Of a stretch of 64,000 bases of DNA, positions 1 to 64,000 are shown piece after piece (the first letter of the stretch is position 1; each line of letters opens with the position of its first letter). A program made the position numbers and the translations under genes. This DNA is from Candidatus Treponema caballi (GTDB lineage: Bacteria; Spirochaetota; Spirochaetia; Treponematales; Treponemataceae), in contig JAGHRS010000051.1 of the NCBI GenBank assembly GCA_018066285.1, positions 1-64,000 of the forward strand, written 5' to 3'. The notes under the pieces were generated by a model, which did no database searches, was not told the DNA's origin, and was given only the letters and a program-made list of their open reading frames with translations.

Positions 1-224
1 TTGCCTGTCTCTGTCCAAGTCTGCGATTTACATTCGACAAGAATAGAATTATTTCCAAAATCAAATGCATGTTCTTTTTTTGCATTTATTCCAATTTCAA
101 CTTTTGTTTGAGTCTCTACAGAAATTCCATTATTTTCTAAAAAAAATAAAATTTTATTTTCAAAATCTTTGCCTGCTTGGGTATTCGAACTTACTCCTTT
201 TCTTTGATAAGGTCTGTTTTCCAT
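1..224 (-). CDS. PD-(D/E)XK nuclease-like protein, 3' part beyond window
   Basis: This reading frame starts at ATG 224 and runs off the left edge after 74 codons without a stop. AAGGAAAAGAA lies just before the ATG and serves as a modest ribosome site. The N-terminus contains AGKDFENKILFFLENNG, then a hydrophobic strand with VECKSQTW; together with the upstream FDFGNN this gives the D...ExK spacing of PD-(D/E)XK nuclease folds. The gene lies 39 bp beyond an attC site and in the same orientation as the preceding cassette gene, so it is most likely the next integron cassette. Base composition is AT-rich like its neighbour and unlike the chromosome to the right. The substrate is unknown; restriction or repair nucleases and VRR-NUC-like proteins are alternatives. 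Only the N-terminal third or so is visible. Confidence 0.6.
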   Translation of the reverse strand, partial: MENRPYQRKGVSSNTQAGKDFENKILFFLENNGISVETQTKVEIGINAKKEHAFDFGNNSILVECKSQTWTETG

Positions 225-263
225 TTCTTTTCCTTCTTAATCAAGCGCACTAGTGCGGGCGTC

Positions 264-325
264 CATATAACATTGTTTTAAATCGTGGCGCGTAGCGACA
301 TCGGCTTTGAACACTGTGTTATGTG
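264..325 (-). other. integron attC recombination site (about 62 bp)
   Basis: Read on the minus strand, this stretch begins CACATAACA and ends TGTTATATG, which pair as imperfect inverted 7-bp cores (AAC on one side, GTT on the other). Inside are GTTCAA, GCCGA, a short CGC/GCG hairpin with a 3-nt loop, and TTAAAACAA. The order and spacing of these blocks closely follow the well-known 60-bp aadA1-type attC. It sits 5 bp after the stop of the 265-aa gene, the usual place of attC in a linear cassette. Cassette orientation is therefore minus. The next cassette begins with a perfect 12-bp palindrome CGCACTAGTGCG at 246-257. Confidence 0.85.
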
Positions 326-330
326 TTATT

Positions 331-1128
331 TCAGCTCCAACAAATTGGATTTCCTGTTTTATCTGATGCATCTAACAACCTTAGAAAGGTTTGATATATA
401 CCTTCGAACTCTATTCTATTATGTAATACTTCTGATTCAAAATACATTCGTTGCCTGTTTCCTTTTTCAAATAACTTTAAGTTAAATATGAAGGAAGTTT
501 CGACTTTCTGAGCTTTATCAGAAAAAATGATTCTTCGATTAATTATTCGATCTATAGTGAATTTTGAAGATTGAAAAATAATTTGCCCGTTTTTTTCTAT
601 TCTGAAAATATCATTTTTTACATACATTTTTGTATCATCTTTTTCGCATAATAATGTATCTATATTTTCACATGCACAAGACCAACTAACGGACCATGAA
701 TTGGCACAAGAATTTTTAAAATAAAAAACAGTGAAAGATTTTTCGATAAATGCTTCTAAATCTTTTCGAAAACTTTCATTTAATTCTACGGGCATAAACC
801 CGCCATTACATTCAGGTAATTGAGTAGCTAAAGTTGGAAATTCTTTTTCTCCACCGCAACATTCTATGGCAAACCTTAAAGCACCCATCCCTGATATATT
901 TGCAATTCTTTCAGATACAATTTCCATGTCTTCATGTTCACATGCTGACTCTTGCCAATCATAAAAATCCTGTTCAATTTTGTCAGCTAATTCGGTGTTT
1001 TTCTTTATTTCATCTGGTAGTTCCAGTTCAAGATATTCAGTGTATTCTTTTACATATTGTATATATTTAAAAGGTTTAGCTTTACCTTCCTTAAAACAAT
1101 TGCATCTAACGTAAGCATCATATCCCAT
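331..1128 (-). CDS. hypothetical integron-cassette protein (265 aa)
   Basis: A complete 265-aa reading frame starts at ATG 1128 with GGAG 6 nt upstream. I do not recognise the family. It is soluble-looking, with no signal peptide and no membrane segment. It is rich in charged residues, with several cysteines (RCNCFKEG near the start, IECCGGEKEF near residue 90, SWSCACEN near 155). The gene ends 5 bp before the attC and is preceded at 1164-1179 by a half-site resembling the outer end of that attC, so it looks like one complete gene cassette of about 900 bp. Base composition is much more AT-rich than the genes to the right, which supports acquisition from elsewhere. Cassette proteins of this kind are often of unknown function or belong to toxin-antitoxin or defence functions, but nothing here shows that directly. 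Confidence 0.75.
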   Translation of the reverse strand: MGYDAYVRCNCFKEGKAKPFKYIQYVKEYTEYLELELPDEIKKNTELADKIEQDFYDWQESACEHEDMEIVSERIANISGMGALRFAIECCGGEKEFPTLATQLPECNGGFMPVELNESFRKDLEAFIEKSFTVFYFKNSCANSWSVSWSCACENIDTLLCEKDDTKMYVKNDIFRIEKNGQIIFQSSKFTIDRIINRRIIFSDKAQKVETSFIFNLKLFEKGNRQRMYFESEVLHNRIEFEGIYQTFLRLLDASDKTGNPICWS

Positions 1129-1163
1129 TCTATTCTCCAGTTAATATCACGCAATGACGTATG

Positions 1164-1179
1164 CACATAGCACTGTTTT
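1164..1179 (-). other. attC/attI-like half-site at cassette boundary
   Basis: The 16 bases here match the outer arm of the attC at 264-279 at 13 of 16 positions; the three differences are all transitions. It marks the expected upstream boundary of the cassette carrying the 265-aa gene. No matching second arm could be found in 1180-1290, so it may be an attI-type insertion point, a decayed attC, or a secondary site. The rest of 1129-1293 is AT-rich and holds no other feature that I can support. No integrase gene lies in the window. Confidence 0.45.
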
Positions 1180-1293
1180 CTCAGTATCCGTAATAATACA
1201 TTTATCCATCATATCTGTCCGGATAAAATGATGCACACACAGCATCAATAATAACATAGCATTGATTACTTGTAAAAGAAACGTTCCCGCCTC

Positions 1294-1575
1294 TTATCCG
1301 TGCTTACGGACGCGGGCGAGCATCATGATGAAGGCGAGGATGTAGAAGAAGGTGGGGATGACGGCGAAGAAGAGTTCTACGAGCGGGATGCCGTATACTT
1401 CGATGCCTTTTGACGGGAAAATGCCGAAACTGTCCATCATTTCATAGACGATGCCTGCGTAACTGGTGACGGTGCCGGCGACAAGGCTCATCCAGGCAAT
1501 ATCGCGCGTCTTTGACCAGAGCAGAATTGCGAGGAACGCAGCAACGCCGCCCAAAACGAGTTTCACTATGAACAT
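1294..1575 (-). CDS. small integral membrane protein (hypothetical)
   Basis: This encodes about 93 aa with three predicted membrane helices: residues about 1-17 (FIVKLVLGGVAAFLAILLW), 25-45, and 65-87 (VELFFAVIPTFFYILAFIM). An upstream in-frame ATG at 1596 exists, but AGGTGA at 1583-1588 lies 7 nt before ATG 1575 and overlaps the stop codon of the preceding gene. ATG 1575 is therefore the better start, and translation is probably coupled. It is the last gene of the gatCAB run and has chromosomal, not cassette, composition. Family and function were not recognised. Confidence 0.7.
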   Translation of the reverse strand: MFIVKLVLGGVAAFLAILLWSKTRDIAWMSLVAGTVTSYAGIVYEMMDSFGIFPSKGIEVYGIPLVELFFAVIPTFFYILAFIMMLARVRKHG

Positions 1576-1582
1576 AATGATT

Positions 1583-2551
1583 TCACCTGACGGCATCGGT
1601 TCCCTCCGTAACTGCGGTGTACGCGGCGGCTATTTTCTTCAGGTCGCCGTCATTTGCCTTGTATGGCACGACTGACGGCTGGTCGTAATCAGGGGATATG
1701 ACCACGCCTCTTTCAAGACATGCGAGCACGAACGCAGGATATGCTTCGCGCGTAACTTTCGGATAGAGATAGCACGCTTTTCTCTCAAACACGGGTGAAA
1801 GCTGGCGTGTGAATGAAGCGAACTCTGCTTCGGTGCGCTCGCCAAGAGCAAGCTTTAAGTCAGCGAACGCGCGTGCAAAAGCTGCAAGCAATGCTGATGG
1901 CATGACGTCGCTATCAGGAAGCGCGGCGCGCGCTGCCTTCTCAGCGGCTGATGCCTTGTCTGCGCACTCAGCTTCTGAAAGCGAATCACCCGCGAAAAGC
2001 GACGCGCGGAAAGCGTACACGTCTGGTGCGCCCGCGTACGGGAACGGGGCGACGAGGCGCACGACATCCGGCTGGGACGCGAACGCGCCTGTTTCCGGAT
2101 GCACGACTGTCACGCTGTCATAGCCGGTGACCTTCGGCTGAGTGGTTGCTGTTATATCAAGGAACGGCAGTACGGTTACTGCTTTTGAAAGCTGCACCGG
2201 TGCGCCTTTTGCTGCGAAAGAGAATGCGCTTTTCAAGTCGATCAGACGGGCGCGTTCCCGGCTGTAAAAGCGGATGATGCTGTATTCAGCGGGCAGCAGC
2301 TTCTTCACTGCGGTGACGGCGCGGCTTGTCATGCCGGCATCGTATGAGCCTGTGGCGCCGCGTTCAAGCGTGTCCTTGAATGCTGTGCGGGCTTTTCCGC
2401 CGTCCCAGCCAAGCAGGGCACGGCCGCCATCGAGGAAGCAGTCTGTAAGGCGCACGCCTTTTTCAGTGTAAAGATAGCAGCCACGGGCGCGGCGCACAAA
2501 GCCATACAGCTTTGCAAGTTCGCCGCTGAGCCAGGCTTCGCCCTGATTCAT
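1583..2551 (-). CDS. divergent class III aminotransferase-like protein
   Basis: About 322 aa. The first 70 residues (RARGCYLYTEKGVRLTDC, then GGRALLGWDGGKA) resemble the N-terminal strand region of class III PLP aminotransferases such as glutamate-1-semialdehyde aminotransferase. The protein is shorter than that family, and I see no clear PLP-binding lysine motif, so it may be a degenerate, non-catalytic or very divergent relative. The start is either ATG 2551, 2 nt after the gatB stop, or TTG 2557, overlapping that stop; a GGAG lies 11 or 5 nt upstream respectively. It is tightly attached to gatB, so it is probably co-transcribed with the amidotransferase, but no functional link to tRNA amidation is evident. 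The interior is rich in alanine codons. Confidence 0.55.
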   Translation of the reverse strand: MNQGEAWLSGELAKLYGFVRRARGCYLYTEKGVRLTDCFLDGGRALLGWDGGKARTAFKDTLERGATGSYDAGMTSRAVTAVKKLLPAEYSIIRFYSRERARLIDLKSAFSFAAKGAPVQLSKAVTVLPFLDITATTQPKVTGYDSVTVVHPETGAFASQPDVVRLVAPFPYAGAPDVYAFRASLFAGDSLSEAECADKASAAEKAARAALPDSDVMPSALLAAFARAFADLKLALGERTEAEFASFTRQLSPVFERKACYLYPKVTREAYPAFVLACLERGVVISPDYDQPSVVPYKANDGDLKKIAAAYTAVTEGTDAVR

Positions 2552-2553
2552 GC

Positions 2554-4086
2554 TCAAAGCTTCTCCAGTTCTGCCTTAAGGAGCTCAGTTGCAGCCTTAG
2601 GATTAGCCTTACCGCCACTGAGTTTCATGACCTGACCCATAAGCCAGCCGACAACGTTTGTCTTGCCGCTCTTGTAGTCAGCTACAGCCTTAGGATTACC
2701 CTCAATTACCTGCTTTACGAAGCCTGCAATTGCGCCTGTATCAGTTACGACAACCATTCCCTTTTCCTTGATGATGTCATCAGGATACTTGGCTGTCTCC
2801 ATCATCTCGGCAAATACTTCCTTAACCTGCTTACTGGTGATCTTTCCTTCAGAAGCAGCATTTGAAAGCTGGGCGATGTGCTCAGGCGTAATCTTAAGGT
2901 CAGCAACCGTTTCTTCTTTTTCATTCAGGACGGCGAGCAGCTCAGCCAGAATAAGGTTTGCCGTCTTCTTCACATCCTTTGACTTTGCAGCAGCTGCCTC
3001 GAACCATTCGGCAAGAGCACGGCTTGATGTGATTGTCTCGACGTCGAAGTCTGAAAGCCCAAAGTCCTTCTTAAGGCGCTGTCTCTTCTGCTCAGGAAGC
3101 TCAGTAACCTTTGAAGCTTCGCGGGTAATGAACTCTTCAGAAAGCACGAACGGCTTGATATCAGGCTCAACAACGAAGCGGTAGTCAACGAAAGAGTTCT
3201 TTGTACGCTGAATGACTGTCTTTCCTTCAACCTCGTTCCATCCCATGGTGTTCTTGAATCCAGGGTCGAACGGCTGGCGGTCGTTCTGGAACTCTTCAAG
3301 CTGGCGCTTTGCTTCGTACCAGCATGCTTCCTTGATTGAGCGGAATGAGTTCAGGTTCTTGATTTCAGAAATTGGTGTGTGGTATTCCTTGCCGTCTTCC
3401 CAGACTGTCAGGTTGATGTTTGCGTCACAGCGCATGTTACCTTCTTCAAGGTTACCGTTTGTAACGCCGACATACCGCAGGATTTCCTGGGCTGTCTCCA
3501 TGAACAGGGCCGCTTCTTCAGGGCTGTTCATATCAGGCTTGGTGACGATTTCGATAAGCGGAGTTCCGCAGCGGTTGTAGTCGATGTAACTGTACTTGCC
3601 CTCAAGGTGCAGTGACTTACCAACGTCTTCCTCAAGGTGGATTCTCTCTACGCGTACTCTCTTGTACTGGCCGTCAACATCATTGTCGCCGCCGGCAAAG
3701 TTCTTGTCACAGTACATCTCGCCGCCCTTCTGGCTTGCTTCAGGAAGCTTTGCGTATGGCAGGTCGACGTGACCGTCCTTGCAGAGCGGAATATCGTACT
3801 GGGTAATCTGATAGCCTTTTGCAAGGTCAGGATAGAAGTAGTGCTTGCGGTCGAACTTGGCGAACCGTGAGATTGCGCAGTTAAGGGCAGTACCGGCGAC
3901 AACGCCCATTTCAACATAGCCCTTGCTGATGCGCGGCATAGCTCCCGGAAGACCGAGACAGACAGGGCAGACGCGTGTGTCAGGCATGCCGCCGTAGCGG
4001 TTTTCACAGGCACAGAAGGCCTTTGTCTTTGTAGTCAGCTGGCAGTGGATTTCGCATCCTATAACAATTCTGTATTTTTCAATCAT
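2554..4086 (-). CDS. gatB: Asp/Glu-tRNA amidotransferase subunit B
   Basis: 510 aa, the usual GatB length. GatB binds misacylated Glu-tRNAGln or Asp-tRNAAsn, activates the side-chain carboxylate with ATP and receives ammonia from GatA. The start IGCEIHCQLTTKTKAFC is the classic GatB opening; CxC at 25-27 and CPVC at 40-43 form the zinc site. HYFYPDLAKGYQITQ follows near residue 85. The C-terminal third (from about 330) is the helical tail and YqeY-like tRNA-binding domain, ending NVVGWLMGQVMKLSGGKANP. GGAGG at 4095-4099 lies 8 nt before ATG, inside the end of gatA. The order gatC-gatA-gatB is the common bacterial operon. Its presence implies that Gln-tRNA or Asn-tRNA, or both, is made by the indirect route. 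Confidence 0.97.
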   Translation of the reverse strand: MIEKYRIVIGCEIHCQLTTKTKAFCACENRYGGMPDTRVCPVCLGLPGAMPRISKGYVEMGVVAGTALNCAISRFAKFDRKHYFYPDLAKGYQITQYDIPLCKDGHVDLPYAKLPEASQKGGEMYCDKNFAGGDNDVDGQYKRVRVERIHLEEDVGKSLHLEGKYSYIDYNRCGTPLIEIVTKPDMNSPEEAALFMETAQEILRYVGVTNGNLEEGNMRCDANINLTVWEDGKEYHTPISEIKNLNSFRSIKEACWYEAKRQLEEFQNDRQPFDPGFKNTMGWNEVEGKTVIQRTKNSFVDYRFVVEPDIKPFVLSEEFITREASKVTELPEQKRQRLKKDFGLSDFDVETITSSRALAEWFEAAAAKSKDVKKTANLILAELLAVLNEKEETVADLKITPEHIAQLSNAASEGKITSKQVKEVFAEMMETAKYPDDIIKEKGMVVVTDTGAIAGFVKQVIEGNPKAVADYKSGKTNVVGWLMGQVMKLSGGKANPKAATELLKAELEKL

Positions 4087-4089
4087 CTT

Positions 4090-5622
4090 TTAGTCCTCCA
4101 TTCCTGTTGCAATGCCAGGATGGTCTTCTTCCCAGGCCTGAGCCACGGAAAGAATCTTTGCCTCGCCGAACATCGGGCCGGCAAACTGAACACCGACCGG
4201 CATCTTTGTGCCATCTTCATCCGGGCTCTTGAAGCCTGCAGGAACGCTGATGGAGCAGATGCGTGCAAGGTTGACGAACGTGAGGAACATATCAGACAGA
4301 TACATTTCCATAGGATCATCGACTTTCTGGCCGAGCTTGAAGGCAGCAGTAGGACAGACCGGGCAGATAATCAGATCGTATGTTTCGTACAGCTTCTGGA
4401 TGTCGCGCTGCATGCGGGCGCGGACACTCATTGCCTTTTTATAGCAGGTGCCTGAGAACTGCTCAGACAGAACGTAGTTACCGATTATGATACGTCTCTT
4501 TACTTCAGGACCGAAGCCTTCGCTTCTTGTCTTGATGTACAGCTCGTCGTAGCCCTCGCCCGGGTCCTGGCGGTTTCCGTAACGGATGCCGTCGAAGCGG
4601 GAAAGGTTACTTGCAACTTCGCTGAATGCAATGACGTAATAGCAGGCAAGAGATGCATCAAGGACAGGAACGTCAACGACATCGACCGTTGCGCCCTTCT
4701 TGATGAACCACTGCTTAGTCTCTTCAAAGATTTTTCCGACTTCAGGGTCCAGTCCCTTTGTCTCAAGGAACTGGCGCGGAATGGCGACCTTCATTGAAGC
4801 AAAACCTTCATCTGTCATGGCAGCAAGTTCGCCGCCAACAGTCTCCGCGCGGAGGGCAGCGGCGTCTGGCAGGTCGGCAGAAGTGTCATCGTAGAAGTCT
4901 TCGCCTGCCATGATTGAAAGCGGCAGTGCAATGTCGGCAGGTGTCTTTCCGAAGATGCCGACCTGGTCAAGAGAGCTTCCGTAAGCGACAACGCCCCAGC
5001 GGCTCAAAACGCCGTATGTCGGCTTAAGTCCGTAGATACCGCAGTAGCTTGCCGGCAGGCGGACAGAGCCACCGGTTTCAGTACCAAGACTGAACAGCGC
5101 CTGGTTTGCGGCGACGACAGCTGCAGGGCCACCGGAAGAACCGCCAGAAACGTACTTTCTGTTGAGCGGGTTGCGTGTAGGACCGTAGCTTGAGTACTCA
5201 GTTGAGGAGCCCATTGCGAACTCATCCTGGTTGCAGCGGCCTACCGGGATTGCACCGGCTGCGGTAAGGCGTGCGATTACGGTTGCGTTATATGGTGCTA
5301 CATAGCCGTCAAGAATGTGGCTTGAGCAGGTAAGTTTCTTTCCCTTTACGGAGATGTTGTCCTTTACGGCAAACGGAATACCGATAAGCGGCTTTTCCTC
5401 AAACAGCTTGTCGAGGGCGGTTTCGCCTGCAGCGCGTGCTTCTGCAATTTCAGCATCTGCTTTTGCGGCGGCGTCGGCAACATCAGCGTAAATTTCGAGG
5501 AAGGCGTTCATCGGAAGTGCTGACTTCTGGTCTGCCTCGAACTCGTCTATGGTCTTCTTAACAAGCGCTGCGCTTGTGAGTGAGCCTTCGAAAAGGCCTT
5601 CGCGTGCTTCTGAAACGGTCAT
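4090..5622 (-). CDS. gatA: Asp/Glu-tRNA amidotransferase subunit A (glutamine amidase)
   Basis: 510 aa, amidase-signature family. It releases ammonia from glutamine and channels it to GatB. The Ser-cisSer-Lys triad is intact: K87 in PFAVKDNI, S162 in SGGSSGGPAA, and S186 in GTETGGSVRLP; the 24-residue gap between the two serines matches well-studied GatA proteins. The start codon overlaps the gatC stop by one base (TAATG), which indicates translational coupling. It is slightly longer than many GatA proteins (about 485 aa), with the extra length spread through loops. No oddities affect the active site. Confidence 0.96.
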   Translation of the reverse strand: MTVSEAREGLFEGSLTSAALVKKTIDEFEADQKSALPMNAFLEIYADVADAAAKADAEIAEARAAGETALDKLFEEKPLIGIPFAVKDNISVKGKKLTCSSHILDGYVAPYNATVIARLTAAGAIPVGRCNQDEFAMGSSTEYSSYGPTRNPLNRKYVSGGSSGGPAAVVAANQALFSLGTETGGSVRLPASYCGIYGLKPTYGVLSRWGVVAYGSSLDQVGIFGKTPADIALPLSIMAGEDFYDDTSADLPDAAALRAETVGGELAAMTDEGFASMKVAIPRQFLETKGLDPEVGKIFEETKQWFIKKGATVDVVDVPVLDASLACYYVIAFSEVASNLSRFDGIRYGNRQDPGEGYDELYIKTRSEGFGPEVKRRIIIGNYVLSEQFSGTCYKKAMSVRARMQRDIQKLYETYDLIICPVCPTAAFKLGQKVDDPMEMYLSDMFLTFVNLARICSISVPAGFKSPDEDGTKMPVGVQFAGPMFGEAKILSVAQAWEEDHPGIATGMED

Positions 5623-5930
5623 TATGCACCCTCCCCAAGAACCTTAGGTACACGGAAGTAGCCGTCCATGAACTCAGGCGTCATCTTGCGCACATCAGGA
5701 ATCTCAAGTCCCTGAACGACTGAATCGTCGCGCAGGACTTCTGCTTTTGTTGAAGGATATGCATCGTATGGATTTTCACTGTCATCGTACTGTGACAGGA
5801 TGTCAAAGTATTCTGCAATCTGGTTTACCTGAGCCTTGAGCACTTCCATGTTGGTGCTTTCAGGAGAAAGCCTTGAAAGCTGCAAAAGAGCGTCAAGCGT
5901 CTTTTCATCAATAATCTTTTTGTCGGCCAT
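5622..5930 (-). CDS. gatC: Asp/Glu-tRNA amidotransferase subunit C
   Basis: About 102 aa from ATG 5930 (MADKKIIDEKTLDALLQLSRL), the normal GatC length. GatC is the small belt-like chaperone that wraps GatA and stabilises the GatA-GatB interface. A longer frame back to 5993 exists, but AGAGG lies 5 nt before ATG 5930 and family length favours this start. FRVPKVLGEG near the end is the conserved GatC C-terminal motif. It is the first gene of the operon, behind the promoter at 5994-6022. Confidence 0.92.
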   Translation of the reverse strand: MADKKIIDEKTLDALLQLSRLSPESTNMEVLKAQVNQIAEYFDILSQYDDSENPYDAYPSTKAEVLRDDSVVQGLEIPDVRKMTPEFMDGYFRVPKVLGEGA

Positions 5931-5993
5931 GATAACCTCTGTGGGATTCTGAGCCATCATCAAACGAAGACAATGAGCCCAATATACACACAC

Positions 5994-6022
5994 ATTTTAG
6001 CCGAAAAGAGGGAAAATGTCGA
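5994..6022 (-). promoter_or_regulatory. promoter of gatCAB operon
   Basis: On the minus strand TCGACA (6022-6017) and TAAAAT (5999-5994) are separated by exactly 17 bp, a good sigma70-type match. Transcription would start near 5987, giving a leader of about 57 nt before gatC that contains the AGAGG ribosome site. Confidence 0.65.
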
Positions 6023-6047
6023 CTGCAAGGAGCAAAGCGGAAAAAGC

Positions 6048-8201
6048 TTATCTGAAGAACAGATCTGATGTATCAAGTTCTACGCTTTCGAGCGGTTCAA
6101 GTTTGACACTGAATGTTGATGAAGCTGCCAGACTTCTTGTTCCGTCAGCCATTTTTCCGGTTACCGTCCACTCAAACTCACCCTCATCAAGATCTGAAAG
6201 CGACCGCATTGTATATGAAGTACTGCTGACATTTTTATCGAGGACTGTCCTTGAAATAAGTCCGCCTTTCTGCTTGACGACAAGTTCATAGGAAACAGCA
6301 TCTGTAATTGGCGTCCAGGAGAACGTCAGGCTGCGGTTTGTATCAAAGAATGCATCATCAAGGACTTTGCCACTGAACGGGTCGCGCAATGTCGTACTGG
6401 AAGAAGCAAATGCCTGGCGGGCAGCCTCAATGCGGGCAGCTTCTTCACGGGCAATACGCTCAGCTTCCTCACGAGCCGCCTTCTCAGCTGCAATACGCTG
6501 CTCTTCTGCTTCCTTTTCAGCAGCAATACGAGCCTCTTCAGCAGCTTTTTCTGCGGCTGCCTGACGCTCGGCTTCAAGGCGGGCCTCTTCTGCACGCTGC
6601 GCTTCAAGACGGGCGGCTTCTTCACGGGCACGGCGCTCGGCTTCTTCCTGAGCAGCCCGCTCTGCAGCTGCCTTTTCTTCTGCAGCACGGGCGGCGGCAA
6701 GACGGCGTTCTTCAGCAGCACGGGCAGCGGCGGCGCGTTCAGCCTCAAGACGCTCCTGTTCAGCTTTTTCTGCAGCGGCACGTTCCGCCTCCGCCTTCTC
6801 GGCAGCCAGACGCTCAGCTTCAATTCTTTCTGCTTCTGCTGCAGCCTGACGCTCGGCTTCAAGGCGGGCCTCTTCTGCACGCTGGGCATCAAGACGGGCA
6901 GCCTCTTCACGGGCACGACGTTCTTCTTCCTCTTTTCTGACAGCTTCTGCTTTTATGGCTTCTTCCTGAGGATCAGGCTCATCCTTTACAGGAACAGATT
7001 CCTCTTCGGTAAGAATACGATTAAGCATATCCTCAACAGATTCTTTCGGAGGTTCCTGAAGCAGGACAGCTCCAAGTGCAAATATGGAATCAGGCTCATC
7101 TGCAAAGCAGGCACGCCAGAAAAGCGTTCCTACTTCAGCATAGTCCTCAAGTGAGATATACGCCTGTGTTTCATAAGAAAGGTACGTTCTGGAGAACAGA
7201 ATTTCAGAGAAAGATGCGTCCCGTGCGAACTCAAACATCAAATCAGCGTTTGATTCCCACTGAGCCCTGATAAGCGGCATGACACCTTCTTCAAGACGGA
7301 TGGATGTACTGCTTAACGGCAGATAGAGCGTTGCGCTTCTCGAAGCAAGCGCAGTCCGTCCGGCAGTCGTATTCTCATCCTCAGATTCTTCAGAAGGCTC
7401 AGACTCTGCAGTCTTTACGACGCTAACCTCACCCGCCTGAATAACCTGCGGTTCTTCAGGAACAGACTCTTCTTCCTGCTCAGCTGGTTCAGTGACGACT
7501 GTTACCGCAGAAATTGCCTGTCGTGCAGTTGCTCCAAGGTCACTGATGGAATTCTGGACAACCTGAGCCACAGAGGCTGCGGTAGCCTTTTCTTTATATC
7601 CATCATCCTGCCTTGCCTCACGAACTGCGGCAGAACCTTTCGTAACCGTAATGGCGACTGCTTCCGCTTTCTCTGCAGAACCGGATGGAGCCGCGGAGAA
7701 AACAGGAGCTGCAATGGAAGCTGCAGCACCAGAATCGAGTTCGACAACCTTTGAGCCTGTCTTAATGAGGAGCGGAGCTGCTTCCGCTTCAGAGCCCTCA
7801 AGACCTGCAACTGCAGCAGTAATAGCACCACTTACGAAATCAACAGCGGCTCTGTCTTTCTGCTTGTATATCTGGATAAGCGTATTCTCATGGACTTCAA
7901 TCTGTGTTCCATCCTTAAAGACGGTAACAGCTTCCGACAATTCTGACGTACGGATACGGTCACCATCATACACAGGAGCTGATTCCTGAACGCGTTCCCA
8001 GAGGTTTCTGTCAACAAAACGCCGCTGGACTGTATTCTGCTTGAAATAGACGACAGCAACAGGTTCTTCGTCCTGTTTGGAAAGCGATACGTTCATATCC
8101 GTCCAGAACAGATACAGGGCAACAGCAATGCCGATGAGACAAACGAGTGTAATCAGGACATCTCCTGCGTTAATTAATCTTGTACTTCTTCTCTTCTTCA
8201 T
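6048..8201 (-). CDS. FecR-domain membrane protein with long EAR-rich coiled coil
   Basis: 717 aa. Residues about 11-31 form a membrane anchor after a basic KKRRS start. Residues about 60-180 carry a FecR-type region ([23 protein letters not shown], then LIQIYK...[10 protein letters not shown]). About 412-600 is an extremely biased helix of E, A, R and Q, like TolA or other periplasm-spanning coils. The last 110 residues form a beta-sandwich ([16 protein letters not shown]) like a fibronectin/Ig fold. Expected location is periplasmic, anchored in the inner membrane. The start overlaps the adenylate cyclase stop by 32 nt, so the two are probably coupled, and cyclase-FecR pairing suggests a joint envelope-sensing role (inference). 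The coil contains a 95-residue internal duplication (see findings). Confidence 0.8.
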
Positions 8202-10014
8202 CGGTATTTACACCACTTAAATCCGGAGCGTCAACCTTGAGGAGTTTCCGCACCTCAGCCATGGTTTTTGGTCCCGGAGCACCAATTCTGTTGACAACAG
8301 CAAATATCTTCACAGGCTCACTCTTTCCTTTGACATGAACCGAAGGCATTTCTTCGACAATGACATATTTCTTGATGAGCTTATAGGTATTTTCAGTAAT
8401 AAGGATATCTGTATGGAACGGTTTGTTGAGCGCCTCGGTACGGCTTGCAAGGTTTACTGCATCTCCTATAACCGTATATTCCATACGTTCACTTGAACCA
8501 ATCTGACCGGCAATGACATCACCGGTGTTGATACCGCAACCGATATGCAGGATCGGCTGTTTATCGCTTCCGTCACGGCTCTGGTTAAAGCGGATAAGTG
8601 CAGAACGCATCATAAGAGCGGACATGACGCAGCACAGAGCGTCGCCTGCCGGACTTCCCGCAGATTCAGGAGCACCCCAGACGCACATGATGGCGTCACC
8701 GATGTATTTGTCAACGACGCCACCTGTCTTGTTTACACACTCAACCATGCGCGTCATGTAATCGTTCAGGAACTCAACAACTTCCTGCGGTTTCAGTTTT
8801 TCAGAAATAGCCGTGAACGAGCGGATGTCCGAGAAGAAGATTGTTGCCTTCCTGTTCTCACCGCCAAGGTTAAGCTCACCGTTCATGGCGCGCTCGGCAA
8901 TGGTCTTGTTCGTAAACTTACTGAACGTGGTCTTCAGGCGTTCACGTTCTGCAAGTCCCTTACCCATCTTTACGAAGCTTTCAGTCAGAAGACCAAGCTC
9001 ATCCTTTGATTTAGGCTTGATGTTCAGGATGAAGTTTCCTTCCTGAATATCCTGAGACGCACCAACAAGCGTTTCTACAGGGTGCGTAATTGTCTTACTG
9101 AAATATCTGATGAGGATGATTGAAAGGAGCCAGGCCGCAATCGATATGAGGATGATGCGGTAAGTCGTCCTGTTGATTGTCTCAAAAACGAGAGCTTCAG
9201 ACTCTTTTGTAACTGCATAAATGCCATATGCATCAAGCTTATAGAAGGCAAAGAAGCAGTTTTCATCATTTTCATCGGCGCCCAGCAGCTGAACGTTCTG
9301 CGTTCCGCCGTTAAAAGCCTCCTGTACAACTGTAAGTACAGAGAAGTTCTCTCCATTTATTGCCTTGTCTATATCTGAATGGATGAGGACATTGCCACTT
9401 TCATCAAGCAGAAACGACGTGTTGTACGAGCCTGTCGTCATGGTTTCCACAAGATCATTTGCAGAAAAACCAGCCAGACAGATTTCTTCCCCTTCAAGTC
9501 CATAAGGGAAAGCGATGCAGAGTACCGGACTGTTGAACAGACTTGAAACGTTATAAATTGACTCTGTCTGAGAAGAAAGGACTTCCAGCATCGCTTCGGT
9601 TTTGTTTTCTGAAAGCCAGTTGCCGATGAGAGTGTCTGTATTTGCATGATTCTGGGCAAAAGAACTGCTTACCTGTGCACCAGCAGCAGGAGACCACAAG
9701 AAAACGGTATCAGGATTTTCTGCACAGAATGCATCAAAAAGGGCACTCCAGCTTTTCTGGGAAGAAAGGGAAAGAACTTCAAGATAGCTCTTTGAAGCAT
9801 TTTCCACAGCTTCAAGTTTTGTCTGGACGACGACAGCAGTACGTCCGTTAATGGTATGGTTTGTCTCCTCAGCCTTGATGCGTTCATCATTTCTGACAAG
9901 CGTTGAGACCATGTACGTCGTAACGCACAGTACAATAACGATGAGCGTAGAAAAAATGAGTCCAAGTTTAACGCGGATAGGGAACTTTACTTTTTGCTGT
10001 CTTTTGTCTTCCAC
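8170..10014 (-). CDS. membrane class III adenylate/guanylate cyclase with sensor domain
   Basis: 614 aa, GTG start with AGGAG 8 nt upstream. TM1 is at about 17-38, an extracytoplasmic Cache-like sensor at about 40-280 ([14 protein letters not shown] is typical), TM2 at about 284-304, and HAMP at about 305-358 ([18 protein letters not shown]). The class III cyclase domain spans about 385-580. Both metal aspartates are present: [11 protein letters not shown] near 397 and DKYIGDAIM near 440, the latter with the adjacent lysine expected for purine recognition. The product is most likely cAMP; cGMP cannot be excluded. It follows the large envelope protein by about 14 nt and overlaps the FecR gene, forming one operon. 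Confidence 0.9.
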
Positions 10015-10028
10015 TTTATATTCTCCTG

Positions 10029-13000
10029 TTATTTATCACGCAAAGGAATTGATATCTCTAAATCGAGCCGCCAGTCAGTACAGCTCATCACACAAGTTAC
10101 CGGGGCCAGCAAAGGAGCTACTTCTATAAGCTCCCATGTACGATCCCAACTAGATTCAGGGAACCTGCTGTTTATACTCAGCGATACATGTTTTCCGAAC
10201 TTGATTCCCGCCTTTGAAGAGAAATACATACTGTCTTCATCATCATCCTGATGAAGCAGATAGCCGTAATCAACCCCAATATATGGAGTAAATGATTCAT
10301 TGAACAAAGGCAGCTTGAATTTCAGACCACCTGCAAAATCATAAGAACCCAAAGACAGTTCATCACCAAGCATAAAGTTATGCGTTCCGGCAGTTACATC
10401 CAGAGCCATATATTTCAAATTGACAACGCGGCAACCAAAACTGAAATCTGGCAGCGTTTTCAGATACGCACCCTCATCCAGATCTTCATCGCTATAAACA
10501 GCAGTATTGATAAGAAGGTCTGTGAAGAACACTGGCGTTTTCTCATCTTCTTCCAAAGATGCTTTTATGAATTCTCCCTTCGTTTTTCTGAGCGGAACCT
10601 CTATACCAACTTCCAGCCAGTTATGCCCCTTCCACGCAACATTGTCTGCATTTGCAGAATCCGGAGATACAAGGCCTGCTGCAGCCAATGTTGTTGCCTT
10701 CTGCATATAAGTCCAGCGGACATTCACCCAATTAAACAGTACAACACCAGCAAAAAGCGGTTCCCAGCGGGAGTCTTTTCCAAACATGATTCCAGCGCCA
10801 ACATACGGCTCAAACCAGTCATTCGGAATGGCAAGAGTTAACTCACCGCCAATCATTGCGTGAGATCCCCATCCTTCAGGAATATATGTCGCATTTACAG
10901 AAAGCCAGCGCGTATCAAACACATTCAGATAGATGTGTGAAGGGAAGATAATGTCATCCACTCTGTCATCCGGTAAAGATGTGTATCCGTCAGAAGAGTC
11001 CTGGTCATCAGAATCTAAATAGAATGCAGCCAGAACACCTGCTTTTGAAAGGGTGTGCGGTATTTTAAGCCTGAGTTCTTCGAAAGGCTCAGAACTTGAA
11101 TAGGTCTTTGCCTCATATATTTCAAGGGTGTTTTCCCATCCGCTTGCTTCAGGATACTTAGCATGCACCCGGAATGACAATTCCAGAATTGTTTCTGGAT
11201 TAATCTGATAGTCGGCCCAGATAACGACTGTCTGGGTCAGCTGCCTGTAAGTGCGGGGAATGGTTATTGAAACATCCCCTTCTGATGTGTGTATGTCGAG
11301 ATACCATTTTGTCCATCCGTTGTTGCGGTTGGTTATCATGCTCTGGAAGCTGATTCCTTCTGAATCACAAAGCATGTTGAGCGTCTCTTCATCCCTCAAG
11401 AGATAGTTGATTTCATAAGGGGTTTTTTCCACATTGTTAACTACAGAAAAACTCAGGCCGGATTCAATTTCCTCCATTTTTCCCGGGAAACGGCCGGAAG
11501 GAGGAATATACCATTTTCCATAGGGACTCTGGAAGGCAGGCAGATACTCTGCATATTTGGCACCTCCCGCACCGTTCCTGGCAAAACGTTCCTCACGGGC
11601 AGTAAGTTCTGTATCTGAAGGAGCACGAAGGAAGCATTCCCGTATCTCAAGATCTGACAGTTCAGTTTCTTCAGTCTTATAATCAGATTTTATGGTTATA
11701 AATGAAAGCCTCATGCCATCCGGTGTTTCAAACATAAGCGCATTAATGCCACAGTATACGGATGAAGCCATTATCTCAAAATCAGCGGATTTTCCGTTTC
11801 TGGCAACAGACGTCTGCCTCAGGATATTCCTGGTAAACTCGCCATACTCATTCTTTTCAGAAACAAGGGACAGTTTCAGCTGATTATCATTTCCCTCTGA
11901 AAAGAAAGGTTCGTCCAGTTTGACGGTAAAAGTCGCACTTCTTCTGTCAGTATTGAACTTTGTGGAAATACTCTTTATTTCAGGGATGGAACCAGGAGTC
12001 ATGTCTGTCTGCACAAAAATACGCTGCGTTCCGGTTTCTACTCCGGGAGTTTCTGCTATGACATCATACCAGCCTGACTTCAAAAGAGAAGCATTGACAT
12101 TAAGTGAAAGAACACCATCATCATATGAGTTCAGGGAAGCATCCTGTCTGACACGGCCAAAACTTGTTTCAAAAGGATACTCGTTTTCTGCATTACTGAC
12201 AGGAACAAGCCCGTATGCTGAATCCTGCTGTATAGCACTTGCATCAAACGAAAGCTTTGTCAGTCCTGAAGCCGCATCAAGGAAATCTGCCTGCATGATA
12301 TCATCGTAGGCAGTATCTTTGCTGACCAGCACCGGCTGCTTATCAGGAAGCATGAGCACAGGAAGGGAATCAGTCAATCCCACACTATTGGTAACAGTGA
12401 GATTATAGAAACCGGCGGCAATCATGCTCCAGTCAACGGTAAGCTTTATCACGCCACTGCTGCTGTCACTTTCAACAACAGGAAGAATAACTTCCTTCTG
12501 TCTGTCAAAAGCCTTGAAAGTCTGAACAAGAGCTTCATCCGTGCAGGGTTCCAGCTTAAAAACGCATCCTTCACCAAAGCAGTGAACACCGCGGATTGTG
12601 ATGGTTTCCCTGCCGTTTTCGTCATCGATGCTCCGTTCTATTGCAGAAACATTATACCTCTCGCTTTTCTGAACTGCGCGCAGATATGGCTGCTCTTCAT
12701 CGATGACATCGAATTCTGCCCATGCAGATGGAGAACCCTTCCTGCCGATTGCATTTATGGCAGAAAGTCTGAACCGGTAAGAACCTGCTTCAAGGCGGAG
12801 ATCATATTCCGTCTCTTCTGTAATCCAGGAACCAGAATCTATCCATCCGCCTTCTGTCTTGTGCTGGACTTCAATTTCATATTCGCGGGCATGATTTACT
12901 TCCCGCCATTTAATATGTTGCGTAATCAGATTATCAACAGGTTCTTCTTCAACAGAAGATACGACAATTGCTTCTTCTGAAAGCTGTGCAAAAAGAGAAA

Positions 13001-13049
13001 CGTTGATAATAAAAAGAGCCAGAATAATGGCTGTTACTTTTTTCAGCAT
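10029..13049 (-). CDS. large secreted envelope protein with FN3-like start and C-terminal beta-rich region
   Basis: 1006 aa from ATG 13049, where a clean signal peptide begins (MLKKVTAIILALF, cleavage after SLFA). A frame extending to 13127 overlaps pcrA but would bury the signal peptide, so it is less likely. After the signal come a fibronectin-III-like domain (HIKWREVNHAREYEIEVQH), several further beta-sandwich stretches to about residue 650, and from about 740 a region rich in alternating hydrophobic strands (YVGAGIMFGKDSRWEPLFAG, TPYIGVDYGYLLHQDD) that looks like an outer-membrane beta-barrel. Not recognised as a named family. It lies between pcrA and the cyclase, and may be part of the cyclase operon. 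Expected in the outer membrane or periplasm. Confidence 0.65.
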   Translation of the reverse strand: MLKKVTAIILALFIINVSLFAQLSEEAIVVSSVEEEPVDNLITQHIKWREVNHAREYEIEVQHKTEGGWIDSGSWITEETEYDLRLEAGSYRFRLSAINAIGRKGSPSAWAEFDVIDEEQPYLRAVQKSERYNVSAIERSIDDENGRETITIRGVHCFGEGCVFKLEPCTDEALVQTFKAFDRQKEVILPVVESDSSSGVIKLTVDWSMIAAGFYNLTVTNSVGLTDSLPVLMLPDKQPVLVSKDTAYDDIMQADFLDAASGLTKLSFDASAIQQDSAYGLVPVSNAENEYPFETSFGRVRQDASLNSYDDGVLSLNVNASLLKSGWYDVIAETPGVETGTQRIFVQTDMTPGSIPEIKSISTKFNTDRRSATFTVKLDEPFFSEGNDNQLKLSLVSEKNEYGEFTRNILRQTSVARNGKSADFEIMASSVYCGINALMFETPDGMRLSFITIKSDYKTEETELSDLEIRECFLRAPSDTELTAREERFARNGAGGAKYAEYLPAFQSPYGKWYIPPSGRFPGKMEEIESGLSFSVVNNVEKTPYEINYLLRDEETLNMLCDSEGISFQSMITNRNNGWTKWYLDIHTSEGDVSITIPRTYRQLTQTVVIWADYQINPETILELSFRVHAKYPEASGWENTLEIYEAKTYSSSEPFEELRLKIPHTLSKAGVLAAFYLDSDDQDSSDGYTSLPDDRVDDIIFPSHIYLNVFDTRWLSVNATYIPEGWGSHAMIGGELTLAIPNDWFEPYVGAGIMFGKDSRWEPLFAGVVLFNWVNVRWTYMQKATTLAAAGLVSPDSANADNVAWKGHNWLEVGIEVPLRKTKGEFIKASLEEDEKTPVFFTDLLINTAVYSDEDLDEGAYLKTLPDFSFGCRVVNLKYMALDVTAGTHNFMLGDELSLGSYDFAGGLKFKLPLFNESFTPYIGVDYGYLLHQDDDEDSMYFSSKAGIKFGKHVSLSINSRFPESSWDRTWELIEVAPLLAPVTCVMSCTDWRLDLEISIPLRDK

Positions 13050-13113
13050 ACCGATACTGTAATTCACTTTTTTTAAAAAAAAGAGAACTCCACAATCCTT
13101 ATCGGCAGAATTG

Positions 13114-15381
13114 TTATATTTCTGCAATCATTAATCGGTTTGCCTGGTACTTGGGAAGGAATTTCTTCGTTGCGCCTGACTGGAACTGCACATCAATAAT
13201 GAATTCGCTGTCTTCATTTACTTTAGCGCTCACAATCACGCCATAGCCATAATCGTCGTGAAAGACTGTGCGCCCTTTCCGCCAGCGTTCAAGAAGCTCC
13301 ATGTCTTCTTCTGTTACATAGCCTGCTTCATCAGGATTGTCTTCAGGCTTTTCAGAAGCGGGCTGCTGCGCCTGCATGACGCGCTTGAAAGATGACGGAA
13401 TACTGCCGATTACTTCAAGCTGCTGAGTGTCGAGCTCTTTAAGGAACGGACTGATTGCCATGTATTCGGTGCGGCCGTACATGCGGCGTACTCCGCAGCT
13501 GGTCATGTACAGCTCGTCGCGGGCGCGTGTTATGCCCACGTAAAACAGGCGGCGTTCTTCTTCAAGCTCCTCGGCGCTTTTCTCTGCACGCGGGAAAATA
13601 CCCTCTTCAAGGCCGGTAATCATGACGCGCGGGAACTCAAGTCCTTTTGTATTATGCAGCGTGATGAGCGTAACTGCGTCGACCTGCTCATCATTCTCCG
13701 TCTCGAGCGTGCGGTCAAGATTCACGTGGTCCAGATATTCGAGCAGACCATTCCTGTCAGGCGCATATGGGATGGCGCTGTTGCAGAGTTCCTGAAGGTT
13801 TGCGACACGCTGTGTTCCCGCAATCTCATCCTGTGCCGTGTGATATTCGATGAGTCCCGTTTCCTTGATGAGCCGCTCAAGGACATCCGCAAGAGACGGC
13901 GCATCCTTGTCAGCCGGCTCTTCGTCGCTTTCAAGGCCTTCCGCACGCGGCTCGTACATGCCGAGCTCAGTCTGGTACTTTTCGATAAGCTCGATAAACT
14001 CGCCGAGGCTCTTCTTCGCCTTCGCGGACATGGAAGACAGTGCAAGGCGGCAGGCATCAAGAATGCCTTTAGACGGAAGCAGGCTTTCTGAAACTGCAGT
14101 TTCGGGCAGTCTTGCAATAATCTTATCCTGCGAGGTCGGACCTATGCCGCGCGCCGGCTTGTTCACAATGCGGCGGAACGCAATCTCGTCGCGCGGATTT
14201 GCGATGAACGAAAGCCAGCAGAGCGCGTCCTTTATTTCTTCGCGCTCCCAGAACTTAAGGGACCCGACAATCGTGTACGGCAGTTTTTTATTGTTGAACA
14301 GCGTTTCAAAAGAAAGCGATTGCGCGTTCGTTCTGTACAGGATAGCCCAGTCAGCATACGGCACGCCTTTTTTGTGCGCGGCTTTTATAAGCTCAACAGC
14401 GAAGCGCGCTTCATCATCCTGTGTGGGGATAAAGGCAAGAACAGGCTTTTTACCGTCGCCACGCTCCGCGCTGAGTGTCTTTCCAAGACGGTCACTGTTA
14501 TTGCTTACAACGACATCAGCGGCGTGCAGAATCGGTGCTACCGAGCGGTAGTTTCTTTCAAGCTTGATGAGTGTCGTTCCCGGAAACTGGTCCTGAAAAG
14601 ACAGGATATTCTGTACTTCAGCACCGCGGAATTTATAAATGGACTGGTCATCATCACCGACGACGCAGACGTATGTTTCAGGACCAGCGAGCGCCGACAG
14701 CAGCTGGAACTGGGCAACGTTGCTGTCCTGGTACTCATCCACGAGAATGACGCGGAAACGGTACTGCATCTGCGTGCGGATTCTCTCGTTCTGCTGAAGC
14801 AGAAGCACCGGCAGCATGATGAGGTCGCCGAAGTCTACGTTTCCCGTTTCCCTGAGGCGCTTCTGATACGCTTCGTAATACTCGGGAAACTCAGGCGAAT
14901 GGTCTATATCAGCCAGATGCGGATTGTCCGGCTCGTAGCAGTAGTCTTTTGCAAGCGAAATGCAGTGAGCGACGTGACTCGCGTTTTTCTTGGGCAGGTC
15001 AGGAATCGCTTTTGTAAGCAGCGTCACCATGTCGTCATCATCGTAGACGGTGAAGTTCGGGTCGAGCCCGGCCTGTTCGGCATACACGCGAAGGAACCAT
15101 GCGCCGAATGAGTGGAACGTGCGTATCTGGGCTTTATCTGCGCGGGGCTCGAGCTGTACGGCACGGTCAAGCATTTCCTTTGCGGCCTTCTTGGTGAAGG
15201 TGACTGCAAGAATTGACTGCGGGCGGATATTCTTTTCAGCAATGAGGTACGCTATCTTGGTGGTGATGACACGAGTCTTTCCAGAACCCGCACCTGCAAG
15301 AATAAGAAGCGGCGAGCCTTCGTGCATGACGGCCGCTTTCTGCTCTGGATTAAGGACGCTTAAATACTGCTCACTCGTCAT
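13114..15381 (-). CDS. pcrA: UvrD/PcrA-type DNA helicase
   Basis: 755 aa, superfamily 1A 3'-5' helicase acting in repair and in clearing proteins from DNA. Motif I is AGAGSGKT near residues 29-36; the motif II region is VDEYQDSN; motif III VVGDDDQSIYKFRGA, motif IV LERNYRS and motif VI FYVGITRARDEL are all present. LNPEQKAAVMHEGSPLL is the Q-motif start. The tail (FHDDYGYGVIVSAKVNED) is the small Tudor-like domain that PcrA uses to touch RNA polymerase, so pcrA is preferred over rep. GGGAG lies 7 nt before the ATG, inside the end of rimO, overlapping it by 11 nt. Confidence 0.93.
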   Translation of the reverse strand: MTSEQYLSVLNPEQKAAVMHEGSPLLILAGAGSGKTRVITTKIAYLIAEKNIRPQSILAVTFTKKAAKEMLDRAVQLEPRADKAQIRTFHSFGAWFLRVYAEQAGLDPNFTVYDDDDMVTLLTKAIPDLPKKNASHVAHCISLAKDYCYEPDNPHLADIDHSPEFPEYYEAYQKRLRETGNVDFGDLIMLPVLLLQQNERIRTQMQYRFRVILVDEYQDSNVAQFQLLSALAGPETYVCVVGDDDQSIYKFRGAEVQNILSFQDQFPGTTLIKLERNYRSVAPILHAADVVVSNNSDRLGKTLSAERGDGKKPVLAFIPTQDDEARFAVELIKAAHKKGVPYADWAILYRTNAQSLSFETLFNNKKLPYTIVGSLKFWEREEIKDALCWLSFIANPRDEIAFRRIVNKPARGIGPTSQDKIIARLPETAVSESLLPSKGILDACRLALSSMSAKAKKSLGEFIELIEKYQTELGMYEPRAEGLESDEEPADKDAPSLADVLERLIKETGLIEYHTAQDEIAGTQRVANLQELCNSAIPYAPDRNGLLEYLDHVNLDRTLETENDEQVDAVTLITLHNTKGLEFPRVMITGLEEGIFPRAEKSAEELEEERRLFYVGITRARDELYMTSCGVRRMYGRTEYMAISPFLKELDTQQLEVIGSIPSSFKRVMQAQQPASEKPEDNPDEAGYVTEEDMELLERWRKGRTVFHDDYGYGVIVSAKVNEDSEFIIDVQFQSGATKKFLPKYQANRLMIAEI

Positions 15382-16804
15382 GGCAGGCTCCCACGAAAAG
15401 CGTATCTATATCTACGCCTGAAACGCCGAGAACCTTTACCCTTACGACTTTACCCGGCTGCACGGCTGCCTTCTGTTCCTCAGAATCAAGCTCGTAACGG
15501 ACGATTGTCGCGCCGTCAACTTCAGGAGCCTGAAACCAGGAACGACCGAGCGCAATGCCCGCATCGTTTTCAGGGTCATCTATTATTTCTTCAATGAGTA
15601 CTTTGTATTCATTACCGACATGAGACGCAAGTCGCTCCTGAGTAATTACAGACTGCAGTTCCTCAAGACGGCTGGCGCGCTCTGCAGCCTTTTTGTGGCT
15701 CACCTGCTTCTTCATGCTGTACGCAGGCGTGTCTTCCTCGCGGCTGTAGGGGAAGCAGCCTGACCAGTCAGGCCGTACAAGCTTCAGGAACTCTTCAGTT
15801 TCGCGCGCGTCTTCGTCAGTTTCCCCGGGAAAGCCCGCAAGGAACGTGGTGCGTAAGACAGCGCCCGCTTCCCTCACCCGCTGTGCAAGAGCCGCATAGC
15901 TTTCACGGCTTCCGGTCCTGTTCATGGCTGAAAGCACGTTGTTGCTGCCACTCTGGAACGGTACGTCAAAATACGGCAGGATGCGGCTGTCCCGGGCTAT
16001 GGTGTCGAGTATGTCGAACGGGAAGTGATCCGGGTGGATGTATAAAAGGCGCACCCAGAAATCCCCGGGAAGAGCGGTTATCTCTTCGAGCAGCTTTTTG
16101 AGCGGACTCGGCTCTTCGCTGTAAGAGGGATGGTTGCTCTTGCCTTTGGGAACGCCGTCCCGGCCGTATGCAGCAAGGTCCTGGCCGATTAAGTTTATTT
16201 CGAAAACGCCCCGCGCGCGGAGCTCTTTGATTTCAGCGATTATGTCGCTCTGGGGCCGGCTTCTCAGTTCACCACGGATGACAGGAATGGCGCAGAACGC
16301 GCAGCAGTTGTTGCATCCTTCAGTAATCTTTACGTACGCGGATGACGGGAAGTTCAGGAACTCTGGACGAGGACCCGCACAAACGCCTTCCTGCGGCGGT
16401 TTGACGCATGGCCGGCCGGTGGTCTTGAAAGCGGCTGATGCCTTGTCTGCGAACAGCACGCTGACGATGTCGTCAAAGCGGGAAAGGTCACCGTTTCCAA
16501 AGAGCGCGTCTGCTTCAGGCAAATCATCGGAAAAAGCGTCCATGTAGCGTTCTGCAAGACATCCGGCGAACACAATCTTCGCTTCCGGATACGCCGCGCG
16601 CGCTTCCATGAGCGACTGGAGGGATTCCGTTTTTGCAGACTCAATGAATCCGCACGTGTTAATGATTATGAGAGAGGCATTTTCCGCATCATCGGTCCGC
16701 TTCCAGCCCATAGCAAGAAGACGCCCGATGAGCAGTTCACCGTCAACCTGATTCTTAGCACATCCGTGCTGGTCAAGAAAAAAAAGACGGTCTGTATCAG
16801 TCAA
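15371..16804 (-). CDS. rimO: ribosomal protein S12 methylthiotransferase RimO
   Basis: Radical-SAM methylthiotransferase that modifies an aspartate of ribosomal protein S12. The N-terminal MTTase domain starts FFLDQHGCAKNQVDGE and has the further cluster cysteines NTCGF and FAGCLAERY. The radical SAM motif CNNCCAFC holds CxxxCxxC. A C-terminal TRAM domain begins at about residue 395. The proposed start is TTG 16804 (477 aa), which overlaps the stop of the RodZ-like gene and leaves a short natural N-terminus; the longer frame from 16867 would overlap the upstream gene by 71 nt. RimO rather than MiaB is favoured by the DQHGCAKNQVDGE opening and the lone TRAM. Co-directional with the genes on both sides. 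Confidence 0.93.
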   Translation of the reverse strand: MTDTDRLFFLDQHGCAKNQVDGELLIGRLLAMGWKRTDDAENASLIIINTCGFIESAKTESLQSLMEARAAYPEAKIVFAGCLAERYMDAFSDDLPEADALFGNGDLSRFDDIVSVLFADKASAAFKTTGRPCVKPPQEGVCAGPRPEFLNFPSSAYVKITEGCNNCCAFCAIPVIRGELRSRPQSDIIAEIKELRARGVFEINLIGQDLAAYGRDGVPKGKSNHPSYSEEPSPLKKLLEEITALPGDFWVRLLYIHPDHFPFDILDTIARDSRILPYFDVPFQSGSNNVLSAMNRTGSRESYAALAQRVREAGAVLRTTFLAGFPGETDEDARETEEFLKLVRPDWSGCFPYSREEDTPAYSMKKQVSHKKAAERASRLEELQSVITQERLASHVGNEYKVLIEEIIDDPENDAGIALGRSWFQAPEVDGATIVRYELDSEEQKAAVQPGKVVRVKVLGVSGVDIDTLFVGACHDE

Positions 16805-17879
16805 CTGGCAGTACCACCAGTTTGTATGTGCCGTCGGAATCTCGTATCCAGCGGATATCCTCAACAACGACTTCGCCAGATTTACCGATTTCTATATCCA
16901 CGGATTTTGTATCTCCGACAACATTCAGCTTGACTGCATTTGCATTAGACATCCACATTCTGAGTGAGTCTCTCGGGTTGATTACCAGAGAATCGCCGTT
17001 CGTGTAATACTCTTCGACAGCATTGTTTCTGTCAGCCTGGTAGCGGAACAGACATGCGCCACGGAAACTGCCTGTAAGGGTAAACGGATATGTTCTGTTA
17101 TCGGTTATGAGAACAACCTGAGCATTGTTCTTTTCGGCAACATCTGTTTCATCCTTTTTCTGATCAGCAATCTCAACCTGATCCGGAGACAGCGTCAGAC
17201 GCATACGGATTTCCGCACCCTGATCAGCATCCTTGCTGGAAATATTCATGACACAGACTGATATATCAGGCTTTCCGTTTCCATCAACATCAAGCTCAAG
17301 TTCTTCACCGAGCTCAACAATCTGATTTCCGATAAATGTATTGAGAGTCAGGCTTCCGAGCGTTTTTGCAATGGTAACATTCATTTTTCCGGTCACAAAA
17401 GGCACACAAAGGATATCCCCTTCATATACGTGCTGCTGCTCAGGCTCAAGTCCCAGAACATACGTACGGACATCAATTCTGTTCAGATTGACAACAGTTT
17501 TGCCTTCTGCACGCTTTGCCATGACTGACTTATATGTGAAAAATCCGCCTACTCCAAGACCTACCACAACAACTGCAATAATGAGGAATACCCACCATGG
17601 AATTCTGCGTTTGAATTTAATCAGTTCCGGTGGAGTTGGAGACTCCTGAAGCTGCTTTGCCTTGAACAGCCGGATAAGATACTGCGTGTCACAACCAAGA
17701 TAATCTGAATAGTTCCTCAGAAATCCTGTAATATATGTTGTTCCGGGAAATACATCGAGCCGTTCAGATTCAAGAGCTTCAAGATACTGACGTGAAATAG
17801 CAGTCTCACGGGAAACGACTTCAATTGAGTAATTCTTCTGTTCACGAGCTGCTGCCAGGATTTTTCCAAAGCTTTCCAT
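16797..17879 (-). CDS. RodZ-like helix-turn-helix membrane protein
   Basis: 360 aa. Residues 1-70 form an N-terminal HTH (GKILAAAREQKNYSIEVVSRET, then YLEALE and GFLRNYSDYLGCD), followed by a basic segment and one membrane helix at about 92-114 (WWVFLIIAVVVVGLGVGGFF). The extracytoplasmic part ends in a beta domain (FRGACLFRYQAD...SLRMWMSNANAVKLNV) like the DUF4115 tail of RodZ. RodZ links MreB filaments to the cell-wall machinery; here that role is inferred. GAGGT precedes ATG, and the stop overlaps the proposed TTG start of rimO. Confidence 0.8.
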   Translation of the reverse strand: MESFGKILAAAREQKNYSIEVVSRETAISRQYLEALESERLDVFPGTTYITGFLRNYSDYLGCDTQYLIRLFKAKQLQESPTPPELIKFKRRIPWWVFLIIAVVVVGLGVGGFFTYKSVMAKRAEGKTVVNLNRIDVRTYVLGLEPEQQHVYEGDILCVPFVTGKMNVTIAKTLGSLTLNTFIGNQIVELGEELELDVDGNGKPDISVCVMNISSKDADQGAEIRMRLTLSPDQVEIADQKKDETDVAEKNNAQVVLITDNRTYPFTLTGSFRGACLFRYQADRNNAVEEYYTNGDSLVINPRDSLRMWMSNANAVKLNVVGDTKSVDIEIGKSGEVVVEDIRWIRDSDGTYKLVVLPVD

Positions 17880-17889
17880 GTCTCAAACC

Positions 17890-18570
17890 TCACTCAGTAA
17901 ACAGGAAGTTGTTGTAGTTATTTGCAGATGACGGAGCATCGTAAATAAACCGGGCATCCGGAATGTTCGAATTGAGGTTGTATCCTGAGAATTCGAATAC
18001 AAAAGTTTCATTTGCCGTCGTAACAGCCTCAATTCTGCGGATAAGTTTCATTGTCGGATTGATGGCAACTTTCAACGTTTTGAAACTTTCTGAAGCACTC
18101 TTCTTTGTAAGAATGAATTTAACGACCATTTCATCAGATTCTTCTGAAAGAGGAACCGGTGACTGTCCTGACTCATAGGCAATGTAGTAGTATCTGCTCA
18201 TGAGTGTCAGTCCCTGTGGAGTTGCAAGGCTTGCACCAGTAGCAGTACCGGCGTCATCTCCCGTTGCAACGTTCTGCAGAAGAATGGCATTAGAGCCCGG
18301 CAGATAGATGGTAAGCAATTCACCGTTGAAGGCGATTACCTGTGTATCAGGATCAGAGAAGTCCATGCGGAGGAGATTCGGGCGTTTGAAGGAAACCTTA
18401 CACTGCATTTTACCAGCTGCAGTCGTTATGACAAGATTCGCTTCATAATCCTGAATGTTGGCATAATAATCTGAAATCGACTGAAAGTACTCACTTGCAG
18501 TCTGAATGCTCTGGGCAAAAATGAAAGATGCTGCAAAAAGCACAAGTATACTTACACAAATTTTTTTCAT
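17890..18570 (-). CDS. LolA-family outer-membrane lipoprotein carrier-like protein
   Basis: 226 aa with a signal peptide (KKICVSILVLFAASFIFA, mature start near 20). The mature part has the LolA pattern: SISDYYANIQDYEANLVITT, then FKRPNLLRMDFSDPDTQVIAFNGE and LTIYLPGSNAILLQ. LolA carries lipoproteins across the periplasm to the outer membrane, plausible for an organism with many lipoproteins. It sits between ftsH and the RodZ-like gene with short gaps (45 and 10 nt), all co-directional. A general LolA-like periplasmic carrier is the safest call. Confidence 0.8.
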   Translation of the reverse strand: MKKICVSILVLFAASFIFAQSIQTASEYFQSISDYYANIQDYEANLVITTAAGKMQCKVSFKRPNLLRMDFSDPDTQVIAFNGELLTIYLPGSNAILLQNVATGDDAGTATGASLATPQGLTLMSRYYYIAYESGQSPVPLSEESDEMVVKFILTKKSASESFKTLKVAINPTMKLIRRIEAVTTANETFVFEFSGYNLNSNIPDARFIYDAPSSANNYNNFLFTE

Positions 18571-18615
18571 GAGAAAATAGCCTCAAATCAATAATAAAAG
18601 AGTTGTTTCAGTCGG

Positions 18616-20595
18616 TCAAGACGCACTTTCAGGAAGAGTCTTCTGTTCTCCCTGAGGAAGTTCTGTAAGATGAGCTTCAGCCTTGATGATGTCAGCAAAT
18701 TCAGCTTCTTCAACGACTTCCTTTTCAAGCAGACGGCCCGCAATGTATTCAAGCAGCGCTTTCTTTGAAGTCAACAGCTCAATGACATGCTGATAGCGCT
18801 CTGCAAGAATGCGTGCCAGTTCAGAATCAATGAACTGCTGCGTATCCTCAGAGTATTCGCGCACAAGTGTTGGCTCTGCGGCGCCATATCCTGAACCGCG
18901 CTGGGAAAGCACGACGTTCCTGAACTTTGTGCTCATGCCGTAATCGGTAATCATGCGGCGAACCAGGTCAGTGGCACGCTGCAAGTCGTTTGCGGCACCG
19001 GTTGAAATCTCGCCGAAGATAATCTGCTCAGCAGCGCGGCCGCCAAGGAATGTGTCTATCTCGTTGATCAGGTCTTTTTCCGTGAAGAGGAAACGGTCTT
19101 CATCAGGTACCTGCAGCGTATAGCCCAAAGCATGGGTTCCGCGCGGAATGATGGAGATCTTGTGCACTTTATCAGCGCCCTGGGTGAATGCAGCAGCAAG
19201 AGCGTGGCCAGTCTCATGGTACGCAATGATCTTACGTTCATTTTCGCGGACGACACGGCTCTTTTTCTGAAGACCGGCAACGGTCTTTTCAACAGCTTCG
19301 TCAAAGTCTGCCATGGTGACAAGCTTACGGCCCGCGCGGACAGCAAGCAGGGCGGCTTCATTGACCACGTTCGCAAGGTCTGCGCCGGAGAATCCGCTTG
19401 TTGCATGGGCAACAGACTCAAAGTTGACGTCGCCGCCAATCTTTACGTTCTTGGAATGAATCTTCAGGATGGCGATGCGGCCCTTGGAATCAGGCGGATC
19501 TACGACAACCTGGCGGTCAAAGCGGCCAGGACGCAGAAGAGCCGGGTCAAGAACATCCGGGCGGTTTGTTGCGGCAAGCAGGATAAGGCCCTTTGAGTTA
19601 TCAAAGCCGTCCATCTCGACAAGCAGCTGGTTCAGCGTCTGCTCACGCTCATCGTTGCCGCCGTTGATTGAGTTCACGCGGCTCTTACCGATGGCATCAA
19701 GCTCATCAATGAAGACGATGCACGGAGCCTTTTCACGGGCCTGCTTGAACAGGTCGCGGACGCGGCTTGCACCGACACCGACGAACATCTCGACGAAGTC
19801 TGAGCCGCTTATGCGGAAGAACGGAACGCCAGCTTCGCCTGCAACGGCGCGGGCAAGCAGAGTCTTTCCTGTTCCCGGAGGTCCTACAAGAAGGACTCCC
19901 TTCGGAATCTTACCGCCGATATCCGTGTATTTCTTTGGTGATTTAAGGAAATCGACAACTTCAACAAGTTCTTCCTTTGCTTCATCAACACCGGCTACAT
20001 CAGAGAAACGGGTCTTTACCTGTCCCTCTTCAACAGCTGCAGAGCGGCTCTGTCCTGCAGAGAAAAGCCCGCCGCCAAGCCCGCCACCCATCTTCTTGAA
20101 GATGAAGCGCCAGACAAGGAGCAGCAGCCCCATAGGAAGAATCCAGTTGAGGATGAACTCAAGCAGATAGTTGTTCTGCTTTACGACAGCCTTATACGTG
20201 ACGCCTTTCTCATCGAGAAGGTGGATGAAGTCTTCCGTATAGATTGCTGCAGTTTTATATACTGACTGAGAAGAAGAGGATGTCACTCTTCCCAATGTTT
20301 TGGAATCAGACAGACTGGTTGCACTGTTATAGCCATAGAAATATGTATCAGACAGCTCAACGACATTAATCTGACCATTTTCAATCATCTGGCGGAATGT
20401 TGAGAATGGAATTGCATCTGAACTGGATTTTGTCATGAAAACCATATTGATGACTGTAGTAATACCTACAATTATCAGGAGGATGGCCCAGAACGGAAGT
20501 TTTTTCTTGCCATCTTTATTATTATTGCCGGGTTCCGGTGAAAGTTTGAAAAAGTTGAACGGATCGTTATCCGGCTTCTTATCGTTATCGCTCAT
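18616..20595 (-). CDS. ftsH: ATP-dependent zinc metalloprotease FtsH
   Basis: 659 aa. Two membrane helices (about 34-53 and 145-167) flank a short periplasmic domain. The AAA module has Walker A GPPGTGKT, Walker [12 protein letters not shown] and the second region of homology [17 protein letters not shown]. The protease active site is HETGH near residue 459, with the third zinc ligand in the conserved aspartate region after [10 protein letters not shown]. FtsH degrades membrane and short-lived cytosolic proteins. The first 30 residues are polar and rich in D, N and K, longer than in Escherichia coli FtsH. GAGGT precedes the ATG. It heads the long co-directional run and is divergent from fliS. 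Confidence 0.97.
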
Positions 20596-20732
20596 GAAAA
20601 AAGTACCTCAAATTAAAAGTACGGAATTTTCAGCATATCGTCTAGTATTTATGTAAAAATCAGTTCATGTTTTTTCAGTAAAAACCGATATTGTGAAAGG
20701 TATATTTTTCTATATTTTCCGGAGGCATAATC

Positions 20733-21173
20733 GTGGCGTATCCAAACGCATATACGGCTTATAAAGAGACTGGTGTAAAGACAGCAAGTCAGGGCAAACT
20801 CATCATCATGTTGTACGAGGAGGCATGCCGCCAGCTGCAGTCAGCAGAGGGACTTTTTCAGGAAGACGACAAGATTCCTCCCAAGAACATAGAAAAGCTC
20901 AATAAGTGCGTCGTCCGCACTCAGGAAATCATCTCAGAACTGATGGTTTCCCTTGATATGGAAAAGGGCGGCGAAATAGCAAAAAACCTCATGGCATTGT
21001 ACGTGTGGTTTAACCAGCAGCTTCTGGAGGCAAACATCAACCGCAACAAGGAAAAGATTGTTTCTGTCCACAACATGATGAGCAGTCTGTGCGGCGCATG
21101 GAATACAGCTGTCGAAACAACGGCACCTGTCGCAGCTCCAGAAAGTTATTCAAGCATCGATATAAACGGGTGA
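20733..21173 (+). CDS. fliS: flagellar secretion chaperone FliS
   Basis: 146 aa, starting with GTG; GGAGG at 20721-20725 lies 7 nt upstream. The opening YPNAYTAYKETGVKTASQGKLIIMLYEEACRQL is the FliS signature, and the protein is predicted all-helical. FliS binds the C-terminus of flagellin in the cytosol and stops early polymerisation; in spirochaetes its client would be the FlaB filament proteins. The C-terminal extension (ETTAPVAAPESYSSIDING) is low-complexity. The next gene, an FlgN-like chaperone, starts 4 nt after the stop, so the two are co-transcribed. Confidence 0.95.
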   Translation: MAYPNAYTAYKETGVKTASQGKLIIMLYEEACRQLQSAEGLFQEDDKIPPKNIEKLNKCVVRTQEIISELMVSLDMEKGGEIAKNLMALYVWFNQQLLEANINRNKEKIVSVHNMMSSLCGAWNTAVETTAPVAAPESYSSIDING

Positions 21174-21177
21174 CATT

Positions 21178-21666
21178 ATGGCGGAACTTATTCTTTCACA
21201 GGAAGAACTGGATGAGCGCATTGCAATCCTCAAACGGTACAGAGCCCTTCTGGAGCAGCAGCGCAACAAGTTTCAGGAATACCTTTCCGTACTTGAAAAA
21301 CAGACAGCAGCAATCTCAGGACATGATACTGAAAAAGTTGCCGTACATACACAGCTTGAGGACCAGCTTGTCGCAAATCTTGCGAATCTGCAGAAAGTCA
21401 TTTCTCCTATGGAAAAGCTTTATGAAGAGAAATATGTTTCAAGCGGACTTCCTTCAGCAGCAGACCCCATTCCTGATTTGAAAAATGAGCTTAACAGGCT
21501 TAAGGAACGCGTCCTCATGCAAAATCAGCTGAACCGGGAAATGATTCAGGAACGGCTGATTGAGACAAAGCCCATCGTACAGAACTTCAGGAATCCGTAC
21601 AGCAAGGCCCGCTCAATCTATGCGCATCAGGATCAGTCAGCGCATCTTGTCAGCGTGAACAGCTGA
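21178..21666 (+). CDS. flgN: FlgN-like flagellar export chaperone
   Basis: 162 aa, mostly helical with heptad-like spacing (ILKRYRALLEQQRNKFQEYL, later VANLANLQKVISPMEKLYEEK). Length, helix content and position directly after fliS fit the FlgN family, which chaperones hook-filament junction proteins FlgK and FlgL. The C-terminus (NPYSKARSIYAHQDQSAHLV) resembles the short conserved tail of FlgN proteins. The start overlaps no gene and lies 4 nt after the fliS stop; it ends 14 nt from the convergent DUF4954 gene. Sequence similarity within FlgN is low, so the assignment relies partly on context. Confidence 0.75.
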   Translation: MAELILSQEELDERIAILKRYRALLEQQRNKFQEYLSVLEKQTAAISGHDTEKVAVHTQLEDQLVANLANLQKVISPMEKLYEEKYVSSGLPSAADPIPDLKNELNRLKERVLMQNQLNREMIQERLIETKPIVQNFRNPYSKARSIYAHQDQSAHLVSVNS

Positions 21667-21680
21667 CATTCCGCACCGAT

Positions 21681-23855
21681 TCACTTATCCAGTTTTTCAA
21701 AGAGAACTTCCAGCCGGCTGTCAAAGTCGGCTGTTGTTTTTTTAAGCTCTTTCAGGAAGCTGTTCTCTTCCAGACGGCCGACAACAGCGAGCATTTCTTC
21801 CTCATTTCTGTACGTAATCGAGCGGAAGTAGTCTGAGTAGTCCTTTTCACGGCTGACAATCGAGTTTTCATACATATAGTCAGACACTGCAGTAACATCC
21901 ACACGGATATCATTCCATACAGCAGGCGTGAACTCTGCAAGCGGACGTGAATACAGCTGCTCAAGAACCCACAGTGCATAGCGTGTCTTCCAGCAGCAGT
22001 AGGATGCGTCGCATTCGTCATAGAAAGCGTGCACTTCGTTCCAGCAGTTGATTTTGCCCGCCTTTATGGCTGCAAAAAGCTCCTTGAGTTTTTCTTCAGG
22101 AATAACCTGTCCGCCAAGATTCACCCAGGATGTATACAGAGGGATTTTTTCAATTTCAGCAAAATGTGCTTTCTCAAGGGAAGCGGCACCAGCGCGTTCA
22201 GCCCATGCAGAAAGAGCTTTTACGGCAAAGTACTTGGTAACTTTCCGGTACTCGCGGTATCCCTGGGCAGGCTTCAGGATCTTGGCGCCGTAGCGCTTCA
22301 TGCTCTCGTGATCCTTAAGGATGAGGTCAGCTTCAGGATTATGGTGCAGATAGTCCTTTGCACTCTGGAATCTGTCCTTTTCCTCGCGGGCAAACCACTT
22401 GTCGTTATCCTCAAGTTCATGTGCCGTAAGAAGGATGATGCGGTCAAGCGCTGCAAGGATTTCCTGAATTGTATCAGGGGCAAGCGGATCTGTCTCGATA
22501 TGCTGCTCTTTGATGACGCGTTTGTCACGTTTCTGGAACTTTGAGTTGTTGCGCGCAATGGCGAACATGTTGTACTGGAACCAGTACGCCGGCATGATGT
22601 GGATTGCCTGCTCCGTGCTGTCGATGGAGACAAGCGAGAACGGATACGTTATGTTCAGTTCACACTGATATGAGCCCTTGCTCACCAGCGTGAAGGATGC
22701 GAACTTGCTGTTGTGCTTGAAGTCAGAACACAGACCGGGCCAGAAGCCGCGTCCTGCAATGATTTCGCCGTCAGGGCTGCGTGAGTTGTGGTTGCTTCCG
22801 ATTGTTGCGCCTGAGGCAATGTTGCTCTGGCCCATGATTGTTGACGCAATGAGGAACGATGAGTTGTGGTGCTGTTCATGGAACGGGAACACCAGGTTGT
22901 TGAGCAGCTCGCAGCAGGAAACGGTTGAGTTGTCGCCGAGCACAGTGTTCAGGACACGTGCGCCATACTTCAGCTGGCAGTTCCTGCCAATGACGAAGCG
23001 CACCGCAATCGCCTGATAGAAGACCTTTGAGCCAAAGCCAAGAATGCCGTTGACCATCTCTACGCCTTCGCCAATCTGGGACGGTTCCTCTTCCGAAGAG
23101 CGGACCGTTATGTTCTTCAGCTTGAAAGCTCCTTTTATGTATGCGGCGCGGCAGATTTTCGCGTCTTTTATAAGACTCGTGTTCTTGATTATGACATCGT
23201 CTTCAACAATGCCGTGCGTATCAAGCTTTCCGGAGTTGTCATGCTCGGTAAGTTCCACAAAGCGGTCGAGCAGATTCTGGTCGTCGCGGTAATGAGACCA
23301 CATGAATGCATCAGCCGGAAGCATTGACTCAAACGGAAGAATGCGGCGGCCGTCATTTTCGTTTGCGACACCAATCCAGATGCGGTTCTCTTCCGGTTCG
23401 CCTTCCTTAAGGACGCCGACACCGAACTTTGAGTGGTTGGTACAGCTCATCTCCTGTATGTTGAACAGCATGACGCGGCTGCCAATGGCGTAATTGCTCA
23501 GGTATGTAACATTGCGCACGGCAACATCATCGCCGAACGTACAGCAGCTTATCTTGGAATGATAGAGGCCTGTCTCAAGCTCAAGGTCGTGATACTTCAG
23601 CGTTGACGCAAGCAGTCTGTTAATGACGACCGTTCCGCTGAAATCGCAGTCCTGAATGAGGGACGGATCAAATTCATCCGTTACGAAAATGTTGCTCCAG
23701 TCAGAACTGGATGATGTGTTATCGTTTTCTTTGAGAATGGCTATTTCTGATGCTGAAAGATGCCTGTGCCCGGCCGTCTGCTCATCTGAAGGAAAAAAGG
23801 AATAGCCACCGACAGGATCTGCTGAGTGTGCCTTTCTGGGGGTTACTGTAATCAT
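21681..23855 (-). CDS. DUF4954 family protein (left-handed beta-helix)
   Basis: 724 aa. Residues about 60-450 have the hexapeptide-like periodicity of a left-handed beta-helix (VRNVTYLSNYAIGSRVML, SLIKDAKICRAAYIKG, NIASGATIGSNHNSRS), as in sugar-nucleotide acyltransferases. GSNHNSRSPDGEIIAGRGFWPG is a distinctive conserved patch. Residues about 470-724 are helical. This arrangement matches DUF4954, known from treponemes and Bacteroidetes; its function is not established, though an acyl- or nucleotidyl-transfer role is often guessed from the fold. CGGAG lies 6 nt before the ATG. It follows the hydrogenase-chemoreceptor fusion by 36 nt and may share its transcript, unless the palindrome in the gap stops it. 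Confidence 0.75.
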   Translation of the reverse strand: MITVTPRKAHSADPVGGYSFFPSDEQTAGHRHLSASEIAILKENDNTSSSSDWSNIFVTDEFDPSLIQDCDFSGTVVINRLLASTLKYHDLELETGLYHSKISCCTFGDDVAVRNVTYLSNYAIGSRVMLFNIQEMSCTNHSKFGVGVLKEGEPEENRIWIGVANENDGRRILPFESMLPADAFMWSHYRDDQNLLDRFVELTEHDNSGKLDTHGIVEDDVIIKNTSLIKDAKICRAAYIKGAFKLKNITVRSSEEEPSQIGEGVEMVNGILGFGSKVFYQAIAVRFVIGRNCQLKYGARVLNTVLGDNSTVSCCELLNNLVFPFHEQHHNSSFLIASTIMGQSNIASGATIGSNHNSRSPDGEIIAGRGFWPGLCSDFKHNSKFASFTLVSKGSYQCELNITYPFSLVSIDSTEQAIHIMPAYWFQYNMFAIARNNSKFQKRDKRVIKEQHIETDPLAPDTIQEILAALDRIILLTAHELEDNDKWFAREEKDRFQSAKDYLHHNPEADLILKDHESMKRYGAKILKPAQGYREYRKVTKYFAVKALSAWAERAGAASLEKAHFAEIEKIPLYTSWVNLGGQVIPEEKLKELFAAIKAGKINCWNEVHAFYDECDASYCCWKTRYALWVLEQLYSRPLAEFTPAVWNDIRVDVTAVSDYMYENSIVSREKDYSDYFRSITYRNEEEMLAVVGRLEENSFLKELKKTTADFDSRLEVLFEKLDK

Positions 23856-23872
23856 TTTGAACTCCGAAATAA

Positions 23873-23888
23873 TGAATTCCGGAATTCA
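23873..23888. promoter_or_regulatory. perfect 16-bp palindrome between two co-directional genes
   Basis: TGAATTCCGGAATTCA is perfectly self-complementary and lies in the 36-nt gap between the hydrogenase-chemoreceptor gene and the DUF4954 gene, just upstream of the latter's ribosome site. It could be an operator or a weak terminator hairpin; there is no long T-run after it. Confidence 0.35.
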
Positions 23889-23891
23889 ATT

Positions 23892-25988
23892 TTAATCCAT
23901 CTCGCCCAGACTTGCAATAGATTCTTTTACGGCATGTGTTACCGTCTGCAGTCTGTCTGCCGCGTCTGCAAGTGAACGCGTACTCTCCTTCATGTCTGCA
24001 ATGGATTCAAGCAGGCGGCTTCCACCTTCTGTCTGCTCTGTCATAGCGTTCTTGACGACAGTTTCCTGGTCCTTGACCTGTGCAGACAGACTGACGACGT
24101 TACCGAACTCCCTCTTTGCAGAAATGGTCTTTTCGAATGCGGTATCAATCTGCCGCTTCATTTCTTTCAGGACTTCGTTAATCTGCTTTGCTTCCTTTCC
24201 TGAAGTCTCTGCAAGGCTCCTGATTTCAGTTGCAACAACAGCGAAACCCTGGCCGTACTCACCGGCATGAGCAGCCTCAATAGCTGCGTTCATGGCGAGC
24301 AGGTTTGTCTGGTTAGAAATCTGCTGGATAGCCTTACTCATCTCAACCAGGCCGCGTGAACCTTCCTCTATCTTCTCAACGATTGACGTCACATCAGCAA
24401 GGTTCGTCTCACCAATCTGGGTCGCAGACTCAAGGTTGTGAACAAGCTCAACGTTACCGGCAAGAATCTTATCGATGGAGTTGATGTTGCCGATCATCTC
24501 CTCAATGCCGGATGCAGAACTTTCAACAACATTGACCATGCTGTCCGTAACTGTAAGCAGTGATGACATACTCGCTTCCGATTCACCGAGCTTTTCAACA
24601 CTGGCAGAAGTAATGTTCTTTACCGTATCACGCAGGTTCTTGTTGAACTCATTTTCCATCTGGTGGGTTTTGTCCAGACGAAAGAAATGACAGTTTTCAG
24701 GCCGGTTCTTTCCATTAAAGATGGCAACAACCATCTGCTCACACGTCTTGTATCCGCAGGAACCACAGTTTACCAGATCCTCAGGGCGTGTTTTTCCCAT
24801 TCTAACAAGGATTTCCTGAATCTGCTCCTTAGTAGGATTTTTGATGATTGACCGGAGGTTATCGCTGTGGTCAACATACGTTCTGCCAAAAAGCTTCGGG
24901 TCCCAGTACTTGTCTATTGCACGGTGCAGTTTCTTATAGTTTTTGTGCGAGTGAGCCGGGCTTGGAATGAACGTCTGCTTGCGCCAGTAGGTCTTGCGCT
25001 CTTCACTGCGCTCTTCAACGTAGGCTTCCTTCTCATCAAGAAGCTGTTTCTCGGTAACTGTTCCAGCACCGCCGTTACAGCCTTCTATGCAGCTCAGACA
25101 GTCTATGAGCTTATAGGCAGGTTCTTCTCCCTTCTGCAGGATCTTATCCAGTTCAACAAGATACTGCGTAACATGTGGCTGTCCTTCAATCTTACGCGTA
25201 ATGCGGGAAATGCCCGGAATATAGCGGGCAGCCGTACGGGTCAGTCCTCCCGGAGTTGAATACAGCGTTCCGCGCTCGGCAAGAATGTTGTCGTACTTGA
25301 CTTTCGGGAAGCAGTTGATGTCTATGTTGTTCTTTTCAAAATGCTTTACGAGGGATTTGAACGTGACGTTATAATCACCAAGGCCGATTTCATCAAACTC
25401 ACGGCGTTTTCCGTAGCACGGAGAAATGACGGCTATCCTATAATCCTTATACTGCGGATAGAACTTGTGCACCATCTTCATGGTGTGTGCCATAGGGCTG
25501 TCTACAGGAGCAAAATAATTCAGAAGATTCGGACGGTAAATCTCTGCCCAGGTAACAAGGGCAGGACATGGCTGTGCAATGACAACCTTCGGATTCTTCT
25601 TCTGCATATAGTCGACATACGACTTAGTCGTAAGCTCAGCTCCAAAACTGACATCGAAAAACGCTTTTACGCCGATTGATTTGAGCCATCCGTTCAGCTC
25701 AAGATCTTTTCCGCGGAATGTGGCACTGGCAGCAGGAGCAACGATTGCAATAACAGACTCACCTTTCTGCAGAGCTGTAAAAAAGGCTTCTGTATCATCA
25801 AGACCGAAACGGGCATCATGAGGGCAAGCCTCAATACAGGCACCGCAACCGATACAGAGTCTGGGATCAACGTCGACATAGTCCTTTGAACCGTCGTTGC
25901 ACATTTTTGACGGGCATACAGCAATGCACTTATGACAGCTGACACACTTGTCTTTATCGACGCCAATTACACGTGTTAAATTATCCAT
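23892..25988 (-). CDS. [FeFe]-hydrogenase-like sensor fused to chemoreceptor signalling domain
   Basis: 698 aa, no membrane segment. In order: two [4Fe-4S] ferredoxin motifs (C15, C18, C21, C25 and C45, C48, C51, C55); an [FeFe]-hydrogenase large-subunit-like domain at about 75-315, with candidate H-cluster cysteines C141 ([10 protein letters not shown]), C191 ([11 protein letters not shown]), C300 and C304 ([11 protein letters not shown]); a further Fe-S domain with C408, C411, C416 and C433; and from about 450 a methyl-accepting signalling domain with the hairpin tip [19 protein letters not shown]. The L1 and L2 motifs deviate from catalytic hydrogenases (one Cys where TSCCP is usual), as in the sensory or group C/D types. 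It is probably a cytosolic hydrogen or redox sensor signalling to CheA. AAGGAAG precedes the ATG. Confidence 0.88.
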
Positions 25989-26090
25989 ACTTCTTCCTTT
26001 CCGACATTAATGGCTGAGTATAACTATAAACCGTAAACGTGATTACTATATAGGATAATTTTACCATTTCATCTGCTTTTTTATTATTTA

Positions 26091-26144
26091 TTGACAAAAA
26101 CAAAAAAGAGCAGTATGTTTGTTTATATGAACAGTTGTTCATAT
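26091..26144 (+). promoter_or_regulatory. promoter and ArsR/SmtB operator of zinc-export operon
   Basis: TTGACA (26091-26096) and TATGTT (26114-26119) are 17 bp apart. Directly downstream, over the expected start point near 26126, lies a perfect 9-2-9 inverted repeat at 26125-26144 (ATATGAACA, gt, TGTTCATAT). This matches the TGAACA...TGTTCA operator core known for SmtB, CzrA and ZiaR. Apo-repressor binding would cover the start site. Confidence 0.85.
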
Positions 26145-26158
26145 GTGAGGATGTTTTA

Positions 26159-26461
26159 ATGTCACAAACTGATACAATGCCGCCAGACGAAATACTGTAT
26201 GACCTGGCTGATTTATTCAAAATCTTCGGAGATACCACGCGGATAAAGATTCTGTACGCCCTGCGCGAATCAGAACTCTGCGTCACAGATATTGCAGAAA
26301 AACTGGGGATGACGCAGTCGGCAGTGAGCCATCAGCTGCAGATTCTCAAACAGAGCAAGCTCGTTCGTTTCCGCCGTGACGGAAAGACGATTTATTACGC
26401 ACTCGATGATGACCACGTCGTCACCATTATTGATCAGGGAATGAACCATGTTGAAGAATGA
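26159..26461 (+). CDS. ArsR/SmtB-family zinc-responsive repressor
   Basis: 100 aa from ATG 26159, with GAGG at 26147-26150 8 nt upstream; a longer frame from TTG 26135 would begin inside the operator. The winged helix is intact (recognition helix MTQSAVSHQLQILKQSKLV). The alpha-5 zinc site is complete: D84, H86, H97 and E100 have exactly the SmtB spacing (D-x-H-x10-H-x2-E). One Cys, C41 in ELCVTD, recalls the alpha-3 site of CadC/ZiaR but lacks its second Cys. It is therefore most likely a Zn(II) sensor that leaves DNA when zinc binds. The P-type ATPase start overlaps its end by 14 nt. Confidence 0.92.
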   Translation: MSQTDTMPPDEILYDLADLFKIFGDTTRIKILYALRESELCVTDIAEKLGMTQSAVSHQLQILKQSKLVRFRRDGKTIYYALDDDHVVTIIDQGMNHVEE

Positions 26462-28433
26462 GAACGCAGAGAATGCTCGTGCGGGGATTAAGCTGCTTGT
26501 GACGGCCGGGCTTCTGGCAGCGGTTGTGGCGGTCGACAAATTCCTGCTGGACCAGGGGACGGTTCTCTCATCCCCTGGCGTGAACCAGGGGACGGTTCTC
26601 TGGTTCGTCCGGCTCGCGCTGTACCTTGTACCGTACCTTCTGGTGGGAACTTCCGTTTTGAAAGAAGCCGCCGAAGGCCTTATCCATGGGGAGCTGCTCG
26701 ACGAAAACTTCCTGATGGCCGCAGCAACTGTCGGGGCCTTCATTCTGGGAGAATACCCGGAAGCGGTCTTTGTCATGCTGTTCAGCCAGACTGGCGAGTT
26801 TTTTGAAGAGTACGCAGAAGGCAAATCACGAAGCTCCATCTCTGAGCTGCTGAACCTGCGGCCGGAAACTGCTTTCGTTGAGGGAGACGGCGGCGTCATC
26901 ACTGAAAAAAGGCTGGAAGACGTTCATCCGGGAGACACCGTTATTGTACGCCCCGGAGAGAAGATTCCTTCTGACGGCGAAATCATTGAGGGAAGCACGA
27001 CGATAAACACAGCGGCGCTGACCGGCGAATCGCTGCCACGAGAGGCTTCTGAAGGCAGCATTGTCTTAAGCGGCTGTCTTAATCTGTCTGGTTTCATAAA
27101 AGTGCGCGTCACCAAGGAAGCGGAAGACAGCACTGTCCAGAAAATCCTTGAGCTTGTTGAGCATTCAAGTGAACAGAAAGCTCCTGCTGAAAAGTTCATC
27201 ACTAAGTTTGCCCGCATTTACACGCCTGCGGTAGTCGGAGCGGCTGTACTCATGGCAGTGCTTCCTCCCCTGCTTTTGAAAGCGTCCTGGTCAACATGGG
27301 TCTACCGCGCGCTGTCATTCCTTGTCATAAGCTGCCCGTGTGCGCTTGTCATATCCATTCCGCTCGGGTTTTTCGGCGGCATTGGCGCGGCTTCCCGCAA
27401 GGGCATCCTGATTAAAGGAAGCAGCTACATAGACGCGCTTTCACGTCTTGGAACTGCAGCTTTTGATAAGACAGGCACGCTTACAAAAGGCACGTTCAGC
27501 GTTCAGGCAGTTCATGGTGAAAATGCTGATGAGCTTCTGGAACTTGCAGCCCTTGCCGAAAGCAGGTCAACGCATCCTGTTGCGCAGTCAGTCGTTCAAG
27601 CATGGAAAGAAGCTGAAGGTGAAATGCCGCGTTTCCTTGATGAAGGCAGGCTGGGCGCGGTCACTGAAAAAGCAGGACAGGGCGTTACCGCTGTCATTGA
27701 CGGGCACACCGTCTGCTGCGGCAACGAAAAACTCATGAAAGAATGCGGCATTTCCGTTGAGCGCTGCGAAATCTGCCATCCGCACGAAGGAGAGGCGCAC
27801 ACGGCAGCATGCCTTACAGGCACGACAGTCCACGTCAGCTGTGACGGCGCATATCTTGGTCACATCGTCGTCTCAGACACGATTAAGGCGGGCGCAGCAG
27901 ACGCAATCAGGCAGCTGAAAGCGCTTGGCGTTCAGAAGACAGTGCTGCTCACAGGCGACAACGCGCCCGCTGCAGAAGCCGCCGCACGCTCGCTTGGCAT
28001 GGATGAAGTAAAAAGCGGTCTGCTCCCTCAGGACAAGGTCGCCTGCATTGAGACTCTGCTTTCAGAAGCGGACTCAACCGGCGCAGGGTCTGGAACGCGC
28101 ACGGTTGCCTTCACCGGAGACGGCATCAACGACGCGCCCGTGCTTATGAGGGCAGATATCGGCATTGCAATGGGAGCGCTCGGCAGTGATGCCGCCATAG
28201 AAGCAGCAGACGTCGTCCTTATGGATGACGACCCGGCAAAGATTGCGCTTTCTGTGAAGCTTGCGCGGCGGACTATGGCTATTGTCAGGGAGAATATCTG
28301 GTTTGCCCTTCTGGTAAAGGGCGCGGTTCTTGCGCTGAGTGCGGCGGGGCTTACCGGAATGTGGGCGGCAGTCTTCGCTGATGTCGGGGTCTCAGTCCTC
28401 GCCATCCTCAATGCTCTGCGCGCAGGCATATAG
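26448..28433 (+). CDS. zntA: zinc/cadmium/lead-exporting P1B-type ATPase
   Basis: 661 aa. The metal-binding membrane motif is CPC (C296-P297-C298 in ISCPCALVIS), the phosphorylated aspartate D340 lies in FDKTGTLTKG, and GDGINDAPVL is the hinge. The TM8 motif MWAAVFADVGVSVLAILNALR carries the aspartate typical of P1B-2 (Zn, Cd, Pb) pumps. There is no N-terminal heavy-metal-associated domain, so the protein is shorter than E. coli ZntA. It is co-transcribed with, and surely controlled by, the ArsR-family repressor. Residues about 35-54 are encoded by an inserted palindromic repeat (see findings). The 3' end overlaps the convergent HD-GYP gene by 42 nt. Confidence 0.93.
   Translation: MLKNENAENARAGIKLLVTAGLLAAVVAVDKFLLDQGTVLSSPGVNQGTVLWFVRLALYLVPYLLVGTSVLKEAAEGLIHGELLDENFLMAAATVGAFILGEYPEAVFVMLFSQTGEFFEEYAEGKSRSSISELLNLRPETAFVEGDGGVITEKRLEDVHPGDTVIVRPGEKIPSDGEIIEGSTTINTAALTGESLPREASEGSIVLSGCLNLSGFIKVRVTKEAEDSTVQKILELVEHSSEQKAPAEKFITKFARIYTPAVVGAAVLMAVLPPLLLKASWSTWVYRALSFLVISCPCALVISIPLGFFGGIGAASRKGILIKGSSYIDALSRLGTAAFDKTGTLTKGTFSVQAVHGENADELLELAALAESRSTHPVAQSVVQAWKEAEGEMPRFLDEGRLGAVTEKAGQGVTAVIDGHTVCCGNEKLMKECGISVERCEICHPHEGEAHTAACLTGTTVHVSCDGAYLGHIVVSDTIKAGAADAIRQLKALGVQKTVLLTGDNAPAAEAAARSLGMDEVKSGLLPQDKVACIETLLSEADSTGAGSGTRTVAFTGDGINDAPVLMRADIGIAMGALGSDAAIEAADVVLMDDDPAKIALSVKLARRTMAIVRENIWFALLVKGAVLALSAAGLTGMWAAVFADVGVSVLAILNALRAGI
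26552..26606 (+). repeat. REP-like palindromic repeat inside zntA coding sequence
   Basis: Two 17-bp direct copies of CCAGGGGACGGTTCTCT (26552-26568 and 26585-26601) lie 33 bp apart, so the frame is kept. Copy one is enclosed by perfect 8-bp arms CCAGGGGA/TCCCCTGG, and copy two by 7-bp arms GAACCAG/CTGGTTC. The encoded residues DQGTVLSSPGVNQGTVLWF fall between the first two membrane segments. The core resembles a palindromic repeat that I recall as dispersed in many bacterial genomes, often translated as RGTV-type peptides. Confidence 0.7.
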
Positions 28434-29639
28434 CTGTTCAAGGCTTATCCGGGAAGAAAGCAGGGCTTCTACAATAACGGGATCAAAAGCGGTTCCTGCC
28501 TGTTTCTGGATATGCAGCAGCGCCGTCTCAAAAGAAACGCTGGTGTTCTGATTATCGCCTGAAACCCAGTGTTCAAGTTCATCAGCAATGGCGACAATGC
28601 GCGCGCACAGAGGAATGGCAGGCCCCATCAATCCCTCAGGATATCCTGTACCATCCCAGCGTTCATGATGATGCAGGGCAGAAAGACGGGCAGTTTTCAG
28701 GAACTCTCTGTTTTCAGACATGTAAAAGTTCTTTCTGATAAGTTCCTCTCCAATTGCAACATGTCTTTCATATTCTTTTTTTTCAGCAGCAGTAAAAGTC
28801 GTGTTCTTTTTTACAATTGCATCAGGAACACCTATAAGACCGATATCATGCAACGGATATGACAACACAATGGCATTGACTATATCCTCATCTTTAAGCT
28901 GAGGATACTCAGCATGGTCTTCCAGTATTTCACACAACATGGCAGCTACAGCCTGTCCGCGTTTTATGGACACCGTCCTGCTCTGATGAGAACGCGAAAT
29001 AAGTTCCGCATAACTTGTAATGAGCTCATCTTGCGTTACCCGGAATTTCTTTATGGCATCAAGATTTGAATTGAGCACATCCATATGCCTGATCGTTACA
29101 AGATTCAAGACACCAATATTAAGGACAAACTCAAGCGTAAGGCCAATGCCATACTCCAATCCCCACTGAAGTGAAGAAAGGCCTTCGCCCAGCGGATTGT
29201 CCGGCATAGCTCTGATAATAATGCTTATCAGCATGGCAACATAACTTACCCCAGAGGTAAAGAAGCAGAAGTTTCTGTTGAAATAGAGGCAGCTTATCAG
29301 CGGAGCCATGGCATAGATTATGAATGGAGAAAAGCCTTTTGAAATTGACAGTATAAAAATGCCCAGTTCTGTAGTAAGGACTACATAATACTTTAATGCA
29401 GGATGTTCAGGATTCCTGACATAAAAAATCTTCATCAGCAGGGACTGGATTATCTGCAATATCATCATTGTCAGATATATCTTGAGAGATCCGGTAAACA
29501 CACCTGCTAATCCTCCGATAACCATGGCAAGGCCTGCTAACGGAGTATAAAACAGAATCCGCATGACGACGCGGTTCTGTTCCCGCTCGTTTTTCTTGAA
29601 GAAATCGTTGCTCTCTGTAAAGTCTTCACCTTTTTTCAT
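28392..29639 (-). CDS. membrane HD-GYP domain protein (probable c-di-GMP phosphodiesterase) A
   Basis: 415 aa from ATG 29639, with AAGGAG 8 nt upstream; ATGA overlaps the stop of the preceding HD-GYP gene, so they are coupled. About six hydrophobic helices fill residues 25-200. The C-terminal half is an HD-GYP domain: PLHDIGLIGVPD (HD), RHVAIGEELI, then ALHHHERWDGTGYP with the GYP motif and ARIVAIADELEHW. HD-GYP proteins hydrolyse cyclic di-GMP (some cGAMP), and cyclic di-GMP controls motility in spirochaetes. The N-terminus resembles an MASE-type membrane sensor, ligand unknown. Its last 42 nt overlap the zntA end on the other strand. Confidence 0.87.
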   Translation of the reverse strand: MKKGEDFTESNDFFKKNEREQNRVVMRILFYTPLAGLAMVIGGLAGVFTGSLKIYLTMMILQIIQSLLMKIFYVRNPEHPALKYYVVLTTELGIFILSISKGFSPFIIYAMAPLISCLYFNRNFCFFTSGVSYVAMLISIIIRAMPDNPLGEGLSSLQWGLEYGIGLTLEFVLNIGVLNLVTIRHMDVLNSNLDAIKKFRVTQDELITSYAELISRSHQSRTVSIKRGQAVAAMLCEILEDHAEYPQLKDEDIVNAIVLSYPLHDIGLIGVPDAIVKKNTTFTAAEKKEYERHVAIGEELIRKNFYMSENREFLKTARLSALHHHERWDGTGYPEGLMGPAIPLCARIVAIADELEHWVSGDNQNTSVSFETALLHIQKQAGTAFDPVIVEALLSSRISLEQLYACAQSIEDGED

Positions 29640-30853
29640 GAACAGCACTCCTTCAAAACCTGTTCTACTTTATCACGGGAAGCAACCATGCAGTCGACAA
29701 GCTCCGGATCAAGCGTCGTTCCCGAAAGCTTTTGCAGTTCTACATAAGCATCATCAATAGAATAGGGAAGTTTATAGGCACGCTTTGAAACAAGCGCATC
29801 AAATATATCCGCAGTTGCCATGATTCTGGCGCTTATCGGAATTTCATCTGCAATAAGCTTGAACGGATACCCTGTTCCATCCACATGTTCATGATGACAC
29901 AATGCCATTTCAGAAGCAGTCTTGGTAAAAAGATCATCATCAAGCACGACGAAATTTTTCAGGATAAACTGCGCACCATCCGCCGGATGATGATGCATGG
30001 CATGCCATTCAGGTCCATCAAGTTCACTTGGTTTATTCAGGATGTCATCGGAAATGCTGATTTTTCCAAGATCATGGAAAGGAGCAGCGCGTATCATGAC
30101 AGGAATTGTCGTATCATTTACCGTATCCGGATACATACCCCGTTCCTGAAGCTTTTCACAAATAATCTGTACATAACGGCTGGTACGTGAAATATGCTCA
30201 GCTGTGCTTTTATCCTTTGATTCAACAATGTTCGCAAAACCTTCAAGAATAACATTGTGAATCTGATTCAGGCGCTTTTTTCTGAGATAGCTGTGCATCA
30301 AAAGGGAACGTGTTGTGCGTGTCAGATAAAACAAGATGAAACTGTATATAGCATGCTCAACAAGGCCACCGAATCCATACGCGAAGAAATAGCGGAGCCG
30401 GGACATTGTCATGAACGTATCATCAGCTTCAAAAAGACAGCGGGCACCAATGGCGAGTACATATGTCAGACCGGAAAAAATACAGGTAGTGATGGTAAAT
30501 CGTTCGTTCACGAAGAAAATGCTTAAAAGCGGAGGAATGAGGAACGACAGATACACTCTCATATTCGGAATGATAGCAATGGAAAAGGTCAGGATGCAGA
30601 GAACAGAAATAAAGAGATATTTTATGAATCCCCTGTTGTTCCAGCGTTTCAAAACGGCAAGCAGGATTATCACAATGGCCGTGTCAATCAGGCAGATAAT
30701 AACAACCGTATGCGTGTCTATATCAGGAAGAAGCCCCACAAGACAGGCAGCTATGAGAATGACGAGAACACCCAGACAATATACAAATGCCTTTTTGAGC
30801 AAAGCGTTTGATTTCTGTTCGTTTTCCTGGAAAAAGGAAGCCAATGATTCCAT
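29636..30853 (-). CDS. membrane HD-GYP domain protein (probable c-di-GMP phosphodiesterase) B
   Basis: 405 aa from ATG 30853 (MESLASFFQENEQK). This start is preferred because TATTAT ends 6 nt before it; longer in-frame starts at 30871 and 30976 exist, but the outer one lies next to the terminator of the neighbouring permease. Residues about 25-195 hold six hydrophobic helices. The HD-GYP domain has APFHDLGKISISD, HAMHHHPADGAQFIL and CHHEHVDGTGYPFKL, with all expected metal-binding histidines. It is closely similar in plan to the downstream gene, so a tandem duplication followed by divergence is plausible. Confidence 0.86.
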   Translation of the reverse strand: MESLASFFQENEQKSNALLKKAFVYCLGVLVILIAACLVGLLPDIDTHTVVIICLIDTAIVIILLAVLKRWNNRGFIKYLFISVLCILTFSIAIIPNMRVYLSFLIPPLLSIFFVNERFTITTCIFSGLTYVLAIGARCLFEADDTFMTMSRLRYFFAYGFGGLVEHAIYSFILFYLTRTTRSLLMHSYLRKKRLNQIHNVILEGFANIVESKDKSTAEHISRTSRYVQIICEKLQERGMYPDTVNDTTIPVMIRAAPFHDLGKISISDDILNKPSELDGPEWHAMHHHPADGAQFILKNFVVLDDDLFTKTASEMALCHHEHVDGTGYPFKLIADEIPISARIMATADIFDALVSKRAYKLPYSIDDAYVELQKLSGTTLDPELVDCMVASRDKVEQVLKECCS

Positions 30854-30865
30854 GCTGTAATAATA
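30854..30865 (-). promoter_or_regulatory. -10 element adjoining start codon (HD-GYP pair)
   Basis: TATTAT (30865-30860) ends 6 nt before ATG 30853, with no Shine-Dalgarno sequence between. The -35 is weak. It predicts a leaderless transcript. Confidence 0.45.
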
Positions 30866-30941
30866 CACCATATTCCCTTTGAAAGAAGAGTCATTTCTTC
30901 TTAAAAAGAGGAAAAAAACGCTAAAAAAACGATTTTTAAAT

Positions 30942-30972
30942 AAAAAAAAGGCCGCACGTTTCCGCGGCCTTT
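30942..30972 (-). terminator. rho-independent terminator of purine permease gene
   Basis: On the minus strand a 9-bp stem (AAAGGCCGC paired with GCGGCCTTT, loop of 8) is followed by a run of T. It lies 43 nt after the permease stop and before the HD-GYP promoter. Confidence 0.9.
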
Positions 30973-31014
30973 TCAAAAACGTATGCCCGTCACATAACAG
31001 ACGACAACACCAGT

Positions 31015-32328
31015 TTATGCATTTACAGCATCAAATACGAAAGATGCAATGAAGATAGCTGCAAGAATCCAGGTAACAACCGGGATTTCCTTGACTTTCT
31101 TTGCTGCACACTTTGTGATGACGTAAGAGACGATACCGAATCTGATACCAGCTGCAATAGAGTATGCAAATGGCATAGCCATGATTGTCAGGAATGCAGG
31201 AATACCTTCTGTCGGGTCATCAAACTTGATGTCTACAACTGACTTCATCATGAGGAAGCCAACAAAGATAAGTGCAGGAGCTGTTGCTGCACTTGGAATG
31301 AGTGCGAACAGAGGCCACAGGAACAGTGAGAGAAGGAACAGGATACCAGTTACAACAGAAGCAAGACCTGTGCGGGCACCAGCTGCAACACCAGATGAAG
31401 ATTCAACGAATGATGTAACAGTTGAAGTACCAAGACATGCACCGGCTACAGTACCGACTGCATCTGCAAGCAGAGCACCGCGTACGTTGATGATATCCCC
31501 GTTTTCATCCTTCAGGTTACCCTGCTCAGCAACTCCGAGGAGTGTACCGATTGTATCGAACATATCAGTGAACAGGAACGTAATCATGACAATAAGGAAA
31601 TCAATTGTCAGTACATTATTGAATTCGAACTTGCAGAAAATCGGAGCTGCCGGCAGCTTGAACGGCTTGAAATCTGCAGGAATTACAGTTGCTCCGAAGT
31701 AAGGAATGATACCGATGACTGTTGTTACAACAATACCGATAAGAACGGATCCAGGAACCTTAAGGATATACAGAACGATGGTGATGATCAGACCGATGAT
31801 GGCAAGGAGGGCCTGTGAATTATCCTTTGTGAATTTTACGAAACCAATCAAAGTACCCTGATTACCATCACAGACACCTGCGTTTGCAAGACCGATGATT
31901 GTGATGAACAGACCGATACCGACTGCAACAGCCTTTTTGAGTCCTTCTGGAATTGACTTGATGATGGCTTCACGGACACCGCAGAGAGACAGAATGATGA
32001 AGATGATACCTTCAAACAGAATAGCTGTCAGTGCAAAGTATGGAGAATACCCCATACCAATAACTACTGTATAGGCAAAGAATGCATTCAGACCGAGTCC
32101 TGATGCAAGTGCAACAGGCAGGTTGGCAATGAATGCCATTACAAGAGTTGCAATACCGGCAGAAATTGCTGTTGCTGTAAAAACGCCTTCCCAAGGTAAT
32201 CCTGCAGCAGACAGGAAATCTGGGTTCAAAGCAAGAATGTAGGCCATTGCGAGGAAGGTTGTGATACCACCGACAATTTCCTTAGAAACTGTTGTTCCGC
32301 GCTCCTTCAGTTTGAAAAACTTTTCCAT
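31015..32328 (-). CDS. AzgA-type purine (guanine/hypoxanthine/adenine) permease
   Basis: 437 aa, about 12-14 membrane helices. The opening FFKLKERGTTVSKEIVGGITTFLAMAYILALNP is characteristic of the AzgA/PbuG branch of the NCS2 family; later motifs include GLGLNAFFAYTVV, PEGLKKAVAVGIGLFI and the substrate-region TFLFTDMFDTIGTLLGVAE. It imports purine bases by proton symport. Treponemes often depend on salvage, so this is likely a key nutrient importer. GAGGAG precedes the ATG. Upstream lies a short leader with a bulged 11-bp hairpin; downstream is a strong terminator, so it is probably transcribed alone. Confidence 0.9.
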   Translation of the reverse strand: MEKFFKLKERGTTVSKEIVGGITTFLAMAYILALNPDFLSAAGLPWEGVFTATAISAGIATLVMAFIANLPVALASGLGLNAFFAYTVVIGMGYSPYFALTAILFEGIIFIILSLCGVREAIIKSIPEGLKKAVAVGIGLFITIIGLANAGVCDGNQGTLIGFVKFTKDNSQALLAIIGLIITIVLYILKVPGSVLIGIVVTTVIGIIPYFGATVIPADFKPFKLPAAPIFCKFEFNNVLTIDFLIVMITFLFTDMFDTIGTLLGVAEQGNLKDENGDIINVRGALLADAVGTVAGACLGTSTVTSFVESSSGVAAGARTGLASVVTGILFLLSLFLWPLFALIPSAATAPALIFVGFLMMKSVVDIKFDDPTEGIPAFLTIMAMPFAYSIAAGIRFGIVSYVITKCAAKKVKEIPVVTWILAAIFIASFVFDAVNA

Positions 32329-32341
32329 GATTTACTCCTCA

Positions 32342-32403
32342 TTTTCCTGCAGGACGTGACTCTCCAGACACATTCTGCAGAGGAAAAACATATCCGGAGT
32401 ATA
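32342..32403 (-). promoter_or_regulatory. -10 element and structured leader of purine permease
   Basis: TATACT (32403-32398) is a good -10. The transcript from about 32391 would form a hairpin from arms 32387-32375 and 32352-32342: an 11-bp stem with a 2-nt bulge and a 22-nt loop, ending close to the GAGGAG ribosome site. The sequence does not fit the purine-riboswitch core that I know, so regulation by purines is only a possibility. Confidence 0.4.
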
Positions 32404-32453
32404 TCATTTTTTCACGTTGTATGGTAGTACACAACCCCTCAGTCAGAAGGGAA

Positions 32454-33932
32454 TTATGCGCGTTTTTTTCCGATATTAGCAAACGCCTTGTCCAGCAGGG
32501 CATCGTCAGGCTTCTTTGTGAAAGCGCTGACAACCGGCGTTACAATGAACGGAATGACCATTGCGATTGATGAAGCGAGCGGTGAGTTTGCAGCTCCCAT
32601 CGTCATTGTCAGAATGATTGCAGAGCCGGAGCCTGCAAAGAGACCTGCGTAGGCACCTGCCTTTGTAATCTTCCTGCTGTAAATACCGAGGATGTACGGA
32701 GCCATGAATGCGCCGGAGAGAACACCCCAGGAAAGAGACATGAGCGTTACGATGAAACCGATCTGCAGGCGTGAAATTGCGTATGAAACGAAGATGAACA
32801 GAGCAGACAGTGCGCGCATCATACCGACAGAAGTCTTTTCGCTTACATCCTTGTGCAGGTAGCCCTTGTACAGGTCAACAGTGATTGCTGAACTTGATAC
32901 GAGGATCATTGAAGCAAGCGTTGACATGGAAGCTGACAGAACGAGAATCATGATGATGGCGAGCAGGCCTTCTGGAAGATAGATCGTCATGAGTGTCGGC
33001 ATGATCATATCGTAGTCGATACCGCCAGAAGCCAGCTTTGGAACAGACTCAAGGTCAAAGAAGACGTGGCTCAGAACTCCGGTAAAGTAAGCTGCAACAC
33101 CAATGACAAGTGCGAAAATCGTTGTGATGAGGCATGCCTTCTTGATGACGCTCTCATCCTTTACAGCGTAGAACTTCTGGACCATCTGAGGCATACCCCA
33201 GGTACCGAAGCTTGTCATGAAGACGAGGGATGCGATTGTCAGGATTGAAGGCTGCTGGGCTGCAGGTACGTTGATATCGTAGTTTGTTGAAACTGTCGTG
33301 ATTGCTTCCTTCAGACCGCCAGCCTTCATAGTCATGACGATGACCATTGCAATGGTACCGCCAAGCATGATGAAACCCTGGATGAAGTCAGTTACGGTAA
33401 CTGCGGAGTAACCGCCGAGAACAAGATAAAGACCGGTAATACCGACAAGGATGATGAGTGAGAAGTCAAATGAGATGTGGAAAGTCTGCTGGAACAGATG
33501 GCCGAGGCCCTTGAAAACTGATGCTGAATATGGCAGCAGGAACACGAAGATGAGGACAGCGGCGATCATCTTGATGTGGTCACTGTCATAGCGTGCTTCA
33601 AGGAACTCCGGCATCGTCATGGTGTCAAGGTTCTGTGTCATGCGGCGTGTGCGTGCTGCAAGCAGGAGCCAGGCGAGCGTTGCACCGAGGATTGCGTTAC
33701 CAATACCAATCCAGAGGGCGTTGAAGCCGAAGCCCCATCCCTGCTTTCCGGCAAATCCGATGAAGACAACTGCAGAGAAATACGTTGTTCCATAAGCGAA
33801 TGCGCTCATCCATGGACCGCAGGAGCGGCCACCAAGGAAAAAGTCATTGAGAGTGGATGTCTTTCGCATTCCCCATACGCCGACAACAATCATAATAAAC
33901 AGAAATGCAAGAAGAAGGATAAGACTGTACAT
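32454..33932 (-). CDS. sodium:solute symporter (SSS family)
   Basis: 492 aa with about 13 membrane helices. LNDFFLGGRSCGPWMSAFAYGTTYFSAVVFIGF is the family's N-terminal signature with the first sodium-site residues. The later stretch GLYLVLGGYSAVTVTDFIQGFIMLGGT is the classic SSS central motif. The substrate cannot be read from sequence; the branch resembles proline/pantothenate/monocarboxylate transporters. GAGGT lies 6 nt before the ATG, which follows an AT-rich region with TAGTAT/TAATAC repeats likely to hold the promoter. The end is 125 nt upstream of the permease start, with no obvious strong terminator. Confidence 0.9.
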   Translation of the reverse strand: MYSLILLLAFLFIMIVVGVWGMRKTSTLNDFFLGGRSCGPWMSAFAYGTTYFSAVVFIGFAGKQGWGFGFNALWIGIGNAILGATLAWLLLAARTRRMTQNLDTMTMPEFLEARYDSDHIKMIAAVLIFVFLLPYSASVFKGLGHLFQQTFHISFDFSLIILVGITGLYLVLGGYSAVTVTDFIQGFIMLGGTIAMVIVMTMKAGGLKEAITTVSTNYDINVPAAQQPSILTIASLVFMTSFGTWGMPQMVQKFYAVKDESVIKKACLITTIFALVIGVAAYFTGVLSHVFFDLESVPKLASGGIDYDMIMPTLMTIYLPEGLLAIIMILVLSASMSTLASMILVSSSAITVDLYKGYLHKDVSEKTSVGMMRALSALFIFVSYAISRLQIGFIVTLMSLSWGVLSGAFMAPYILGIYSRKITKAGAYAGLFAGSGSAIILTMTMGAANSPLASSIAMVIPFIVTPVVSAFTKKPDDALLDKAFANIGKKRA

Positions 33933-33988
33933 ATTCTAACCTCATCAAAATTTAATAATACTAAAGTCAGTATAGTATTATTAAAAGA

Positions 33989-35350
33989 TTATGGCAATGG
34001 TTTTCTATACAGAGTATCAAGCAAACTTATACTCTGCGAAACAAGATGCTGCGGCACCCACCCGGTTGAATCACGGACAAAGGCACTCTGACCGGCAACA
34101 CCGCTTCCACGGATATACAGCTGTGGATAGTCCGGCATAATAACACCACCCTGCTCCACAGTTGCATGATATACCGCCAGCATCGGCTTTCCCGACAACC
34201 CCCTTTCCGCACCTGATCCGCCCGTAAAACTCACAACAACAGCCTCATTCAGTTTCCCAAGCAATGTCTCTGCAGCCTCTGCCGCTGCCTCCATACAGGC
34301 GGTGCTGCAGTCAGGAATGCACCCTTCCTGAAAACAGTCCGCAAGCTCAGCTATATCGACAAAGCTGTACGCAGGATATTCTCCGGTGAGAAACGTGGAT
34401 GCCTGTGGCATAATCTGTGTTGCAAAATACACAGATGCAGAACGCGTCGTAATGCATCCGGCGCACAAGCGGGAGAACGCTTCGAATGCGTCAAAGACAC
34501 CCTCCGCTTTCTCAAGGGAAAAGGCCGTCAGTGACACGCCTTCAGAAAACGCGTACTGTCTGCCAAAAGCAGAAACTGCTGAGCGGGCATACATTTCAGC
34601 CTGAGAGCAGCCTGCTTCCGGGCTTTCAGAAGCTGATGCCGCTTCCGCAAGAGCCTGAAAAAGGTACGTGTAGTTCCAGCCGGCGGCAGGCTCGTCGCGT
34701 TCCGTTGCAACCAGGATTTCTGCATCATTACGGAGTTCGTATGCAGTCTCAAGCATGGCCCCATAACAACAGTCGAAACCTATCACCGAAAGAGGAATTC
34801 CGGCACCCGAGACTGCCTCGTGCAAAGCCGGAAGCGACATCACAGCGTCTGATTGTTCATCAATGGTATAGCCACGCCAGCCGCAACCATGTCCCCAGAT
34901 GATAAGCGCGTAATGCTCTGCAGGATATGAACTCCGCGCAAAAGAAAGCAGTGATTTCAAAGTCTCAGAAGACGCCATGTTCAGTTCTGTTGAGCTCTCT
35001 ATTGAAAGCCCGAGTTCAGGGCAGTCAATCTGCGTACAGGATAATCCGTCCTCCATCAGAAACAGACGCGTATCACTCCAGTCTCCGGAAGAAGCTGTGT
35101 AACCGGCAGAACGGTCTAGAAGAGCGAGCACGGTATGTCCCGAATGTTCAAGAAACAGCGATGCAGCCTCCATTTCCGCAAGATCATCGAGAGCAACGCC
35201 CTCAAGGTCATTATCAGCGCCCATGTACACAACAGTAGTCCATTTCCGTTGCAAATCCGGAACGCTCACTCCGTCATATCCGCTTTCATGTCTGCAGGAA
35301 ACAACAGCCATGATTACTAAAGGCAGGAGGATAAGAAAAAGCTTTTTCAT
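33989..35350 (-). CDS. clostripain-like (family C11) cysteine peptidase lipoprotein
   Basis: 453 aa. A signal peptide ends in the lipobox VVSC, so C19 would be lipidated. The peptidase core begins WTTVVYMGADNDLEG; catalytic His lies in IIWGHGCGW (near residue 154) and catalytic Cys in GFDCCYGAMLE (near 193), the caspase-like arrangement of clan CD. C11 enzymes usually cut after Arg or Lys. The start codon overlaps the preceding lipoprotein stop (ATGA), placing it at the end of the type II secretion operon; it may be a secreted or surface-exposed client of that system (inference). No obvious internal autocleavage site could be assigned. Confidence 0.87.
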   Translation of the reverse strand: MKKLFLILLPLVIMAVVSCRHESGYDGVSVPDLQRKWTTVVYMGADNDLEGVALDDLAEMEAASLFLEHSGHTVLALLDRSAGYTASSGDWSDTRLFLMEDGLSCTQIDCPELGLSIESSTELNMASSETLKSLLSFARSSYPAEHYALIIWGHGCGWRGYTIDEQSDAVMSLPALHEAVSGAGIPLSVIGFDCCYGAMLETAYELRNDAEILVATERDEPAAGWNYTYLFQALAEAASASESPEAGCSQAEMYARSAVSAFGRQYAFSEGVSLTAFSLEKAEGVFDAFEAFSRLCAGCITTRSASVYFATQIMPQASTFLTGEYPAYSFVDIAELADCFQEGCIPDCSTACMEAAAEAAETLLGKLNEAVVVSFTGGSGAERGLSGKPMLAVYHATVEQGGVIMPDYPQLYIRGSGVAGQSAFVRDSTGWVPQHLVSQSISLLDTLYRKPLP

Positions 35351-35838
35351 GACAGCATACTTCCCGCATAATAAATGCCTAAAGGATCAGCCCATTCAGA
35401 ACCATCCGAAAAATGAACTTTTCTTACATAAAAGCAGTCTATGAAAAACGGCTCAGAGGGAATAAACGCGAGCCCCGAATCAAGACTGATTTCAAAAAGT
35501 CCGGATACACCTGACGCGAGATTCATACTGACATCCGACGTCACGACGTTGCTTCCAAAAAAAGGATTTCCTCCATCCTCACTGATGAAAACGAGAAATG
35601 ACACCTCCATGGAAGAAACGGTCTTACTTCCAATATTGCAGCACTCAAATGATATTCCTGCAAACTGGAACGTATCGTGCTCTGATGAAAGCAGACAGAC
35701 AGGCTGTGACACCACCACAGGCGGAGAATCAAGCATCTGTCTGCACGAAACCATGCTGAAAACAACAACCAGCATGTACATGCCCAGCTTTATGTATTCT
35801 TTCCTTTTTCCCGGGAACTTAACAGTTTCAGTTTTCAT
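35347..35838 (-). CDS. small lipoprotein in type II secretion operon
   Basis: 163 aa from ATG 35838, with GGAGG just upstream; a longer frame to 35898 lies wholly inside the upstream gene. A basic N-terminus, a hydrophobic stretch and the lipobox FSMVSC put the lipid on C32. The rest is a beta-rich domain without a recognised family (FQFAGISFECCNIGSKTV, later FYVRKVHFSDGSEWADPLG). It overlaps the upstream gene by 11 nt and the peptidase gene by 4 nt, so it is part of the same transcript. Position and lipidation allow a pilotin-like role for the secretin, or co-secretion with the peptidase; neither is shown. Confidence 0.7.
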   Translation of the reverse strand: MKTETVKFPGKRKEYIKLGMYMLVVVFSMVSCRQMLDSPPVVVSQPVCLLSSEHDTFQFAGISFECCNIGSKTVSSMEVSFLVFISEDGGNPFFGSNVVTSDVSMNLASGVSGLFEISLDSGLAFIPSEPFFIDCFYVRKVHFSDGSEWADPLGIYYAGSMLS

Positions 35839-37054
35839 ATATCCTCCGTTCAATTTTGCCATCCTCATTGTGGAAAAAGACAACAGACGAACCGTCATTC
35901 CGTTTTATGCGTCCGATTTCCTTCGCTTTCATAAGCGTCACCTGCCGTTCATCTTCATGTGGCGGTTTCTCAAACGGAAGTCCGGGAGCATCATCAAACA
36001 CGCACGTGACATCTGAAAGCGGCAGGCTCACCGGCCATGAAAAAGCATTCTGATCTTTTTGACCTGGCGCACAAAATTCAAGAAACACAGAGATGCCGCC
36101 ACTTTCCCGTGACAGTTTCAGAACGCTGACACCAGCTTTTGAAAGCATTTCCGTAAGGGACGCAGAAAACGAAGCCCATGCGTCTTCAGAAACGTTTCCC
36201 GTAAGCGACGGAGGATTGACCGTTTCCGAAGCCAGCACGCCCCTACTTTCAAAAAACAGGTTTCTGATTACTGCCATATCCGGCACATCCGTTGTTACTG
36301 AAGTCACGGAATAATCTCTCTGGAAAGAAAAGCAGGTCTCGTAAAAAAACGAGACTTCAACTTCCGGCACTCCTTCTCTGTAAGAAACAGGTCCGAAACT
36401 TACAGGAACTGTTTCCGGAGCGGCTTGTGCAAGCTGTTCCGGGAACAGACCTTCTGTCCGAAAAGAAAACAGACCGGTATCCGCATTCCAGGAGCACGCT
36501 GTCAGCCGGCCTTCCTTTTCATAAAGCGTCTTGATGAACGGGCTGAAATCTGCCTGGTCAAAGACGGGCGGCGTTGCAGCCGGCTCTTCCGTTTCCACAG
36601 CGGGAACCAGAGTCTGTTGCGCTGATGAAAGCTCTTCCGGCACTGTTTCAGATGATGAGCGCTGTGCAGAAAAACGGACTGTCAGAAGTACTGCAAAAAG
36701 CGTGCACAGCAGAGCCGCCGAAAGCACTACCCGTCTTCTCAGGATTTCACGCGAAAAAACAGCATACGGTCTGTTGCCGCCAAGATACAGTGTGCAGCCG
36801 GCGTTTGACTTTCTGAGAGCTGCCAGCTGCAATCTGTCCATGACGACAGCCCTGACATGAAGACCCGCAGGTTGCTTTCCATATGGATGGAACCGGAATC
36901 TGTAATCTGCCACACATCGGTCAGGAAAACACGGATGCAGTTTTTCAAGCTCGGCATCAAGCTGCTTTCTGAGCTTACGTACATCAAATACATATGGAAC
37001 TGTCAGGTCATAGACACTCGTAAGGTCTTCAGGAATAAACGTTTTCACTGCCAT
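35828..37054 (-). CDS. single-TM protein, candidate GspL/M-type scaffold of type II secretion
   Basis: 408 aa. Residues 1-107 are predicted cytosolic (VYDLTVPYVFDVRKLRKQL, then ADYRFRFHPYGKQPAGL), residues about 109-127 form one membrane helix (VVLSAALLCTLFAVLLTV), and the remainder is extracytoplasmic with a proline- and glutamate-rich linker followed by a mixed alpha/beta region. This topology, a cytosolic domain, one helix and a periplasmic domain, is that of GspL in the inner-membrane platform, and the operon position after the pseudopilins is where L, M or N genes usually lie. I cannot see clear sequence similarity to GspL, so the assignment is by topology and context. It overlaps genes on both sides. 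Confidence 0.6.
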   Translation of the reverse strand: MAVKTFIPEDLTSVYDLTVPYVFDVRKLRKQLDAELEKLHPCFPDRCVADYRFRFHPYGKQPAGLHVRAVVMDRLQLAALRKSNAGCTLYLGGNRPYAVFSREILRRRVVLSAALLCTLFAVLLTVRFSAQRSSSETVPEELSSAQQTLVPAVETEEPAATPPVFDQADFSPFIKTLYEKEGRLTACSWNADTGLFSFRTEGLFPEQLAQAAPETVPVSFGPVSYREGVPEVEVSFFYETCFSFQRDYSVTSVTTDVPDMAVIRNLFFESRGVLASETVNPPSLTGNVSEDAWASFSASLTEMLSKAGVSVLKLSRESGGISVFLEFCAPGQKDQNAFSWPVSLPLSDVTCVFDDAPGLPFEKPPHEDERQVTLMKAKEIGRIKRNDGSSVVFFHNEDGKIERRIYEN

Positions 37055-37248
37055 CCTCCTTCTCTGGCTGTTGAAGACATATCCGCCTGCTCATCCGCTT
37101 CAAGAAGTTTCTGCCGCATACCATATATCTTCTGCCTCAGGTTCTGTGTCCGAACAGCTGTATCCGCAATATCTGCCAGAAATATGACCAGAGCACAGAG
37201 CACGAGCAACAAGAGGGCAACAACCATAATCACCTCAATCAGCTTCAT
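37045..37248 (-). CDS. tiny pseudopilin-like protein lacking a leader peptide
   Basis: 67 aa from ATG 37248, with GGAGG 6 nt upstream inside the preceding gene. The protein opens MKLIEVIMVVALLLLVL, which looks like a mature pilin N-terminus (FTLIEV...) with Met-Lys in place of the leader, Gly and Phe-Thr. The +5 glutamate that guides pilin assembly is present, but the prepilin peptidase site is not. After the helix comes a short amphipathic region (RTQNLRQKIYGMRQKLLEAD). A longer frame adds MRRLW, which still gives no glycine. It overlaps the genes before and after. Confidence 0.6.
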   Translation of the reverse strand: MKLIEVIMVVALLLLVLCALVIFLADIADTAVRTQNLRQKIYGMRQKLLEADEQADMSSTAREGGWQ

Positions 37249-37402
37249 CCATAACCTCCTCATACTGTGTACGGACATCCCTGTATTCAGCAGAAACACG
37301 TTCGGCGACAGCTGGAAGGAGAAGCAGCAGGACAAGCAGGATGAATACGGCACCCAGCATGGTGAATCCATCATCACTTCCATGAAACGATATCCGCCGC
37401 AT
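37235..37402 (-). CDS. tiny pseudopilin-like protein with class III leader
   Basis: 55 aa from ATG 37402; GGAGG at 37411-37415 lies 8 nt upstream, within the end of gspG. The leader MRRISFHGSDDG is followed by FTMLGAVFILLVLLLLL, so prepilin peptidase cleavage after G12 is expected. Position +5 is Gly, not the usual Glu, as in some minor pseudopilins such as GspK. After the hydrophobic helix only about 25 residues remain, far fewer than in GspH, I, J or K. It may be a minimal minor pseudopilin or a helix-only tip component. Confidence 0.6.
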   Translation of the reverse strand: MRRISFHGSDDGFTMLGAVFILLVLLLLLPAVAERVSAEYRDVRTQYEEVMDEAD

Positions 37403-37796
37403 CACCTTCACCTCCCTCACAGCCGTCACTTCCAAGACTCGTTATTTCAAACGGCACACCGACCTGTACAAGTCGTGAATACACGTACGCATTTCCCCAG
37501 GGATCCGCCTGAATTTCCCTGTCGACATACGGACCATCCCAGTTTTGAGGCACGGGGAAAAAATCAGGCTTTTTCCAGAGAGCTTCCAACCCCTGCTCCT
37601 CGGAAGGATACATGCCGCAATCCATGTAATAAGACTGGAGCGCAAGAGCGTAGACTTCAATCTGGCTACGGGCTGCAACAACACGCGCCTTCCGGATGTA
37701 TCTGTCAGCCGCAATGCCGACACCTGCTGCCAGGATGAGCATAATCGCCAGAACTGCGAGCGTTTCCACAAATGTAAAACCATCGTCTTTTTTCAC
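37374..37796 (-). CDS. gspG: major type II secretion pseudopilin GspG
   Basis: 140 aa, GTG start overlapping the gspF stop by 4 nt (GTGA) with GGAGGT upstream. The leader MKKDDG is cut before FTFVETLAVLAIM; E5 of the mature protein is present. The globular part has the GspG hallmarks YYMDCGMYPSEEQGLEALW, NWDGPYVD, DPWGNAYVY and the calcium-binding loop SLGSDGCEGGEGDAADI, ending in W. GspG builds the short periplasmic pseudopilus that pushes substrates through the secretin. This is the clearest single proof that the operon is a type II secretion system and not a type IV pilus. Confidence 0.95.
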   Translation of the reverse strand: MKKDDGFTFVETLAVLAIMLILAAGVGIAADRYIRKARVVAARSQIEVYALALQSYYMDCGMYPSEEQGLEALWKKPDFFPVPQNWDGPYVDREIQADPWGNAYVYSRLVQVGVPFEITSLGSDGCEGGEGDAADIVSWK

Positions 37797-38728
37797 AGCA
37801 CACCTCCAAATTGTGTGAGAAACGGGAGTACAGCACTTTCAAGCAGCATCAGAAGGCAGATTCCCGTTCCAGTAAGCAGGATTGGTTCTGCCAGGCGCAG
37901 GGCAAGCTGCTTTTTCTCATCCGCCTTTTTCTTCATCCGTTTCCAGATGAGGCTGCATGCTCCAGCCAGGTTCCCGTCCGTTGACGCAAGGTCAAGGAAA
38001 AGCTGTGTTTCAGAACCATCTGATGCCGGGAACGCCTTCCTGAAAACATCCGCGAATGAGACACCCGACATGATGTCAGGCAGCATGCGTTCTGCAAGCA
38101 GCGCTGTCTTTCTGTTGTTAAATCCGCTGATGATATGAAGCGCATCTGTAATGCAGATCCCTGAGGAAAGCAGAAAATCCGTTTCGTAAAAGAAAAGCCG
38201 GACCTCGTCCTCAGAAAAAACGCGATAATATACGGTGCAGAACACAAGAAGATATGAAAGAAGAAACAGTCCCGCCCTGATACAGCCTTCCAGAGCACCG
38301 GCTGGCATTTCAGCAAAAGAAAACTGTCTGTACTGACGCAGCAGGAACAGCGTTCCAATACCTGCAACACAAAGAACGAGCGCCGGATACAACGACACTT
38401 CCACAAGATGAGAAACTGCTTCTTCACGACGTTCTTCTCCACTGATGAGAAAGCGCAGGGCTGGCACTATATCTCCCGTTTTTTCAGCAGCAGCCATGAC
38501 GGACACATCTGTCTCACGTACAGAAACCGCCTGATTCAGCTGGATGGCAGACGAAAGAGCATATCCTTCAAGGACGAAATGAAGTACGCTGTCTGCAAGT
38601 TTTCCGCATTTTGTCCTCCCTGCAGAATCCCTGATTGATTCGAGCGCTTTTTTCACAGGAACGCCTGCTTCCAGAAGATCCGCCAGACCACGGATGAACT
38701 GAATGAATGCCTTATTTGAAGATGACAC
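37793..38728 (-). CDS. gspF: type II secretion inner-membrane platform protein GspF
   Basis: 311 aa from GTG 38728 (SSSNKAFIQFIRGLADLLEAGVP), chosen because GGGAGG lies 6 nt upstream; an in-frame ATG at 38746 lacks such a site. It contains two copies of the GspF helical domain: FIRGLADLLEAGVPVKKALESI near the start and FFYETDFLLSSGICITDALHII near residue 190. Three membrane segments lie at about 115-135, 155-178 and 280-305. GspF contacts the ATPase GspE and GspL. It is slightly shorter than typical GspF (about 400 aa), lacking the N-terminal cytosolic extension. Confidence 0.92.
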   Translation of the reverse strand: MSSSNKAFIQFIRGLADLLEAGVPVKKALESIRDSAGRTKCGKLADSVLHFVLEGYALSSAIQLNQAVSVRETDVSVMAAAEKTGDIVPALRFLISGEERREEAVSHLVEVSLYPALVLCVAGIGTLFLLRQYRQFSFAEMPAGALEGCIRAGLFLLSYLLVFCTVYYRVFSEDEVRLFFYETDFLLSSGICITDALHIISGFNNRKTALLAERMLPDIMSGVSFADVFRKAFPASDGSETQLFLDLASTDGNLAGACSLIWKRMKKKADEKKQLALRLAEPILLTGTGICLLMLLESAVLPFLTQFGGVL

Positions 38729-40091
38729 TGGCAGCCTCCCTTTCATAAGACGCAATCAGTTTTTTGGAAACAGCATCTTCCTTCAGACGCTGCATGCCAC
38801 CAGAAAGCATGCAGGACGCAAGTTCCGCTTCCGTACAGTGAACAGAAAGCTGTCTGAGCACGACAGGCGTTCCCTCAAGAATCTCGGCAGCCAGTGTCCG
38901 CCCCGAAAAACGCGCACTCCGCTCCTCCTTACACGGAACAAGTTCCTGCGCTATCACAGCGCCAAAGACAGATGAAAGCAGATACGGCGGAATACCAAGA
39001 TCATACAGGCGGATTGCAGCTGCACACGCATTCGTCGCATGAAGCGTTGCAAAGACAAGATGTCCGGTAAGAGCAGCCCGCACAGCAGTACGAGCCGTAA
39101 GCTCATCCCGTATTTCACCAATCATCAGGATGTCGGGGTCATGCCTGAAAACACGCCTGAGCACATCCGGGAAGTTCATGCCGCATTCTTCGTTTATTTC
39201 AATCTGCGATACTCCTGGAATGCGGTATTCTACGGGGTCCTCAACAGTGACGGTTTTCTTTCCTTCGCGGGCACACATTGACAGAAGGGCGGCAAGAGTC
39301 GTTGTTTTGCCTGCCCCCGTAGGCCCGGATACAATAACGAGCCTGCTTTTAAGGGACAGAATGCGGGAAAGCGTTTCCTGCTGGACTGCTGAAAAGCCAA
39401 GCTCTGTCAGTTCTGGCGGCGTTTCAAGCGTTTTTAAAAGACGCAAAACAACCGATTCGCCGTTCCAGACAGGGATGCACGAAACGCGGATATCAACGCG
39501 AAGGTCTGAATCTGTTTTACCCGCTTTCTGCCAGATGAACCGCCCGTCCTGACACAGCCGGGTTTCCGCAGTATTAAGGTCTGCAAGCACTTTTATGCGC
39601 CGCACCAGCTGCTCAAAGACTGAACCGTCAAACATTCTGAAAAGCGCAAGCTCACCCGCTGTCCTGAAGCGTACACACAGCTGCATTTCATCAGACGCCG
39701 GCTCAGAAAAAGGCTCAAGGTGAATGTCGCTTGCATTTTTCGACACAGCCTCAAGAACGATGTTGTCCAGCAGATTGACCGCCGGCGATTCAGCATCAAC
39801 AGCATCATCCGCTGTCCGACCATCTGCTCCATAACAGATGCCGTTTTCATGAAGTTCCGCTCCATCCGCAAGAGAGCCGGTAATATGACGCAGGAACTCT
39901 TCCTCACTGACAGACATGAAATGAACGCTACCCCTGCCATCCGTACAAGACATGAAAGCGGCGCTGATTTTATCCATAAGTTCAGCATTTTCTGCGTGTA
40001 CCATACCGATAAGCACAGACTCTTCGGTCTGCTCAAGAATGCAGACTCTGTTGTGCAGGCAGAAAGCGCCTGAAAGAGAAAATACGTTCAT
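38712..40091 (-). CDS. gspE: type II secretion ATPase GspE
   Basis: 459 aa. The N1/N2-type N-terminal region is followed by the ATPase core: Walker A GPTGAGKTTT near 256-265, the Asp box EDPVEYRIPGVSQIEINEE, Walker B DILMIGEIRDELTA and the His box ATLHATNA. It powers pseudopilus assembly on the cytosolic face of the inner membrane. The zinc-binding tetracysteine module (two CxxC pairs) that most GspE carry after the His box is missing; only ELVPCKEERSARFSG remains there, with one Cys. The start overlaps the gspD stop (ATGA), with GGAGG upstream. Confidence 0.93.
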   Translation of the reverse strand: MNVFSLSGAFCLHNRVCILEQTEESVLIGMVHAENAELMDKISAAFMSCTDGRGSVHFMSVSEEEFLRHITGSLADGAELHENGICYGADGRTADDAVDAESPAVNLLDNIVLEAVSKNASDIHLEPFSEPASDEMQLCVRFRTAGELALFRMFDGSVFEQLVRRIKVLADLNTAETRLCQDGRFIWQKAGKTDSDLRVDIRVSCIPVWNGESVVLRLLKTLETPPELTELGFSAVQQETLSRILSLKSRLVIVSGPTGAGKTTTLAALLSMCAREGKKTVTVEDPVEYRIPGVSQIEINEECGMNFPDVLRRVFRHDPDILMIGEIRDELTARTAVRAALTGHLVFATLHATNACAAAIRLYDLGIPPYLLSSVFGAVIAQELVPCKEERSARFSGRTLAAEILEGTPVVLRQLSVHCTEAELASCMLSGGMQRLKEDAVSKKLIASYEREAASVIFK

Positions 40092-42037
40092 TCGCTTTCC
40101 TCCGCTTCGGTTCCTGCAGTGTCTGCCCCCTCAAGATGAGGGACAAGATATATGTACATTTCGTTTTTTTCTTCCGTTTTCTGCTGCTTCTTGAAAAGCC
40201 AGCCAAGAAGCGGAATCTTTGAGAGAAGCGGCGTTCTGTCTTCAGCAACCGTCGTGTCATCCTGAACAAGGCCGGAAAGAACGATTACTTCGCCGGATTT
40301 ACCACGAACTTCTGTAGTGACGTTTTTCTCTGATGTTGGAGGCGGATTTCCCGAAGAAGATACATCAGCACCCTGCCGCGAAATGGAAGCATTCACTTTT
40401 GTCGTAATCATGCCATCCCCGGAAACCCAGCCAGTCACATCAAGAACGAGACCTGAGACGATTTCCCTCGTTACCCCCGTTCCCGTGCTCTGTCCCGTCT
40501 GTGTATCTATGTATGGATCGCGATACCGGTATGTGTTCGTGTTTCTGAAACTGATCGGAGTTCCGGAAACGCCGTGAAGAACTGTATCAGCACAGATTTC
40601 TGCCTTATTTTCAGCAATCGCCGCTTTCAGTCCAGCCGCGAACGAATAGCCAAAAGCAGCTACAACATCAATATTGAACATTGCAAACGGAGAAACAGAA
40701 GCCGTCAAATCCGTAAAAGAACCGGGTTCAACAGGACTAACACCCAGGGAAGCATTCCAGTTTTCTGAAGCACTTTTCTGTACCTGAACGACAAGCAGAT
40801 CGTACGAAATGCGTTCAGCAGGCACATCGATGTAAGCAAGAGCTTCCATAAGATCAGCGTACGCTTCATCCGACCCGCTGAAAAACAGCGTGCTGCCTCT
40901 TCCCGCATCCGTAAACTGGCTACGGGTAACTCCCGGCGGCAGATGCTCCAGAAAAAAAGAGGCACTCACATACTTGAGCGTAACGACATGACTTGTCTCC
41001 GTCCTGTCACACAGCTCAAGGAAAGCATTTATCTCAGCTGCTTCGAATTGAGTGCAGTCTGTCATGAGCATGCTGTCAGAAAGCGCCGTGAAACTGAGGG
41101 AAGCAAATCGGGCTTTAAGGGAAGCAAGCGCTGTCTGCACACTGATGAAACGGAGCTGAAAATACTGCCAGTGCTTCCCGCTTGCAGACAGCTGTCTGTC
41201 AGCACCTGTCTCAGAAAAGAAGACGTACATGCCGTCATGAAACGTCCACGCAGCGCCCGCCTGTGCACAGATAAGCGAAAGTGCTTCCTCAAGCGGACGG
41301 TCCTGAAAGCAGCAGCGCGACACCACACTGTCCTGCTTTACAAGAGAGCAATACTCAAGACCGGCAGCTGACGCAAACACATTGAGCACTTCAAGAAGCG
41401 GAGCAGCTGTCAGATCAGCGGAAAAAAGGCCTTCTTTTTCAGTAATGTCCAGATGCCGGTCCGCATACGACGAAGTCTGTACAGGACGTGCTGGCTGGAG
41501 CGCTTCTTTTTCGACGGTAATCACTGCCCCGTCAGCAGACACGCCATAGCCAGCGAAGTTACGCATGACAAGCGCCACAGCCGTTCCCGCATCAACATCC
41601 CTTACGTGCAGCGTAACCTGTGTCGCAGGAAGAACATCGTGAACGACTGTAATGCTGCATTCAACAGAAAGCTGCTCAAAAAAACGGGACGGCTGTACAT
41701 CAGACGCATCAATGCAGAAAAGCCCTTCAGCTGATCCGGGCATGATGCTTATCCGCGAAACAATCCAGCGCCCCTCTTCTTTTTTCACGTACAGTCTGTT
41801 GGACTGCAGGAACGAACTGAATGCAGTATCAAAACTGCTGCCGGAAAATCTGAAACTGCCTTTGCCTGTCACTGTGTCATCACATACAATGGGAAAATCC
41901 TTCTCAAGCGAAAGGATGTACACAATCTCCTGTACATCCTGATTTACAAACTCATAATTCATCTGGGAAAACAGACGTGATGATGCAAGCAACAGAAAAA
42001 GCAGAATTGCCGGTAATCTGTAATGTAAAAATCTCAT
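40088..42037 (-). CDS. gspD: type II secretion outer-membrane secretin GspD
   Basis: 649 aa from ATG 42037, where a signal peptide begins (RLPAILLFLLLASSRLFS); a TTG 12 codons earlier has no ribosome site. Several N-domains (KH-like repeats) precede the secretin core. The core ends with the family signature: GKSGEVIVLSGLVQDD, then TPLLSKIPLLGWLFKKQ and NEMYIYLVPHLEG. It forms the multimeric outer-membrane gate. First gene of the operon, which proceeds D, E, F, G, minor pseudopilins, scaffold, lipoprotein and peptidase with overlaps throughout. The promoter is probably in 42050-42110, divergent from corA. Confidence 0.93.
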   Translation of the reverse strand: MRFLHYRLPAILLFLLLASSRLFSQMNYEFVNQDVQEIVYILSLEKDFPIVCDDTVTGKGSFRFSGSSFDTAFSSFLQSNRLYVKKEEGRWIVSRISIMPGSAEGLFCIDASDVQPSRFFEQLSVECSITVVHDVLPATQVTLHVRDVDAGTAVALVMRNFAGYGVSADGAVITVEKEALQPARPVQTSSYADRHLDITEKEGLFSADLTAAPLLEVLNVFASAAGLEYCSLVKQDSVVSRCCFQDRPLEEALSLICAQAGAAWTFHDGMYVFFSETGADRQLSASGKHWQYFQLRFISVQTALASLKARFASLSFTALSDSMLMTDCTQFEAAEINAFLELCDRTETSHVVTLKYVSASFFLEHLPPGVTRSQFTDAGRGSTLFFSGSDEAYADLMEALAYIDVPAERISYDLLVVQVQKSASENWNASLGVSPVEPGSFTDLTASVSPFAMFNIDVVAAFGYSFAAGLKAAIAENKAEICADTVLHGVSGTPISFRNTNTYRYRDPYIDTQTGQSTGTGVTREIVSGLVLDVTGWVSGDGMITTKVNASISRQGADVSSSGNPPPTSEKNVTTEVRGKSGEVIVLSGLVQDDTTVAEDRTPLLSKIPLLGWLFKKQQKTEEKNEMYIYLVPHLEGADTAGTEAEESE

Positions 42038-42080
42038 ATCCTTTTTTACGCAGTCACCTGCCAGAATTTTCAAAAAAAAT

Positions 42081-42252
42081 TTGATTTTTTTTCTTCAAAA
42101 ATGTAAAATGCGGGTATAAATAAAGTTATCTTATTCTTTAAGGGGGCGTTATATGGACTCAGATCCTGGAAGTCATAGTCAGAATCCCACTCATTTATGT
42201 AATGCGCCCGTTTCCAATTTCTGATTTGAAGTAATCTGCGGGCGCAAAAGGA
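42081..42252 (+). promoter_or_regulatory. promoter and structured leader of corA
   Basis: TTGATT (42081-42086) and TAAAAT (42104-42109) lie 17 bp apart; transcription should start near 42116. The roughly 144-nt leader can form stem A (42144-42151 with 42200-42209, GGGCG...CGCCC) or stem B (42203-42210 with 42239-42246, a perfect 8-bp TGCGCCCG/CGGGCGCA). The two share the segment 42203-42209 and are mutually exclusive. Stem B ends directly at AAAAGGA, the corA ribosome site. No known riboswitch class was recognised. Confidence 0.55.
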
Positions 42253-42259
42253 CGCGCTT

Positions 42260-43324
42260 ATGATTACATACTGGCAGCAGGAAGCAGGAAAGCTTGTCCA
42301 CCTTGGACAGGATGAACTGAGTCCTGCAAAGAACACATGGATTGACGCCCGTTCGGTTACCCGGGAAGATATCCGCACTCTTGAAGAAGAATTCCACATT
42401 GACCAGGAAGCAATTCTCGACTTCCTTGACCAGGATGAGTTGTCACGCATCGAAAAGGATGACGACTACACCCTGCTCATCATCCGTCTGCCTGTCTTCA
42501 TGCCGCAGAGCGACGTAAGCTACTTCACCATTCCTCTTGGTATAGTGCTTCTTGAAAACAAGATTGTCACCATCTGCTGGACTGATTGTGAAGTCCTGCG
42601 CGACATTGCGGGCAACCGGGTCAAAGACATAAATCTTAAGGATATCCCCGCTTTCATCACGCGCATTTTAAGCCGCGCAGACAGCACGTTCCTGCGTTAC
42701 CTGAAGGAAATAAACCGCCGGTCAACGACGATTCAGAATGAGCTCGAGCTTGCCGTCAACAACGATGACCTTATTCAGCTCATGAACCTGGAAAAGTCTC
42801 TGGTTTACTTCACGACTTCTCTCAGAAGTAACCAGCTGCTGCTTGAAAAGCTGCGGAAGACAAAGCTGCTGCGTTTCGACGAAGAGGACCAGGACTGGCT
42901 TGAAGACGTTGCGATTGACAATCGTCAGGCTATGGAGATGGCTGACAACTACACGAACATCATGTCTGGTGCGACTGATGCGTTCAGTTCCATCATCTCG
43001 AACAACATGAACGAGATCATGAAGAAGCTTGCGGTCATCAACCTTGTCATGATGGCGCCTACGTTCATCACGAGTTTCTTCGGCATGAACTACAAGCTGC
43101 CGTTCGACAACCTGCCCGGCTACATTCCGGTCACGATTGCCGCAGTGCTCTGTCTCGTTTCTATCTTCGTGTGTCAGTGGGCACTCAACTTTGACACAAA
43201 GAGGCGCATAAACCGCGAAAAAGCACGCGCACAGAAAAAGCAGGAGAAAAAGCGGGCAAAACAGCGCCGTCGTGGCAAAAAAACAGCAGACCCGTTCAAG
43301 CAGAGTATTCTCATCGGCGACTAG
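42260..43324 (+). CDS. corA: CorA-family divalent cation (magnesium) transporter
   Basis: 354 aa. A long cytosolic N-terminal funnel (to about residue 255) is followed by two C-terminal membrane helices; the signature GMN is at 275-277 in TSFFGMNYKLPF, the selectivity filter of the pentameric channel. A basic tail (KRRINREKARAQKKQEKKRAK) follows the second helix. Mg2+ is the usual substrate, with Co2+ or Ni2+ as alternatives. AAGGA lies 7 nt before ATG 42260. The preceding structured leader suggests control of translation, which would fit metal-dependent regulation (inference). The FGE-fold gene starts 17 nt after the stop but appears to have its own -10 element. Confidence 0.94.
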   Translation: MITYWQQEAGKLVHLGQDELSPAKNTWIDARSVTREDIRTLEEEFHIDQEAILDFLDQDELSRIEKDDDYTLLIIRLPVFMPQSDVSYFTIPLGIVLLENKIVTICWTDCEVLRDIAGNRVKDINLKDIPAFITRILSRADSTFLRYLKEINRRSTTIQNELELAVNNDDLIQLMNLEKSLVYFTTSLRSNQLLLEKLRKTKLLRFDEEDQDWLEDVAIDNRQAMEMADNYTNIMSGATDAFSSIISNNMNEIMKKLAVINLVMMAPTFITSFFGMNYKLPFDNLPGYIPVTIAAVLCLVSIFVCQWALNFDTKRRINREKARAQKKQEKKRAKQRRRGKKTADPFKQSILIGD

Positions 43325-43328
43325 GTGC

Positions 43329-43341
43329 TATACTAACGGAT
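43329..43341 (+). promoter_or_regulatory. -10 element adjoining start codon (FGE-fold gene)
   Basis: TATACT at 43329-43334 is followed by 7 nt and ATG 43342. The -35 region, lying inside the end of corA, is weak (TATTCT at 43306-43311). It predicts a leaderless or nearly leaderless transcript. Confidence 0.5.
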
Positions 43342-44304
43342 ATGAGGAACAGCTTAGCAAAAAATTTAATCTGCCTCGTTCTGGCAATCTGTACGCTGTC
43401 TGCACTTTCCGCACAGGAAACACGTCCTGCGTTTGTCCTTGATCCGTTCGACATGGTGCTTTTCAGCAACGGAACCTTCACCATAGGAGAAGGCGCACAG
43501 ACGTACACCGCACAGAGAACGGTGAACTCTTTTCAGATCTGTCAGTTCGAAACGACATATATTCAATGGTATGAAATACGCATGTGGGCCCAGATGCGCG
43601 ACTACACGTTTGCAAACCCCGGTCAGGCCGGTGCAAACGGCAGGCGGGGCGCAGAACCAACTGCAGAAACGCAGGATCTGCCGGTAACGACAATCACCTG
43701 GTACGACGCTATCATATGGTGCAACGCCGCAAGCGAGCACGATGGCCTTACGCCATGTTACACTTATGAAGGCGCCGTACTCCGCAATTCAGAAGACACA
43801 GCTTCGTGCGACCTTGCTTCCTGCAACTGGAAGGCCAACGGTTACCGTCTGCCTTCAGAAGCTGAGTGGGAATATGCAGCCCGCAAAACGCCAACCGGTT
43901 TTCAGAGCGGCATTGAAGTCTCCGGCGAAAGCCTCACCCGCCCAGCGTCAGCAGTTGCCTGGACAGACGAAAACTCTCAAGCAGTACACATTGCAGGAAC
44001 AGCGGGAACTACGCCGGGTACAGTGCAGCTTAAGGGCTCTGGAAACGCGAACTTTTCAAACATTTTTGACATGAGCGGAAATGTGCTTGAATACTGCTGG
44101 GACTGGATGGATTCTTACGATGCAGTTCCGGAAACGGGATTTGTAACCGGCCCTGAATACGGCAATGCCCGCGTATCACGGGGAGGAAGCTGGAGCAGCT
44201 ACACACCGTTCGCGGGCACTGGTGACAGATACGCTTTCGATCCTAACGAAGCGTACAATTACATTGGCTTCAGATTCGCACGCTCAATAAGCGTCTCACA
44301 CTAA
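43342..44304 (+). CDS. secreted formylglycine-generating-enzyme-fold protein
   Basis: 320 aa with a signal peptide (NLICLVLAICTLSALSA). The FGE-sulfatase/SUMF1 fold is clear: MVLFSNGTFTIGE, FQICQFETTYIQW, LPVTTITWYDAIIWCNAAS, GYRLPSEAEWEYAAR, FDMSGNVLEYCWDW, and RVSRGGSWSSY near the end. The catalytic cysteine pair of true formylglycine-generating enzymes is not seen in the RGGSW region, so this is more likely a binding or structural FGE-like protein, a family common in treponemes. It overlaps the ACT-domain gene by 9 nt at the 3' end (convergent). Confidence 0.85.
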   Translation: MRNSLAKNLICLVLAICTLSALSAQETRPAFVLDPFDMVLFSNGTFTIGEGAQTYTAQRTVNSFQICQFETTYIQWYEIRMWAQMRDYTFANPGQAGANGRRGAEPTAETQDLPVTTITWYDAIIWCNAASEHDGLTPCYTYEGAVLRNSEDTASCDLASCNWKANGYRLPSEAEWEYAARKTPTGFQSGIEVSGESLTRPASAVAWTDENSQAVHIAGTAGTTPGTVQLKGSGNANFSNIFDMSGNVLEYCWDWMDSYDAVPETGFVTGPEYGNARVSRGGSWSSYTPFAGTGDRYAFDPNEAYNYIGFRFARSISVSH

Positions 44305-44697
44305 TCCGTTAGCCTTGATGACCTCAAGACCTTTCTTTGCATCCTGAACCTTGAAGATGATGACAGCTGTGTCATCTTTCTTCTCAAGGGATGCATACAG
44401 GTACTCAATGTTGATGCCGTTGTTGTTGAACAGAGCCATGACATCACACAGAGCGCCGACTTTGTCCTGAATCTTCACAGCAAGAACATCTGTTGTACGT
44501 GTGGTGAACTTTGCATCCTGCAGAACCTTTACGGCGCGTTCCGGCTCATCAGAAATGATGCGGAGAATGCCGAAATCTGCAGTATCAGCAATCATGATTG
44601 CACGCAGGTTGATGTTGTTGTCTTTAAGGACACCGGTTACATCGGCAATGCGTCCTGCTGTATTTTCAAGGAAAATGGAAATCTGTTTGATAATCAT
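44296..44697 (-). CDS. tandem ACT-domain protein linked to paaK
   Basis: 133 aa with two ACT-like halves: ISIFLENTAGRIADVTGVLKDNNIN at the start and VLAVKIQDKVGALCDVMALFNNNGIN from about residue 70. ACT domains bind amino acids or related acids. Small double-ACT proteins next to phenylacetate-CoA ligase are a recurrent pair in anaerobes, so it may sense an aromatic amino acid or its breakdown product (inference). GGGGTGA precedes the ATG, 43 nt after the paaK stop; the two are probably co-transcribed. Confidence 0.85.
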   Translation of the reverse strand: MIIKQISIFLENTAGRIADVTGVLKDNNINLRAIMIADTADFGILRIISDEPERAVKVLQDAKFTTRTTDVLAVKIQDKVGALCDVMALFNNNGINIEYLYASLEKKDDTAVIIFKVQDAKKGLEVIKANGLV

Positions 44698-44739
44698 ATA
44701 TTCACCCCTTTTCTGTTTCTTTCTCTATCTATTGTAAAC

Positions 44740-46041
44740 CTAGATTTTGCGGTTGTCGATAACACGTTTTGCTTTTCCTTCAAAGCGCGGCAGCGACTGC
44801 GGCTCAACAAGCTTGATTTTCAGCATGATGCCAAGTTTGCTCTTCATGTAGGAAGCAATCTTGTTGCGCAGAGCTTCAAGTCCCTTTGTCTCGTCATCGA
44901 ATGTATCGACGCTTACTTCAACGCTCAGCTCGCACTCATCAAGATGGGTAACTTCGCTGCGGGTTACTTTCAGCAGATAATCAGGACGCAGACCAAGATC
45001 AACAAGGGCGTTCTCAATCTGACTCGGGAATACATTGACTCCGCGCAGGATAAGCATGTCGTCGGTGCGTCCGTACAGTCTGTGGATGCGGCGTATCGTG
45101 CGTCCGCAGCTGCATGGTTCTGTCATGATGTAGGTTATATCGCGTGTCCTGTAGCGGATAAGCGGTGTGCCTTCCTTGGTAATTGTCGTAACGACAAGCT
45201 CCCCCTTCTCTCCGTCTTTGACTGGTTCGCCTGTCTCCGGGTTGAGGATTTCAGGGAACCACATATCTTCATTGAAGTGCATGCCGCCCTGTGCGTCGCA
45301 TTCAAAGGCAACACCAGGTCCGGTTATTTCTGTAAGGCCGTAGACATCATATGCCTTAATACCCCACTCTGCCTCAATCTGCTTGCGCATGTTCTCTGAC
45401 CACGGTTCAGCACCAAGGCAGGCTGCGCGGACAGGCAGTTTCTTAAGATCAATACCGTATGTCTTTGACTGTTCAGCCATATACATGGCGTATGACGGCG
45501 TGCAGGTGAAAATCGTGGTGCCGAAGTCGCGCATAAGGGTCAGCTGCTTCTGGGTGTTTCCGGAAGAAATAGGCACAATAGTAGCTTTCATGCGGCGTGC
45601 ACCGTGATGAAAGCCCATACCGCCGGTAAAAAGACCGTAGCCGAATGCGTTCTGAACAGTGTCGTTGTGTGTTGCACCTGCTGCAGAAAGCGTACGTGCA
45701 AGTCCTTCAGACCAGTCGTCCATGTCGTGCTCTGTGTAAGCGTCAACGACAGGTGTTCCCGTCGTGCCTGAAGACATGTGGACTTCGACAATCTCTGACT
45801 GAGGAACGGCGAGCATGCCATATGGATATGTCTCGCGCAGGTCTGATTTTGTGGTAAACGGCAGTTTCTTGATGTCAGCAAGACAGGTAATATCAGACGG
45901 CTTAACGCCAGCTTCATCAAACTTGTTCTTGTAGAATGGAACTGCTCTGTACACATGCTCTACAAGATTCTTCAACCGTGCGAACTGAAGCGTCTCAAGA
46001 GCGCTTCTGTTCATACATTCTTTTTCAGGATTCCAGATCAT
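44740..46041 (-). CDS. paaK: phenylacetate-CoA ligase
   Basis: 433 aa from ATG 46041 (MIWNPEKECMNRSALETLQFARL), the usual family opening. An adenylate-forming enzyme that makes phenylacetyl-CoA or a related aryl-acetyl-CoA from acid, ATP and CoA. The P-loop is VHMSSGTTGTPVV; the A8/hinge region includes YRTRDITYI, and PCSCGRTIRRIHRLYGRTDDM is the typical PaaK stretch. In anaerobes this enzyme is usually linked to the fermentation of aromatic amino acids. The -10 element TATACT ends 6 nt before the ATG, and no ribosome site is seen. Confidence 0.93.
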   Translation of the reverse strand: MIWNPEKECMNRSALETLQFARLKNLVEHVYRAVPFYKNKFDEAGVKPSDITCLADIKKLPFTTKSDLRETYPYGMLAVPQSEIVEVHMSSGTTGTPVVDAYTEHDMDDWSEGLARTLSAAGATHNDTVQNAFGYGLFTGGMGFHHGARRMKATIVPISSGNTQKQLTLMRDFGTTIFTCTPSYAMYMAEQSKTYGIDLKKLPVRAACLGAEPWSENMRKQIEAEWGIKAYDVYGLTEITGPGVAFECDAQGGMHFNEDMWFPEILNPETGEPVKDGEKGELVVTTITKEGTPLIRYRTRDITYIMTEPCSCGRTIRRIHRLYGRTDDMLILRGVNVFPSQIENALVDLGLRPDYLLKVTRSEVTHLDECELSVEVSVDTFDDETKGLEALRNKIASYMKSKLGIMLKIKLVEPQSLPRFEGKAKRVIDNRKI

Positions 46042-46076
46042 GAGGCGAGTATAGCACAACGGCAGATTTGTTACAA
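46042..46076 (-). promoter_or_regulatory. promoter of paaK with predicted leaderless start
   Basis: TTGTAA (46076-46071), a 17-bp spacer and TATACT (46053-46048) are followed by 6 nt and ATG 46041. The expected +1 falls on the A of the start codon. Confidence 0.65.
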
Positions 46077-46109
46077 TATTTAGTGAGACTTAAGAAACTG
46101 AAGTTTTTA

Positions 46110-46814
46110 TTAATTTCCCTTAAGCTCTTTCAGTTCGCACTTGGAAACCGTCCAGACGCCGGCATCATCCTGCTCCACTTCAACAATGCCATAACGGCCT
46201 TCTGCAAGTGAACCCGGGTTAATCAGAACAGTCTTGCCAAGCTTTGCTGTAGCGAATGACTCATGGATGTGTCCGGTGACGACAAGAAGCGGCTGGTGCT
46301 TTTCAATGAATGCGCGCAGGGTCTTTGAGCCAGTGCTGATTCCCGCTGTAATCTTGTCTGTGCCCGTATCGAACGGCGGCTGGTGCAGGATGAGGATGAG
46401 ATTGTTCCAGTCTGAATCAGGCATGCCTTCTACAGATTCCTGTTCTGCAACAATTGAAAGGTCTGAGACAAGTTCATCATCTGAACGCTCGTTGGCTGTT
46501 GTTCCCGTAAAGCGGAGCGCGCCGCCCGAACCTGCAAAGGCAAGTCCGTCGCGGAACAGCATGTCCCCCTGAACAGAAACGTCAAGTTTCTCAAGCTCTT
46601 CAATGAAAGACGGATCATCACAATTACCAATGACAGCGAAAATGTCATCGTGCTTTTTGACAAGCGTATTCAGAATCTGCATACCTGTTTCAGGTTCCTT
46701 GTCACGGGCAAAATCGCCTGCAAAAAGAACGGCATCGGCAGCAGCAAACTCGTCATCAAGCATTTCGATATAACCGGTATCTCCATGAATGTCTGACAGA
46801 ACTAAAAACCTCAT
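46110..46814 (-). CDS. YfcE/MJ0936-type metallophosphoesterase
   Basis: 234 aa. All calcineurin-fold metal motifs are present: D8 and H10 in LSDIHGD, D34 in FAGDF, N64 in GNCDD, H in LILHQPPFD, and the double His in VTGHIHES. It probably hydrolyses phosphodiesters with two bound metals; the natural substrate is unknown, as for most of this family. GGAGG lies before the ATG. It follows hisC by 32 nt on the same strand and is likely co-transcribed with it. It also precedes paaK, which has its own promoter. Confidence 0.88.
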   Translation of the reverse strand: MRFLVLSDIHGDTGYIEMLDDEFAAADAVLFAGDFARDKEPETGMQILNTLVKKHDDIFAVIGNCDDPSFIEELEKLDVSVQGDMLFRDGLAFAGSGGALRFTGTTANERSDDELVSDLSIVAEQESVEGMPDSDWNNLILILHQPPFDTGTDKITAGISTGSKTLRAFIEKHQPLLVVTGHIHESFATAKLGKTVLINPGSLAEGRYGIVEVEQDDAGVWTVSKCELKELKGN

Positions 46815-46846
46815 ACTGGGCCTCCATTATTTTGTAATCATTAATA

Positions 46847-47965
46847 TTATATCTCTTCCATTGCCGAAAGCAGCATTTCCATCTGCTCCGGGGTTCCAAT
46901 GGTAATGCGCACAAAATCAGATATGCCCGGTACGTCAAAATGGCGGATCAGGATTCCTTTCGCTTTTACAGCCTCGTACACCTCGCGTCCCGTTTTTCCG
47001 GCCTTGCGTGCAAAGACAAAGTTCGTCTGTGAAGGCAGGACTTCCCAGCCTGCGTTAATCAGGGAATCACGGAACTCTTCACGGGTGGTGACTATGGAAA
47101 CGGTCGTTCCGCGGTAGTATGTCGTATGGGAGCAGGCTGCAGCTGCGGCTGTCTGACAGATGATGTCGGCCGGGAAATGGTTGACCGAGTTCTTTACCGT
47201 TGTCACTGCCCTTATCAGTTCAGGGGCAGCTACGATATAGCCCATGCGCATGCCTGCAAAGGAAAGCGACTTGCTGAACGTGCGGACAACAACGAGGTTC
47301 GGAAAATCAGAAAGAAGCGGCAGTACAGACTCCTTTCCGAAATCAGCGTACGCTTCATCTACGACAAAGACCTTGTCTTTAGGGAAACGCTCGAGCATGC
47401 CGCGGATTTCGGCTCTTGAAAGCGCGATGCCCGTAGGAGCGTTCGGATTTGCGAAAAGCATACCCGTCGAAGATTCAGCATCTTTCAGCATGCCTTCTAC
47501 ATCAAGAGAGAAGTCTGATTTAAGCGGAACCTTCCTGAGCTGGATATTGTAAAAGCCTGCATACACAGGATAAAAACTGTATGAAAACTCCGGCGTGATG
47601 AGCGGCGCATCGTTGTCAAAGAAAGCGTAATACAGGAAAGACAGAACTTCATCAGAGCCGTTTCCGCAATAAACCATATCAGGCGTAATTTCAAAATGCA
47701 GTTCTCCGGCAGCTGAATCGGAAGCGAGGACGCCACCTGTCTGATTAAGATGCTTTGCAATGGCTTCACGGAGTTTTGTTGAATCCGGGTCAGGATATAA
47801 GCCAAGCTTTTTGCGTGAGGAAGTGAGAAGCCAGCTGACTTCTTCTGTTACAGCTTCCGGCGGAGGATATGGATTCTCATTTGCATTCAGCTTGATATAA
47901 TCCCTGTCAGACGGCTGTTCACCGGGTTTATAGGGATTCAGATGTGAAAGACGTTCTGCTAACAT
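46847..47965 (-). CDS. hisC: histidinol-phosphate aminotransferase
   Basis: 372 aa from ATG 47965 (MLAERLSHLNPYKPGEQPSD), which fits family length and the adjoining promoter; a longer frame to 48004 reads through the -35. PLP-dependent fold type I: NANENPYPPP binds the substrate, NPNAPTGIAL and VVDEAYADF lie by the cofactor, and K232 in RTFSKSLSFAGMRMGY is the Schiff-base lysine. It converts histidinol phosphate and 2-oxoglutarate. No other his gene is nearby, so it may instead act on other aromatic or imidazole substrates. Confidence 0.92.
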   Translation of the reverse strand: MLAERLSHLNPYKPGEQPSDRDYIKLNANENPYPPPEAVTEEVSWLLTSSRKKLGLYPDPDSTKLREAIAKHLNQTGGVLASDSAAGELHFEITPDMVYCGNGSDEVLSFLYYAFFDNDAPLITPEFSYSFYPVYAGFYNIQLRKVPLKSDFSLDVEGMLKDAESSTGMLFANPNAPTGIALSRAEIRGMLERFPKDKVFVVDEAYADFGKESVLPLLSDFPNLVVVRTFSKSLSFAGMRMGYIVAAPELIRAVTTVKNSVNHFPADIICQTAAAAACSHTTYYRGTTVSIVTTREEFRDSLINAGWEVLPSQTNFVFARKAGKTGREVYEAVKAKGILIRHFDVPGISDFVRITIGTPEQMEMLLSAMEEI

Positions 47966-48001
47966 AGGAATAATTGTATGGTAATCCATTCTACAAGTCA
48001 A
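47966..48001 (-). promoter_or_regulatory. promoter of hisC with predicted leaderless start
   Basis: TTGACT (48001-47996), a 17-bp spacer and TACAAT (47978-47973) are followed by 7 nt and ATG 47965. There is no Shine-Dalgarno sequence. This is the best promoter match in the window. Confidence 0.75.
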
Positions 48002-48029
48002 CATTTTCCCGACTTATGAAAATTCATCC

Positions 48030-48067
48030 TTGCACTAACACTGTTTATATTGATATAATGGATAAAA
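48030..48067 (+). promoter_or_regulatory. promoter of 632-aa gene with near-leaderless start
   Basis: TTGCAC (48030-48035), an 18-bp spacer and the consensus TATAAT (48054-48059) are followed by 8 nt and ATG 48068, leaving a leader of 0-3 nt. Confidence 0.7.
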
Positions 48068-49966
48068 ATGTCAGTAGAATTAAACCTTTTAGCGATTTTA
48101 AAATTTTACGCAACTCATCAGAACAGTGCACTTGTTCCGTTTAACGCTTTCTGCGAATACATGAAGCGTTATGCCCAGAAACATGTTCAGGAAGCACCTA
48201 ACCTTTCATCGTACATTTCAAATCCTCAGGTCATTCTGAAACGGGAACTCGGTCCTCTTGCCGATGCCAGAAAAATCCATATCTTCGAACCGGCACCTGA
48301 TAAGCGTCTCATTGTTGTCATACCTTTCCTGGCAGATAAAGTTCATCTTCGCTATCAGGACATGCAGACAAATTCCCACATTCCGTTCCCGACAATAGCT
48401 GATCTGCCGAAAAACATACCGCTTGATGCACTCGTCTCAGGTCCGGCAAATGACATCATCATGAAAATGTTTGCAATGGATGAATCAAAGAACCCGAATA
48501 CACTGTATGTCATTGACATGCCCCGGGAATTGCCGCCTGTTCTCCTTTCTTCAACAACAAGCATTTCAATGCTGCTTAACATCAGTATGACAAAGATACG
48601 GACAATGCTCCGGAAAGAAGAATATCGCGAATACTTCATGAAAAAACTGTGTATCTCAAATCCGGGAAAAGAGCTTTCTGCAAAACAGTTCTTCACCAAC
48701 TACATCATGAAGGATGTAGACGCTGTTGACTCGCTGAAAGATTCCGGAGAAGCGTTCTACTTCTGGGGACAGCAGTGTTTCTTCATCAGACAGGATTACG
48801 ACAAGGTCAAGGATTACACTGCAGAAGACATTGCTCTGCTTCAGGCAGTCGTCTTTATTGAACTCGCCGTTGCCTTCTACAAGACCCAGGAACAGCAGAG
48901 TGCCCAGAGGGAAGCAGCCCTCAAGGTTCTTGAGCAGAACATGGATAAGCCGCCGTTCTACTTTGACCACAAGACCATCACCAAGTTCACCGACTCTCAT
49001 GGCGTTCCGCTTCTGGGACAGTACTCAGACGAAGCACTGAGAGAATGGCTTCACGATCAGACAACGGGCATGACACAGGATGAACTTCCTCCGCTTCTGA
49101 CATTCAGAACTCCGGGAAGTGACGACCGTTTCTATATCTTCAAGAAAAACGTCATCTCACTCGTCATGAGGATGTGCTCAGATGCCCGCGAAAAGCTGAA
49201 GGCTGACATCACAAAGGAATGGTTCGAGATTTACTCAAACTTCGATTCTGTTCCTGAAATGACAAACCAGGATGCGTACGAAAAATATCTTGAACACGAA
49301 GTACGGACAAAGTTCCCTGTTCTTTTCGCTGTTCTTAATTCAAACTTCCTGTCTCTCGTCCAGTATGAGCAGCGCCAGCAGCACGATGAGAACGCAAACA
49401 GAATTGTTCTGTTTGACAATGGAAAGCTGCTTGACTACAGCATCCTTCTTGCCCTTTCACGCCAGGAAATCAATACTGACGTACGGATTATGCTTCCGTT
49501 CTGGTATACAACGCCTATCCTGTCATGGTTCATGTCTCTGTTCCTGAGGAAGAAAGTCAAAAAGGCTCCAAAGAAAAAGACACAGAGTCAGAAATCATCA
49601 GAAGACAGGGAGAAAGCAGCCAACAGACGGCAGGAACTCGTCAAAGCGGCAAAAACGCTTGAAGGTCAGCTCGTTCCAGAAGGCTCAACACTGGAACGCG
49701 AACTTGAAGTTTCATCTCATGAATGGAACAAGATAATTGATCCTATTAAGGCAGACCAGGCACTTGAAGACGTCAACTCTCTCATCCGCGACTATCTCAG
49801 AACTGTCGTACGCTCTCTCCAGGGCAGTCAGTTCACCATGGCACGAATCGAAAACCTTGCAGACGGGCTCATCAAGTCACAGTCTCTTGCTTCCATAAAA
49901 CAAAAAGACAGGCTGTATTATTACATCAAACTGTACCTTGTCATGCTCGTAAAAAGCATGAAATAG
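48068..49966 (+). CDS. conserved hypothetical protein (632 aa)
   Basis: I do not recognise a domain. It is a large, mostly alpha-helical, soluble-looking protein with one hydrophobic patch near residues 475-495 (MLPFWYTTPILSWFMSLFL), followed by a very basic stretch (RKKVKKAPKKKTQSQKSS). A coiled region follows, then the C-terminus RLYYYIKLYLVMLVKSMK. The hydrophobic patch could be a monotopic membrane segment. Codon use matches neighbours, with no sign of transfer. It is transcribed from a consensus promoter next to its start codon, in the same direction as ssb. It is probably a spirochaete-specific protein; its role is unknown. Confidence 0.8.
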   Translation: MSVELNLLAILKFYATHQNSALVPFNAFCEYMKRYAQKHVQEAPNLSSYISNPQVILKRELGPLADARKIHIFEPAPDKRLIVVIPFLADKVHLRYQDMQTNSHIPFPTIADLPKNIPLDALVSGPANDIIMKMFAMDESKNPNTLYVIDMPRELPPVLLSSTTSISMLLNISMTKIRTMLRKEEYREYFMKKLCISNPGKELSAKQFFTNYIMKDVDAVDSLKDSGEAFYFWGQQCFFIRQDYDKVKDYTAEDIALLQAVVFIELAVAFYKTQEQQSAQREAALKVLEQNMDKPPFYFDHKTITKFTDSHGVPLLGQYSDEALREWLHDQTTGMTQDELPPLLTFRTPGSDDRFYIFKKNVISLVMRMCSDAREKLKADITKEWFEIYSNFDSVPEMTNQDAYEKYLEHEVRTKFPVLFAVLNSNFLSLVQYEQRQQHDENANRIVLFDNGKLLDYSILLALSRQEINTDVRIMLPFWYTTPILSWFMSLFLRKKVKKAPKKKTQSQKSSEDREKAANRRQELVKAAKTLEGQLVPEGSTLERELEVSSHEWNKIIDPIKADQALEDVNSLIRDYLRTVVRSLQGSQFTMARIENLADGLIKSQSLASIKQKDRLYYYIKLYLVMLVKSMK

Positions 49967-49986
49967 CAGTTTTTTTGCTTTTTTTT
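49951..49986 (+). terminator. possible terminator overlapping the end of the 632-aa gene
   Basis: AAAAAGCA (49951-49958) pairs with TGCTTTTT (49976-49983), with a 17-nt loop followed by more T. The stem includes the last codons of the gene. AT-rich, so of moderate strength. Confidence 0.45.
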
Positions 49987-50068
49987 CCGTAATTTTTGAA
50001 ATTTTCTCATTCCAACGGTCATAAGAAATATCTGTCCGGTGCGTAACTCTGTGCCGGAAGGAGTTTTT

Positions 50069-50515
50069 ATGAATCCACTTAATTCTATTTTGCTTGAAGG
50101 CAATGTGGTCCGGGATGTACAGGCTAAGAAAACTGCCAAAGGTACATCAGTATGTAAATTTGCAATCGCTTCCAACAGAACGTACAAATCAGAAACAGGT
50201 TCTTTTGAAAAGGAAGTCTCCTTCTTTGACGTCGAAGCGTGGGGAAAGCTTTCGGACATCTGCGCTGAAAACTGCTCAAAAGGCCGCGGCATCCGTGTCG
50301 TCGGCAGACTTAAGCAGGACAGATGGACAGACAAGGACGGAAAGAAGAATTCCCACATCAATGTCATTGCCGAACACATTGAATTCAGACCTGTTTTTCA
50401 GGCCCCGGAAGATGCCGTAAAGGCCGTTGAAAAGGAAGTTGCCGAACAGAAAGCGGCTATCACCGAAGAAAACGCGCCGGATAACATTACTGCTGAGGAA
50501 GCAGTCTCTTTTTAG
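50069..50515 (+). CDS. ssb: single-stranded DNA-binding protein
   Basis: 148 aa from ATG 50069 with GGAAGGAG upstream; a longer frame from 50039 includes that ribosome site and is rejected. An OB-fold occupies residues 1-110: NSILLEGNVVRDVQAKKTAKGTSVCKF, YKSETGSFEKEVSFFDVEAWG, and GIRVVGRLKQDRWTDKDGK. A short acidic tail ends EEAVSF, a variant of the usual DDDIPF-type tip that recruits repair proteins. A strong terminator follows, with its 3' arm inside the convergent U32 gene. Confidence 0.94.
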   Translation: MNPLNSILLEGNVVRDVQAKKTAKGTSVCKFAIASNRTYKSETGSFEKEVSFFDVEAWGKLSDICAENCSKGRGIRVVGRLKQDRWTDKDGKKNSHINVIAEHIEFRPVFQAPEDAVKAVEKEVAEQKAAITEENAPDNITAEEAVSF

Positions 50516-50561
50516 TTGCCTCCCGACCGGGCAGCAGAACGGGAAAACTGCTGTCACGGTC

Positions 50562-50597
50562 ACCGGGGCCGAGGTTTATCTTCTGCCCCGGTTTTTG
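50562..50597 (+). terminator. rho-independent terminator of ssb
   Basis: ACCGGGGC (50562-50569) pairs perfectly with GCCCCGGT (50585-50592) and is followed by a T-run. The 3' arm also encodes the last residues (KNRGRR) of the convergent U32-family gene; on the other strand there is no T-run, so it should work only for ssb. Confidence 0.85.
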
Positions 50598-52795
50598 CCG
50601 GAACGTACATTTCTGCCGCGACCGTACTTTGCTTCAGCCTCGCGTTCCTGCGCCTTTCTGTAGTTCTCCAGCTTTTCAGGAGAATAGAAGCCATCCTTCC
50701 AGTTGAATCTGTCTGTTTCAGGCAGGACGTCTCCCTTATACAGCGCTTTCGTAATGAAGCGGAAGTCGTTCTTGTTGACTTCTGTGCGTGAGAAATCAAG
50801 CAGGAAGTGCGTGAATCCCGCTTTCTGCATGCGCTGCATGTTGTCAATGATTGAGAACGGCGCTTCAGGCATAACGAATGAGCCGTCTTCTGTTGAAAGC
50901 GTCTTGAACACCTGTCCTTCCTTGTCGCGGAAGAACGAGAAGTCATAAGACTCAGGCAGCTGGAAACGCATACGGAACAGAGCCGGATACGCGAAAAGCG
51001 TTATCATGACGCGGCGGCGCTGATTGGGCTCGAACGTTGCCTCAAGGTTCTTTCTGGAGTTCTCGATTGGCGTAATGAGCGTATCTATGCCCTGATTCTC
51101 AAGCCAGGAGACCGCCCAGCGGTTGAACGCGTAGAGGTACGGTCCGCCGATAATCGTCGCTTTCTTTCCACGAAGCAGCCCGATGTGGGCCGGCGTGTTC
51201 GCCACAAAATTGTGGAAGCCGTCTTCAATGAGCGCATCAAGCGTTTTGGCCAGCTCAGGCTCACTGCCCTGCGGACAGAACGGATTGAGAGAGATGTAAA
51301 TCTGCCGTTTTGAATAAGGCAGCGTCACTTTGTTTTCAAGAAGGTCACGCCGGGTTTCGCTGTTGAGCTCCAGAATGACGCGGACCTGTCGCTCACCAAG
51401 AATGGCGAACATGTCTTTTACTGTTGAGACCTGCACATACAGACCGTCAGGAAAGTGCTGGAAGCCGTCTTTAGGCAGCGGTGTCAGATCCATGATTGGA
51501 AGGCGCTGGGAGCCCGGCTGCTTTCTGTACGCGGCAAGATCAGAAGGCAGAACGCGCTGGTAGCGCTTTGACATTGCCTTTGTCTGAAGCAGGTAAACAG
51601 GGTCGCCGACAGAGAAACCAGAAGGAATGTCAATCCAGCGCTCGTCTCCTGAGCCGCGCACCTGTCTTATCTTGTGGCTTTCACGGCCGCTGTCGTCTTT
51701 CTTGTGCAGACGGATTGAGTCGCCGATGTCAGGGTCGTAGCTGCCGCCTTTAAGAAGCGCGAACGGCGTGCGTACGGTTACTGATTTAGGAGCTTCAGGA
51801 TTTACGCCGTCTTCTTTCTGCGTATCAAGCAGTTTCATGTCATCCATACGGATTTTGTCTATCTTTCCAAGGTAAATGCCTGTACCGCCTGCCTGGTTAG
51901 GATTCAGGAAGTTCTCGGCTTTTCCGGAATCGTACCAGTAGCGTGTCTTTGCGCGGGCGAAGTCTGTTGAAAGCATGCGCTTTCCTGTTTCAATGGCGCC
52001 CTTCTTGTCTTCCTGCCAGTGATCAAGCACATAGCGGTAAGCGGCGGTAACACTGCCGACATACTCGGCGCTCTTCATGCGGCCTTCAATCTTGAATGAT
52101 TCAACACCTGCCTGAACGAGGGCCGGAATGCGGTCTATAAGCTGAAGGTCATGCGGTGAGAAGTAGTAACCTGAAACTTCCCTGCCTTCCTGATCTGCGT
52201 AATACAGGCGGCGGCAGGCCTGCGTACACATGCCGCGGTTTGCCGACTTTCCGCCGAGATAGCTTGAAAAGAGACAGAGGCCCGACTCGCTTACACAAAG
52301 CGCACCATGTACGAAAACCTCAAGCTCAGCGGATGAGTTGTTCTTTACTGCCTGAATTTCTTCAAGACCGAGTTCACGTGCCAGAACGACGCGCTTGAAA
52401 CCCTCGCGGCTCAGCAGGTTGACCGCGGCGGCACTGGCGCAGTTCATCTGGGTTGAAGCGTGCAGTTCAAGATTCGGGAAGAATTCCTGACACATGCGGA
52501 CGACGCCGAAATCCTGGACAATCAAGCCATCCGGATGGACAGCGTCGAGATACGCAAGGAAGCGGTAAAGCCGCTCTGTCTCCATTTCTTCTGCGACAGT
52601 ATTTACGGTAACGTATATTTTCTTTCCGCGCTTGTGGGCAGCCTCAACGGCGGCTTCAAACTGATTCCATGCAAAATTGGATGAGCGCATGCGGGCGTTA
52701 AAGCTTTTAAGGCCCATGTAAACGGCATCGGCGCCTTCACCGAATGCAGCATCAAGTGCTTCTATATTCCCGGCGGGAGCAAGTAATTCAGACAT
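50576..52795 (-). CDS. peptidase U32 family protein (RlhA/TrhP-type RNA hydroxylation)
   Basis: 739 aa. The N-terminal half is the U32 TIM-barrel-like domain: LLAPAGNIEALDAAFGEGADAVYMG at the start, LELHASTQMNCAS in the middle, and the signature EVFVHGALCVSESGLC. C167, C174, C190 and C194 are the conserved cysteines expected to hold an Fe-S cluster. The C-terminal half is the collagenase-like beta domain of the longer members. In E. coli, long U32 proteins RlhA and TrhP take part in hydroxylation of 23S rRNA or tRNA, so an RNA-modification role is more likely than proteolysis; which RNA cannot be told here. TATACT ends 6 nt before the ATG. Confidence 0.87.
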   Translation of the reverse strand: MSELLAPAGNIEALDAAFGEGADAVYMGLKSFNARMRSSNFAWNQFEAAVEAAHKRGKKIYVTVNTVAEEMETERLYRFLAYLDAVHPDGLIVQDFGVVRMCQEFFPNLELHASTQMNCASAAAVNLLSREGFKRVVLARELGLEEIQAVKNNSSAELEVFVHGALCVSESGLCLFSSYLGGKSANRGMCTQACRRLYYADQEGREVSGYYFSPHDLQLIDRIPALVQAGVESFKIEGRMKSAEYVGSVTAAYRYVLDHWQEDKKGAIETGKRMLSTDFARAKTRYWYDSGKAENFLNPNQAGGTGIYLGKIDKIRMDDMKLLDTQKEDGVNPEAPKSVTVRTPFALLKGGSYDPDIGDSIRLHKKDDSGRESHKIRQVRGSGDERWIDIPSGFSVGDPVYLLQTKAMSKRYQRVLPSDLAAYRKQPGSQRLPIMDLTPLPKDGFQHFPDGLYVQVSTVKDMFAILGERQVRVILELNSETRRDLLENKVTLPYSKRQIYISLNPFCPQGSEPELAKTLDALIEDGFHNFVANTPAHIGLLRGKKATIIGGPYLYAFNRWAVSWLENQGIDTLITPIENSRKNLEATFEPNQRRRVMITLFAYPALFRMRFQLPESYDFSFFRDKEGQVFKTLSTEDGSFVMPEAPFSIIDNMQRMQKAGFTHFLLDFSRTEVNKNDFRFITKALYKGDVLPETDRFNWKDGFYSPEKLENYRKAQEREAEAKYGRGRNVRSGKNRGRR

Positions 52796-52807
52796 ATTTT
52801 CAGTATA
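52796..52807 (-). promoter_or_regulatory. -10 element adjoining start codon (U32 gene)
   Basis: TATACT (52807-52802) is followed by 6 nt and ATG 52795. No Shine-Dalgarno sequence is present and the -35 is weak. It predicts a leaderless transcript. Confidence 0.5.
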
Positions 52808-52850
52808 CAGAAAAGCGGGCGTGCTTGCTAGTCACGAAAAAAGGAAGGTT

Positions 52851-52952
52851 ATGAAGAAAAAAAGCTGGAAATTCTTCTCTTTTTTGAAATTTCCTGCATC
52901 TGACATCGTAAGTATATATGAAAGCAATCAAATGAAAGAGGAGATTATATGA
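52851..52952 (+). CDS. 33-aa small protein or leader peptide upstream of lipoprotein gene
   Basis: A short frame (KKKSWKFFSFLKFPASDIV, ending MKEEII) begins at ATG 52851, with AAGGA 5 nt upstream, and its TGA overlaps the ATG of the following lipoprotein gene as ATGA. The basic, aromatic N-terminus is not a standard signal peptide. The exact coupling overlap argues that it is translated. It could be a small membrane-associated protein or only a device to couple translation. Confidence 0.4.
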   Translation: MKKKSWKFFSFLKFPASDIVSIYESNQMKEEII

Positions 52953-54010
52953 ACAGTAACAAATTCCATACGACAGGAATCAGACTTTTGGCAGCACTTG
53001 CGCTGACCGTTATTACAATTGCCTGCGCAACATCATTTTCATGTCATTTAAGCCCCGAAGGAATAACCGTTCTTGGAGGTTCATACGACTGCCCCAAACT
53101 GGTAGACTTCAGTATAGAAGGGAAAAACGAACTGAAAATGACTTTTTCCCAGGAAATATCTTTTTCAGAGATACGCATCTGCGATTCTGAAACAACACCT
53201 GAAGAATTCGCAGGAATTGTTTCTCTGCCGGATGCAACATCAGTTACAGCAACAGAGAATGGAAATGTTTCTTATGACATGACCTTTAACGAAGGCTTTG
53301 ACTGCGGAACAATCTATAAGCTGTATGCTGTCGTTGAAGATACCTATGGAAACTCACTTTCGTTCTCCTCTGACTTCTGTGGCTATAATGACAATCTGCC
53401 ACACATTGCACTGAGTGAAGTACGTACAGAATATTCAAAGCCAAAGCCGGAATATATCGAGTTGTACATTCTCGGGGATGGAAATCTGGGCGGTATGCTG
53501 ATGGAGGTATTCTACAGTTCAAAAAAAACGTGTTTCACTTTCCCTCCAGTGGATGTTCACCAGGGAGACTACATTGTGCTTCACATGCGCACTGTGGAAG
53601 CAGGTTCCATTGACGAAACTGATGACACCGCCCTTTCAACAGCTGCAGACTCATGCCCGCAGGCACGCGACTTCTGGGTTCCATCAGACACAAAGACACT
53701 CGGAAAGACCGGCGTCATCATCCTACGGGAACGCGAGAACGGGCCGCTTGTTGATGCCCTGCTGTTCGCAGAATCAAGTAAGACATCATGGCCCAATGAA
53801 AGCATGAAGACTGCTGCCCGGAATGCGCATCTGTCCGGGATATGGACAGATGGCGAAGATCCTTCTGACGCCGTCTGCTCTGATAAGTGCACGGGAACAC
53901 GTACACTTTCACGGCAGAATTTTTCAGCTGAAGGCGCTTCCTCCTGGATTGTCGTAGCTACAAGCTCAGCAACACCAGGCGCAGAAAACTCATCCCGACC
54001 GGCACAGTAA
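52949..54010 (+). CDS. lipoprotein with lamin-tail-like domain
   Basis: 353 aa; GAGGAG precedes the ATG. The signal peptide (GIRLLAALALTVITIAC) ends in a relaxed lipobox, with C26 likely lipidated; a second candidate is the Cys in TSFSC. Residues about 45-145 form an Ig-like beta domain (FSIEGKNELKMTFSQEISFS). Residues about 148-300 look like an LTD (lamin-tail) domain: IALSEVRTEYSKPKPEYIEL, then GGMLMEVFYSSKKTCFTFP and QGDYIVLHMR. LTD domains are found on many exported bacterial proteins, often linked to nucleases or surface adhesion. Expected on the outer or inner membrane, facing the periplasm or outside. Confidence 0.7.
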   Translation: MNSNKFHTTGIRLLAALALTVITIACATSFSCHLSPEGITVLGGSYDCPKLVDFSIEGKNELKMTFSQEISFSEIRICDSETTPEEFAGIVSLPDATSVTATENGNVSYDMTFNEGFDCGTIYKLYAVVEDTYGNSLSFSSDFCGYNDNLPHIALSEVRTEYSKPKPEYIELYILGDGNLGGMLMEVFYSSKKTCFTFPPVDVHQGDYIVLHMRTVEAGSIDETDDTALSTAADSCPQARDFWVPSDTKTLGKTGVIILRERENGPLVDALLFAESSKTSWPNESMKTAARNAHLSGIWTDGEDPSDAVCSDKCTGTRTLSRQNFSAEGASSWIVVATSSATPGAENSSRPAQ

Positions 54011-54046
54011 CGTAGAAAGCGCTTTCCAAACCAACCGTATTTCCGC

Positions 54047-54058
54047 TATAGTGTGGAC
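54047..54058 (+). promoter_or_regulatory. -10 element adjoining start codon (54059 gene)
   Basis: TATAGT (54047-54052) is followed by 6 nt and ATG 54059; TTTCCA lies 18 bp upstream as a weak -35. The expected +1 is the A of ATG. Confidence 0.5.
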
Positions 54059-54475
54059 ATGGCTTTTACGTTTCACAAATTAGAACTTTATGAAGATCTG
54101 CGCTTTTCCAAAACAGAAGGACCGCATGTCATGACATCAGAGACTATGTCAAAGGCTGTCTGTAAAGTCACACCACGCGACATGGAACCGGTTTTTGAAG
54201 ATTACCTCACTGGAGAAGACTGGTGCGGCTACGGATTCATTCCAGGAGACGAAAGCCCTGATCTGCCTGTCCCAGACGCTGTCATTCCAGCCGGAACATA
54301 TCTTTTCATGCAGGATGACTGGAAAGAAGACGAAAAAGACCTGCTTTTAAAAGCATCAGAAGCCCTCTCTCTGGAGGGCATCTGGCGGGAACAGCCGCTT
54401 GAAGAAACTGTGTATATACGGAAGATTTCAGAAGGAAGCCGAACGGTCTTCCAGCTGTTCAGACGTTTTATCTGA
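54059..54475 (+). CDS. hypothetical acidic protein (138 aa)
   Basis: 138 aa from ATG 54059; an in-frame GTG two codons earlier overlaps the -10 region and is not needed. No signal peptide or membrane segment. The protein is acidic, with a repeated pattern of D, E and aromatic residues (EDYLTGEDWCGYGFIPGDES, later MQDDWKEDEKDLLLKASEAL). Family not recognised. It ends 6 nt from the convergent DUF2259-like gene. The promoter sits directly on the start codon, so it is probably transcribed independently of the lipoprotein gene before it. Confidence 0.65.
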   Translation: MAFTFHKLELYEDLRFSKTEGPHVMTSETMSKAVCKVTPRDMEPVFEDYLTGEDWCGYGFIPGDESPDLPVPDAVIPAGTYLFMQDDWKEDEKDLLLKASEALSLEGIWREQPLEETVYIRKISEGSRTVFQLFRRFI

Positions 54476-54481
54476 TATCAG

Positions 54482-55189
54482 TCAGTCAATCTTGAACGTT
54501 TCAACCATGTAGCGTACGGAAGGCGCAGCATTTTCCTCGCTGAGCTTTTCCACTACAACGACAAAACGTTTTCCGGCATCATCGCACATGATTTTATCGA
54601 TCGCATAGCCGGATACTCCCTTGCGCTTTACATCTGGCGAACCGGCAACAAACTTTGCCAGCTGTTTGCCATTCGCGTCTTTCTTTTCAATATTGATATA
54701 GAAGGAAGAAACTGCCGCATCACCTGTTCCCTGAACAAAAGGAACGAGAGTAAACGTATAGGTGCAGAGGTTGCCCTCTTCTGAATGCTCGTAATCACTG
54801 AAGGTTATTGGAGCCGTTGCATCCTTCTTTTCATCTGTCCTCATAAACAGAGTATTCATGATGCCGGCAGGAGCAGCATTCCATTTTGAAAGCCATGCAT
54901 CGTTCTTCTGCAGGAGAGCATCGTAAATCTCACGACCTCCTTTTCCGGCAGTTACAGAAGATGGCTGTGTCCTGAAGATTCCAGAAGGGACAAACTCGTT
55001 GCTGTCAATATCAACCGCATACAGTTCGGCATATCCCTGGAATGTTTTGTCTGTTATTCCATACTGTCCGAAAATATAGGTTTTTCCGTCTGCAGAAAAG
55101 CCGATGTCGTCGAAAGCCGCAACATCACCTGCATAAAGAAGAGCTGCACAAAGTACAGCAAGTATAATCAGCAAACCTCGCTTCATCAT
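54482..55189 (-). CDS. predicted secreted protein, DUF2259-like
   Basis: 235 aa with a signal peptide (KRGLLIILAVLCAALLYA, cleavage before GDVAAF). The mature start DIGFSADGKTYIFGQYGITD is the hallmark that I associate with DUF2259, a family of predicted secreted proteins in spirochaetes. The rest is beta-rich (YAELYAVDIDSNEFVPSGIF, later FSDYEHSEEGNLCTYTFTLV). GGAG precedes the ATG. Periplasmic; role unknown. Divergent from the membrane-protein gene at 55278. Confidence 0.6.
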   Translation of the reverse strand: MMKRGLLIILAVLCAALLYAGDVAAFDDIGFSADGKTYIFGQYGITDKTFQGYAELYAVDIDSNEFVPSGIFRTQPSSVTAGKGGREIYDALLQKNDAWLSKWNAAPAGIMNTLFMRTDEKKDATAPITFSDYEHSEEGNLCTYTFTLVPFVQGTGDAAVSSFYINIEKKDANGKQLAKFVAGSPDVKRKGVSGYAIDKIMCDDAGKRFVVVVEKLSEENAAPSVRYMVETFKID

Positions 55190-55242
55190 ACCACTCCGTA
55201 AATATTACTCTACGTTAATTATCGGGATTCGCGACCTTACGC

Positions 55243-55277
55243 TTTACATAAATTTATCTAGCCTGTATCTTAGAAGC
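55243..55277 (+). promoter_or_regulatory. promoter adjoining start codon (55278 gene)
   Basis: TTTACA (55243-55248), a 17-bp spacer and TATCTT (55266-55271) are followed by 6 nt and ATG 55278, with no Shine-Dalgarno sequence. Confidence 0.5.
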
Positions 55278-56084
55278 ATGACGTTAAATGCGCGAAACCG
55301 CCTGTTTAAGATTCTGTTCATCATTTCATCATCCGTTCTGGGGCTGCTCCTTCTGACAGCCATTCTCCGGATGATATTTGGAAAACCCGTTTCCCTTCCC
55401 GACTTTGATTTTTCAGCTATTACCGGTGTTGGGTCCTTTCTCTTTACGTCAATGCCCTATGCAGCGTTGTTCTCAACAATCTGCATCTCAATTTACGCAC
55501 CGATTGTAAGTTTTCTGGTACGCTATTCATTTGAAAAAACACAATCTGCAGAAATTGTCTATTTCTCGGTTTTCATCATCGGCTGTCTGTGCGAGATTTT
55601 CAGTCTTGCCATACCGGTTTTTTCTCTGTGGGACAGTTATTCCTATCTTCTGCTTTTCATCGGGCGGGGCGCTTTTGCCGGACGGCTTCTTACGCTGTTC
55701 AGCTTCCTTTTTGCCGCACTTTTCTCTCAGGAAAGCCAAGCTCAGGAAGCTGACAGAAACGTCATCATCACCATCTTCCTTGCTGTTCTGTTTGCCGCAA
55801 TCATTCCCGTTGATACGCGGACCATTTCTGATGCAATGATGGTGAAAACAGGTTTCAGTACGACTTTTTCAGCGGCAAAGATAGCGCTTACCGTCATCAC
55901 TTTTTTCACGTTTTTTTTCACTGACAGAAAAATGACAGGCATTGGATACCTGCTTCTGTATGGTGGCTATGCAGTCCTCATTACAGGTTCATCAGTCTTC
56001 ACCATACTTCTTGGCGGTTTCATGATTGTCACAGGCTCAAAAATCTACCTGAACGAAATCCATACGTATTATCTGTGGAAGTAA
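55278..56084 (+). CDS. polytopic membrane protein (hypothetical)
   Basis: 268 aa with seven or so hydrophobic helices: about 10-33, 48-75, 92-112, 116-140, 158-175, 195-212 and 220-250. No signature of a known transporter or enzyme was recognised. Short, weakly charged loops, with arginines clustered on the inside. It overlaps the convergent kinase gene by 16 nt at its 3' end. The predicted promoter lies directly at the start codon. Conserved-looking composition and codon use suggest a real gene; its function is open. Confidence 0.75.
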   Translation: MTLNARNRLFKILFIISSSVLGLLLLTAILRMIFGKPVSLPDFDFSAITGVGSFLFTSMPYAALFSTICISIYAPIVSFLVRYSFEKTQSAEIVYFSVFIIGCLCEIFSLAIPVFSLWDSYSYLLLFIGRGAFAGRLLTLFSFLFAALFSQESQAQEADRNVIITIFLAVLFAAIIPVDTRTISDAMMVKTGFSTTFSAAKIALTVITFFTFFFTDRKMTGIGYLLLYGGYAVLITGSSVFTILLGGFMIVTGSKIYLNEIHTYYLWK

Positions 56085-56647
56085 AACTCCGCAATTCCAG
56101 CAATCACAATCGGAATATACAGGTTATCAAAGTCCTGGAGAGGCAGTAGTTCTATTCCGGTACATACCGCTGCAAGTATAAGCGCACAGGTAACGTCTCC
56201 GGTAATAAGAAGCGTCACAGTATACACAGCCCCGAAACAGGCAAGGCTGCCGGCTGCTGTTTTTCCATGCGTAAACGGAATCGGACAGCGGCCTATGCAT
56301 TTTCCTACAAGACTTGCAAGGCCATCTCCGAAAGCGAGTGCATAAATTCCCAATGATGCAGACCGATATGGAAATGCAAGAGATGTAATGATGACTCCAA
56401 GCGCCATGGTGACGGGTCCCATGACAAAGCTGCCTTCATCACGCTCACGCGCAGCCAGTTCTATCAGACCGGAAATAACAGGCAGTCTGATTCCACGCTG
56501 ACGCAAACCTTCTGCAACAAAATAAAAAAGCAGGACAAGGCTTAAGAAAAAAATTGTATACTCTTTATTCCAGGCAAGAAAAAAGGGAACCAGACCAGCG
56601 CACAGATGAATGGATTTACGGACAAGTTCCTTTAAGACAGTTTTCAT
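56069..56647 (-). CDS. polyprenol/diacylglycerol kinase-like membrane protein (SEC59/DGK1/VTE5 family)
   Basis: 192 aa with about six membrane helices. VRKSIHLCAGLVPFFLAW is the conserved RKxxH opening, and ALAFGDGLASLVGKCIG followed by FTHGKTAAGSLACF is the family's CTP-binding signature. Relatives phosphorylate dolichol, phytol or diacylglycerol with CTP; phosphatidate cytidylyltransferases share the fold. Here it may recycle an isoprenoid or lipid alcohol at the inner membrane. It starts 3 nt after the FlcA-like gene stops, so the two share a transcript, and its end overlaps the convergent gene. Confidence 0.8.
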   Translation of the reverse strand: MKTVLKELVRKSIHLCAGLVPFFLAWNKEYTIFFLSLVLLFYFVAEGLRQRGIRLPVISGLIELAARERDEGSFVMGPVTMALGVIITSLAFPYRSASLGIYALAFGDGLASLVGKCIGRCPIPFTHGKTAAGSLACFGAVYTVTLLITGDVTCALILAAVCTGIELLPLQDFDNLYIPIVIAGIAEFYFHR

Positions 56648-56649
56648 CT

Positions 56650-59600
56650 TTATTCATCAGCCTGCCGGAGCATAAGTTCATCTGTAAGGACACGTGATAA
56701 TTCAGGATAGAACTCAGGTTCATACTTACTGCCGGGAACAGTCAGATACTTAAGGTTCATCTCAGCAAGGTTACTGCCAGCAAGACGGGTGTATGTCTCC
56801 GGATTACGATGAAGTGCATCATAGGCCTGGATTGAGTTTGAGAACTGTGAAATAGCCTCTGCATTCTTTCTGCTGTCACTTGTCTGATCTGCTATCTGAG
56901 ACAATGCAACACCGAGGTTATTCGTTGCTTTCATATATAATGTGAAAAGATCTTCCTGGTCGATATCCTGGACACGAGTCAGAGATATATCTGCACGCTG
57001 GATTTCCAGATCGAGCTCATCAAGCAGTTTCTCATAATAGCCTGCCGCCGCAGCTGTACTGTTACGGAAAGCGAGCGTGTTACCAAGGGCAAAGAGCGCA
57101 TTCTTTTCAGACGGCTTGTCGGTGATGACCTTGATGAAAGAACCGAGAGCTTCGCTGTAGTTACCGTTAGCGTACTGTATCCATCCGACACGGTATCTGA
57201 TTGAAGGCGTATCATTCATATTATTGATTGCTGACTCGTAATTGCGGAGGGCAGCATCATAATCACCGGAAAGGAAGTAATCTATATCTGCCATATCAGC
57301 ATACAGAAGACCTACGTTTTCATCCGGTACGAGTGCATTATTCTTCTTTTCATACTCGAACAGAGTAAGGCCTTCCGCATACATTGCCTCTGCATCAATG
57401 TACTTCTTGTTACTCGTATAAATCTCGCCAAGCAGACGGTAAGTATTGATGTTCTTGAGCGTCCTGCTGTGTGACTTTTTTGATGCTGAATCAAACAGTT
57501 CCAATGCGCGGGTCAGAACCGTCACAGCAGAATCCGGGTTTGCAGTTTCAACAAAGTAACGTCCGTAATTGTATACTGCTTCCGGATATGATTCCATGTC
57601 ACCAGAAGCTTCACATGACTTGATTGCTATTTCAAGCAGATCGCGTACATCCTCAATGTATGCACGCAGGTATTCGTTCTTTGGAGACAGGTAGCCGAAC
57701 ATCTTGTCGAGCATGTATCCGGCAAGCTCAACCTGATCCTTGTTCTCCATGACCTGCTTTTTCTGCATTCTCGGATAGAAGTAACTCTTGAGCTCAAGTA
57801 CGCGCGGAATCTGATCAGTACGAATGTAATAACGCAGCATACGAGAAAGGGACAAATTCGTCTGTCCATGGACATGCATCAGATCCTCATAGGCATACCG
57901 TGCATCATCAAACTTCGCAGAATCACTGTTGGTTGCCCACTCAAGGAAGATATCTCCAAGCAAGAGCATTCCTTCAGGATTATCTATATGATAATCCAGG
58001 ATTTCACGACGGACAACTTCTTCTGCACGTTGATAGTTTGCCCGGTCATACAGTTCCATATTTGCATACTCAAGACCAGCTGTCTTGTCATGTTCAAACC
58101 TGTTGAGCAGCCGCTGATAAATGCCTGCAGAACGGTCATACTGACGCGCATCCCTGTAGCTGCGGGCATAATTGAAATACCACTTCTTCTTGGCTTTATA
58201 CGAAACTGCTTCGTTAAACTTCTGCTCTGACTGTGGATACATTCCATTGCTGATAAGTTCATATCCTTCTTTATACAGAAGTTCAGCCTTGACTGGTGTC
58301 ACAACAAACTTTGCGATAAGCCAGCCAAACAGCGTACAAAGCAGCAGACTGACGAAACTTGCAATAGCAATAGGGATAATCTTGTTACGCAGCTGATAAG
58401 AGAGGGACTGTTTGTAAGCCTCATATTCGGCAGCGGTGCGCTTTTCATAATTAACCGGAACCGGCAGTGAAATATCGAGCAGTTTTTCAAGATGAGCTGA
58501 CAGCTGTCGGGCAGGTATCTTCTTTATAACCTTGTGGATGACCTCCATGACTGCGTCATCAGTAAACTCGTTTTTAACAATCATGTCCTGCAGGGCAATG
58601 CGGACATTCAATGGATAATAATCAAGGTTTTCAAGGAAAGTCTTATACTCGGAATCAGTCAGTTCCGTTTTCAGAGGCGGCGGTTCATCTTTCTGTTTGT
58701 TGCTGGTTGCCTTTGTTTCTGTTTTTGCAGGACCTGCATCCTGCGGAATCATATCGAAATCGGAGAACCCAGGGATGGCAAAATCATCATCGGAGGAAGC
58801 AGATTCAGAATCACCAGAACCAGGCTCCGTGGAGAAATCCATGGAATCGAGACCATCAACAGGAGGCAGGTCAAAACTGTCTGATCCCTCTGTGCCGCCG
58901 TCACCGCCAAGATCAAAATCAGGCATACTGAAGTCTGTATCTCCACCAGCATCAAAAGAAGGCGCCGGGGTATCATCCAGATCAGGCATATCTGCTGTAT
59001 CTGTTGATTCTGCAGCATCTGATGTGCCGAAAGTGTCATCAAGTGCAAAATCGTCCAGACCGGCATCTTCGAGTTCTGCGACATCATCAAGAGAGGCAGG
59101 TTCTTCAAAGCCTGGAACGTCATCATCAGCTGTAAGTTCAGCAGGTTCTGCTGCAGCGGTATCATCCGTTGAAAAATCAAATTCACCCATACCTGCAAAA
59201 GGATCATCACTTTCTGCAGGACCTTCGTTCATTGACGGAGGAAGATCATCATTCATATCCAGAATCTGGGTATCATCTGAAATTGCGAACTCGTCATCAA
59301 GCGGAGAGGCAGCTGGTGACGCATCTGCCTGTTCAAAGTCAGAAAATACATCCATATCTGCTGCAGGCTCAAGAGAATCTGCACTTGCTACATCATCTGC
59401 ATTGAAAGAGAAGTCATCAAATCCACCTGTTGCGTCTGCTGCAGGTTCGATATCTGCGACAGGAGGCTCATCAAAAGAAATGTCAGCAAACGGATCTGCT
59501 GCTGCCGGCTCTTCAGCTGTCAGTTCTTCTGCGGGAGGAACTTCAGGCGCAGTAAGGTCGTCTATTGCAGGATCTGAGAAAAGGTCTGCGGTATCAGCTT

Positions 59601-60057
59601 CGAAATCAGCGAGGGCATCAAGCGTGCCGTCGGATGAGCCAAAACTGCTTATATCACCGAAAATGTCGTCATCGAGAGAGGGGATGCTGCTGTCGGATGC
59701 AGTATCGGGAACGGCTTCCGGAATTGCTTCAGAAACAGGGTCTGAAACTGCGGGTTCAAGATCTGGGGAAGATGGCTGGGATGTCTGGTCTCCAAGTGCA
59801 TTTGCAAGGAGTGCATCAATATCAATTTCTTCGTCTGCGTCTGCTGCAGCATCTGCTGCTCCACCAGTGGAATCTGGTGCAACGTCGCCTTCCTGAGGCA
59901 GTCCGAACAGGAACTGACCTGAATCATCTGCTTCAGAGGCGTTTTCTGGGAACGTGACGCGAGGAAGGGCTTCTCCCTTCGCTTTCCTTCTTTCAGGCTC
60001 GTTTCCCAACTGTAAGATATCTTCGCTGAACTTTTTCAGCTGGTTTAATCCCGGCAT
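56650..60057 (-). CDS. flcA: periplasmic flagellar collar protein FlcA-like (TPR)
   Basis: 1135 aa. The start MPGLNQLKKFSEDILQLGNE is the opening that I associate with spirochaetal FlcA. Residues about 60-430 are a low-complexity acidic region dominated by D, A, S, P and E. One membrane helix lies at about 560-583 (IPIAIASFVSLLLCTLFGW). From about 590 to 1110 run tandem TPR-like helical repeats (YFNYARSYRDARQYDRSAGI, YRVGWIQYANGNYSEALGSF). In Borrelia the TPR protein FlcA builds the periplasmic collar of the flagellar motor; the same cytosol-helix-periplasm plan is seen here. A generic TPR membrane protein is the fallback. Its promoter abuts the start codon. Confidence 0.68.
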   Translation of the reverse strand: MPGLNQLKKFSEDILQLGNEPERRKAKGEALPRVTFPENASEADDSGQFLFGLPQEGDVAPDSTGGAADAAADADEEIDIDALLANALGDQTSQPSSPDLEPAVSDPVSEAIPEAVPDTASDSSIPSLDDDIFGDISSFGSSDGTLDALADFEADTADLFSDPAIDDLTAPEVPPAEELTAEEPAAADPFADISFDEPPVADIEPAADATGGFDDFSFNADDVASADSLEPAADMDVFSDFEQADASPAASPLDDEFAISDDTQILDMNDDLPPSMNEGPAESDDPFAGMGEFDFSTDDTAAAEPAELTADDDVPGFEEPASLDDVAELEDAGLDDFALDDTFGTSDAAESTDTADMPDLDDTPAPSFDAGGDTDFSMPDFDLGGDGGTEGSDSFDLPPVDGLDSMDFSTEPGSGDSESASSDDDFAIPGFSDFDMIPQDAGPAKTETKATSNKQKDEPPPLKTELTDSEYKTFLENLDYYPLNVRIALQDMIVKNEFTDDAVMEVIHKVIKKIPARQLSAHLEKLLDISLPVPVNYEKRTAAEYEAYKQSLSYQLRNKIIPIAIASFVSLLLCTLFGWLIAKFVVTPVKAELLYKEGYELISNGMYPQSEQKFNEAVSYKAKKKWYFNYARSYRDARQYDRSAGIYQRLLNRFEHDKTAGLEYANMELYDRANYQRAEEVVRREILDYHIDNPEGMLLLGDIFLEWATNSDSAKFDDARYAYEDLMHVHGQTNLSLSRMLRYYIRTDQIPRVLELKSYFYPRMQKKQVMENKDQVELAGYMLDKMFGYLSPKNEYLRAYIEDVRDLLEIAIKSCEASGDMESYPEAVYNYGRYFVETANPDSAVTVLTRALELFDSASKKSHSRTLKNINTYRLLGEIYTSNKKYIDAEAMYAEGLTLFEYEKKNNALVPDENVGLLYADMADIDYFLSGDYDAALRNYESAINNMNDTPSIRYRVGWIQYANGNYSEALGSFIKVITDKPSEKNALFALGNTLAFRNSTAAAAGYYEKLLDELDLEIQRADISLTRVQDIDQEDLFTLYMKATNNLGVALSQIADQTSDSRKNAEAISQFSNSIQAYDALHRNPETYTRLAGSNLAEMNLKYLTVPGSKYEPEFYPELSRVLTDELMLRQADE

Positions 60058-60095
60058 GTTATTTTGATTTTACCCCACTCAACCCAATACAACAA
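60058..60095 (-). promoter_or_regulatory. promoter of flcA with near-leaderless start
   Basis: TTGTTG (60095-60090), a 17-bp spacer and TAAAAT (60072-60067) are followed by 9 nt and ATG 60057, leaving a leader of about 2-4 nt without a Shine-Dalgarno sequence. Confidence 0.55.
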
Positions 60096-60230
60096 GACAC
60101 TATGTGCCCGATGACATGGTTATTCCCTTAAATCATCGGATTTTTCGGAATTGACTTTAGAATAAATCAATATAAGAAAAAAAAGTATTCCGCTAATCTT
60201 TAATCCCCGATCCGCCGATATGAAAAACAC

Positions 60231-60974
60231 ATGAGTATCAAACGTTTTCTGGCAGTCATACTGCTTACCGGATGCATTTTTTCTGCTTTTGCAGCTGATG
60301 AAGAGGGCGAAGCGCCTGATTACAGCAAGAGTATTCCAGAATACAACCGGGCGACAATAGTCAAGGGGATTAAATCCGTTCGCGCTCCGTTCATCTCGGG
60401 AGATTATGCCGTCTTCACGGCAGAAAGCACATCCCGTTACGTTGGAATTGCCTTCGATTTTGAAAACTACAGGCAGATCCACACGTTCAACGAAATTGTT
60501 TCCTATGATGAAAACGGAGAACGCCAGAGTTCCATGTACATCTTCCTGCAGCCACTTCCAAAGAACTGCAAACGGATTACCTACAGGCTCGTCATTGACG
60601 GATTGTGGACTTCCGATTCAAGCAACAGCAACAGATATTTCGACAGTAAAGTCGGAACCTGGTTCTCATATATAGACGTTGAGCGTCCATACGAAATTGA
60701 GACTTCCGTCACCTCCGGCCACAATGTTCACTTCGTTTACGAAGGAAAACCCGGTCAGAAAATCAGGCTTGCAGGCAGTTTCAACAACTGGGATTCGTTC
60801 ATCTACTATCTGAATGAAACAGATCCCGGACGTTACGAACTCGACCTTACACTGCCAACTGGAAGCTGGTACTACTGCTTCTATTCCGGAATGGAGCGTC
60901 TGACCGACCCGAACAATATGGACCGCGTCTACACCCAGGACGGCCGCATCGCCTCCGTTATCACAGTAAAATAA
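60231..60974 (+). CDS. secreted protein with CBM48/AMPK-type glycogen-binding domain
   Basis: 247 aa with a signal peptide (KRFLAVILLTGCIFSAFA, mature start ADEEGE). Residues about 30-160 form a beta domain without a clear family. Residues about 170-247 are a carbohydrate-binding module 48-like fold: KIRLAGSFNNWDSFIYYLN, GRYELDLTLPTGSWYYCFY and LTDPNN, the same plan as the glycogen-binding domain of AMPK beta. Such domains also occur on periplasmic proteins with no sugar role. A Cys in the signal peptide (LTGC) is a possible lipobox. The gene ends just before the first structured repeat, which may serve as its terminator. Confidence 0.78.
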   Translation: MSIKRFLAVILLTGCIFSAFAADEEGEAPDYSKSIPEYNRATIVKGIKSVRAPFISGDYAVFTAESTSRYVGIAFDFENYRQIHTFNEIVSYDENGERQSSMYIFLQPLPKNCKRITYRLVIDGLWTSDSSNSNRYFDSKVGTWFSYIDVERPYEIETSVTSGHNVHFVYEGKPGQKIRLAGSFNNWDSFIYYLNETDPGRYELDLTLPTGSWYYCFYSGMERLTDPNNMDRVYTQDGRIASVITVK

Positions 60975-61000
60975 ACAAACGTTTTTCTTTTTTAATGATT

Positions 61001-61131
61001 AGAAGTGGGCGTCACTGCCTGCCGGTGCCATGTGGGATGCCGCGGCAACAATAGGTATCTCACTCACCCGCAAGGCGGGTTCGGGGCCGATGCATCCCGC
61101 ATGTCCCCGTCCGGCAATACCGTCCACTTCT
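61001..61131 (+). ncRNA. structured repeat element, copy 1 (plus orientation)
   Basis: About 131 nt folding into a long stem: outer AGAAGTGG/CCACTTCT (61001-61008 with 61124-61131), GCCGG/CCGGC (61021-61025 with 61111-61115), an 11-bp stem (61030-61040 with 61092-61102), CGGC/GCCG (61043-61046 with 61086-61089) and an apical ACCCGC/GCGGGT hairpin (61066-61071 with 61075-61080). Unpaired AGGTATCTCACTC precedes, and TCGGGGCCGA follows, the apical hairpin. A T-rich stretch after the outer stem makes it a plausible terminator for the CBM48 gene. A 96-aa open frame here is an artefact. No known RNA family was recognised. Confidence 0.6.
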
Positions 61132-61196
61132 TTTCTTTAAAAAGCAAGCGTTTGGGCTGTTATTGCAGAAAAAAACGAACGCGTTTATTTAAAGAG

Positions 61197-61325
61197 AGAG
61201 AGGGTGGGACAGCCGTATGGGGCACCCTGTGTCGCCTCGGCCCCGAGCGCCGTAAAGCGGCGCGAGTGAGATACCTTAGCGCCGCAGCGACATAGGGGGC
61301 ACCAGAAGGCTGGCACACCCTCTCT
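61197..61325 (-). ncRNA. structured repeat element, copy 2 (minus orientation)
   Basis: The same fold as copy 1, read on the minus strand: outer AGAGAGGGTG/CACCCTCTCT (61325-61316 with 61206-61197), AGCC/GGCT (61311-61308 with 61214-61211), an 11-bp stem (61297-61287 with 61235-61225), CGGC/GCCG (61284-61281 with 61241-61238) and an apical GCGCCG/CGGCGC hairpin. The strings GGTGCC, GCGGC, AGGTATCTCACTC and TCGGGGCCGA match copy 1, whereas outer, 11-bp and apical stem sequences differ yet still pair. The 66 bp between the copies is AT-rich and holds nothing else that I can support. Confidence 0.6.
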
Positions 61326-61347
61326 TTATTAAAAGAAAATCGTTCGT

Positions 61348-64000
61348 TTATTTATTCAGGATGAACTCGACGCGGCGGTTTTTCCACCAGTTGTCTTTGT
61401 CCTCGCGGGCGACTACCGGCTCGCGACCACCCTTTCCTACAGTTGTAAGACGGTCTGCCTGAATACCATATTCAACGAGAACCTGCTTAACGTAATCAGC
61501 GCGTTCCTTTGAAAGCGGCTCGAGAGCAGGACCGTACATGGTCGTTGTCTGAGTCTCTTCCATTTCTGTGCCCGAAACATTGTTTGCATGTCCTTCAATC
61601 GTTACATCGTAGTCGCGGAACTTCGCAAGAATCTCTGCAACACGCTTCAGGACGCGGATATTGTTGTCACGCTGATCTGCAGTAATACCATTCTTTGTAA
61701 TCTTACCGTCAGGACCAGTCTCACCGACGAGACAGAAGTCAGCTGCATCTCCACGGAAGATGATTGATGGAATCTGCATCTTGAGGACATCACCGACACG
61801 GATGACCAGAACGTCAACAGGGATAATGCCTGAGACTGTTGATGTCATACCAAGTTCATCGGTTACGGTGAACTCATACGGATAGTCCATTGCAGACTGA
61901 ACAAGCTCGCCAGAATTACTGCGTCCATCCCAGATGATGCGCTCTGTAATGGCTGACTTACCGCTTGTCTTCCAGAAAGTACTTCCGTTCTGCGGATCCT
62001 TGATTTCAAATGACCACTGGGTAAAAGGAACAATATCAACACCAGACAGGCTGATGTAAAGGTCATCGTCTACACCGTCGTTATCAGGACTGAAATACTC
62101 AGGCGCAGTGCGTACGGTAAGCTGAGGCGGCGTAATTGAATTTACGAACGGCTGAGTCGTTGTCGTAAGCACATCACCCTTTACATAGTTGATGGTCAGG
62201 TTTCCTGTGAACGTTCCTTCAGCAGGTTTTCCGTTAGAAGCGGCACCGTCCCAGACAATTTCAGACGGGACATCGGCACTGTCTCTGCTTGACCACTCGC
62301 GGGCCTTTGTTCCGTCAGCCGATGTAATCGCAAAGCTCCATGATTCAATACCGTCGGAAGGCGTTACCATGATGCTGAATGTCTGCGAATCGCGGTAACC
62401 GTCGCCGTTAGGAGCGAACTTGTCATATTCTGCTGTAAGATATGCCTTTACCGCACGCGTATCTACGACAATGCCCTTAATCTCGGCAAGGGCGCTGTTT
62501 CCAGCGTCATCAACTGTTTCTGCCTTGAAAGCGTACGTTCCGTCCGGAACAACGTTACCGTTTTCATCAGTTCCGTCCCAGAGGAACTGGTCTGGTTTTT
62601 CGCTTGTCTCAGAGCGGATGACTTCACCCTTTGCATCAGTAATCTGACAGAGCCATCTGTTTTCGCGCGTTGCTGTGATTGCAACAGGCAGCGTATCCTT
62701 CTTTCCGTCACCGTTTGGTGAGAAGATGAGATACGGCGTCGAAAGCGCAACTTCCGGATAGATTGTATCAAGTTCAAACGGCTGTGTAGTTACCGTATTT
62801 TCATTTCCGTTGTCAGCACGGGTAAAGAGCTGTGCGGTGTACATGCCTTCAGCACAGCGGTCGCCGGCATCATCAGTTCCGTTCCACTGGAATGAGGATG
62901 GCAGCGCTTTCTTACTGTCACTGATGGTGCGCACAACCTTTCCTGAAGCATCAAGAATGCGCATTTCGTAGTAAGCGATGTTGCTCTTTGACTTAAGCTG
63001 AGGTGAAAGAACGAGCACATCCTTTGTCTTGTCGTTGTTCGGAGAGAACGCCTTGTCGCTTGCAGTAAACAGAACTTCTGTCGTTCCCGTATCAAGTGAG
63101 AATGCAACGGTTTCTGCAGTTACGCTGTTACCCGCAAGGTCAGTAGCGGTCAGTTTATAAGTGTACTTACCATCAGCGATAAGGCCCTTCGCGTTGATAC
63201 CATCCCAGGTAACTGTCGCAGGTGGCAGTTCGCCAAAGTCATATTCCTTGATAACCTTGCCTGCCTCATCATAAATGGCACCGTACCAGTTTTTCTCTTT
63301 TGAGGTTTCCTGAGTAAAGGTGATTGTATCAAGGCGACCGTCTCCATCAGGTGAGAAGATGGCAGAATCTGTGCGGACAAGCGCAGACGGCGGCGTGTTA
63401 TCAATGGTGAGGTTTCTTGAAATGTAGCATTCCTGGCCGTTGTTGAACTGTGCCGTAAACTGAAGCTGATAGTCACCGTCAGCAAGAACGCTGCCATTTG
63501 TACCTTTTCCGTCAAATGTGAAGTCAGCAGGAGCCGCCGTCGTTCCCGTCCAGGAACGGACAGTTGCGCCTGCTTTTGAAACAACAGCTATCTTCCAGGA
63601 AACGAGGCCGGAGCTGTTTGTCATGACTGGCTGAACATCAAGTGCATCCTTTATGCCGTCTCCGTTCGGAGAGAATGGTGTTCCCTTTACTGTCAGATTA
63701 ACTGAACGCGGAATTGCATCGTAAATGATGTTCGACACAAGAACAGGCTCAGAGATGTTTCCGGCCCGGTCCGTAGAGGTAATCTTATAGGAATAGACGC
63801 CTTCAGGAACTGCAGTACCAAGCTCATCCTTTCCGTCCCATGCTACATCTTCAGGAGCAGAATTCTTCCACGTCCAGGTCTTGATTACTTCTCCGTTTAC
63901 ATCAGAAATCGTACCGGTCCACAAATCTTCAACAGAGCCCGACTGTTTGATGAGCACTGTTTCCTTGTTGCCGGCACCGAAAATCTTCGCAGCTTCAGAA
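61348..64000 (-). CDS. OmpA-family surface protein with FlgD-like Ig repeats, 5' end beyond window
   Basis: The frame stays open to the right edge (SEAAKIFGAGNKETVL and onward), so only the C-terminal 883 or so residues are seen; the in-frame GTG at 63957 is not a real start. Six copies of a motif like FSPNGDGIKD (variants FSPDGDG, FSPNNDK, FAPNGDG, FSPDNDG) introduce repeats of about 95 residues. Seven copies of a FlgD-type Ig turn, WDGxDxxGxxVPDGxYxxxxxxxDxAGN, alternate with them. The aspartate-rich loops probably bind calcium. The last 150 residues are an OmpA peptidoglycan-binding domain (VTIEGHANNV, LSKERADYVKQVLVEYGI, NRRVEFILNK). Expected on the outer membrane, tethered to the cell wall. 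Confidence 0.85.
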   Translation of the reverse strand, partial: SEAAKIFGAGNKETVLIKQSGSVEDLWTGTISDVNGEVIKTWTWKNSAPEDVAWDGKDELGTAVPEGVYSYKITSTDRAGNISEPVLVSNIIYDAIPRSVNLTVKGTPFSPNGDGIKDALDVQPVMTNSSGLVSWKIAVVSKAGATVRSWTGTTAAPADFTFDGKGTNGSVLADGDYQLQFTAQFNNGQECYISRNLTIDNTPPSALVRTDSAIFSPDGDGRLDTITFTQETSKEKNWYGAIYDEAGKVIKEYDFGELPPATVTWDGINAKGLIADGKYTYKLTATDLAGNSVTAETVAFSLDTGTTEVLFTASDKAFSPNNDKTKDVLVLSPQLKSKSNIAYYEMRILDASGKVVRTISDSKKALPSSFQWNGTDDAGDRCAEGMYTAQLFTRADNGNENTVTTQPFELDTIYPEVALSTPYLIFSPNGDGKKDTLPVAITATRENRWLCQITDAKGEVIRSETSEKPDQFLWDGTDENGNVVPDGTYAFKAETVDDAGNSALAEIKGIVVDTRAVKAYLTAEYDKFAPNGDGYRDSQTFSIMVTPSDGIESWSFAITSADGTKAREWSSRDSADVPSEIVWDGAASNGKPAEGTFTGNLTINYVKGDVLTTTTQPFVNSITPPQLTVRTAPEYFSPDNDGVDDDLYISLSGVDIVPFTQWSFEIKDPQNGSTFWKTSGKSAITERIIWDGRSNSGELVQSAMDYPYEFTVTDELGMTSTVSGIIPVDVLVIRVGDVLKMQIPSIIFRGDAADFCLVGETGPDGKITKNGITADQRDNNIRVLKRVAEILAKFRDYDVTIEGHANNVSGTEMEETQTTTMYGPALEPLSKERADYVKQVLVEYGIQADRLTTVGKGGREPVVAREDKDNWWKNRRVEFILNK

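Follow-up and report, generated by a model that had tools for sequence, protein, structure and literature searches.

An uncatalogued family of dispersed, strand-specific hairpin elements with conserved structure in Treponemataceae

The window analyzed here, a stretch of 64,000 nucleotides from Candidatus Treponema caballi, contains a convergent gene gap that is filled by two long hairpins belonging to a family of elements that has not previously been catalogued. The family is real, dispersed and strand-specific, and the fold itself is the conserved object, with stems that change in sequence and keep their pairing. It covaries and occurs in dozens of treponeme genomes, a single one of which can carry as many as 23 copies. 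Neither Rfam nor the papers searched contain it. The family behaves as a dispersed repeat and is conserved in the manner of a structured RNA. Our preferred reading, to which we assign a probability of about 0.5, is an interspersed, structured foldback family of the Treponemataceae in which one folded strand is recognized and copied; mobility is considered probable, and both the factor acting in trans and its recognition of the element are inferred. The family offers a natural system for asking how a folded element gets copied and why hosts retain it, and a covariance model is ready for its annotation.

Architecture and covariation of the elements

On one side of the gap, a gene for an AMPK1_CBM-domain protein ends at 60974; on the other, one for an FlgD_ig/OmpA protein ends at 61348. 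An earlier note, made from the letters of the window alone, had described two inverted copies of one structured element at this place. Both are present in opposite orientation (Table 1), and none of 200 dinucleotide shuffles folds as well as either copy. As had been noted, the loop strings are identical in the two copies, and the outer stem, the middle stem and the apical hairpin differ in sequence yet pair in both. The fold that the note proposed is borne out, but its length of about 130 nt is too short, as pairing extends over the full intervals given in Table 1; the inverted repeat of copy 2 alone measures 78 nt (arms 61164-61241 and 61281-61358). An open frame of 96 amino acids runs across both copies (61005-61295) and is almost certainly spurious.

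Table 1. Positions of the two elements and their parts in the window.
Feature	Position	Fold-bearing strand	Remarks
Copy 1, whole imperfect hairpin	60976..61154	-	arms aligned outward from the tip, 48 Watson-Crick pairs; fold z -5.6
Copy 1 tip	61043..61090	-	inner stem CGGC/GCCG, conserved loop strings AGGTATCTCACTC and TCGGGGCCGA
Copy 1 apical hairpin, ACCCGC-AAG-GCGGGT	61066..61080	-	
Copy 2, whole imperfect hairpin	61164..61359	+	56 Watson-Crick pairs; fold z -6.6
Copy 2 tip	61237..61284	+	loop strings as in copy 1; covariance-model match 61213-61299
Copy 2 apical hairpin, GCGCCG(TAAAG)CGGCGC	61247..61263	+	covarying helix, 94.7% paired over 23 copies
Double-hairpin unit, both copies and spacer	60976..61359	.	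C35/C17 alignment, ~90% identity

An exact core pattern matched the window assembly 13 times, and a covariance model built from these 13 copies (R1) identified 23 copies on 13 contigs of the window genome; a model rebuilt from the 23 recovers the same 23. All are intergenic and situated between unrelated genes. All of the copies form the tips of long hairpins. The two arms of a hairpin can be aligned over roughly 24-120 columns (median near 80), and arms are mostly unrelated in sequence from one copy to another. Each element is a single long rod-like hairpin with a conserved tip, which reads GUGCGAGC-[hairpin]-GCGAGUCARAUACCUUAUA on the fold-bearing strand. The tip with the AGGTATCTCACTC/TCGGGGCCGA loop strings is identical or nearly so in 18 of the 23 copies and takes a variant form in the other 5, and two core variants, CGGCGCTAWGGTATCTCACTC...TCGGGGCCG and CGCAGCTATGGTATCCGACTC...CTCGCGGGCG, occur in the genome. 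The helices are conserved in length and free in sequence, and are interrupted by recurring purine-rich G.A internal loops (GAA/GUA, GA/AN and GCGA/GGGA). The five inverted pairs in the window genome, together with one in genome G279, all share one relative orientation.

Across the 23 window-genome copies, 85% of cells are paired and both sides have changed in 13 of 17 pairs, affording a covariation score of 0.462, as compared with 0.155 for shuffled and at most 0.129 for slid controls. For 49 distinct sequences from other genomes, the corresponding values are 94.2% of cells, 24 of 25 pairs, and a score of 0.722, with 0.205 for shuffled and no more than 0.143 for slid controls. Both alignments were fitted to the structure and are hence biased towards it; the gap to both controls is large, and the criterion for selection on a structured RNA, covariation beyond shuffled and slid controls, is met. 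The compensatory change that the earlier note inferred from only two copies holds with 13, then 23, copies from the window genome and then with the 49 sequences from elsewhere. Covariation alone cannot separate RNA from single-stranded DNA, and part of it may reflect the replacement of one copy by another instead of stepwise change. Templated correction, with one arm serving as the template for the other, is not excluded, although as the sole source of covariation it is unsupported because changes confined to a single arm are seen in close copies.

Distribution among treponemes

A search of 244 other Treponemataceae genomes with R1 returned no match. The implied confinement of the family to one genome proved to be an artifact of the sensitivity of R1, since a model from divergent copies matches 49 others. 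A relaxed pattern matched diverged members of the family in the genus-mates G061 and G047 (the rumen Treponemataceae MAGs RUI404 and RUI560), and the covariance model built from these copies (R3) gave matches in 49 of 274 Treponemataceae genomes, spread over 3 of 20 genera; as many as 12 copies were counted per genome, with only 13 candidates scored in each. Under strict filters, R3 did not recover the window-genome copies; what connects the two branches is not one model but the core that both contain (GGTAT..SACTCG[hairpin]CTCG), together with their tip geometry and internal loops. Genomes differ in copy number, from none detected up to 23; carriers include many gut and rumen treponemes, and the distribution is patchy, with no copy detected in most of the 274 genomes. 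In genome G264, matches lie about 41-95 bases from the starts of four contigs (C2, C9, C252 and C253), which suggests that the repeat breaks short-read assemblies and that copy numbers are underestimated.

Both searches proposed in the earlier note support its suggestion of a new RNA or repeat family. Covariance models found many matches with further covariation in the window genome and in other treponemes, and comparison with Rfam 15 at its curated gathering cut-offs gave no match in the window, nothing credible up to an E value of 10 in the element and no match in six divergent homologous loci. Viral contigs, phages and plasmids yielded no copy; they were searched by exact pattern or blastn only, such that diverged copies could escape. 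An exact-core scan of reference genomes and viral contigs returned only divergent cores of the G061 type, in RUI404 and RUI560; three further matches in Deltaproteobacteria and Hyphomonas look like chance, and their flanks lack the arms of the family. The gap syntenic to that of the window holds no copy recognizable by eye in six genus-mates, in which the neighboring protein is just 44-52% identical. A search of open-licence PMC papers, by sequence string and by topic, yielded no relevant match.

Strand, context and the means of spread

The earlier note had read the fold on the wrong strand: G.A mismatches and greater stability identify the reverse complement as the fold-bearing one. When non-Watson-Crick positions were counted in arms aligned without preference for wobble, G.A outnumbered C.U on this strand by 167 to 24 in the window genome and by 233 to 56 in other genomes, an excess that comes partly from the conserved loops described above. 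The corresponding counts for G.U and A.C are 88 and 42 in the window genome (p 7e-5) and 71 and 60 elsewhere. Of 78 copies, 66 also fold more stably on this strand than on its complement when RNA parameters are used, and 74 do so when DNA parameters are used. The G.A asymmetry and the strand-biased stability together indicate that a single folded strand is the conserved object. Within helices G.U is rare, at 1.8% of cells (0.6% for A.C), and it is for this reason that the choice between RNA and single-stranded DNA remains unresolved.

Should the strand be DNA, the element could serve as a landmark for a host protein acting in replication, segregation, uptake or recombination, as a folded single strand or an extruded cruciform and without any need for transcription; binding of such a protein is inferred. 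The stability under DNA parameters, the low share of G.U, the random orientation (below) and the restriction of copies to intergenic DNA are all compatible with a site of this kind, but the patchy distribution, with absence from most genomes of the family, would be odd for a core chromosomal function, and we regard this explanation as unlikely.

Examination of 73 copies in their genomic context places 21 in convergent, 19 in divergent, 14 in tandem sense and 13 in tandem antisense positions, with 6 at contig edges; these counts rest on crude ORF calls, and arrays were counted copy by copy. The orientation of the element relative to genes is random, with no preference. Because context and orientation are mixed in this way, a leader, a riboswitch or a terminator can be excluded as the general role. 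The terminator in particular had been suggested from the convergent position of the window copies, and hairpins so placed, a number of them beside T-rich stretches, could be intrinsic terminators or merely chance palindromes. Divergent gaps are however about equally frequent, the multi-loop architecture is conserved across genera, and neither a terminator-like nor a promoter-like site was found at the window copies; as a general explanation this one is refuted, and we leave it next to no weight. Of the roles listed in the earlier note, the terminator becomes unlikely as the general one and a covarying structured RNA or repeat family stands. Some copies (at loci L143/L146 and L141) lie between divergent genes, where two promoter regions would be separated.

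Several lineages contain copies that behave as discrete units. In genome G220, four copies of about 130 bp are ~98% identical from TAATTTGATTTAC to GTAAATCAAATTA, which are the exact ends of the element in this lineage, and then diverge completely, their flanks being unrelated; a set of five related copies in G031 shows similar behavior. The G220 units have TA at both ends, which could be part of the palindrome, and no empty site is available for comparison. In the window genome (G000), the double-hairpin unit recurs between other genes at positions 4512-4900 of contig C17, with one clean compensatory change in the apical hairpin (the A-T pair of copy 1 is G-C in the C17 paralogue), and both units start directly behind the upstream gene's stop codon. 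The G220 copies and the C17/C35 unit fulfill the criterion for a foldback element or MITE, namely that a delimited unit bearing terminal inverted repeats occurs at sites unrelated to one another. In G047, a tandem array of 279-bp units carries one element per unit (locus L135, 1-1223, on contig C123; also L136, L138 and L139). Several contigs of that assembly end in this array, behind which comes another with a period of 113 bp.

In the foldback reading, one strand would fold on itself, and a trans-acting factor would recognize it by its tip and G.A loops. Were copying to depend on the folded strand, selection would keep the fold while helix sequences drift by compensatory change. Both steps are inferred; the folded strand may be RNA or single-stranded DNA, and the putative factor is not a Y1/REP transposase. 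This reading is supported by the 23 copies, the patchy occurrence in 49 of 274 genomes, the covariation, the strand signature, the discrete units, the 279-bp array, the lack of orientation preference over genes and the uniform relative orientation of the inverted pairs. No empty site, target duplication or mobilizing enzyme has been demonstrated. It remains possible, though doubtful, that the family represents a new class of mobile element that spreads and persists via a strand-specific folded nucleic acid, either RNA or single-stranded DNA, with free helices and an undescribed mobilizing or binding factor.

The main rival is a host-functional family of structured noncoding RNAs, whose copies would be transcribed and act in trans, for example as protein-binding RNAs, and whose paralogues would arise by segmental duplication; transcription here is likewise inferred. 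Support comes from orthologous copies, matched between species by their flanking genes. Between related species most such copies are in place and are 99-100% identical, as compared with 83-99% for their flanks: the cores at L144/L145 are identical between flanks of 83-89% identity, and the elements at L143/L146 and L131/L132/L163 differ at 0-1 positions in 100 between flanks of 91-99%. This persistence favors a host function because a decaying MITE would not outlast its flanks in conservation. Compensatory change at orthologous loci points the same way, with four double changes that preserve pairs in L119/L172 and eleven in L154/L172, where the stems have changed wholesale just downstream of the same aminotransferase gene. 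That gene looks like dapL (named by eye), and the L154/L172 pair could instead reflect independent arrival at the same site. A host RNA would also account for the purine-rich internal loops and tip, for covarying helices of fixed length and for the excess of G.U over A.C in the window genome. On the other hand, that excess barely exists in other genomes and G.U is scarce overall, the G220 units share no flanking sequence able to serve as a promoter, the window copies lack a promoter-like site, context and orientation are random, and copy number varies down to none detected. We consider a host RNA a serious possibility, with about one chance in three.

Mobilizer search and comparison with known systems

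Pfam analysis of the neighbors of the copies examined revealed ordinary genes and no adjoining transposase. The window genome has a single Y1_Tnp gene, which is RAYT-like and encodes 247 amino acids (locus L102, 1465-2208, on contig C26). The presence of this gene, and the occurrence of the elements as dispersed intergenic palindromes, often in inverted pairs, would accord with repeats of the REP/REPIN type, which a single-copy Y1 tyrosine transposase (RAYT) mobilizes. That gene is however flanked on both sides by a short repeat of its own, ggggacggttctc, which is different from the element, and 16 of the 17 carrier genomes tested lack Y1_Tnp. A Y1 transposase is thereby refuted as the general mobilizer, and a REP/REPIN origin is highly improbable.

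The likeness to REP/BIME/REPIN sequences with RAYT nevertheless extends to multi-copy intergenic imperfect palindromes, inverted pairs and movement of the pair as a unit. The treponeme elements differ in size (130-250 nt, as compared with ~30 for REP), in stems that are free in sequence and covary, in conservation of the tip and not the foot, and in the absence of Y1_Tnp from nearly all carriers tested. With MITEs and foldback elements such as Correia (NEMIS) and ERIC they share short, non-coding, palindromic units with sharp ends between genes. Unlike these, their terminal arms are not conserved across lineages while the tip and internal loops are, the structure is kept by compensatory change, and no related transposase has been identified, Y1_Tnp being the only one searched for.

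Integron attC sites likewise present a folded single strand with strand bias, bulges, internal loops, variable stems and occasional arrays. In the treponeme elements, by contrast, it is the tip that is conserved and not basal R and L boxes (no basal motifs were recognized by eye), and copies are mostly solitary between ordinary genes and do not end gene cassettes; the criterion of a cassette array is unmet, the sole array being built of 279-bp units that could hardly accommodate a gene. The covarying helices and conserved purine-rich loops recall structured RNA motifs of the kind held in Rfam, from which the elements differ in matching no Rfam 15 family. Rickettsia palindromic elements and Bacillus bcr1, which belong to other phyla, are likewise dispersed and palindromic, fold in an RNA-like manner and measure 100-160 nt; set beside them without sequence comparison, the treponeme elements are distinguished by their intergenic location.
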